Virus record (IMG/VR): IMGVR_UViG_3300049456_000035
Coordinates: 1-28,380 of that record
DNA length: 28,380 bases
From: a virus
Reading direction: 5' to 3' (one strand)
Of this stretch, positions 1-28,380 are shown in pieces. How positions within the stretch are numbered: position 1 is the stretch's first letter; each line of letters begins with the position of its first letter. The position numbers and the translations under genes are program-made. Under the pieces are notes generated by a model. That model saw only the letters and a program-made list of their open reading frames with translations, was not told where the DNA came from and did no database searches.

Positions 1-19
1 TTTTATATTGGTGATTCGC

Positions 20-286
20 ATGATTGCAATGGTACCGAAAACCGATACTATCCTCCCGCCTGATGTATCCCGTGGCTTCTTCAGTGTGGCCTTTAACAAT
101 AGCAAAAAGCGTGGGATGGGAAGATCCATTATTCATTGTGAGGCTGAGGGTACGCGCTACAGTTCTGGACATGTGCATCTCGACACGATAGAAGTGCAGG
201 TGCAGGATTTCTTGAACTTGCAGCAAATGATCGACTATCTCGAAACGTTCGGCGAATGTGATCTTGTATGGTTGGAGCAATTATGA
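20..286 (+). CDS. hypothetical protein, left-edge gene
   Basis: I do not recognise this 88-residue protein. It is soluble in character, with no membrane segment or signal peptide, and ends in an acidic, leucine-rich stretch (LETFGECDLVWLEQL). The ATG at 20 is chosen because GGTGAT, complementary to the 16S rRNA tail, lies five bases before it. TTG at 8 and GTG at 11 are in-frame alternatives, and the frame is open to the window edge, so the gene could begin further upstream. Its stop overlaps the ATG of the next gene (ATGA), so it is co-translated with the small pre-terminase genes. Its position just before the packaging genes does not define a role. Confidence 0.55.
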   Translation: MIAMVPKTDTILPPDVSRGFFSVAFNNSKKRGMGRSIIHCEAEGTRYSSGHVHLDTIEVQVQDFLNLQQMIDYLETFGECDLVWLEQL

Positions 287-540
287 TAAAGCGTTTGCTC
301 AATTGGTTATTTGCTGACCTGGTTGCTGATCTCTTCGGCGTGGAAGATCGCATACTTGCACGAATGAAGCAGCAAGAAGATGAGATCTTTCCTGAGATGT
401 TCGCAAAACTGGAGGACTACACCGTCGCACGCGTTGTTGATGCGCTGGTAGAACAGAGTCTCCGCGTTGTTGGTGGCCGCCCGAATACACGAGCCACAAC
501 GCCACTAGATGAGCAGCCAGAGGGATCACATGACGCATAA
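283..540 (+). CDS. hypothetical protein, helical, pre-terminase cluster
   Basis: An 85-residue protein of unknown function. An amphipathic, leucine-rich N-terminus (MIKRLLNWLFADLVADLFG) is followed by an acidic helical stretch (DRILARMKQQEDEIFPEM) and a hydrophilic tail with charged and proline residues. The N-terminal segment could lie on a membrane, but it contains two aspartates and is not a confident transmembrane helix. The start at 283 is preferred over ATG 268 because GGAG at 274-277 is well spaced and the ATGA overlap with the previous stop is the pattern used throughout this operon. The 3' end overlaps the next gene by 11 bases. Confidence 0.6.
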   Translation: MIKRLLNWLFADLVADLFGVEDRILARMKQQEDEIFPEMFAKLEDYTVARVVDALVEQSLRVVGGRPNTRATTPLDEQPEGSHDA

Positions 541-781
541 TCTCACCGTTAATCTAGCGTTCAAGGTTGTGCTAAGTGGCAAGAGGATCGTTGTCTCGAA
601 TGAGCAGGCAATATTGATCATCTGTACGGAGTGCGGTAATACGATCAATGTCTACTTGCATCATGTGCCAACTGATGGGCAAATGGAGAATGAGCTACTA
701 ACTGGGACGGTACAGTATCCGATGTTCAAGTATTGCAAATGTGATGTTCATGGTGGAGGAGATATTCACGTAGTGAAATGA
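530..781 (+). CDS. hypothetical protein, possible zinc-binding
   Basis: An 83-residue protein of unknown function. It has a CTEC pair near residue 32 and a second cluster CKCDVH near residue 70, an arrangement that could bind one zinc ion. The rest looks beta-rich (LTVNLAFKVVLSGKRIVVSN). The start at 530 is chosen because AGAGGG at 520-525 precedes it; ATG 509 would extend further into the previous gene. The stop codon overlaps the start of a tiny membrane-peptide gene. Zinc binding is inferred only from the cysteine and histidine spacing. Confidence 0.6.
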   Translation: MTHNLTVNLAFKVVLSGKRIVVSNEQAILIICTECGNTINVYLHHVPTDGQMENELLTGTVQYPMFKYCKCDVHGGGDIHVVK

Positions 782-882
782 TGAGTAGAACAACATGGAT
801 CATAGGGATTATTTTATTGATTGTGACGTTTGTGGCGATGGGATTGATGATATGGTTTGTTGCGACATATATGAATGTTTAG
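778..882 (+). CDS. 34-residue single-pass membrane peptide
   Basis: This short frame encodes MMSRTTWIIGIILLIVTFVA followed by MGLMIWFVATYMNV. Almost the whole peptide is one hydrophobic helix after a short N-terminus with one arginine. The ATGATG start overlaps the TGA of the preceding gene, the same coupling used elsewhere in the operon. No strong ribosome-binding site lies at the normal distance; GGAGGA at 755-760 is rather far, so translation probably depends on coupling. Small membrane peptides are common in phage late operons and can be lysis modulators, but no role can be assigned here. A chance hydrophobic frame cannot be excluded. Confidence 0.5.
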   Translation: MMSRTTWIIGIILLIVTFVAMGLMIWFVATYMNV

Positions 883-891
883 GTAAGAGCG

Positions 892-1323
892 TTGGCGAAA
901 AATAATAAACAGGTGGTAATAAATCGCGATGCTAATGCTGCGACAAGAACGACATTAGCTGTACAACTCCGTGCGCAAAAATTAACATTTGATGAGATTG
1001 CTAAACGCTGTGGCTATGCTTCTCCGGGTGCATGTAGAAACGCGATCCAAAGGGAATTGTCAAGGACTGTAGTTGAGAATGTCGAGGAATTGCGCCGAGA
1101 AGAATGTGCAATGCTTGATCAATTGCATATGCAATGTTGGGAGAGGATGATCGATAGTGGATATGAAAAAAGTATGCTGTTCGCTGTGGATCGATTGATT
1201 GCTATCTCCGAAAGGCGCTCGCGATTGATGGGGTTAGATGTGCCAACTAACCAAGAAGTTACTGGGAACGTTGTAGTTATAAGAGAGGTTCCATCTGGGT
1301 ATTTAGGGGTAAAGAGTGAATAG
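892..1323 (+). CDS. terS: small terminase subunit-like DNA-binding protein
   Basis: A 143-residue protein directly upstream of the large terminase, which is the usual place for the small subunit that recognises the packaging site and loads the motor. Residues about 25-55 form a helix-turn-helix (LTFDEIAKRCGYASPGACRN). The C-terminal half is helical and contains VDRLIAISERRSRLMGLDVP, a pattern frequent in small terminases of this type and probably part of the oligomerisation core. The start is TTG at 892, giving MAKNNKQ; GGTAAGAG lies before it. The gene overlaps terL by 8 bases. Recognition is by motif and position; family membership was not checked by search. Confidence 0.8.
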   Translation: MAKNNKQVVINRDANAATRTTLAVQLRAQKLTFDEIAKRCGYASPGACRNAIQRELSRTVVENVEELRREECAMLDQLHMQCWERMIDSGYEKSMLFAVDRLIAISERRSRLMGLDVPTNQEVTGNVVVIREVPSGYLGVKSE

Positions 1324-2659
1324 TGCTATTGAAGAAGTGCTCATTAAAGCTCCTGAATTTCGAGGTGCGGCAATGGAGTTAGGGGCTTGCCGAGACCTAG
1401 AGGTTTGTCTCGATGGGCCAGCCGGAACAGGTAAAACTGTGGCGGCATTATTTAAAATACACATGCTCCTCTTGATGTATCCGGGTGCCAAAGCTCTTGT
1501 AGCACGCAAGTCGAACACCGCTCTTGCAGCAACCGCAATGGCAACATTCCGCAATCACATTCTTGATGATCGTGAGGGGGTGCGTTATTTTGGCGGCAAC
1601 AAAGTAAGACCTGCTGCATTTGAGTATCCAAATGGATCAACACTAATCATCTCCGGCTTAGACAAGCCGGAGAAGGTTAAAAGCCTAGAAGTAGATGTTT
1701 GCTTTATTAATGAGGCTACAGAGTGTAATGTCGAGGATCTAGAGTTCGTACGTTCCCGTCTCCGCAACGGGAAAACCCCCTATAGACAGATAATCCTAGA
1801 TACGAACCCCGATGCGCCAACGCACTGGCTCAACCAGCGTATGAATGAAGGTAAAACTACACGGCTACTGTCTAGACATGAAGATAACCCCAGATTCTTC
1901 TCGTTACAGACGAATGATTGGACTGAAGAGGGCCGCGAATATATCGAGGATATTCTAGGTGGCTTGACAGGCGTCCGCCTCTCTCGTCTGCGTTATGGCT
2001 TGTGGTGTCAGGCTGAAGGAACAGTGTACCAGGATACCTATGATCGGGCAAGGAATGTCATTAAGAGCTTCCCTATACCAGACTCATGGAGTAGGTGGCT
2101 AGTTTTAGACTTCGGATACACTCATCCATTTGTTGCGAAATGGTATGCAGAAGACCCTGACGGTAGATTTTATTGCTATAGAGAGATCTATCGAACAAAA
2201 CGACTTGTGGAGGATCACACCAAAGACATTAAGCGGCTATCGCGCTGGGGAGAAAAGGGTGGAGATCCGTTACCTCGTGAGGTAATTGCTGATTGGGATG
2301 CCGAAGATCGTGAAACATTCACTAGACATAGTGGGTTGCGTACGACAAAAGCATATAAGTCAGTTAGCGACGGTATACAAGCGGTTGCCTCTTGTCTTCG
2401 TCCCGCTGGTGACGGCAAACCACGTCTAATGTATTTCGAGGACTGTCTAGTTGAGAGAGATCTTGAATTAGCAGCATTGAAGCTCCCAACTTGTACCATT
2501 GAAGAGTTTGATATGTACGTTTGGGATACTCGAAATGGATTGAAGCATGGGGATACGCCAGTAAAAGAGTTCGATCATGGGATGGACACTGATAGGTATC
2601 TCATCGCAAGGCATTATTTGCGACCTATGACAATCTCATACAGCCAACGCGTCTATTAG
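1316..2659 (+). CDS. terL: terminase large subunit
   Basis: The 447-residue packaging motor and headful or site-specific nuclease. The N-terminal ATPase has a Walker A motif GPAGTGKT at residues 34-41 and a Walker B region with VCFINEATE around 128-136. The C-terminal RNase-H-like nuclease has the expected acidic residues: D265 in LVLDFGYTHPF, D326/D328 in VIADWDAED, and a final cluster in EFDHGMDTDRY near 425-435. Length is typical of PBSX/SPP1-type terminases. The start is GTG at 1316 with AGGGG at about 1303-1308 before it, overlapping terS by 8 bases. The protein docks on the portal encoded next. An unusually perfect hairpin (1650-1673) lies within its coding sequence. Confidence 0.95.
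   Translation: MNSAIEEVLIKAPEFRGAAMELGACRDLEVCLDGPAGTGKTVAALFKIHMLLLMYPGAKALVARKSNTALAATAMATFRNHILDDREGVRYFGGNKVRPAAFEYPNGSTLIISGLDKPEKVKSLEVDVCFINEATECNVEDLEFVRSRLRNGKTPYRQIILDTNPDAPTHWLNQRMNEGKTTRLLSRHEDNPRFFSLQTNDWTEEGREYIEDILGGLTGVRLSRLRYGLWCQAEGTVYQDTYDRARNVIKSFPIPDSWSRWLVLDFGYTHPFVAKWYAEDPDGRFYCYREIYRTKRLVEDHTKDIKRLSRWGEKGGDPLPREVIADWDAEDRETFTRHSGLRTTKAYKSVSDGIQAVASCLRPAGDGKPRLMYFEDCLVERDLELAALKLPTCTIEEFDMYVWDTRNGLKHGDTPVKEFDHGMDTDRYLIARHYLRPMTISYSQRVY
1650..1673 (+). other. perfect 10-bp inverted repeat within terL
   Basis: TCTCCGGCTT (1650-1659), a four-base loop AGAC, then AAGCCGGAGA (1664-1673) form a perfect, GC-rich stem. It encodes part of the stretch IISGLDKPEKV between Walker A and Walker B. 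No U-run follows, so it is not an intrinsic terminator. It could be an mRNA structure or a DNA site, or chance constrained by codons. Confidence 0.7.
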
Positions 2660-2671
2660 GAGTATTTCATC

Positions 2672-4150
2672 ATGATACAATTGCCCACTGTTCGTCCTGG
2701 TGCGAGCACATCGCTCGTAACTACTCAAGTAGCACAGCCCAGCTACGAAATTACCGACGCTGATAAAGCACGTATCGCGATCATACAAGCCGCATGGAAA
2801 GCGTATCACGGCCAACTTGACGAACCGCTTACAAAAATGAACGGGCAACCAAACGATAATGTAATGAGTAATCGTTGTCAACCTCCGGTAGACCGTGGTG
2901 CTGATTTTCTCTTTGGCAAGCCGGTTGAGATCATGATTGAACGTGGTGGCAATGAGACGATGCAAGCGTTCTTGGACAAGACATGGGGTAAGACTGAAGC
3001 GAGATTGCCACTGCTACAGAAGTTTTCCAAAAGTGGGGGTGTTGCTGGTCAAGCGTTCCTCCGTGTCATGCCGGAGAAGAACAACACATTTCGCTTGATC
3101 GTGGTTGACCCCAGCACGATTAGTGTACAAACGGCTGCACAAGACTGTGAAACCGTCGAGCTCTATTGCATCGAATACAGCACTACCGAGAAGATCAACA
3201 ACAAAGACGCAACTGTCTACTACCGCGAAGAAATTGTGAGGATTGATCCTGATAACGATGGTGACGATGGTGATCCCTTTGCCGACGTTGATGCTACATG
3301 GGAGATACGACACTGGAAGCGCATCGGGGATCGTGGGAACTGGGCTGAGATTGGTGGAATGATCAAGTGGGAGTACAATTTTCCTCCATTATTCAGCAAC
3401 CAAAATTTGGACGAACCTCATAGCTTTTGGGGTATGTCGGATATCACGCCTGACTACATCGGCATGAATACGGCGCTCAATCTGATCATGAGTATCATCA
3501 ATCGCACCAATAAGCTCTACGGACAACCGATATTATTCGCTACTGGGGTAGCTGAGAGCGTATTCGACATTCAACCTGGTCGCATTATTGGATTGCCGAC
3601 CGACCAAAGTAAGATCATGGCCGTCAACTTCACCAGCGATCTTACCAACGCGCTTGCATTCGCTGAGAGTATTCGTATGTCGATGGACGAGCAGAGTGCT
3701 ATTTCGGCTGCAATGAGTACCGGGAAAACGATGCCGCGTGCGCTATCGGGCATCACTATGGAGCTGCTGTTCATGCCGATAATTCAGAAAACCGAGAAGA
3801 AGCGATGTCTCTATGGTAAAACTATCATAGATGTCTCGAAAGCTCTGCTCGTGTTGGCTGGCTATATTCAGCATGTAGATGAAGTTGATATCACGTTGAC
3901 ATGGCAAGCGATGCTACCAAATGATGATCTTCAGAGCGCTCAAACTGCTATGGCTAAAAAAAGTGTTGGCGTGTCTACGGAAACGCTTTTGAGCGAGTTG
4001 GGTTATGATGCTGATGATGAGATGGAACGCTCACAAGAGGAATACCAGCAAGAGCTAGTGAACGCTACACGAGGCCGGGGATTGCCGCCTGTATCATATC
4101 TGCAACCTGGTCAAGATCCGATGGCACAACAAGGGGGAGGACAACAGTGA
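2672..4150 (+). CDS. portal protein, SPP1 gp6-like
   Basis: A 492-residue protein forming the dodecameric ring at one capsid vertex through which DNA is packaged and released. The N-terminal part contains the pattern NRCQPPVDRGADFLFGKPVE near residues 67-86, characteristic of SPP1-gp6-like portals. The central stem region with TALNLIMSIINRTN and the helical C-terminal crown follow, ending in a glutamine- and glycine-rich tail. The ATG at 2672 is preceded by AGGAG at the terL stop. Its TGA overlaps the GTG start of the exonuclease-like gene. Order terL-portal-minor head protein is conserved in this phage type, although here six genes intervene before the minor head protein or lie next to it. 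Confidence 0.93.
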   Translation: MIQLPTVRPGASTSLVTTQVAQPSYEITDADKARIAIIQAAWKAYHGQLDEPLTKMNGQPNDNVMSNRCQPPVDRGADFLFGKPVEIMIERGGNETMQAFLDKTWGKTEARLPLLQKFSKSGGVAGQAFLRVMPEKNNTFRLIVVDPSTISVQTAAQDCETVELYCIEYSTTEKINNKDATVYYREEIVRIDPDNDGDDGDPFADVDATWEIRHWKRIGDRGNWAEIGGMIKWEYNFPPLFSNQNLDEPHSFWGMSDITPDYIGMNTALNLIMSIINRTNKLYGQPILFATGVAESVFDIQPGRIIGLPTDQSKIMAVNFTSDLTNALAFAESIRMSMDEQSAISAAMSTGKTMPRALSGITMELLFMPIIQKTEKKRCLYGKTIIDVSKALLVLAGYIQHVDEVDITLTWQAMLPNDDLQSAQTAMAKKSVGVSTETLLSELGYDADDEMERSQEEYQQELVNATRGRGLPPVSYLQPGQDPMAQQGGGQQ

Positions 4151-4953
4151 AATATTGGCTAGACTGCGAATTCATAGAGGATGGAAAGACTGTCGATTTA
4201 GTGAGCATTGGTATTGTGGCGGAGGATGGAAGAGAGCTTTACTTGCAATCGGTAGAATTTGATCCATCGAAAGCATCTGAATGGGTACAAGATAACGTAT
4301 TGCCTAATCTGTCTACGTGTCCCCATGCAAACGTAACAACAGACTCACGACGCCCTTACGTGCAGGATCTTCACTATCATAGGAACAGAGGACAATGTAC
4401 ATTCAGTGAGCCCGATAAGCGTATTATTGGCGCTCATACTGATTGTTCGTGGCGTACTCGCAATCAGCTTGTGCATGAAGTATTCGTTTTTATGGATGTC
4501 AAGAAATATGGCAAGCCTGAGATCTGGACTTATTATGGTTGCTATGACCATGTAGCCTTCTGCCAGCTATTTGGTACGATGATGGATCTTCCAGACGGCT
4601 ACCCCATGTACACGAGAGATATTATGCAGTGGTGTGAAGCTCTGGGCTCACCATCGTTACCAGAACAAAGCAATGTTGATCATAATGCGCTCTATGATGC
4701 CAGATGGAACAAGCGAGCATGGGATTTTCTGAAGATGCTAGAGGGTGGTGAGGGTTATCTTGTCGGCGAGGAGAAGCCTGAGTTTGCATCTCTTTCGGAT
4801 GGGATTATTAATAGTAGTGTGATACCCTCACATATAAAAAGTTTGACCACAATCGACTATTATCTGTTGCGTGATATGGTTCAAAGATTGTTTGCTGAGG
4901 AACTGCTAAAGTTGCCTGCGCAGATAAGGCAACAAATGGGAAGGGTGCAATAA
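4147..4953 (+). CDS. DEDDh-type 3'-5' exoribonuclease-like protein
   Basis: A 268-residue protein with the exonuclease motifs of the RNase T/DEDDh superfamily, closest in layout to the Rv2179c-like 3'-5' exoribonucleases. Exo I is YWLDCEF (D6, E8), followed by VDLVSIGIVAEDG. Exo II is YYGCYDHVAF with D134. Exo III is DHNALYDARW with H179 and D184. All four acidic residues and the general-base histidine are present, so it is probably active on RNA or short nucleic acids. Residues about 55-110 form a cysteine- and histidine-bearing insert. The GTG start overlaps the portal stop, with AGGGGGAGGA just before it. Its presence between portal and head genes is unusual; an RNA-turnover or host-takeover role is inference. 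Confidence 0.8.
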   Translation: MKYWLDCEFIEDGKTVDLVSIGIVAEDGRELYLQSVEFDPSKASEWVQDNVLPNLSTCPHANVTTDSRRPYVQDLHYHRNRGQCTFSEPDKRIIGAHTDCSWRTRNQLVHEVFVFMDVKKYGKPEIWTYYGCYDHVAFCQLFGTMMDLPDGYPMYTRDIMQWCEALGSPSLPEQSNVDHNALYDARWNKRAWDFLKMLEGGEGYLVGEEKPEFASLSDGIINSSVIPSHIKSLTTIDYYLLRDMVQRLFAEELLKLPAQIRQQMGRVQ

Positions 4954-5408
4954 TGGACGAGTCGAATGATCCGAATGATAAAGGTTTTGCAACTGGAGAA
5001 GATAATTTCTCAGGTGGATTTGCAATTGTAGGTGAGCCGGGTCCAGAAGCGTTTACCTTCCCACCCGGTTCGACAATTTACCCTAGATGCTGGGCGAGCA
5101 GCAGTGATATTACTCGCATCCTCGGCAATTATAAGCAGGCCGTTTCTTTTCCGCATGAGGGGATGAGGTTCATTCCGCCTAATCCTGCGTTCGGTTATCT
5201 CGAAATCGTACGAGCAGTAGCCGAGATTGATTCGACCTATCCCACTCGTGTAGATTTTGATGATGTGCCTTTTGAGTGGGCGTGTCCATACTGCGATGGT
5301 GAGAAACCTTATCGTGTAGATGATGAGCCATTCCCACATGATCAAGATTGTATCGTGCTCAAAGCGCGTGCGATGTTGGTAACTATGCCACACGAGGTGA
5401 AAGAATGA
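4953..5408 (+). CDS. hypothetical protein with tape-measure-like VGExGPE motif
   Basis: A 151-residue protein of unknown function. Residues 25-44 read IVGEPGPEAFTFPPGSTIYP, strikingly like IVGDEGPELFDPAGGSIYP near residue 410 of the tape measure protein in this same window. A C-terminal CPYC (about residue 110) with a downstream HDQDC could bind zinc. The ATG sits in a TAATG overlap with the exonuclease-like gene, and AAGGG precedes it. The shared motif suggests either a common binding partner in the virion or assembly pathway, or domain exchange. No function is assigned. Confidence 0.7.
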   Translation: MDESNDPNDKGFATGEDNFSGGFAIVGEPGPEAFTFPPGSTIYPRCWASSSDITRILGNYKQAVSFPHEGMRFIPPNPAFGYLEIVRAVAEIDSTYPTRVDFDDVPFEWACPYCDGEKPYRVDDEPFPHDQDCIVLKARAMLVTMPHEVKE

Positions 5409-5653
5409 GCGCTCCGTTTGTAAATCCAATTCAAAAGTTTATTGCCACATTTCCTGAATACCTGCAAATCGAGTTCAATGATTGGATCGCCTCTCTCGGC
5501 AAAACTGCTGATGATGTTATTTCCTGGGAAGCGTATCAAAAGTCGTCTCATCCAGATTCGGCACGTGTCAAATGTAACTTGACTGTTACATTTGTAGATG
5601 AGAGCAAGCATGAGCGGGTATTTAAGCGAGATATATTGAAGGAAATGCAATGA
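5405..5653 (+). CDS. hypothetical protein
   Basis: An 82-residue protein that I do not recognise. It begins MSAPFVNPIQKFIATFPEYL and has a helical N-terminal half (FNDWIASLGKTADDVISW) and a beta-like C-terminal half (KCNLTVTFVDESKHERVFK). There are no membrane segments and only a single cysteine. The ATG at 5405 overlaps the previous stop as ATGA and is preceded by GAGGTGAAAG; an in-frame start at 5348 would intrude far into the previous gene and is not favoured. It is coupled by ATGA to the next gene. Confidence 0.65.
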   Translation: MSAPFVNPIQKFIATFPEYLQIEFNDWIASLGKTADDVISWEAYQKSSHPDSARVKCNLTVTFVDESKHERVFKRDILKEMQ

Positions 5654-5880
5654 TCAATGTCAGTGAAGCATTCTTCGAGTTTGTTGATGCTTTCGTGTCC
5701 GCTTATGATGAGCCTCTCAATGATCCTAATGTGTGGTACGTCAAGCAGAAGAAGTACAATCAACTTCGATGGCTAAAACATTGCGCGAAAGTGTATCACG
5801 ATGCCCCGCGCAAACTTCGCAAGTGTGAGATACGTAGGATGGTGAAGCGACGTAGGAATGAGAGTAAGCGGTATGAGTGA
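5650..5880 (+). CDS. small basic hypothetical protein
   Basis: A 76-residue protein of unknown function. The N-terminal half is acidic and aromatic (FFEFVDAFVSAYDEPL), the C-terminal half strongly basic (RKLRKCEIRRMVKRRRNESK), which could contact nucleic acid. The ATGA overlap at 5650 and the GAAGGAAA before it support the start. The stop overlaps the start of the following small gene. No domain is recognised. Confidence 0.62.
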   Translation: MINVSEAFFEFVDAFVSAYDEPLNDPNVWYVKQKKYNQLRWLKHCAKVYHDAPRKLRKCEIRRMVKRRRNESKRYE

Positions 5881-6154
5881 TCGCACCACGATTACGATAG
5901 CGCAAAAACTAGAGGATATTAGGCGTGCTCTGTTCGATCATAATTACTACGAAGTCCTGACTATTCATGGATGGCAAGAGACACAGTTGATAAGCGTAAC
6001 TATTGGGGGTTCTATCAAGATGGAGGTAGTCAATCCAGATTATCTGAAGTGGTTAGCATCTGACAAACAAGGAGCACAACCAGCATCTCTTGTCTTGTAT
6101 GGCATTGATGACATTAGTCGGTATTTGCGTAAATCGTGGAAGGAGAACGAATGA
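5873..6154 (+). CDS. hypothetical protein
   Basis: A 93-residue protein that I do not recognise. It begins MSDRTTITIAQKLEDIRRAL and looks alpha/beta with no membrane segment. ATG 5873 is preferred because GAGAGTAAG lies at the right distance and it gives the short stop/start overlap seen throughout this cluster; ATG 5858 is a possible alternative adding five residues. The stop overlaps the start of the minor head protein, so it is translationally coupled to head morphogenesis genes. Confidence 0.62.
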   Translation: MSDRTTITIAQKLEDIRRALFDHNYYEVLTIHGWQETQLISVTIGGSIKMEVVNPDYLKWLASDKQGAQPASLVLYGIDDISRYLRKSWKENE

Positions 6155-7128
6155 CCCTCCACACACTCGCTAACCGTTTCCGCTCACAATTGCAATCCAA
6201 ACGTGACACAACCGCGCAATCACTCACTGATGCTCATGCTCAAACTGTCCAGCAAATCCAGCCACAACTCGACGAGACGTACAAAGCAATCGAGGCGAAG
6301 CAGCAAGCGACAGATGGCAAGATACCGCTATCATGGCTGTCCGAAGGGGGCCGACTCGACGCGCTGAGGCAGTTTGTAAGTGAGCGGATCGATCATTTTA
6401 GTGTGTTCGCTAAGATGACCGTGCAGCAAGTTGTAGACTGGGCTCATTCGCTAGCAGGACAAGCCGCTGCATTGTTTCTCAAGACTGCACAGTCTGATAC
6501 CGTCGTAAATCCTGTCTCACAATCGATAGTTTCTAAACTGTTGAATGGTGCTCGTGATAATCTCACTGGGCTATTTGGCACGTTTGGGCGCAATGCAGCA
6601 AAGGGTATAGAGGAGGCGTTGAAGTTAGGTCTCGTGCTGGGCGACAAGATAAGCGTGCTTGCCGATAATATCAAGACAGTGTTGGATGAGCCACGTTGGA
6701 GAAGTATAGCGATTGCTGCTACTGAGCTATTTAGAATGTTCAATGATGGCTTGTTATCCAACTATCGCGTAAATGCTCATGTGGTCATTGGATGGCAATG
6801 GCAATGCAAACTTAGTCCTCACAGTTGTGCTTGCTGTGTGGCTATGCATGGTACGATCCATAAGCTCATAGAGGTGCTAGAAGACCACGTGAACGGAGAA
6901 TGTGAACCGTTGCCGTGGCTTAGTGGTCAGGAGCTTGGGCAAAGCGGTACAGACTGGTTTACTGAGCAGGATGAAGCGACACAGCGAAAAATACTCGGTA
7001 CAGATATTGCGTATGCTACTTGGAAGAGTGGCACGCCGCTACAAGATTTTATCGGCATACGACACGATCCTGGTTATGAGCCGAGTGTGTATCAGAAGAG
7101 TGTGAAGCAAATTATGAAGGAGAAATAA
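6151..7128 (+). CDS. minor head protein, Mu gpF / SPP1 gp7-like
   Basis: A 325-residue head morphogenesis protein, normally present in few copies near the portal and needed for correct head assembly or DNA ejection. The N-terminal 50 residues form a glutamine-rich helix. The Mu-F-like signature lies at about residues 213-252: WQWQCKLSPHSCACCVAMHG followed by DHVNGECEPLP, the cysteine/histidine pattern of this family, which may bind metal. The ATG at 6151 overlaps the previous stop and follows a strong AAGGAG. In SPP1-type phages this gene directly follows the portal; here a 2-kb accessory cluster separates them. Confidence 0.85.
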   Translation: MTLHTLANRFRSQLQSKRDTTAQSLTDAHAQTVQQIQPQLDETYKAIEAKQQATDGKIPLSWLSEGGRLDALRQFVSERIDHFSVFAKMTVQQVVDWAHSLAGQAAALFLKTAQSDTVVNPVSQSIVSKLLNGARDNLTGLFGTFGRNAAKGIEEALKLGLVLGDKISVLADNIKTVLDEPRWRSIAIAATELFRMFNDGLLSNYRVNAHVVIGWQWQCKLSPHSCACCVAMHGTIHKLIEVLEDHVNGECEPLPWLSGQELGQSGTDWFTEQDEATQRKILGTDIAYATWKSGTPLQDFIGIRHDPGYEPSVYQKSVKQIMKEK

Positions 7129-7131
7129 ATC

Positions 7132-7398
7132 ATGCAAGGATTGACAGAAGGCAGAATAGTTCACTACGTACTCTCAAATGGACAACATAGGCCCGCTATT
7201 GTTGTGCGAAACTGGAGTGATCCGGCTCTTCCGGGTAGCGATGGTAGGGTTAACCTCACTGTATTTGCCGATGGCTCAAATGATGCTGGCGTAGTTGGCG
7301 GTAGTTCCTCTGTACAAGGGCTATTCTGGGCAACGTCGGTACATCATGATCCAGAAGGCACAAAGCATCATACTTGGCATTGGATAGAGCAGGTATAG
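7132..7398 (+). CDS. small phage protein of unknown function, beta-rich
   Basis: An 88-residue protein with the look of a small beta-barrel: EGRIVHYVLSNGQHRPAIVV near the N-terminus and HHTWHWIEQV at the end. Proteins of this pattern (start EGRIVHYV, end W-H-W) recur in phage genomes, from memory, but I know of no established function. It follows the minor head gene by three bases with AAGGAG in the preceding stop region. It may be a head accessory protein, judged only by position. Confidence 0.68.
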   Translation: MQGLTEGRIVHYVLSNGQHRPAIVVRNWSDPALPGSDGRVNLTVFADGSNDAGVVGGSSSVQGLFWATSVHHDPEGTKHHTWHWIEQV

Positions 7399-7410
7399 AG
7401 GCACGAATAG

Positions 7411-7722
7411 ATGGATAGCAAGAAGAACTATAACCGTCGTGTCCGCATCATTGGCAAGCCTAACGAACTAGAAGGCTACAAAGTTGACGTACAAGATGCT
7501 GAGACAGGTGAGAGCATCCCCAACGTAGCGCGTGCTGTAATCGTGCTCCGTCCTACCGAGATCAATGTAGCTATTCTCACCATGTTTCAAGAAGATCCGA
7601 ACACGCATCGAATAATAGCGGTGGATGGTGATGTGAGACAGGATCTCGTCAGGGCAAACTTGCCAGAGATCGATATAACCGCATTGGAGTTGCTATTGCA
7701 AGAGGATGTTGAGGAGAAATAA
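7411..7722 (+). CDS. hypothetical protein, paralogue of the 7897 gene
   Basis: A 103-residue protein whose central stretch, VQDAETGESIPNVARAVIVL, matches VTDADTGEALPGILSILIKV in the protein starting at 7897. Both continue with a P-x-(E/D)-I-x-V-A pattern and a later ID(I/V)T, so the two are paralogues. The fold is probably a small beta-sandwich. A GAGG 12 bases before ATG 7411 is the likely ribosome-binding site. It lies in the head-gene interval and may be a minor virion or assembly factor; no function is known to me. Confidence 0.68.
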   Translation: MDSKKNYNRRVRIIGKPNELEGYKVDVQDAETGESIPNVARAVIVLRPTEINVAILTMFQEDPNTHRIIAVDGDVRQDLVRANLPEIDITALELLLQEDVEEK

Positions 7723-7723
7723 T

Positions 7724-7897
7724 ATGACCACACTTATACAATCTACATTTATTCTCTTGCTCTTTGTGCTCGTTCGCTCAGCAGATATCGCTATCAGTAG
7801 TGGTATTGCTCACGATACGATACGATGTATCATTTATGGCATTGTAGCAATATTGGCATTGATTGCCGTCGTGATTATGCTGATTGGGGTACGTTGA
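7724..7897 (+). CDS. small two-helix membrane protein
   Basis: A 57-residue protein with two hydrophobic segments, STFILLLFVLV (about 7-17) and IIYGIVAILALIAVVIMLIG (about 37-56), joined by a short polar linker. The ATG at 7724 follows GAGGAG with seven bases between, just after the preceding stop; an upstream in-frame start at 7706 is not needed. It sits between two paralogous soluble genes and is coupled to the second by a TGATG overlap. It could be a holin-like or superinfection-related membrane protein, but nothing specific supports this. Confidence 0.62.
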   Translation: MTTLIQSTFILLLFVLVRSADIAISSGIAHDTIRCIIYGIVAILALIAVVIMLIGVR

Positions 7898-8190
7898 TGG
7901 CAAAGATACCAATACCATTCAACAAACGCATACACATTGCAAACCAACCTCATCCCAAAGGTGGCTCTTTTACCAGCGTTACCGATGCTGATACGGGTGA
8001 AGCATTGCCGGGAATACTGAGTATCCTTATCAAAGTGCAGCCCGATGATATCGTTGTTGCAGATATCGCTTATGGAAATAGCGCTTTCCCTTGTATCTTG
8101 CGATGCCCGGTAACTGCAATCGATGTGACTATTTCCTCTGAGATATTGCCAGTGAGGAAGAGATGCGCGATGCTCTTTTTGCTTTTATAA
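7897..8190 (+). CDS. hypothetical protein, paralogue of the 7411 gene; possibly frameshifted
   Basis: A 97-residue protein sharing DA(E/D)TGE-x-(I/L)P, P-x-(E/D)-I-x-V-A and ID(I/V)T with the gene at 7411. The start at 7897 overlaps the previous stop as TGATG. The C-terminus ends in an odd hydrophobic run, RKRCAMLFLLL, while the other frame from about 8150 reads DIASEEEMRDALFAFINGKQ and continues open to 8342. This suggests either a real 28-base overlap with a separate gene or a one-base change that split a longer protein. Confidence 0.6.
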   Translation: MAKIPIPFNKRIHIANQPHPKGGSFTSVTDADTGEALPGILSILIKVQPDDIVVADIAYGNSAFPCILRCPVTAIDVTISSEILPVRKRCAMLFLLL

Positions 8191-8342
8191 ATGGCAAGCA
8201 GCAATTGTGTAGTCCACCGCAAGACGATGATAGCGATATTATCCTGAACGATGTCATTGCGGAATTATTGCTGGCTCGTCAATTGCTAGCCGAGATGCAA
8301 AACTTCTCGCAACTCTGGCTAGCAAAGTTGCCAAAGAGGTAA
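8163..8342 (+). CDS. 59-residue acidic hypothetical protein, or C-terminal half of a split gene
   Basis: This frame encodes MRDALFAFINGKQQLCSPPQ and continues with an acidic linker (DDDSDIILNDV) and a leucine-rich helix ending WLAKLPKR. GAGGAAG at 8154-8160 precedes the ATG, so it can be an independent small gene. It overlaps the 7897 gene by 28 bases, longer than the 1-11-base overlaps usual here, and its frame stays open upstream to a TGA near 8139, so it might instead be the displaced C-terminus of that protein. Confidence 0.5.
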   Translation: MRDALFAFINGKQQLCSPPQDDDSDIILNDVIAELLLARQLLAEMQNFSQLWLAKLPKR

Positions 8343-8347
8343 GAGTA

Positions 8348-8461
8348 ATGAAGAAGATCACATTCTCTGCTGCACTCTATTGCAGACGTTGTAATCTCGC
8401 ATTCGTGGCAAAAACCGCTAATCGATGCCAATGCAAAGTAGCTAAACCAACCAAACACTAA
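8348..8461 (+). CDS. 37-residue zinc-ribbon-like peptide
   Basis: This short frame encodes MKKITFSAALYCRRCNLAFV and a lysine-rich tail with CQC. The CxxC ... CxC arrangement over about 18 residues could hold a zinc ion. AGAGG at about 8335-8339 is correctly spaced from ATG 8348, and the gene follows the previous stop by five bases, both supporting translation. It is too short for a domain assignment. It closes the accessory cluster just before the scaffold gene. Confidence 0.5.
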   Translation: MKKITFSAALYCRRCNLAFVAKTANRCQCKVAKPTKH

Positions 8462-8473
8462 TTTTTATCATAC

Positions 8474-8490
8474 TACTCAATCATTGAGTA
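8474..8490. repeat. inverted repeat in the pre-scaffold gap
   Basis: TACTCAA-TCA-TTGAGTA is a perfect 7-bp inverted repeat with a three-base centre in the 69-base gap before the scaffold gene. No T-run follows, so it is more like a protein-binding operator or small RNA hairpin than a terminator. Confidence 0.5.
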
Positions 8491-8530
8491 TTCAGTATCA
8501 TTGACAATCATAAAAGGACAGTGTATCATT

Positions 8531-9187
8531 ATGACAATAGAACAAACCTCATCTATTCCTGGTGCGACACCTGAGAATGGATTGCCCGTGACGGGTACCC
8601 CCGCTTCAATTGGCGCGACGCCTGAGAAGTCAAACGCATCTTTGCTTGAGGAAGCGAATAGGCGGATTGCAGAGCTCGAAAAGAAACAATCAAACTCCAC
8701 TGAAGAACTTGAGCGGCATCGCAAGAATGCCAAGAAGCTTAGCGAATATGAAAAAGCTGAGCAAGAACGGCAACAAGCAGCACTCAGCGATGTGGAGAAG
8801 GCGAATGTACGCGCAACGGAAGCAGAACAGAAGATCCAGCATTATCAGCAACAACTTGTTACTACTCAGGTAGAATTAGCAGCACAACGCATGGGTATTA
8901 TTAACCCGGCACTTGCTGCACTTGCCATCGCGAACAAGTTGGACACAGGCGAAGATGGATTACCGACAAATATTGAGACTGCTCTTAAAGAGCTAATCAA
9001 GGATAATCCCTATCTCGTCGCCAAAGCTGAGGCTCCTGCTACGTCTCCTGAATTGCATACGACGCCACAACAGCAACAAGCTCCTGCAATACCCGCTATG
9101 AATCCAGGCCGCTCTAATCTGACCGCTCCTGGCACGCTACCCTCTGGCAAAGCAATGAAACTCACTGATGTTCAGTGGTCACGCTAG
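8531..9187 (+). CDS. capsid scaffolding protein
   Basis: A 218-residue protein immediately upstream of the major capsid gene, the standard place for the internal scaffold that directs procapsid assembly and is then lost. A proline- and glycine-rich N-terminus has two GATPE copies (about residues 11-33). Residues about 38-115 are a long charged coiled coil (LLEEANRRIAELEKKQ, then lysine/glutamate-rich helices). The tail is glutamine- and proline-rich and ends LTDVQWSR, which may contact capsid subunits. The layout resembles DUF4355/gp20-type scaffolds. ATG 8531 has a distant AAGGA 12 bases before it; TTG 8501 is an alternative. Its stop codon lies within a repeat that can fold with the capsid leader. 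Confidence 0.85.
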   Translation: MTIEQTSSIPGATPENGLPVTGTPASIGATPEKSNASLLEEANRRIAELEKKQSNSTEELERHRKNAKKLSEYEKAEQERQQAALSDVEKANVRATEAEQKIQHYQQQLVTTQVELAAQRMGIINPALAALAIANKLDTGEDGLPTNIETALKELIKDNPYLVAKAEAPATSPELHTTPQQQQAPAIPAMNPGRSNLTAPGTLPSGKAMKLTDVQWSR

Positions 9188-9195
9188 CCAGGAGT
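9185..9195 (+). repeat. first copy of TAGCCAGGAGT direct repeat (switch segment 1)
   Basis: TAGCCAGGAGT occurs here, including the scaffold stop codon, and again at 9224-9234 before the capsid start. The CCAGGAGT part can pair with ACTCCTGG at 9207-9214, competing with the longer hairpin that masks the capsid ribosome-binding site. Confidence 0.75.
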
Positions 9196-9200
9196 AGATG

Positions 9201-9240
9201 TAAAAGACTCCTGGTAGAACAAATAGCCAGGAGTCTTTTA
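9201..9240 (+). terminator. terminator-like hairpin covering the capsid ribosome-binding site
   Basis: TAAAAGACTCCTGG (9201-9214) and CCAGGAGTCTTTTA (9227-9240) are perfect 14-bp inverted arms around a 12-base loop. A GC-rich core with an A-run on one side and TTTTATT on the other is the form of a bidirectional intrinsic terminator. The second arm also contains AGGAG (9229-9233), the Shine-Dalgarno of the major capsid gene, whose ATG is two bases after the arm. The hairpin could therefore reduce transcription, translation or both, or be an RNase III processing site. Sequence shows the structure; the mechanism is inferred. Confidence 0.8.
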
Positions 9241-9242
9241 TT

Positions 9243-10253
9243 ATGGCAATATCCACAAGTGCGGTGAGTTTGGCCGATTACGCTCTAAATAGCAATTCGC
9301 CAACCGTTCGCGCTATTACTTATAGCTTGATCGATAATGGTTCGGTCATTCAAGATCTTCCACTGGTCACGCAGAAGAGCATGATTGCTAACGGCGTGAG
9401 GTTCGAGGGCAACTTACCAACCGTCTCATGGGCCGCATTGAATGCTGAAGGTGTTACCACGAAGGGTACGCCGACCGCTTATAGTGAGCAAGTTTACCTC
9501 ATTCGTAACTATATCGACGTAGATAAAATCTTCGTCGAGGACATCAATGCTATCGTTGATCCGCGCGCTGCACAGGTTGGAGCGTACACCAAATCTCTCA
9601 CCTATGATTTCAACTACAAATTCCTGAAGAATGACCATGGTACTGGCGACGTTAATGCGCCGGTCGGGCTGCGATACCGCATTGATAATGGCGCTACCTT
9701 TGGCGTCCGTTCGGAAAACAAAATTGATGGTGGAGCGGTAGACTTGACCCAGGCGGCGGCTACCCAGGCCACAGCCAATAAGTTTATTGAGCTTCTTGAT
9801 CAGCTTTTGTGGAGCGTGAATAGCCCAGAGGGAACGGGCGTCATCTTGTACATGAACGAAGTGATGAAACGGCGCTTCGCCTTCGTGGTGAGGTTGATGG
9901 GTACCTCCGGTGGTTTCTCCATTATGACCGATCAATTCGGACGAAGCATCCAAATGTACAAGGGTGCTCAGATCAGAGATATCGGATACAAGCAGGATCA
10001 AAGCACGCGTATCATCACCGTTACCGAGACCTCCACAGGTGCCGCCGATACCGGATCTACTTATACCTCAATTTACGCCGTCAATTTCGGGACCGATTTC
10101 TTTTTCGGATGGCAGTTCTCCGAACCTAATTTCAATGATCTGGGACTCATCAATAATGGCGTGATCTATCGAATCGCTATTGACTGGAGTGTCGGGCTCA
10201 TGAATTCGAGTACCCGCTCTATTGCACGCCTCTATGGTATCAAACTCAGCTAA
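9243..10253 (+). CDS. major capsid protein, HK97 fold
   Basis: A 336-residue major head subunit, identified by its place directly after the scaffold and by a sequence typical of GP7-like/HK97-fold capsid proteins. It has a conserved-looking N-terminal region with LIDNGSVIQDLPLVTQKSM, a YLIRNYIDVDKIFVED segment, a helical spine around residues 175-195, a P-domain-like NEVMKRRFAFVVRLMG, and a C-terminal GVIYRIAIDWSVGLM sequence. There is no N-terminal protease-cleavage delta domain, consistent with a separate scaffold. The ATG at 9243 uses AGGAG within the hairpin described upstream. This should be the most abundant virion protein, so a repressive leader is surprising. Confidence 0.9.
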   Translation: MAISTSAVSLADYALNSNSPTVRAITYSLIDNGSVIQDLPLVTQKSMIANGVRFEGNLPTVSWAALNAEGVTTKGTPTAYSEQVYLIRNYIDVDKIFVEDINAIVDPRAAQVGAYTKSLTYDFNYKFLKNDHGTGDVNAPVGLRYRIDNGATFGVRSENKIDGGAVDLTQAAATQATANKFIELLDQLLWSVNSPEGTGVILYMNEVMKRRFAFVVRLMGTSGGFSIMTDQFGRSIQMYKGAQIRDIGYKQDQSTRIITVTETSTGAADTGSTYTSIYAVNFGTDFFFGWQFSEPNFNDLGLINNGVIYRIAIDWSVGLMNSSTRSIARLYGIKLS

Positions 10254-10254
10254 T

Positions 10255-10267
10255 TGGCATAATGCCA
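10255..10267 (+). other. short hairpin after the capsid gene
   Basis: TGGCA-TAA-TGCCA, a 5-bp stem with a three-base loop, lies immediately after the capsid stop codon and before the next ribosome-binding site AAAGG. It is short and lacks a U-run, so it is more likely an mRNA end or processing structure than a terminator. Chance is possible. Confidence 0.4.
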
Positions 10268-10281
10268 GAAAGGTTTCGATT

Positions 10282-10680
10282 ATGCCAAGCGATGCAAATA
10301 TTACTCTTGCTGCACAAGCAACCGTTACCGCTACCACGAATGGTACTGCTGTAATTCTTGCGGGTGGTACGCCTCGTCGGGGGCTTGTTGCGCGGGTAAT
10401 CTATAGTGCTGCTCTCAATACATCCGCGTCGGATACAATTACCTTCAGCTTGGATGTATGCTACGATGGAGTTCCTACCACATGGTACGCCGACTTTGTA
10501 GCACCCACGATCACTCTTACCACGACAGCCCAGTCAGGAGAGATCTTCATCCCGTTCTCAATTTCTCCTACCAGTGTTGCAAACGGCACTCAAGTTCGCC
10601 TTACCTGCAAGTTCTCTGCTGATAGCACCCATGGTAACACTATCAAGTACGGTGGCGATATCCTAGCATCCCGCCCATAA
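10282..10680 (+). CDS. putative capsid decoration or head accessory protein
   Basis: A 132-residue beta-rich protein (ITLAAQATVTATTNGTAVIL, with a later DTITFSLDVCYDG). It has no membrane segment or catalytic motif. The composition, rich in threonine, alanine and serine, and its place directly after the major capsid gene fit a head decoration or fibre protein, but I recognise no specific family. ATG 10282 is chosen because AAAGG lies seven bases before it; the in-frame ATGs at 10222 and 10234 fall inside the capsid gene and lack such a site. Confidence 0.6.
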   Translation: MPSDANITLAAQATVTATTNGTAVILAGGTPRRGLVARVIYSAALNTSASDTITFSLDVCYDGVPTTWYADFVAPTITLTTTAQSGEIFIPFSISPTSVANGTQVRLTCKFSADSTHGNTIKYGGDILASRP

Positions 10681-10699
10681 CTGAAAGGAGGCGTACGCA

Positions 10700-11308
10700 A
10701 TGACTGTTCGATCTACGATGAGCGCGATCATAGCACGCGTGCGCATCCTCGTGAACGATCCGGCTGGAGGATCACAACAATTTACCGACCAAATTATCCA
10801 GGACGTTTTAGACTCGACTCGTCAGGATACGAACTATCTTTCCTTGCGACCTTACCCGACCTATAGCGGCGCGTCCATTCTTTACTTGGACTACTACGCG
10901 GAACAGGGAGACTGGGAAGATAATGCTACATTCTGGCAATATCGCACGACGCAGAAGACACCATCAGCAAGTGAACCAATTGTAGGACACTGGACATTTG
11001 CGGTTACAACGCTTCCGCCCGTGTATCTGCAAGGTTCCACCTACGACGTGTATCGTACGTCCGCTGACCTGCTAGAACGCTTAGCGGCTCAATGGACGAT
11101 GGCCTACAACGTCAATGTCGATGGTCAAAGCCTGCAACGCTCTCAAGTCATGCCTGCATTGCTCACGCTGGCTACTAGTTATCGCAAGAAGCAACGAGCG
11201 CATCAGATTAGTTTCACGCGTGGTGATATCGCCGATGCTCCCTATGGCGATAGACTCAATGGGGTTTCAGAGCTTGATTATATGTCTAGCGGCGATCCAG
11301 GGAGGTAG
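10700..11308 (+). CDS. head-tail adaptor/connector protein
   Basis: A 202-residue protein in the position of the first connector (SPP1 gp15 / HK97 gp6-like), the ring that attaches to the portal after DNA packaging. The N-terminal helices (MSAIIARVRILVNDPAGGSQ, then FTDQIIQDVLDSTR) match the helical bundle seen in such adaptors; helices in the C-terminal half (SADLLERLAAQWTMAYNV) complete it. An unusually large beta-like middle (about residues 50-115) separates these parts. AAAGGAGG precedes ATG 10700. Assignment is by gene order and the N-terminal pattern. Confidence 0.78.
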   Translation: MTVRSTMSAIIARVRILVNDPAGGSQQFTDQIIQDVLDSTRQDTNYLSLRPYPTYSGASILYLDYYAEQGDWEDNATFWQYRTTQKTPSASEPIVGHWTFAVTTLPPVYLQGSTYDVYRTSADLLERLAAQWTMAYNVNVDGQSLQRSQVMPALLTLATSYRKKQRAHQISFTRGDIADAPYGDRLNGVSELDYMSSGDPGR

Positions 11309-11311
11309 CGT

Positions 11312-11686
11312 ATGCCAACGATGAAACCTATCTCTGCTAGTGAGTTAGCAGGCTTGCGTACTGAAGTGGCTGCTGTAGCATGTGACACCTCGTGCATCGT
11401 CAAACGTCCAGTATTGACGCCTGACGGTCGCCTGAGCAACACTTCAACACCCTCGACTATCACCACTGTCAACGTCGGCATGAAGCAGCCTACAGCCGCG
11501 CAATGCGCATTGTTTGCTAGCAAGATAGGTAACTCTGTTGCTTGGCAGATCAAGTTCCCGGTAGGAACGGACGTGAAAAGTGGCGATCATTTAGTGATTG
11601 GTAGCAGTGAAATGGTTGTCGAGGCCGATCTCTCACCACAAAGCTATAGCACGCTCAATACTTACCTCGTGGTGGTAATCAAATGA
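11312..11686 (+). CDS. head closure/stopper protein
   Basis: A 124-residue protein in the place of the head-closure protein (SPP1 gp16-like), which plugs the connector after packaging and receives the tail. The C-terminal half has the small beta-barrel pattern of this family: KSGDHLVIGSSEMVVEADLS followed by a YLVVVIK strand. GGGAGG lies before ATG 11312, and the TGA overlaps the next gene as ATGA. Sequence similarity is modest to the eye and the call depends mostly on order. Confidence 0.7.
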   Translation: MPTMKPISASELAGLRTEVAAVACDTSCIVKRPVLTPDGRLSNTSTPSTITTVNVGMKQPTAAQCALFASKIGNSVAWQIKFPVGTDVKSGDHLVIGSSEMVVEADLSPQSYSTLNTYLVVVIK

Positions 11687-12108
11687 GTGCAAACGAGGTT
11701 GATCTTGGCTTTCAGTACTTTGCTAGTAAGCTATCCAGCGATAGCACGCTGCTAGGTTGCGCTCCTGGTGGTGGATATCGCACGCTAGCAGCTACAACTA
11801 CGCTCACACCATATTGGATAGCGATCTTCATGGCTGGCACGACTACAACGAACTTTGGAGGCGTACGAGGCTATGTTTCATTGCTCTACCAGGTCAAAGC
11901 GGTTGGGCCTGCTAGCGTTACTGGTCAGATCGCTAATGCTGCTGCAAGAATTGATACGCTCATCACAAGCGCAACTCAGCAAGCGGTAACAGGTGGCATT
12001 ATCAAATCTTGTATACAGACGCAACCAATCGAGATGGATGAATTGGTCGTAAAAGAAACCTGGACGAACCTGGGTGGGTTATATCGGCTCATGATCACGG
12101 CAACTTAG
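11683..12108 (+). CDS. tail terminator/completion protein
   Basis: A 141-residue protein between head closure and the gp10-like gene. The N-terminal segment VDLGFQYFASKLSSDSTLLG resembles the start of tail terminator proteins (lambda gpU / SPP1 gp17-like), which cap the tail tube and join it to the head. A central beta-sheet (RGYVSLLYQVKAVGP) and helix (IANAAARIDTLITSA) also fit that fold. The ATGA overlap at 11683 marks the start. The exchange of roles with the next gene is possible because both are small tail-completion proteins. Confidence 0.68.
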   Translation: MSANEVDLGFQYFASKLSSDSTLLGCAPGGGYRTLAATTTLTPYWIAIFMAGTTTTNFGGVRGYVSLLYQVKAVGPASVTGQIANAAARIDTLITSATQQAVTGGIIKSCIQTQPIEMDELVVKETWTNLGGLYRLMITAT

Positions 12109-12118
12109 GAGTATCGAG

Positions 12119-12460
12119 ATGGCAGAAGTTATTTGGGAAGGGCTAGATACATTCATAGCAAAGATGGAAACCATGAATGCGACGGTACCCGAAAAAGCTG
12201 GCGAGATTATGCAAGAGATCGGTACTGAGGCAAAAGATTTGATGGATGCTGGCACGCCTGTCGATACTGGCGAACTGAAATCACACAATCAGCTTGAGGC
12301 GGAGGGTACAGGTTTCACGCTCACAAATGATAGTGATCACGCTATCTACCTAGAGCTAGGAACTCGCTTTCAACCTGCTCAGCCCTTCCTAGCCCCAGCC
12401 GTAGAGGAGGCGGCTAATCAGATGGCGGAAAAATTGCCAAAGGTGTTTGAAGAATTTTAG
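12119..12460 (+). CDS. HK97 gp10-like tail-completion protein
   Basis: A 113-residue protein with the clear HK97-gp10 pattern: TPVDTGELKSHNQLEAEGTG around residues 47-66 and the signature YLELGTRFQPAQPFLAPAVE around residues 79-98. These proteins act in head-tail joining. The ATG at 12119 follows GGAG in the preceding stop region. The last 47 bases overlap, on the opposite strand, the 3' end of the nuclease gene, but the C-terminus looks natural, so the inserted gene has not obviously truncated it. Confidence 0.85.
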   Translation: MAEVIWEGLDTFIAKMETMNATVPEKAGEIMQEIGTEAKDLMDAGTPVDTGELKSHNQLEAEGTGFTLTNDSDHAIYLELGTRFQPAQPFLAPAVEEAANQMAEKLPKVFEEF

Positions 12461-13430
12461 TGAGTCGGTTTTCTAGTCGGTTTTGTGAACGTTGATCAAA
12501 GAAACCTAGTCCAAATTCAATGAGAGGGTATTGATGTTGAGCGTAAAGTTGGCATTTGTGTTTGCGTCTGTGTTGGTATTTGGGATCATTAGCAACTCCC
12601 CATATCTCGATATACCATCCATTGGCAAAAAAATCAGCTTTAAAGCGTTTGTCGCATGGCAATGGGGGCTCATACACGTGAGGAATATTATGAGCAAACA
12701 GCCAATTATCGACACGCTGCTCATAAACAGATCGTACCATATGCCCATCTTGGCACAGGTATCGTTGGCCGTTGTTCCATCCATCCGGTTTAACCTGAAT
12801 ACCATACTCGTTACACAGTTTACTTATACGACTACCGGAAACGCCAAAGATATCGCCGATGAGATCCAAGGACATCCCGCTTTCATACAATCCTGCAAGT
12901 TCTTCTTTTTCTGGCATTATGGGATTATTTCCCTTATAGCGAGTATCCCAAATGGCCGCATGGGGCATGTTGTGCCTTATAAGCCAGTGGTAAACAGCCG
13001 ATCCTGTAACACTAAACATTTCGCCGATCTCTCGATAAGAGAGGTGCTTTTCATGGACAAGATGATACAACTGCTCCTTTGTTGGCTCTTGAATACCAAG
13101 ATTAAGCAACCCACGCCTAGCAGGTCGGATCGAGATATCATACTCAATCAACCAGCGTCTAACCTCAGTCTTACTTACATCAAACATGCTACCAATCTGA
13201 CGTGTGGTCATTCGCTTAGCAAGGTAAAGTTCCTCCAATTGTGCTTTCTTAGGTTGAAATGTCTGTCGTATCACTTTTGCCAGAGAACTTTTAGGAAGGC
13301 GTTTGATGCCATAGTCTTTCATCCAACCACCTATAGTAGCTTGATGTACCCCAAATTGTTGAGCAATTTCTTCCTGAGTCAAACGCTCAACTTCATACAG
13401 ATGTTTAAGTGTCTCAATACTAGGTTTCAT
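12414..13430 (-). CDS. four-HTH repeat nuclease, homing-endonuclease-like
   Basis: A 338-residue protein and the only minus-strand gene. Four helix-turn-helix modules of about 45-55 residues lie at roughly 5-42, 63-98, 117-152 and 173-210, each with a pattern like LTQEEIAQQFGVHQATIGGW. The C-terminal domain (about 225-325) looks like a PD-(D/E)xK-type nuclease: an upstream E237 in SVYEQ, D266 in RFKADFF, E275 in YIEIWG, then basic residues YQHRRKHK and a LIEFG strand. It splits the gp10-like and tail tube genes, which are normally adjacent. It has its own promoter and GAGG ribosome-binding site. A free-standing homing endonuclease is the best reading; a host-type regulator or defence nuclease is possible. 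Confidence 0.8.
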   Translation of the reverse strand: MKPSIETLKHLYEVERLTQEEIAQQFGVHQATIGGWMKDYGIKRLPKSSLAKVIRQTFQPKKAQLEELYLAKRMTTRQIGSMFDVSKTEVRRWLIEYDISIRPARRGLLNLGIQEPTKEQLYHLVHEKHLSYREIGEMFSVTGSAVYHWLIRHNMPHAAIWDTRYKGNNPIMPEKEELAGLYESGMSLDLIGDIFGVSGSRISKLCNEYGIQVKPDGWNNGQRYLCQDGHMVRSVYEQRVDNWLFAHNIPHVYEPPLPCDKRFKADFFANGWYIEIWGVANDPKYQHRRKHKCQLYAQHQYPLIEFGLGFFDQRSQNRLENRLTKILQTPLAIFPPSD

Positions 13431-13458
13431 GCGCTTTTATCCTCACTTATTTTTACCT

Positions 13459-13487
13459 ATTATACATGTTTAGTTGGGAACATGCAA
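13459..13487 (-). promoter_or_regulatory. sigma-70-type promoter of the nuclease gene with an internal inverted repeat
   Basis: On the minus strand TTGCAT (13487-13482), a 17-base spacer and TATAAT (13464-13459) form a near-consensus promoter about 30 bases upstream of the nuclease ATG. The spacer and -35 edge hold CATGTT ... AACATG (13465-13484), a 6-bp inverted repeat that could be an operator. This gives the nuclease expression independent of the late operon. Confidence 0.7.
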
Positions 13488-13522
13488 TATGTAAATGAGG
13501 CGATTTCAGACAGGAGAACGAT

Positions 13523-13909
13523 ATGTCATATCCAACGGCTGGTGTTGGTGGAAGTATCACAGTAGGATCGACGGTGGCCGCCAATCTCGATAAATGGCAA
13601 CTTACGCAAAAGGCGATGGTCAAAGATACTACCTCATTTGGTGCTAGCGGTTCCTGGCAGGCAAATACCACTACTATCAAAGATTGGTCGGCCAAGATGG
13701 ACGGACGTGCTGATCCATCAGACACAAACGGTCAACTTGTGCTCATCAACGGCCTGGGCTCAACCGTCACTCTCAAGTTTAGTGTCGATGGTACGCACTA
13801 TTGGAGTGGTAGTGCAATCGTGGTTGGTGTCAATCCGAAAGCCGATGCGAACGATGTAGTGACTGTGCAGTACGACGTAACCGGCACTGGGGCTCTCTCA
13901 TTTACCTAA
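13523..13909 (+). CDS. tail tube protein (short paralogue)
   Basis: A 128-residue protein, probably a tail tube subunit. The stretch KWQLTQKAMVKDTTSFGASG and the later VNPKADANDVVTVQYDVTG recur, altered, in the next gene as QWALTQKALVKNTTCFQATG and ANPQSDANDVEKQVFDFT, so the two are tandem paralogues. The small beta-sandwich with alternating strands fits tube proteins that stack as hexamer rings. AGGAG precedes ATG 13523. The gene lies just beyond the inserted nuclease, where the tail tube gene is expected. Confidence 0.72.
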   Translation: MSYPTAGVGGSITVGSTVAANLDKWQLTQKAMVKDTTSFGASGSWQANTTTIKDWSAKMDGRADPSDTNGQLVLINGLGSTVTLKFSVDGTHYWSGSAIVVGVNPKADANDVVTVQYDVTGTGALSFT

Positions 13910-13925
13910 GAGGAGGTAGCATACT

Positions 13926-14561
13926 ATGGCTTATCCTCTTGCGGGAGTAGCGAGCGATATATGGGTAACTGCAACACCAAGCGTGACTGCAACTAATGAG
14001 AGTTGTACTGACTCAGGCGATCACATCACCTACACGGCGGCAACGCACATCTTTTGGGACTGGACGCAAACATTTACGGTACAAAATAGTGCCAATGGCT
14101 CTACAGGATGGGCTACGGTCACAGACTACACCGTCCAGTGGGCCACAGGCAAGATCGTATTCAATACTGCTCGTGTCGTTTCAACGAACAATTTTACGCG
14201 CATCTCGACAGGAAACTATTTCACTGCTACTCAACTTGATGGCTCGTATCAGTGGGCACTTACACAAAAAGCATTGGTAAAAAATACTACCTGCTTCCAG
14301 GCAACTGGCGCATGGGCCACGAATACCGTCACGCTCAAATCAGCAACGGCCAAGGTATCCACTTATCGCAATGATAATCGCATCGGGTTAGAGTTGGGTA
14401 ACTTGTTGGGTGTCCAGTTGTTTGTGGACAAAACGAACAATGTACGTTGGCAATTCTTCGCCATTGCAGCACAAGCTAACCCGCAAAGCGACGCGAACGA
14501 TGTCGAGAAGCAAGTATTCGATTTTACTTCAGTACGAGATATTTACTTTTTAACTTCTTAG
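13926..14561 (+). CDS. tail tube protein (long paralogue with N-terminal extension)
   Basis: A 211-residue protein whose last 105 residues are paralogous to the preceding gene. An extra region of about 85 residues lies in its N-terminal half (containing HIFWDWTQTFTVQNSANGST), with a beta-rich pattern. Both proteins begin similarly, SYPTAGVGG versus AYPLAGVAS, so the extension is an insertion after the first strand. AGGAGG precedes ATG 13926. One of the two may form the bulk of the tube and the other a specialised ring or a surface-decorated subunit; which is unknown. Confidence 0.7.
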   Translation: MAYPLAGVASDIWVTATPSVTATNESCTDSGDHITYTAATHIFWDWTQTFTVQNSANGSTGWATVTDYTVQWATGKIVFNTARVVSTNNFTRISTGNYFTATQLDGSYQWALTQKALVKNTTCFQATGAWATNTVTLKSATAKVSTYRNDNRIGLELGNLLGVQLFVDKTNNVRWQFFAIAAQANPQSDANDVEKQVFDFTSVRDIYFLTS

Positions 14562-14571
14562 AAAGATCTAT

Positions 14572-15033
14572 ATGCCTGACTATATTGAAACAGATGATGA
14601 AAACGCGCTTCGGGCTCACATTCTTCAGAAGGATGATCGTGAGGAGCTACTAGTCGAAGTGCCTGAGTGGAATACTCATGTGCTCATTAAAGCTCTCTCG
14701 GGTGCAGCACGCAACGAATACATCGCATTCACAGTTGCGCTCAATCAGCATAAAGGTACTGCTGAATATGGCCGTCGCCTCTGGTTTGAGACGTGCCGAC
14801 TAGGTTGTATGCATCCGAAGACAAAGAAGCCGATCTTCAAGTTTGCCGACCGAGACGAACTGATGAACGAGCACAACGGCCAAGTAATCGAAACATTAGG
14901 CCGAACTGTTCAGGACTTCTCGAAACTAGATGGATCGGTGATTGAGCAAGCGCGAAAAAACTTGTTGGGCATTCAGAACTCTACTACTATTACCAGCTCG
15001 TCGAGCGATTCGGACGAGACGACTGGCGAATAG
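14572..15033 (+). CDS. tail assembly chaperone, G-type
   Basis: A 153-residue protein between tail tube and tape measure, where phages encode a chaperone that coats the tape measure during tail assembly. The sequence is largely helical, with LIKALSGAARNEYIAFTVAL near residues 42-61 and a serine-rich, acidic C-terminal tail (SSSSDSDETTGE) after the frameshift site. At codons 129-130 it contains A AAA AAC, where a fraction of ribosomes should slip into the -1 frame to make a 200-residue G-T fusion. The start has only a weak AGAAAG upstream. The position, slippery site and downstream T frame together make the call strong. Confidence 0.85.
   Translation: MPDYIETDDENALRAHILQKDDREELLVEVPEWNTHVLIKALSGAARNEYIAFTVALNQHKGTAEYGRRLWFETCRLGCMHPKTKKPIFKFADRDELMNEHNGQVIETLGRTVQDFSKLDGSVIEQARKNLLGIQNSTTITSSSSDSDETTGE
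14955..14961 (+). promoter_or_regulatory. programmed -1 ribosomal frameshift site A AAA AAC
   Basis: The heptamer AAAAAAC lies in the reading frame of the G-type chaperone as A-AAA-AAC, a canonical X-XXY-YYZ slippery site. Slipping back one base joins the chaperone to an open frame that runs to 15173. A 6-bp stem CTCGTC (14997-15002) / GACGAG (15013-15018) lies downstream, but at 36 bases it is further than usual for a stimulator. Confidence 0.85.
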
Positions 15034-15173
15034 AGAGTTTGTTGGAACGGATGCCGAATTCAGAGCTTGTGAACTGGATTGCTTACTTGCAGGCAAAAGA
15101 ACAGAGGGAACAGATGCGCATGGTCGAGGCACTCTCTGTGGTGGCCACAAAGCTATTTAGGAAGGCGGAATAG
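14961..15173 (+). CDS. T-domain of tail assembly chaperone, made by frameshift (G-T)
   Basis: This -1 frame encodes 70 residues starting LVGHSELYYYYQLVERFGRD and containing RMPNSELVNWIAYLQ, a pattern typical of the T extension of tail chaperones. It has no start codon of its own near the beginning and is entered by slippage at 14955-14961, giving a fusion of 130 plus 70 residues. In lambda the equivalent T domain recruits the tail tube protein while G coats the tape measure. The TAG stop directly abuts the tape measure ATG at 15174. Absence of any other gene in the 140-base gap supports it. Confidence 0.82.
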   Translation, partial: LVGHSELYYYYQLVERFGRDDWRIESLLERMPNSELVNWIAYLQAKEQREQMRMVEALSVVATKLFRKAE

Positions 15174-16628
15174 ATGCCTGGCAATAATGAAACAACAATA
15201 ACCGCAAAAATTGTAGCGGACACAAGTGACTTCAACACGGAAAAGGTCGTAGAGCAAGCAAAAGCTGTTGAGTCTGCGACTTCCGATATGTCCAAAGGTC
15301 TGAATGAGGTTGAAGGTGCTACTGGGCAAGCATCCAAAGGATTAACCGAAGTTGGGACGGCCGGAGAACAAGCGGGTAAGGGACTAAGTGAAGTTGGAAC
15401 CGCTGGGGGTGAGGTAGCAAGTAAAGTTGAGCAAGTAGGAGGAGCATCTGAAGAGGCAGGCGAGAAGGTAAAGAAGACGGGTGATGCCGCAAAGGAAGCG
15501 GGTGGAGGATTTGGCAATATGGCTATGCAGTCTATGCAAGCAGTTCAACAGATTGCCCAATTCGGGCAAATGATAGGCCAAGCTATCGCCTCGATAGGCC
15601 AATTGCATGATGCGGCTATCGCAACTGGCGATGCGTTCCTCTACTTGACCCAAGATGCTGACAAAGCTAATAGTATGCTGTCTACGCTCTCCGAAACGGC
15701 TGCTAGCAGAGATTATGGAGCACAAAAAGTTGATGATGTGGCTCAACACATGCTCATGCTTGGTAAAAATGCCTCTACTGTGGTACCTGAGATAAATAAG
15801 GTTGCAGATGGATTAGCCGCCATGGGTAAAGATGGCTCACAACTCGATAGTGTTGTGACTTCGATGAACAAGCTTGGAGAAAAAAGCAGAATTACCATGT
15901 CGGATATTGATAGCCTTGCGGATAAGGGTCTACCTGCATGGCAAGCGTTAGCAAGTGGCATGGGAGTATCCGTTGAGCAAGCTCAGGCCAAGGTAAAAGC
16001 GGGTGGTGTTGAGGGATCTAAGGCATTGGACGATATGATGAAGGGGCTCACTCAATATGGAGGAGCGGCCGAGGCACAATCACAAAAACTTGCTCCTGAG
16101 TGGGATAGATTTGCTAAAAATGTTCAAGGCGGTCTCGGTTTTATTAGTGATGCGTTTGCCAAGCTTTTCGAGGGACTTAATTCACTCATGGAAGGTGTGG
16201 ATTCTGCTACTGATAAGATGATCAAACTTGGAGAAGCAGCCAAAGCGGTAATGCAGATGGCTACTACTATAGGCTCTCTTGGGTTGAATAATGTTATTTC
16301 AGGTGCTCTTGGTGCCAGTGGCGGGAATAATGGCGTTACTCCTAGTAGTACAGTTCTCCCGATGCACGCCGCGGGTGGTACTAATCTTTCAGGACTCTCA
16401 ATTGTTGGCGATGAAGGACCAGAGTTGTTTGATCCGGCTGGTGGTTCTATCTATCCTCTTGATGGTTTATCTTCTAGCGGTGGTACTTCACTTTCATCTC
16501 TCCCATTGATGGGCGGCCAATCTGGACCGGTCACTATCCAGATCATGCTCGACTCTATGATGCTTGCTCAGCAGATCCTCCCGCAACTTGCGCCCATGAT
16601 CCGGGTGCAGACAGGGAGGCGTCAATAA
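15174..16628 (+). CDS. tape measure protein
   Basis: A 484-residue protein that sets tail length and is ejected during infection. Residues 41-110 are five 14-residue repeats. The core (about 155-290) holds the tape-measure domain pattern, for example KVDDVAQHMLMLGKNASTVV and SDIDSLADKGLPAWQALASG. A C-terminal IVGDEGPELFDPAGGSIYP (about 410-428) is a motif often seen near tape measure C-termini. For siphoviruses it is short: at the usual 0.15 nm per residue it would give a tail of about 70 nm. AGGAAGG precedes ATG 15174. Its stop overlaps the next start (TAATG). Confidence 0.9.
   Translation: MPGNNETTITAKIVADTSDFNTEKVVEQAKAVESATSDMSKGLNEVEGATGQASKGLTEVGTAGEQAGKGLSEVGTAGGEVASKVEQVGGASEEAGEKVKKTGDAAKEAGGGFGNMAMQSMQAVQQIAQFGQMIGQAIASIGQLHDAAIATGDAFLYLTQDADKANSMLSTLSETAASRDYGAQKVDDVAQHMLMLGKNASTVVPEINKVADGLAAMGKDGSQLDSVVTSMNKLGEKSRITMSDIDSLADKGLPAWQALASGMGVSVEQAQAKVKAGGVEGSKALDDMMKGLTQYGGAAEAQSQKLAPEWDRFAKNVQGGLGFISDAFAKLFEGLNSLMEGVDSATDKMIKLGEAAKAVMQMATTIGSLGLNNVISGALGASGGNNGVTPSSTVLPMHAAGGTNLSGLSIVGDEGPELFDPAGGSIYPLDGLSSSGGTSLSSLPLMGGQSGPVTIQIMLDSMMLAQQILPQLAPMIRVQTGRRQ
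15294..15503 (+). repeat. five 42-bp (14-residue) tandem repeats in the tape measure gene
   Basis: The units begin KGLNEVEGATGQAS, KGLTEVGTAGEQAG, KGLSEVGTAGGEVA, SKVEQVGGASEEAG and EKVKKTGDAAKEAG. They degrade from first to last, suggesting expansion. Helical repeats with this spacing would give an extended rod, and copy number could tune tail length. Confidence 0.8.
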
Positions 16629-19480
16629 TGATCGCATGTACCATTGGCGGCGTCTCTGTCCTGGTTGCAAATAACTCATTCTCAATTGTTGATGCTCTCG
16701 AAAATCGCTCTATCCTCACGCTGACGGTTCTCGACTCACCGGGAACCGCTAACTATACACGTGGTCAACCTGTTACGTTCTCTGATAGCGTTACAGGACT
16801 CTCTTATAATGGCTATGTCAATACGTCGGCTCCTGTCAAGCTCGGCCTTGCTAGCGGCTTTGTAGCGCATGCAGTGACGTGCATGGACAAGCAGTACTTG
16901 TTAGATAAGCGTACGAACTCAACGAATTACCTGAATTGGTACGCTGGTGATATTGCGACCGATTTTGTAGACTCTACCTTAGCCGGGGAGGGTGTGACGG
17001 CACCGTACGCAGCACGTAGGGATACAACAGCGGCGAACTTCAACAAGGGGATACTCAGCGGCGTAGTAGGCACAAGTAATGTAGGTGATGGGGATCTTGA
17101 ACTGACCCTTGCAGGGGTGAATGTGACCATTGTAGAGGATCTCACTGCTGATTTTGCGATGGGCACGCTGATGAACGTACAAGCATCGTCTAATTCGCTT
17201 ACTCCAACCAGTACAACGGCTATATCTTGCACAGCAGCACTTCTAGGCACCGTTACAGGCTCGTTTATGTCTGTAAAAATATGGTCGGGCTCTATGACAG
17301 TTGGCACCTTGGATAGCCTTAATTATGACATTTGGATAGGTGGTGCAAGCCCAGAAAGTAAGCTAGGTCTTGATCTCTACTTCTCTGACGGTACAAAGAT
17401 GTCATCATTTGCCACGACAGATCAAAATAACCTTCCAGGTTCGCCTGTAACTGACCTAAATGCCTATGCACATAATACTTGGTATTCAAGAACAATCACC
17501 TTTCCATCAACTCTTAATGGCAAAATTATTAACTCAGTGACTATTACCATTGCAGGTACAAGTGTAGGAACATATACCGCTTACATCAAAAATGCGTACT
17601 TGGGTAGCCAATCTGGGAATAAATTCTTTGCGATTGGGGCAACCACAACCAATGTTAGCCCTCCTCAAATCTTTTTGTATATAGGCTATCAACTCGCTTC
17701 AGTCATCAGTAACGTTGTGCCTGTTTTTATTGCGAATAATACCTATCGGATTAGTCCGGCATATACTATCGATCCTGTAAAATTATTGCGTTCCTCTCTT
17801 ATAGCATGGACGGCCACGGCTATATCTGGCATTTCGATATATGTTTCTTATGATGGAGGTGCTAGCTACGTCTCTTGTACGATAAATGCGCCGTTACCTG
17901 CACTTCCAGTAGGTACAAATGTTACTGGCATGACTGTCACTATAAAAGAGGTATTTACAGCGAGTGGTAGCACTGATCCGACTATTTTCCCAACATTAAA
18001 TAGTGTGAATATCTCGCTTTTATCGGCTCCAAAAGCAACAAAGACCGATATTGCTCAAAACTATATTACTGCGGCCAACTGGAATACGGGTACCTACACA
18101 AATACCCTTCTCTCTGGAAACAACCTCACTCTTGGTCCAACCTCCCGAGATTGGAATGATAACCTTATCACAAACCAGACGTTTACCACGCTAGCGGGAT
18201 CTCCTACTCAGAGTGCATCAGGCGGAAAATACAACATTGCAAGCCCATCAGGGGCAAGAGGAATATCAAGCCTTGATTTTGCGGGAGTGGTAGCTGATTT
18301 TGTCTACGATCTTGATATCACTGTTGGAAGCGGCTCAGCTGGTTCTATATACTATCGCAATCCAACAAAAACAATCCAAAACGGATATTTTCTGCAATTA
18401 GATCCACTGTCAGGAACGCTTTTCTTGCTTGCAGGTACAGGTCCAACAACAGTTGCTCAAGTCGCTAGTGTGGTAACAGGTGGTACGACCTACCACTTCA
18501 AGATTGTTGTCACGGGATCGTTACATACAATTTATCAAGATGGCACACTTCGATTTAATGTGACTGATACCACTTTTACCGGTCCTGGTTATTTTGTCTT
18601 GGGAGGCGCATATGTATCAAGTAGTACAACGTGCAGTTTCGATAATGTTGTTATCTCACCAGGGACAAGTGGCACATGGCAATCCTCGGCTATATCCATT
18701 AGTAGCCTGACTGCTTGTGGGCTGTCTGCGATCTATTGGACCGAAACGAATACATTAAGTCCTGCAATTGCAAGTATTCTTGTACAAACAAGCATTGATG
18801 GTGGTTCCTCTTTCCAGAATTGTACCAATGGTGGAGGTATTCCAAACCTTACAAGTGGTACAAACGTAACGGGAAAATCGATCATCGTAAAAGCTACAAT
18901 GGTCACTGTTTCGAGCGTTAACATACCTATCCTCTCACAAATGGTATGGCGCGTTTTGGGTCAGTATCCAGGCTCAACTGGCACGCGTTCAACCGTTCCG
19001 CTAGGCTTCGACACTGCAATCAGGGCCAATGTCGGGAGTGGTTTCGGAACGGGAACCGATGGTCAAACGTACACGCAAATTGGTACAGCAACTACCAATC
19101 TCACCTCCAACAAGCTCCAAATCACCAATACTACTGGCGATGTTCACATGCTCTATGGTTCGCGAGTAGCAGGAGATTGTGAAGGAACCGTACGCTTTAC
19201 GCTCTCCGCTAGCACGATGGTATTCGGGATGGAACTGCACTATGGAGATGTAAACAACTACTATCGCTTCTACGCTAGCACTACCACGCTCACTATCCAG
19301 AAACGGCTGGCAGGAGTATCTACCACGCTACAAACGGCTGCTATGGCGCTATCAACGGGTACAGCGTATTGGATGAGGTTTCGGATCGTGGGAAGTGGGC
19401 CTGTGAACTTATACGGCAAGGTTTGGGCTGGCGGCATACTTGAGCTGACGAGTTGGGGTATTACGGCAACGGATACTTAA
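16628..19480 (+). CDS. tail hub/fibre protein, N-terminal part of an apparently split gene
   Basis: A 950-residue tail-tip protein. The first 170 residues look like the start of a tail hub or Tal-type protein (ALENRSILTLTVLDSPGTAN, later HAVTCMDKQYLLDKR). Then come adhesion-like modules: an immunoglobulin/fibronectin-like unit (about 385-455, with YVSYDGGASYVSCT), a jelly-roll (about 505-675, ending CSFDNVVIS), a second such unit (about 685-760, TSIDGGSSFQNCT), and a second jelly-roll (about 790-950). The last jelly-roll lacks its final strands: the protein stops at TSWGITATDT, and the missing SGGFAL... strands are found at the N-terminus of the gene at 20778. Start at 16628 in a TAATG overlap. 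Confidence 0.75.
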   Translation: MIACTIGGVSVLVANNSFSIVDALENRSILTLTVLDSPGTANYTRGQPVTFSDSVTGLSYNGYVNTSAPVKLGLASGFVAHAVTCMDKQYLLDKRTNSTNYLNWYAGDIATDFVDSTLAGEGVTAPYAARRDTTAANFNKGILSGVVGTSNVGDGDLELTLAGVNVTIVEDLTADFAMGTLMNVQASSNSLTPTSTTAISCTAALLGTVTGSFMSVKIWSGSMTVGTLDSLNYDIWIGGASPESKLGLDLYFSDGTKMSSFATTDQNNLPGSPVTDLNAYAHNTWYSRTITFPSTLNGKIINSVTITIAGTSVGTYTAYIKNAYLGSQSGNKFFAIGATTTNVSPPQIFLYIGYQLASVISNVVPVFIANNTYRISPAYTIDPVKLLRSSLIAWTATAISGISIYVSYDGGASYVSCTINAPLPALPVGTNVTGMTVTIKEVFTASGSTDPTIFPTLNSVNISLLSAPKATKTDIAQNYITAANWNTGTYTNTLLSGNNLTLGPTSRDWNDNLITNQTFTTLAGSPTQSASGGKYNIASPSGARGISSLDFAGVVADFVYDLDITVGSGSAGSIYYRNPTKTIQNGYFLQLDPLSGTLFLLAGTGPTTVAQVASVVTGGTTYHFKIVVTGSLHTIYQDGTLRFNVTDTTFTGPGYFVLGGAYVSSSTTCSFDNVVISPGTSGTWQSSAISISSLTACGLSAIYWTETNTLSPAIASILVQTSIDGGSSFQNCTNGGGIPNLTSGTNVTGKSIIVKATMVTVSSVNIPILSQMVWRVLGQYPGSTGTRSTVPLGFDTAIRANVGSGFGTGTDGQTYTQIGTATTNLTSNKLQITNTTGDVHMLYGSRVAGDCEGTVRFTLSASTMVFGMELHYGDVNNYYRFYASTTTLTIQKRLAGVSTTLQTAAMALSTGTAYWMRFRIVGSGPVNLYGKVWAGGILELTSWGITATDT

Positions 19481-19495
19481 GGAAGGATCTCGATT

Positions 19496-20002
19496 ATGGC
19501 ATTTCCAGCCTCTCTAACAGATGCAGGCACTATACCAATTGGTCAGGCATACAAACCGGGAACCGGCTTTGCTGCTATTCAAGCATCGCTCATCACGAAT
19601 ACCGATGGATCTAGTAATCTATCCGCTCCCATAGCATTTCACCACGCATCAGGAACGGTGCTGCTTCTGGCAAGTGCAGCACAAACGACTACTCCGGTAA
19701 CAAATGGGCCTTATGTTGTTGGGCCTTATGCTGAATTGGCGGTAGATGTCAACATCACAGCCAAAACAGGAACGGCACCAACTATTCAGTTTTTTGTGGA
19801 CAGGATCGGAGCGGATAGTATCGCTTACAATATTTGGTCAAGTTCGGTAATCAGCAATACCGCTCCTGCACAGGTAAGTACCTCGATAGGTTCCGGTTTT
19901 GCGGTCAATCAATCATTTGGATCTAGCATACAGTTCCGGTGGATCATCGGGGGCAGTGCTACTCCTGGGTTCACGTTCAGTGTTTCAATTTTGGCGAAGT
20001 AA
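19496..20002 (+). CDS. hypothetical tail-tip protein, beta-rich
   Basis: A 168-residue protein of unknown function, threonine- and alanine-rich with alternating strands (GPYAELAVDVNITAKTGTAP) and a likely jelly-roll or barrel fold. AAGGAAGGA precedes ATG 19496. It is the first of two genes between the apparent halves of the hub/fibre protein. The C-terminus RWIIGGSATPGFTFSVSILA recalls phage virion surface proteins. It is probably a baseplate or fibre accessory subunit by location; no catalytic motif is visible. Confidence 0.65.
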   Translation: MAFPASLTDAGTIPIGQAYKPGTGFAAIQASLITNTDGSSNLSAPIAFHHASGTVLLLASAAQTTTPVTNGPYVVGPYAELAVDVNITAKTGTAPTIQFFVDRIGADSIAYNIWSSSVISNTAPAQVSTSIGSGFAVNQSFGSSIQFRWIIGGSATPGFTFSVSILAK

Positions 20003-20025
20003 AAGGAAAGCCGGGAGTAAAAATA

Positions 20026-20760
20026 ATGCCAGTTGGAAGCAATATTGAACTTGAAAATATCTATACGACCTATGGTTATTCAGCGGGTTCTCTCAATGCG
20101 GATCTTATCGCAGTTACGGATGTTTCGGCTTACAAGTGGATTGGTCTCTATGTAGGATCAAGCGTGTATGTAGGTACGCTAACCTTTCAGGGATCATTTG
20201 ATAATGTTGATTGGATCGATATCACAATGTATCGTCTCGGCAATCTGGACGGTGCTCACTCGGTCTCATCTGTCTACAGTGAAACTACTACGCTCTTTGG
20301 CGCTCCTATCCGTTTTCCGCTCTTTCGCTGTCGGATGACAGGATACACAAGCGGAGCAGCTACAGCGGTCTTAGAACTGCGTAGTGAGGGTTTGGCTGGC
20401 CTGACATTGACAGCAACCAATGGAGCCGTCGGAGTGCTGCAAGGACAGTATTACATTGGCGCGACTGTCAACGACGGTACGGCAAGTATGGCTATAGCAG
20501 CCGGTACCGTAGCAGACACGGTGGTATACGCTGGTAAGTCGATGCTCGGGGGAATACTCGTAACAACGGCCGGTGTCAATTCGATGCTTGTCTATGACAA
20601 TGCCACGGTTGGAAGTGGCACGATTGTCGGACTCGTACCACCTAGCGCGGCCGTAACTGGCATTGCATACTCGTCAGGCTCTCCTTGTGCAAACGGAATT
20701 GTGGTTAAGGGAAATGCCACGAATCCGGCCGTGACCATCTTCTACACCAATATTAACTAG
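20026..20760 (+). CDS. hypothetical tail-tip/baseplate protein
   Basis: A 244-residue beta-rich protein. The N-terminal half reads like a sugar-binding or baseplate sandwich (LTFQGSFDNVDWIDITMYRL). The C-terminal half has GGILVTTAGVNSMLVYDNAT and ends in ANGIVVKGNATNPAVTIFYT, a pattern I recall from small phage proteins placed near tail fibres, with no established role known to me. ATG 20026 is chosen because GGGAG lies eight bases before it; the open frame extends back to 19939, but that part overlaps the preceding gene. It is the second gene between the hub halves. Confidence 0.68.
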   Translation: MPVGSNIELENIYTTYGYSAGSLNADLIAVTDVSAYKWIGLYVGSSVYVGTLTFQGSFDNVDWIDITMYRLGNLDGAHSVSSVYSETTTLFGAPIRFPLFRCRMTGYTSGAATAVLELRSEGLAGLTLTATNGAVGVLQGQYYIGATVNDGTASMAIAAGTVADTVVYAGKSMLGGILVTTAGVNSMLVYDNATVGSGTIVGLVPPSAAVTGIAYSSGSPCANGIVVKGNATNPAVTIFYTNIN

Positions 20761-20777
20761 CAAGAAAGAGATACCTC

Positions 20778-22670
20778 GTGCCATTTTACGTACAACGCGC
20801 TTTAGGCTCAACGCTCGTCTTTTATGACACAAGTGGCGGTTTTGCGTTGTTCGCGAATGGCACAGGTACGGTTCAAATTGACAGTTTTCGAGTGACACAG
20901 TATCCCGATCCGGGTCTATCGTTGGCACCTGTCATACCTCGCCTTGGCAGTTCTAGCGTGAGTTGGACACCAACCCAACCAGCCAATACCTCGATTGTGG
21001 TCAAAACGTCGCTAGACGGGCTTACCTGGACCGATGTATCGAGTAGCAACGGCGGGACTATTCCCGGTATCACCACGCAACCAGATCCAACGATTGATCT
21101 GTTCGCCTCAAATACCAGCGCTAACTACACCAACACGAACAAATCAGGTGGATCTGCTGCAACGCCAACGTACGACACGGCAAACAGCAGAATAACCCTT
21201 GCAGGGGGTAGCGGAGGGCTGTATCTCTATTCGAGTATCTCTTGGGCTGACATTGACATCATGGCCGTGATGGATCGCTCTGACGCGGGTGGGCTCGTAT
21301 GGCGCTATGTGGATGCTAGCAATTATTATGAGTTGGGAGCGTACGATGATACAGCGTCTGGAGGTTTCACCAATGCGCTAAGGCTCTACAAAGTTGTTGC
21401 AGGGACGCGCTCATTGATCGGTTCGGCTTCTGTAGTATCTTGGCCGAGGTCTACAGCGGGCACATCGCCGTATAAAACGATACGTGTCACGATGTTGGGC
21501 TCGTCAATCACGGTCTATTTTGATGGTACTGTGATGCAAACTTCTACAGATACAACGTTTGCAACTGGCAAAATGGGCCTGCGTAACGATGGTGGCACGT
21601 CGCGATACTACCAATTGAGACTGCAACCACAAGGCGACAGCGTAACCGGCACACCATCAGGCGACAGCGTAACCGGCAACTATGTATACACGCAAGTTAC
21701 ACTTGCCACAACTGATCCATCAGTTACGCCTAGCATTCAAGATCTCACCACTTCAGCACATAGCCCACAGATCGCACGTGGCGCACTGATCCCACAATTG
21801 CACGATCCTAGCAAACCATTTGCAACGCCATTCAACGCAGAAATGGACACAATTGCAGCCGCTAGCGGTGACTTCTGGTGGAACGTTGATAGCACTAGCT
21901 CACTCTCGTTTGCAGCGAGAAATGCAACTCCTGCTCCATGGTGTCTACACTCTTCAGATCTACTCTTCACACCAAACGTCACGCCTACAAATGGTGCTGA
22001 TTTGTACCGCAACCGGCAAAATATCACCAATTGTATCGATCTTGTAACGGTCTCTGGCGAACAGAAGATAGCAGATGGTACGGCTACAAGCTGGCAGATG
22101 GCTTATCCGCTCTATAGTGCTCCGACGATTGCCGTGCAAGGCGTAACCAAGACGGTGGGCGTCCAGGGCGTTGATAGCGGCAAAGATTTCTACTGGCAAG
22201 CTGCTAGCAATGGCATAAGCCAGGATAGTGCTGCTACAAAAATACCGAGTGGATATCTTCTCCAGTTCGGCTACATAGGCCAATTCACACGCACCGTCAC
22301 AGTAAATAATCTCTCTGAACAAGCGGCACGACTGGCTATAGAAGGTGGTACAGGGATCGTGGAGGCGACAGAGGATGGTAAGGGGATGCTAGCAAGTAAC
22401 GCCACAGTCTACGCTAATGGCCTGCTAGCCAAGCATGGCAATAACAATACTTGCGAATTCATCGGAAGTACGCAAAGATCGGGGCTTGTACCTGGTCAAC
22501 TCCTCTCGGTTTTTGTTTCTGAGCACTCTTTAAATAATGCTCAATTGCTTATTGTCAAAGTAACCACAATCGGCCAACAGCAACTAGATGGATCAGTTTT
22601 GTACGAGTATCAAATTGATGCTACTTCAGGACCAAACATCTCGAAATGGTCTGATGTGTTCTTCGGATAA
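20778..22670 (+). CDS. tail hub/fibre protein, C-terminal part of an apparently split gene
   Basis: A 630-residue protein starting at GTG. Residues about 15-44 (FYDTSGGFALFANGTGTVQI then DSFRVTQYP) look like the last strands of a jelly-roll without its beginning. They complete the truncated jelly-roll at the end of the 16628 gene. A fibronectin-like unit (about 50-95), a complete jelly-roll (about 105-282) and an 18-residue repeat follow. From about 328 the sequence is hub-like (PQLHDPSKPFATPFNAEMDT, then SGDFWWNVDSTSSLSF) and ends in a beta-rich tail domain. The start has only a weak AAGAAAGAG site. It may work with the 16628 product as one complex at the tail tip. Confidence 0.75.
   Translation: MPFYVQRALGSTLVFYDTSGGFALFANGTGTVQIDSFRVTQYPDPGLSLAPVIPRLGSSSVSWTPTQPANTSIVVKTSLDGLTWTDVSSSNGGTIPGITTQPDPTIDLFASNTSANYTNTNKSGGSAATPTYDTANSRITLAGGSGGLYLYSSISWADIDIMAVMDRSDAGGLVWRYVDASNYYELGAYDDTASGGFTNALRLYKVVAGTRSLIGSASVVSWPRSTAGTSPYKTIRVTMLGSSITVYFDGTVMQTSTDTTFATGKMGLRNDGGTSRYYQLRLQPQGDSVTGTPSGDSVTGNYVYTQVTLATTDPSVTPSIQDLTTSAHSPQIARGALIPQLHDPSKPFATPFNAEMDTIAAASGDFWWNVDSTSSLSFAARNATPAPWCLHSSDLLFTPNVTPTNGADLYRNRQNITNCIDLVTVSGEQKIADGTATSWQMAYPLYSAPTIAVQGVTKTVGVQGVDSGKDFYWQAASNGISQDSAATKIPSGYLLQFGYIGQFTRTVTVNNLSEQAARLAIEGGTGIVEATEDGKGMLASNATVYANGLLAKHGNNNTCEFIGSTQRSGLVPGQLLSVFVSEHSLNNAQLLIVKVTTIGQQQLDGSVLYEYQIDATSGPNISKWSDVFFG
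21632..21678 (+). repeat. 20-base direct repeat, 27-base period, in the 20778 gene
   Basis: AGGCGACAGCGTAACCGGCA occurs at 21632-21651 and exactly again at 21659-21678. The 27-base period duplicates nine codons, giving QGDSVTGTP and SGDSVTGNY. It sits at the junction between the jelly-roll and the hub-like part, so it looks like a recently duplicated linker. Confidence 0.85.
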
Positions 22671-22682
22671 AGGATAAATACC

Positions 22683-24026
22683 ATGCCAACAACAGTTACG
22701 CCAATAGCGCCAATATATAAGCTCAATCGGCCATACTATAATCCTAAAGATTATGGCGCGGTCTTTGATGCCACAACCGATGATACAGCGGCAATTCAAC
22801 TCACCATTAATTCAATGTCAACGTCTAATCCTGGTACACTTTTCATACCAGAAGGAACCGCCAAACTTACCGCATCGCTTACGATCCCGGCAACAATGAC
22901 GAGCGGGTTTGCAATTGTTGGTACAGGCTGGGGCTCTATTCTCAAACTGGCAAGCGGCGTCAATGACTACGCTATTAAGTTCTTGGGGGCGGCCACTGGC
23001 CTCACAGGAGCGACATTTCGAGACTTCAAGATTGACGCCAATTGCACAGGGCAAACAACGGGCGGCGGTGGTATCGACGCGAATGGTGCCTACGCTTGCC
23101 TCTTCGATCATCTCTGGATACATGCAGCCTACAACGATGCCATCCATATTCATAATGGCGTTGGCATTGGTGGTTTTGGCTATCAATCCTTTGTTACAAA
23201 TTGCTTGCTAGAAGGTGGCAATGCTAGTACAGGTAATGGACGTGGCTTGTCACTTGACGCAACCGATCAAATTATGATCATCGGCAATGACTTCCGTGAC
23301 AATGGCGGTACGAGCGGCTCTGATGTTTATCATATTCGAGACAATAACGGACTGGCCTCCATCATTGGCAACATCTTCACAAACAATCTCTCTGCAAATG
23401 TTGGCGGAGGTGGCATCATCTCATACTCTAACTTTTGCCGTATCGAGGGCAATATGTTCGAGTCGCTAGCAGGGCCGAACGTGGCTTTGAAGGGCAACAA
23501 GCACGTTGTAATAGGCAATGTGTTTACTAACATTGGCAAGGGTGTAGGGGCTGCTAACACCGTCTCTGGCGTGTATACGGATAGCAATAATAGCATCATC
23601 ACAAATAACTATTTCAATGATGATGGAACCGTCACAAATGGCACTCAGGCATTCGTATACATGGACTCCAACACGACCGGGAACATTGTTTCAGGCAATC
23701 AATTTGACGCTTCCAACGGAGGAACCGGGATACTCAATATCAAACTTGGAACCGGGACCACAAACACTATCGCTCGTAACATCGGGTGGGTTACCGAAAA
23801 AAGCGGAACAGCAAGTATCACAACCGGCAATACAACTGTTACCGTAACTCATGGTTTGAGTGTTACCCCAACGCTTCAGCAAATTATGGTCACTGCACAG
23901 ACCACCTTTGGCAGTGCCGCTAAATTCTGGGTAAGCACTCCGACCTCGACAACTTTTATCATCAACGTCAACGCAGATCCCGCTGGCACTTTGACCTTTG
24001 GTTGGCGTGCTGATACCGGCTTTTAA
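22683..24026 (+). CDS. right-handed beta-helix tail spike/depolymerase-like protein
   Basis: A 447-residue protein with the pectate-lyase-3 type start PYYNPKDYGAVFDATTDDTA near residues 14-33, common in phage tail spikes that bind or cleave surface polysaccharide. The middle is a ladder of asparagine- and glycine-rich beta-helix turns (about 70-360; for example HVVIGNVFTNIGKG). The C-terminal 80 residues form a separate beta-sandwich (SITTGNTTVTVTHGLSVTPT), often seen at the ends of phage fibres. I cannot assign catalytic residues, so enzyme activity is uncertain. ATG 22683 follows a weak AAAGGA. Probably the receptor-recognition spike. Confidence 0.8.
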   Translation: MPTTVTPIAPIYKLNRPYYNPKDYGAVFDATTDDTAAIQLTINSMSTSNPGTLFIPEGTAKLTASLTIPATMTSGFAIVGTGWGSILKLASGVNDYAIKFLGAATGLTGATFRDFKIDANCTGQTTGGGGIDANGAYACLFDHLWIHAAYNDAIHIHNGVGIGGFGYQSFVTNCLLEGGNASTGNGRGLSLDATDQIMIIGNDFRDNGGTSGSDVYHIRDNNGLASIIGNIFTNNLSANVGGGGIISYSNFCRIEGNMFESLAGPNVALKGNKHVVIGNVFTNIGKGVGAANTVSGVYTDSNNSIITNNYFNDDGTVTNGTQAFVYMDSNTTGNIVSGNQFDASNGGTGILNIKLGTGTTNTIARNIGWVTEKSGTASITTGNTTVTVTHGLSVTPTLQQIMVTAQTTFGSAAKFWVSTPTSTTFIINVNADPAGTLTFGWRADTGF

Positions 24027-24040
24027 GGAGCACATTTATT

Positions 24041-24397
24041 ATGGCAAATACTAACGCTCAATGGCAGGAAAATCTTGAAGTAATCGCGAACGCTGCAACC
24101 ATCGTTGCGCAATCTGGCTATGTAGCACTGACCACACCAGCGGCTCAAACGACAGCCGCTACCGACACGCCGTACACGTTCGGTAGCCAGGTCAATACCG
24201 TGATTATCCAGAACAACACAGCCGCTAACCTCAATTTCGCATTCGATGTTGCTGCTACCGCTGGCTCATTGTTGCTCACACCAGGTCAGTACTATGAAAA
24301 GCCAAAGAAGGTCACGGTCGTTCACCTGCTCACCACGCTGGCAACGAACGTCAATGGAACAGCAGCAAATAATATCGTGCTCTTGGGAGAGTCATAA
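24041..24397 (+). CDS. small virion-associated hypothetical protein
   Basis: A 118-residue beta-rich protein containing YTFGSQVNTVIIQNNTAANL and later LLLTPGQYYEKPKKVTVVHL, which looks like a small sandwich used as a fibre accessory or attachment domain. No catalytic motif or membrane segment is present. AAGGAG precedes ATG 24041 and the stop overlaps the next gene as TAATG. Position between the beta-helix spike and the lone jelly-roll protein suggests a receptor-binding apparatus role, without further support. Confidence 0.65.
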   Translation: MANTNAQWQENLEVIANAATIVAQSGYVALTTPAAQTTAATDTPYTFGSQVNTVIIQNNTAANLNFAFDVAATAGSLLLTPGQYYEKPKKVTVVHLLTTLATNVNGTAANNIVLLGES

Positions 24398-25008
24398 TGA
24401 AAGGTCAGGACTCATTTGTAAGAGCGAATCAATCGGGATTTGGCACTGCTTCAAATGGGGAGAGTTGGACAGCATCAGGCGGCACGCTTTCAATTGCTTC
24501 TAATAAAGGAGTGATCGTCTCCAATGGTGCCGATGCGCACATACAACTCGGCTCACAAACTGGCACCGATATGATCGTGCAATGTCTTCTCTCGATTAAT
24601 AATGTCAATGACATTTGTGGCATCGAAGCACGCTTTACGGCTGCAAGTGGCACCTCGTGCTACAAACTTCTGTTCTATGGTGCCGATGTCCACATCAATA
24701 AATCAGTGACCGGAAGTGGTACCAATCTGGCGAACTTTGGCGGACTTGCAATGACGCTCAACACGCTCTATGCATTTAAGCTCTTCTGTGTTGGAACAAA
24801 AGTGAAGGGGAAGGTATGGGTTAGCGGGGCCGCTGAACCTGACTGGCTCATGAGCGTGACTGATAGTAGCGTTGCATCGGGCGGCTTCGCTCTCCTCGGT
24901 CAAACGAATGGAGGGAGTACAGGCGTGCAATGTAGTAGTTTCCTTGCCGCGTCGTCGTCTTCACCTGTTGTGCGTCCACTGCTAGGATTAGCACGACGAA
25001 TTGTATAA
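24397..25008 (+). CDS. stand-alone jelly-roll (LamG/concanavalin-like) protein
   Basis: A 203-residue protein that is a complete copy of the jelly-roll module split between the genes at 16628 and 20778. It begins DSFVRANQSGFGTASNGESW, compared with DTAIRANVGSGFGTGTDGQT in the 16628 protein. It continues GKVWVSGAAEPDWLMSVTDS and then SVASGGFALLGQTNGGSTGV, compared with GKVWAGGILELTSWGITATDT plus SGGFALFANGTGTVQIDSF in the two hub parts. Such domains usually bind carbohydrate. A short proline/serine tail ends in LARRIV. It overlaps the previous stop by one base. Likely a cell-surface-binding accessory of the tail. Confidence 0.75.
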   Translation: MKGQDSFVRANQSGFGTASNGESWTASGGTLSIASNKGVIVSNGADAHIQLGSQTGTDMIVQCLLSINNVNDICGIEARFTAASGTSCYKLLFYGADVHINKSVTGSGTNLANFGGLAMTLNTLYAFKLFCVGTKVKGKVWVSGAAEPDWLMSVTDSSVASGGFALLGQTNGGSTGVQCSSFLAASSSSPVVRPLLGLARRIV

Positions 25009-25019
25009 GGAGCCAATCC

Positions 25020-25784
25020 ATGCCAATTGATATAAAATCTCGCCTCGGCTGGCATCCAGATAAGCCAGATCAGCGCGATCATATCTTTTTCACGCCATTT
25101 CATCTCTTTCAACAGTTACCAGCAAGTGTTGATCTTCGTCCTATGTGTCCGCCAATTTATGACCAAGGCAATTTGGGCAGTTGTACCGCCAATGCTATAG
25201 CGGCTGCTCTCGAATTCGACATGAAAAAGCAGGGAGAAATACCGGTAACTCCTTCTCGCCTGATGATCTATTGGAATGAGCGCAACAAAGAAGGTACCGT
25301 TACCAGTGACGCGGGTGCTTCTATTCGCGATGGGATCAAGAGTGTCAACCTACAAGGCGCGTGTGATGAAGTCGAATGGCCTTATGATATTGAAAAATTC
25401 ACCGTACAACCTTCTGCAAACTGCTACGCGGACGGGATCAAGCATCGCTCTCTGAGCTATCAGCGCGTTCTCCGCAATCTTGCACAGATGAAAGCATGTT
25501 TAGCATCTGGCTATCCATACGTGATAGGCTTCTCTGTCTATGAGTCATTCGAGAGTGATGTTGTAGCTAAGACTGGCATGATGCCAATGCCGAGACACAA
25601 TGAGCGGTCTCTAGGAGGACACTGTGTACTTGTAGTTGGCTATGATGATGCTCAGCAATCATTTACGACGCGCAATAGCTGGTCGGCCTCCTGGGGAGAT
25701 CACGGATGCTTTTATATGCCATATGCTTATCTGCTCTCGTCCAGCCTGTCTAGCGACTTCTGGACTATTCGTACAGTTGAATAA
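25020..25784 (+). CDS. papain-like (C1 family) cysteine peptidase
   Basis: A 254-residue protein with the full papain catalytic set: oxyanion glutamine Q49 and nucleophile C55 in YDQGNLGSCTANAIAAA, H201 in LGGHCVLVVGYDD, and N219 in TRNSWSASWGDHGCF. The N-terminus (GWHPDKPDQRDHIFF, then LPASVDLRPMCPPI) is typical of bacterial C1 peptidases of this kind. There is no signal peptide and no long pro-region. It lies between adhesion proteins and the lysis cassette, so it may be a virion-borne protease that acts on host surface protein, or a lysis helper. Targets are unknown. AAGGAG is before ATG 25020. Confidence 0.9.
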   Translation: MPIDIKSRLGWHPDKPDQRDHIFFTPFHLFQQLPASVDLRPMCPPIYDQGNLGSCTANAIAAALEFDMKKQGEIPVTPSRLMIYWNERNKEGTVTSDAGASIRDGIKSVNLQGACDEVEWPYDIEKFTVQPSANCYADGIKHRSLSYQRVLRNLAQMKACLASGYPYVIGFSVYESFESDVVAKTGMMPMPRHNERSLGGHCVLVVGYDDAQQSFTTRNSWSASWGDHGCFYMPYAYLLSSSLSSDFWTIRTVE

Positions 25785-25785
25785 C

Positions 25786-26166
25786 ATGGATCAAACGACA
25801 TCGCAACAACCAACCAATAACAACTTGACTGATATGCTTATTCGCATCAACACTGTTGAGCAACAAATCAAGCATGTGCAAATACAACTCAATCAATATG
25901 TGACGATTGACGTAAACAATCTACAACTTCAGAGTATTCATTTGGTTGTTGATCGAATTGAGCATGATGTAGGAGATCTGAAACATCAATTCGTCGAACT
26001 CAACGCCAAACTATCCATTCAAGATATAGATGCTAAGCAGCGCGACGCGGCACAACGCGAAAGCCAGGACAAGTTACAAATTCGGGTACTGTATGGCATC
26101 GTCTCAATTGCTATTGCTGTACTTATAGGCGTACTTATAGCTTATTTCACACATTTTATAAGGTAA
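25786..26166 (+). CDS. coiled-coil/membrane-anchor protein, XhlA-like
   Basis: A 126-residue protein with a long heptad-like helix (about 15-95; MLIRINTVEQQIKHVQIQLN and HLVVDRIEHDVGDLKHQF) and a single C-terminal transmembrane segment (IVSIAIAVLIGVLIAYF, about 104-121). This layout resembles XhlA/haemolysin-type proteins that work with holins in lysis of some phages, although it is longer than the usual 70-90 residues. ATG 25786 is adjacent to the peptidase stop; the open frame back to 25636 overlaps that gene and is not used. No good ribosome-binding site is seen, so coupling is likely. Confidence 0.65.
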   Translation: MDQTTSQQPTNNNLTDMLIRINTVEQQIKHVQIQLNQYVTIDVNNLQLQSIHLVVDRIEHDVGDLKHQFVELNAKLSIQDIDAKQRDAAQRESQDKLQIRVLYGIVSIAIAVLIGVLIAYFTHFIR

Positions 26167-26178
26167 AAGGAGGTGATC
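26167..26178 (+). promoter_or_regulatory. perfect 12-base Shine-Dalgarno
   Basis: AAGGAGGTGATC matches the full complement of the 16S rRNA 3' tail (GATCACCTCC TT reversed), with ATG at 26180. No other gene in the window has so long a match. It follows directly after the XhlA-like stop codon, so the sensor-like protein should be translated efficiently. Confidence 0.85.
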
Positions 26179-26179
26179 T

Positions 26180-26821
26180 ATGCTTAACAAACGAAAAAAG
26201 CCGTCCATCTATGTACACATGGCAATGATCACCTGTATCGCACTCCTGATCATTCTTGGTTTATTTCAGTCGGTTTGGGTGCTGGGTGGTAGCGCAAGTA
26301 GCATCATGGTTCAATGTGGGCTCCAGCGTACACGTATGCAAGCTATCACAAAAGATGTGCTCATCCTGGCGTATCGTCCAACTGCTGACCACGCACAAGC
26401 CATAGGCGAACTACAAATAGTATTGCCGCTTTGGGAACAAACACAGAAAGGGTTGCAGGTCGGAGATACTACATTGATGTTGCCTGCACATGTTCCTGAA
26501 ACTGTGCAGGCGTTGATGATAGCAAGCCAGTCTGATTATCTCGCTATTGATACGGCTGCAAAAAAGATTATTGCTGATGGTCCTGTTGATCCAATCCAAG
26601 CACAAATCATTCTTAATCATGAGCATAGTTACGCAGTCGAAATGACACAAGTAAATAATGCCTGGCAACTGCAAATAGATGGAGCATTCTTGCATATTTT
26701 CTGGATTGAGAGCGGTATCACGCTGCTTGTAATCGTGCTGCTATTGCTTCTCTATATACGATCTCGGATTGAAGACAGAAAGCACAGACGTGCAAAAAAT
26801 ATTAACCAGCAATCATTTTAA
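26180..26821 (+). CDS. two-helix membrane protein with PilJ/NarX-like sensor domain
   Basis: A 213-residue protein with transmembrane helices at about 11-36 and 172-195, enclosing about 135 extracytoplasmic residues, then a short basic cytoplasmic tail (RSRIEDRKHRRAKN). The enclosed part resembles type IV pili methyl-accepting/NarX-type helical sensor domains: LQRTRMQAITKDVLIL near residues 48-63, an LPLWEQTQKGLQVGD stretch near 82-96 and a final helix leading into TM2. No kinase, HAMP or methyl-accepting domain follows. It sits in the lysis cassette with the strongest ribosome-binding site. It may set lysis timing or respond to a signal outside the membrane, but that is inference. The amidase gene starts within its 3' end. 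Confidence 0.7.
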   Translation: MLNKRKKPSIYVHMAMITCIALLIILGLFQSVWVLGGSASSIMVQCGLQRTRMQAITKDVLILAYRPTADHAQAIGELQIVLPLWEQTQKGLQVGDTTLMLPAHVPETVQALMIASQSDYLAIDTAAKKIIADGPVDPIQAQIILNHEHSYAVEMTQVNNAWQLQIDGAFLHIFWIESGITLLVIVLLLLLYIRSRIEDRKHRRAKNINQQSF

Positions 26822-27737
26822 TGGACGAGGCGGCTACAAACCACGATATGTGATAAATCACGGCACAGCAGGCGGCACAAGTGCGGTAGCCATCGCGCAA
26901 TACTTCCAATCAACCGAAGGAAGCGATGAGCCAGTATCCTCCAACTACGTCATCGGTACAGATGGTCAGGAAGTGATGTGTGTGGAGGAAGTAAATGCGG
27001 CATATGGAAACGGGATATTGGAAGCAGGACATGATACTTGGTGGACGCCTCTCATTAATCCAAACTATCCGACAATATCAATCGAACATTGCAAGCCAAG
27101 TAGCGATAACAGTGATCCGCTCACTGATGCACAAAAACTAGCCTCGTTCATGCTCATTCGAGATATCTGTCTACGAAATAATATCCCGATGAGACCAGCC
27201 GATACAGTTGGCGGCATAACCGGGCACTTTAGTATAGCGCCATTATCGCGCAAGTCGTGTCCCGGTAACTATCCTTGGGCCGAATTATGGGCATATCTAA
27301 GGAGTACAAATACTATGGCAATACCTTCTGGCTGGACTGACAACAGCACAACGCTGACCGCGCCAAACGGCATTATTGTTACGCTTGGTTTTCGTGACTA
27401 CATCAAAAACAACGCGTGGAACCCGGCTAACGTACCACAGCGAACCGCTGAAGCGCGCGGACCTATTCTACTCAGCAATCCATCCATCGGATCGGGCACT
27501 CGGCAAGTCTTCCGTGATTGTGTGCTTATCTGGACACCAAAGACCAATGTCTTCATGGCTCCGCTCGGCCAAGAACTGCTAGCCTATGAACAAGCATTAG
27601 CAGCAATCGCTACACCTTCCAGCATCAGTACCGCTATAGGTCAGGCGGCTACCACGCTGGCACAACTACAACAGCATCTTAACCTCGCTACCGGAGATCT
27701 CGCTTTAGCACAGCAGACACTCGCCCAACTCAAATAA
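26790..27737 (+). CDS. N-acetylmuramoyl-L-alanine amidase (endolysin)
   Basis: A 315-residue cell-wall amidase with the Amidase_2 zinc ligands: H24 in YVINHGTAGG, H146 in GITGHFSIAP and C157 in SCPGNYPW; E99 in ISIEHCKP lies in the expected region. It cuts the amide bond between muramic acid and L-alanine. The domain ends at about 170. The remaining 145 residues are a separate region, beta-like then a helical, glutamine-rich C-terminus (TLAQLQQHLNLATGDLALAQ) that may bind the wall or oligomerise. GTG 26790 is preferred because the conserved fold starts soon after; TTG 26769 (7 residues longer) is possible. It overlaps the previous gene by 32 bases. No signal peptide, so export needs a holin. 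Confidence 0.88.
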   Translation: MQKILTSNHFNGRGGYKPRYVINHGTAGGTSAVAIAQYFQSTEGSDEPVSSNYVIGTDGQEVMCVEEVNAAYGNGILEAGHDTWWTPLINPNYPTISIEHCKPSSDNSDPLTDAQKLASFMLIRDICLRNNIPMRPADTVGGITGHFSIAPLSRKSCPGNYPWAELWAYLRSTNTMAIPSGWTDNSTTLTAPNGIIVTLGFRDYIKNNAWNPANVPQRTAEARGPILLSNPSIGSGTRQVFRDCVLIWTPKTNVFMAPLGQELLAYEQALAAIATPSSISTAIGQAATTLAQLQQHLNLATGDLALAQQTLAQLK

Positions 27738-27748
27738 GGAGCGTCATT

Positions 27749-28126
27749 ATGAGCACCGTTACCATCTCGCCTATCCTGGCAGCATTTATCTCTTTCATCG
27801 TCGCTATGATCTCAAACTACTTACGAGGTAGACAGTTACCAACGTGGCAAAATGGACTTATCGTATTCGTCTCAATGATTTTCATCGCAATCTTTGCAGC
27901 ATGGCTCTCTGATGGCTTCACAACTGACTTGAGGCAATCGGTATCGCTTGTAATTGGTTTTATTGTAGTGCTGGCCGGGAGAGATGCATTCGCACTATTG
28001 GACTATCTCCATGCCGCTCCCTCACCACTACAGCCAAAAAAAAGCGTACTTTGGCAACCTACCACCCAACAACCGACAGTGTTTCGCGGCAACACGATCC
28101 CTACGCGTCCATTAGATCGGCAATAG
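27749..28126 (+). CDS. putative holin, three membrane segments
   Basis: A 125-residue protein with three hydrophobic segments at about 7-23, 36-54 and 64-83, short charged loops, and a 40-residue polar, proline- and glutamine-rich tail ending RPLDRQ. The size, topology and position just after the amidase fit a holin that perforates the membrane to release the amidase. The family is not recognised with certainty, and an unrelated membrane protein cannot be excluded. AAGGAG precedes ATG 27749. Its 3' end overlaps the next small frame by up to 76 bases. Confidence 0.7.
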   Translation: MSTVTISPILAAFISFIVAMISNYLRGRQLPTWQNGLIVFVSMIFIAIFAAWLSDGFTTDLRQSVSLVIGFIVVLAGRDAFALLDYLHAAPSPLQPKKSVLWQPTTQQPTVFRGNTIPTRPLDRQ

Positions 28127-28236
28127 AGCACATTTGGAATATCACCGTCCAGATCATGCTAACAATCGTGATAGCGCTGGGGATCATCTTATTCATCTGG
28201 CTACTGCTATTCGCTCCATGGCCGGGTACGCCATGA
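28051..28236 (+). CDS. small single-pass membrane protein, start uncertain
   Basis: This frame encodes up to 61 residues with one strong hydrophobic helix near the C-terminus (IMLTIVIALGIILFIWLLLF) followed by APWPGTP. The only upstream start in frame is TTG 28051, within the holin gene and without a clear ribosome-binding site; the first in-frame ATG (about 28156) would leave a 26-residue peptide. It could be a second holin or lysis regulator, but its start and even its translation are doubtful. Confidence 0.42.
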   Translation: MATYHPTTDSVSRQHDPYASIRSAIEHIWNITVQIMLTIVIALGIILFIWLLLFAPWPGTP

Positions 28237-28257
28237 GTGGTATTTGTGGTTAAGTTT

Positions 28258-28266
28258 TGTTATACT
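28258..28266 (+). promoter_or_regulatory. extended -10 promoter element
   Basis: TGT-TATACT is a TGnTATAAT-like extended -10 box, about 22 bases before the ATG of the final partial gene. No convincing -35 is seen at the proper distance, which is normal for extended -10 promoters. It suggests a new transcription unit begins after the late operon. Confidence 0.5.
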
Positions 28267-28288
28267 GGAGCGCGAGAAGGACGTACCC

Positions 28289-28380
28289 ATGAAAACATCA
28301 TCCACACAGACCCATGGTAAATGCGAACACTCTATAAAACGGCTTTCTCTCTGCGCTTCGATAGACCGAGAATTGATACC
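28289..28380 (+). CDS. partial gene at right edge
   Basis: An open frame from ATG 28289 runs off the window; about 30 residues are visible (MKTSSTQTHGKCEHSIKRLS ...). AAGGA lies about 8 bases upstream and an extended -10 promoter lies before it, which supports a real start. Two cysteines and a basic stretch are visible, but nothing identifies a family. It appears to begin an operon separate from the late genes. Confidence 0.4.
   Translation, partial: MKTSSTQTHGKCEHSIKRLSLCASIDRELI

Follow-up and report, generated by a model that had tools for sequence, protein, structure and literature searches.

What becomes of a phage tail protein whose gene stops in the middle of a β-sandwich domain, with the missing strands taken up by another gene farther downstream? 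This question is raised by the window analysed here, a virus record of 28,380 bases carrying genes for the large terminase, portal, scaffold, major head protein, tape measure protein and an amidase/endolysin. Downstream of the tape measure gene follow the gene for the first chain (P1), genes of 168 and 244 aa, the gene for the second chain (P2), a spike gene, a 118 aa gene and a stand-alone jelly-roll gene (Table 1). An earlier note on this DNA had proposed that a hub or fibre gene is split here within a jelly-roll by the two intervening genes, and that the halves either fold together in the virion or mark a first hub that has lost its function. The end of the tape measure gene (16628) overlaps the start of P1, and the gene junctions throughout the P1-P2 region are short. 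Promoters and terminators in this region showed no excess over shuffled sequence, and no direct repeats, as might be expected of an insertion scar, were found flanking positions 19478-20777. A DNA search among named phages returned no close relative of the window, and none was confirmed among bacterial genomes.

Table 1. Features of the split hub locus and its surroundings (positions in the window).
Feature	Position	Strand	Evidence
Tape measure protein, directly 5' of the hub	15174..16628	+	Pfam TMP_3, E 4.5e-12; phrog_167, E 1e-11
P1, tail hub front chain, 950 aa	16628..19480	+	Aligns to L004 residues 4-971, 41%
Hub core, front part (P1 residues 1-140)	16628..17047	+	Profile hits in hub loci; matches vir515 single-chain hub
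CBM66-like jelly-roll without its last two strands (P1 776-950)	18953..19477	+	Profile E 9.8e-74; fold from homologous intact domain of L004
Interruption of the jelly-roll loop, about 1.3 kb	19478..20777	+	Corresponds to L004 residues 994-1000; interrupted here in every split locus
Cargo gene 1, 168 aa, structural-type protein	19496..20002	+	Homologues in L043, L044, L070, L073
Cargo gene 2, 244 aa	20026..20760	+	64% identical homologue at the equivalent place in L043; weaker homologues in L071
P2, tail hub rear chain, 630 aa, GTG start	20778..22670	+	Residues 17-628 align to L004 998-1598, 46%
Two completing strands, SGGFALFANGTGTVQIDSFRVTQYPDP (P2 residues 19-45)	20832..20912	+	66% mean identity among split loci
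Second CBM66-like domain, complete in P2 (about residues 105-285)	21090..21632	+	Foldseek of the P2 model; limits from strand list
Hub core, rear part (P2 residues 351-630)	21828..22667	+	Profile hits in hub loci; vir515 hub match E 1e-16
Pectate-lyase-type tail spike, after the hub	22683..24026	+	Pfam Pect-lyase_RHGA_epim, E 5.8e-08; phrog_2234 tail spike
Stand-alone uninterrupted jelly-roll copy, 203 aa	24397..25008	+	Profile E 2.7e-48; groups with other stand-alone copies, 97/95

Judged by their sequences, P1 is the front and P2 the rear of a single tail-hub protein. Relatives were sought by searching viral contigs with both P2 and P1, and the decisive one, L004, encodes a single ORF of 1600 aa that matches first P1 (residues 2-939; E 0) and then P2 (E 9e-168), so that the joined chain aligns with it end to end; a second single chain, L005, aligns in the same way as far as its contig reaches. 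The P1 reading frame ends ...GKVWAGGILELTSWGITATDT*, in mid-domain, as the earlier note had read it, and all the sequences quoted there are present. P2 reads MPFYVQRALGSTLVFYDTSGGFALFANGTGTVQIDSFRVTQYPDP from its GTG start, about 8 bases downstream of an AAAGAG (read by eye). The missing strands do resume in this protein as had been claimed, albeit behind a short leader of 18 residues and not from the very first residue: the stretch FYDTSGGF begins at residue 15. Also borne out is the description of the stand-alone protein encoded at 24397 as the uninterrupted form of the domain, since its GKVW...SVTDSSVASGGFAL runs unbroken through the place where P1 stops.

Profiles were built from residues 1-135 of P1 (hub front) and residues 341-630 of P2 (hub rear). 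The two were found in one ORF in 22 loci (several of them near-copies) and in two ORFs in 12 (copies included); contigs with the front only or the rear only were also matched. Among the single chains is that of Caudoviricetes sp. vir515 (BK063672), a virus of Methanosarcinales, in which a related front and rear lie in one 611 aa protein with little between them, encoded after the tape measure gene. Unlike the chains of the window, this hub is compact, free of inserted domains and unsplit. The name 'hub' is used here because the vir515 chain matches phrog_196 ('baseplate hub') and because of the position after the tape measure gene, which P1 shares, its gene lying directly after that for the tape measure protein. 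A hub of the Tal/baseplate-hub type is the best explanation for P1 and P2, on sequence matches that are themselves weak (vir515 chain against phrog_196, E 4e-4; against Phage_GPD, E 0.018). Profile searches of solved structures with the hub front and rear matched no hub, nor was a hub among the top 50 in the fold search with the P2 model. The latter retrieved CBM66 structures (4b1m/4azz) with a TM of about 0.8 on target, for the second, complete CBM-type domain.

A large multi-domain insert separates the hub front in P1 from the hub rear in P2, and the CBM-type domains (the split domain, in its L004 form, and that at P2 ~105-285) sit between the two. The earlier view that hub sequence is itself divided thus stands as regards its distribution (front at P1 ~1-135, rear at P2 ~351-630), whereas the break lies inside the insert between them. 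Siphophages are well known to have evolved Tal and evolved Dit proteins into which carbohydrate-binding modules are inserted (PMC7291167). The locus resembles them in having a hub gene after the tape measure gene and inserted CBM-type domains; it differs in that those are described as single proteins, whereas here two ORFs share a cut CBM-type domain.

The split is not peculiar to the window. It was found in 15 distinct viral contigs, which by their hub cores fall into lineage A (the window, L033, L032, L043, L003 and L039) and lineage B (L020, L021, L034, L036, L029, L044, L042, L015 and L031), after merging of copies: L033 stands for the contig of L002/L008/L072 and L034 for that of L006, L029 is identical to L035, and L031, near-identical to L030/L038, was counted once. 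Both sides of the break were seen in one record in 11 of these loci, and all 15 are broken in one common loop of the CBM66-like jelly-roll. The fronts end around GKVWxDGxLEPxxWxITATD, and the rears restart at SGGFALFANGTGTVSFD or a variant (pattern S-G-G-F-A-L-F-A-N-G-T-G-T or variant). The loop was placed in the fold with the intact domain of L004, modelled from 30 aligned sequences at a mean pLDDT of 85 and a pTM of 0.81; it is predicted to lie between the strand at 989-993 and the final strands at 1001-1008 and 1013-1023 (in domain-model numbering it is flanked by strands 185-189 and 197-204). Since the loop precedes the final two strands in this model, the rear chain would supply both: as modelled, P1 keeps all jelly-roll strands except the last two, and P2 begins with those two. 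The model predicts a CBM66 fold (TM 0.75-0.80 on target, at 14-15% identity), with the Bacillus subtilis module (4b1m, 4azz) reaching a TM of 0.80 on target. The latter differs in being unsplit and in its low identity (about 14%), and sugar binding by the phage domain is putative.

The fixed loop receives different contents from locus to locus. It is empty in L004/L005, filled by an in-frame LamG-type domain within an ORF of 2135 residues in L040, and reduced to a stop codon followed 9 bases on by a start in L021. L020 and L031 carry a pectate-lyase spike gene, followed by a rear chain that opens with a Laminin_G_3-type domain (E 8.5e-08 in L031); L032 and L033 hold genes of 173 and 110-115 aa; L029, L036, L039, L042, L015 and, in part, L003 hold a fibre-like gene of ~250 aa and/or one of ~170-195 aa. 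In L044 the slot spans about 7 kb and holds two HNH genes plus several further ones, among them a homologue of the 168 aa gene just 5' of the rear chain. The pair found in the window recurs together only in L043 (168 and ~244 aa).

For most cargo types, homologues flank intact hubs in other phages, on the 3' or the 5' side. L070 and L073 encode homologues of the 168 aa protein downstream of their intact hubs, and L071 encodes weak ones of the 244 aa protein downstream of its own, which agrees with the earlier suggestion that the two genes are foreign to the hub (L062, also matched by the 168 aa profile, was dropped, as its gene layout looked unrelated). On the rear chain of L033, the N-terminal domain and repeats share 52-53% identity (about 310-320 aa) with the N-terminus of two intact hubs, L010 and L041, in whose chains they stand ahead of the hub front; just 5' of the L041 hub there are genes of the 173, 110 and 196 families, and 5' of the L010 hub one of the 110 family. 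L069 has genes of ~250 and ~190-200 aa and an N-domain gene, all separate, 3' of an intact hub, and N-domain genes follow the intact hubs of L065 and L068 as well. Such cassettes therefore occur 3' of the hub, fused to its 5' end, or inside it.

The contents of the slot bear on how the break arose. HNH genes occupy it in L033/L002, L034 and L044 (Pfam HNH, E 4e-13, 3e-13 and 3e-12), and L015 retains a fragment of the same family. The break might thus be the scar of a free-standing HNH homing endonuclease that split the hub gene, carried in or captured further genes and subsequently disappeared from the window, the chains still assembling. There is precedent for such a history: the split nrdA of phage Aeh1 (mobE) yields a fully functional enzyme, the 43A and 43B parts of the split DNA polymerase of phage 25 co-purify and are active, both splits being linked to homing endonuclease insertion, and T4 topoisomerase gene 60/mobA is another gene in pieces (PMC2988022). 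In those cases, as here, one ancestral gene has become two chains with foreign DNA between, and some of our relatives also have an HNH gene between the halves. However, the window has none, nor do seven other loci (L043, L032, L029, L031, L036, L020 and L021); genes of the slot family also occur outside the slot, after the hub in L029 and L011 and near a fibre gene in L068; and those in the slot are on the opposite strand. The known cases are enzymes, whereas here a structural tail protein is broken within a β-sandwich around exchangeable fibre cassettes. We consider an HNH scar rather unlikely; it concerns the origin of the break only, and its probability overlaps with that of the two-chain reading preferred below.

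Could the pieces be rejoined after transcription or translation, the interval being a self-splicing intron or the chain ends a split intein that ligates them? Intein-like Hint segments, read by eye, are present in the tape measure genes of this phage group. Against this, the interval contains complete conserved genes, stop and start are only 9 bases apart in L021, no Rfam match at the gathering threshold was obtained in the window, L002, L003, L004 or L006, and no intein motifs were seen by eye at the end of P1 or the start of P2. Rejoining is thus extremely improbable.

Whether the separate chains still work together can be approached through their copy number and divergence. In every split record tested the front was matched once and the rear no more than once (the L034 contig, with no rear match, probably ends first); no second intact hub was found in these records, and in every split locus the rear chain lacks the hub front. 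The main groups of the hub-front tree recur in that of the hub rear, and across nine split loci the distances of the two halves are correlated (0.88). Since fronts and rears occur singly, with no more than one rear in any record, and evolve in step, a loss of function is unlikely. The suggestion that P1 is a decaying remnant, with P2 or another protein doing the work, could appeal to the two strands missing from its last domain and to the fact that each chain holds part of the hub core; yet 15 distinct loci keep the split with long open frames and conserve both halves, and none of the rear chains has a hub front. The lost-function alternative of the earlier note can accordingly be set aside as very improbable.

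The contact between the chains was addressed at the broken domain itself. Of four segments compared among the split loci, the completing strands at the start of P2 are the best conserved, with a mean identity of 66% against 54% for the jelly-roll part of P1 and 40-41% for the hub cores (rear core 41%). The distances of these strands follow those of the P1 jelly-roll part (r 0.66, p 0.011), as shared ancestry would in part produce. When P2 was modelled alone, its first 55 residues came out unfolded (pLDDT 24-49); the equivalent strands in the intact L004 model score about 94-96. Such low confidence fits strands that need P1, and we take it as corroboration only, the P2 model being moderate to weak overall (pTM 0.40) with an N-terminus whose poor score may partly reflect a poor alignment there. 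The conservation of the strands could also be explained by another contact. If the halves stayed separate in the virion, with the P2 strands completing some other partner, such as a further P2 copy in a trimer, the hub cores would meet and the P1 jelly-roll would go unrestored, a loss of two strands that the fold might tolerate. This reading seems to us quite unlikely, for the P2 strands keep the sequence that continues the domain in L004, besides being the best conserved segment and having distances that follow those of the P1 jelly-roll part.

We therefore favour, with a probability of roughly three in four, a stable two-chain hub in which the P2 strands complete the P1 jelly-roll in trans and the loop serves as a slot for fibre cassettes. 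In the virion the two strands of P2 would slot into the jelly-roll of P1, tying the chains together beside a hub core assembled with its front from P1 and its rear from P2. This picture is pieced together from one-chain models, and on the same footing the earlier expectation that the halves fold together becomes probable. The likely benefit would be that fibres and lectin domains can be mounted on the rear chain, at the loop, while the hub is left undisturbed.

The hub cores and the jelly-roll domain give different pictures of the history of the split. A single clade of all split loci in the hub cores was rejected (p 0.0003), and in the jelly-roll tree the copies of lineages A and B intermix (p 0.0002 against separation). 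The stand-alone copies form a group of their own (support 97/95); with the tree rooted on them, L004/L005 fall outside all others and L040 falls inside. In the hub cores, a position of L004/L005 outside the split group of the window was not rejected (p 0.19), so these intact chains may represent either a re-fusion or the original form, and the jelly-roll tree favours the latter. L040 is perhaps one re-fusion. The simplest reading is a break with one or a few origins that was carried from one hub lineage to the other by recombination, with exchange of the cargo. A hub gene carrying inserted lectin-like domains would have broken in the loop of one CBM66-like jelly-roll as a fibre cassette, comprising fibre genes and a gene start, entered it; the broken domain would later have passed between the two lineages, its cargo being swapped. 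More tentatively, and in our estimate at somewhat less than even odds, the cut jelly-roll may act as a plug and socket that couples the hub chains non-covalently, with cassettes and rear N-domains interchangeable and the domain travelling between lineages and open to re-fusion, as in L040.

In the literature that we covered, split phage genes whose products reassemble code for enzymes and were broken by homing endonucleases; a search that took in few subscription papers returned no report of a hub or tail-tip gene split inside a carbohydrate-binding module. The present case concerns a core structural protein of the tail tip, maintained as two chains across many phages, with the gap between them used as a slot for fibre genes. 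For annotation this carries a warning: two genes labelled fibre or hypothetical may be one hub. If complementation in trans is true, the cut domain would be a ready-made β-sandwich complementation pair and, for the phages themselves, a natural split-protein coupling that lets the receptor-binding parts change while the hub is left untouched.

Residues 402-630 of the rear chain of the split tail-tip protein (hub) in L033 constitute an inserted LamG-type domain, which is related to the one found in the jelly-roll loop of the L040 hub. The insertion sites in the two relatives differ, and LamG-type modules therefore appear to occupy more than one loop. In the single-chain hub of another relative, L012, the final ~90 residues lie in a different frame, on a second ORF that overlaps the first, reflecting either a sequencing error or a programmed frameshift.

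Within the tape measure proteins of three relatives, reading by eye also located a Hint segment (GCFPAGT... to ...LVHN) that resembles an intein. Splicing of the L002 segment is doubtful, judging from its sequence, because a K directly follows the HN. In the window itself, the papain-family peptidase gene sits in the tail/lysis region of the phage, and the RNase H-type gene is flanked by portal and head morphogenesis genes.

Features in the window and in related loci (coordinates of each locus)
Feature	Location	Basis
Tape measure protein with intein-like Hint segment	L002:3-2015; L004:1034-4060; L005:1034-4060	Read by eye
Hub ORFs in two frames	L012:3-3998 and 3926-4204	73-base overlap
Hub ORFs with cargo-related domain	L070:2-3661; L073:2-1840	
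Papain-family C1 peptidase gene	window 25020-25784	Pfam E 1.1e-13; phrog_16701 peptidase E 6e-17
RNase H-type gene	window 4147-4953	phrog_2259 E 1.6e-51

The hub ORFs of L070 and L073 themselves contain a domain related to the 168 aa cargo protein encoded between the hub halves of the window, and in both a stretch of ~100-120 aa breaks up the rear core of the hub. In-frame insertion into the hub may thus represent a further way of carrying the cargo fold.
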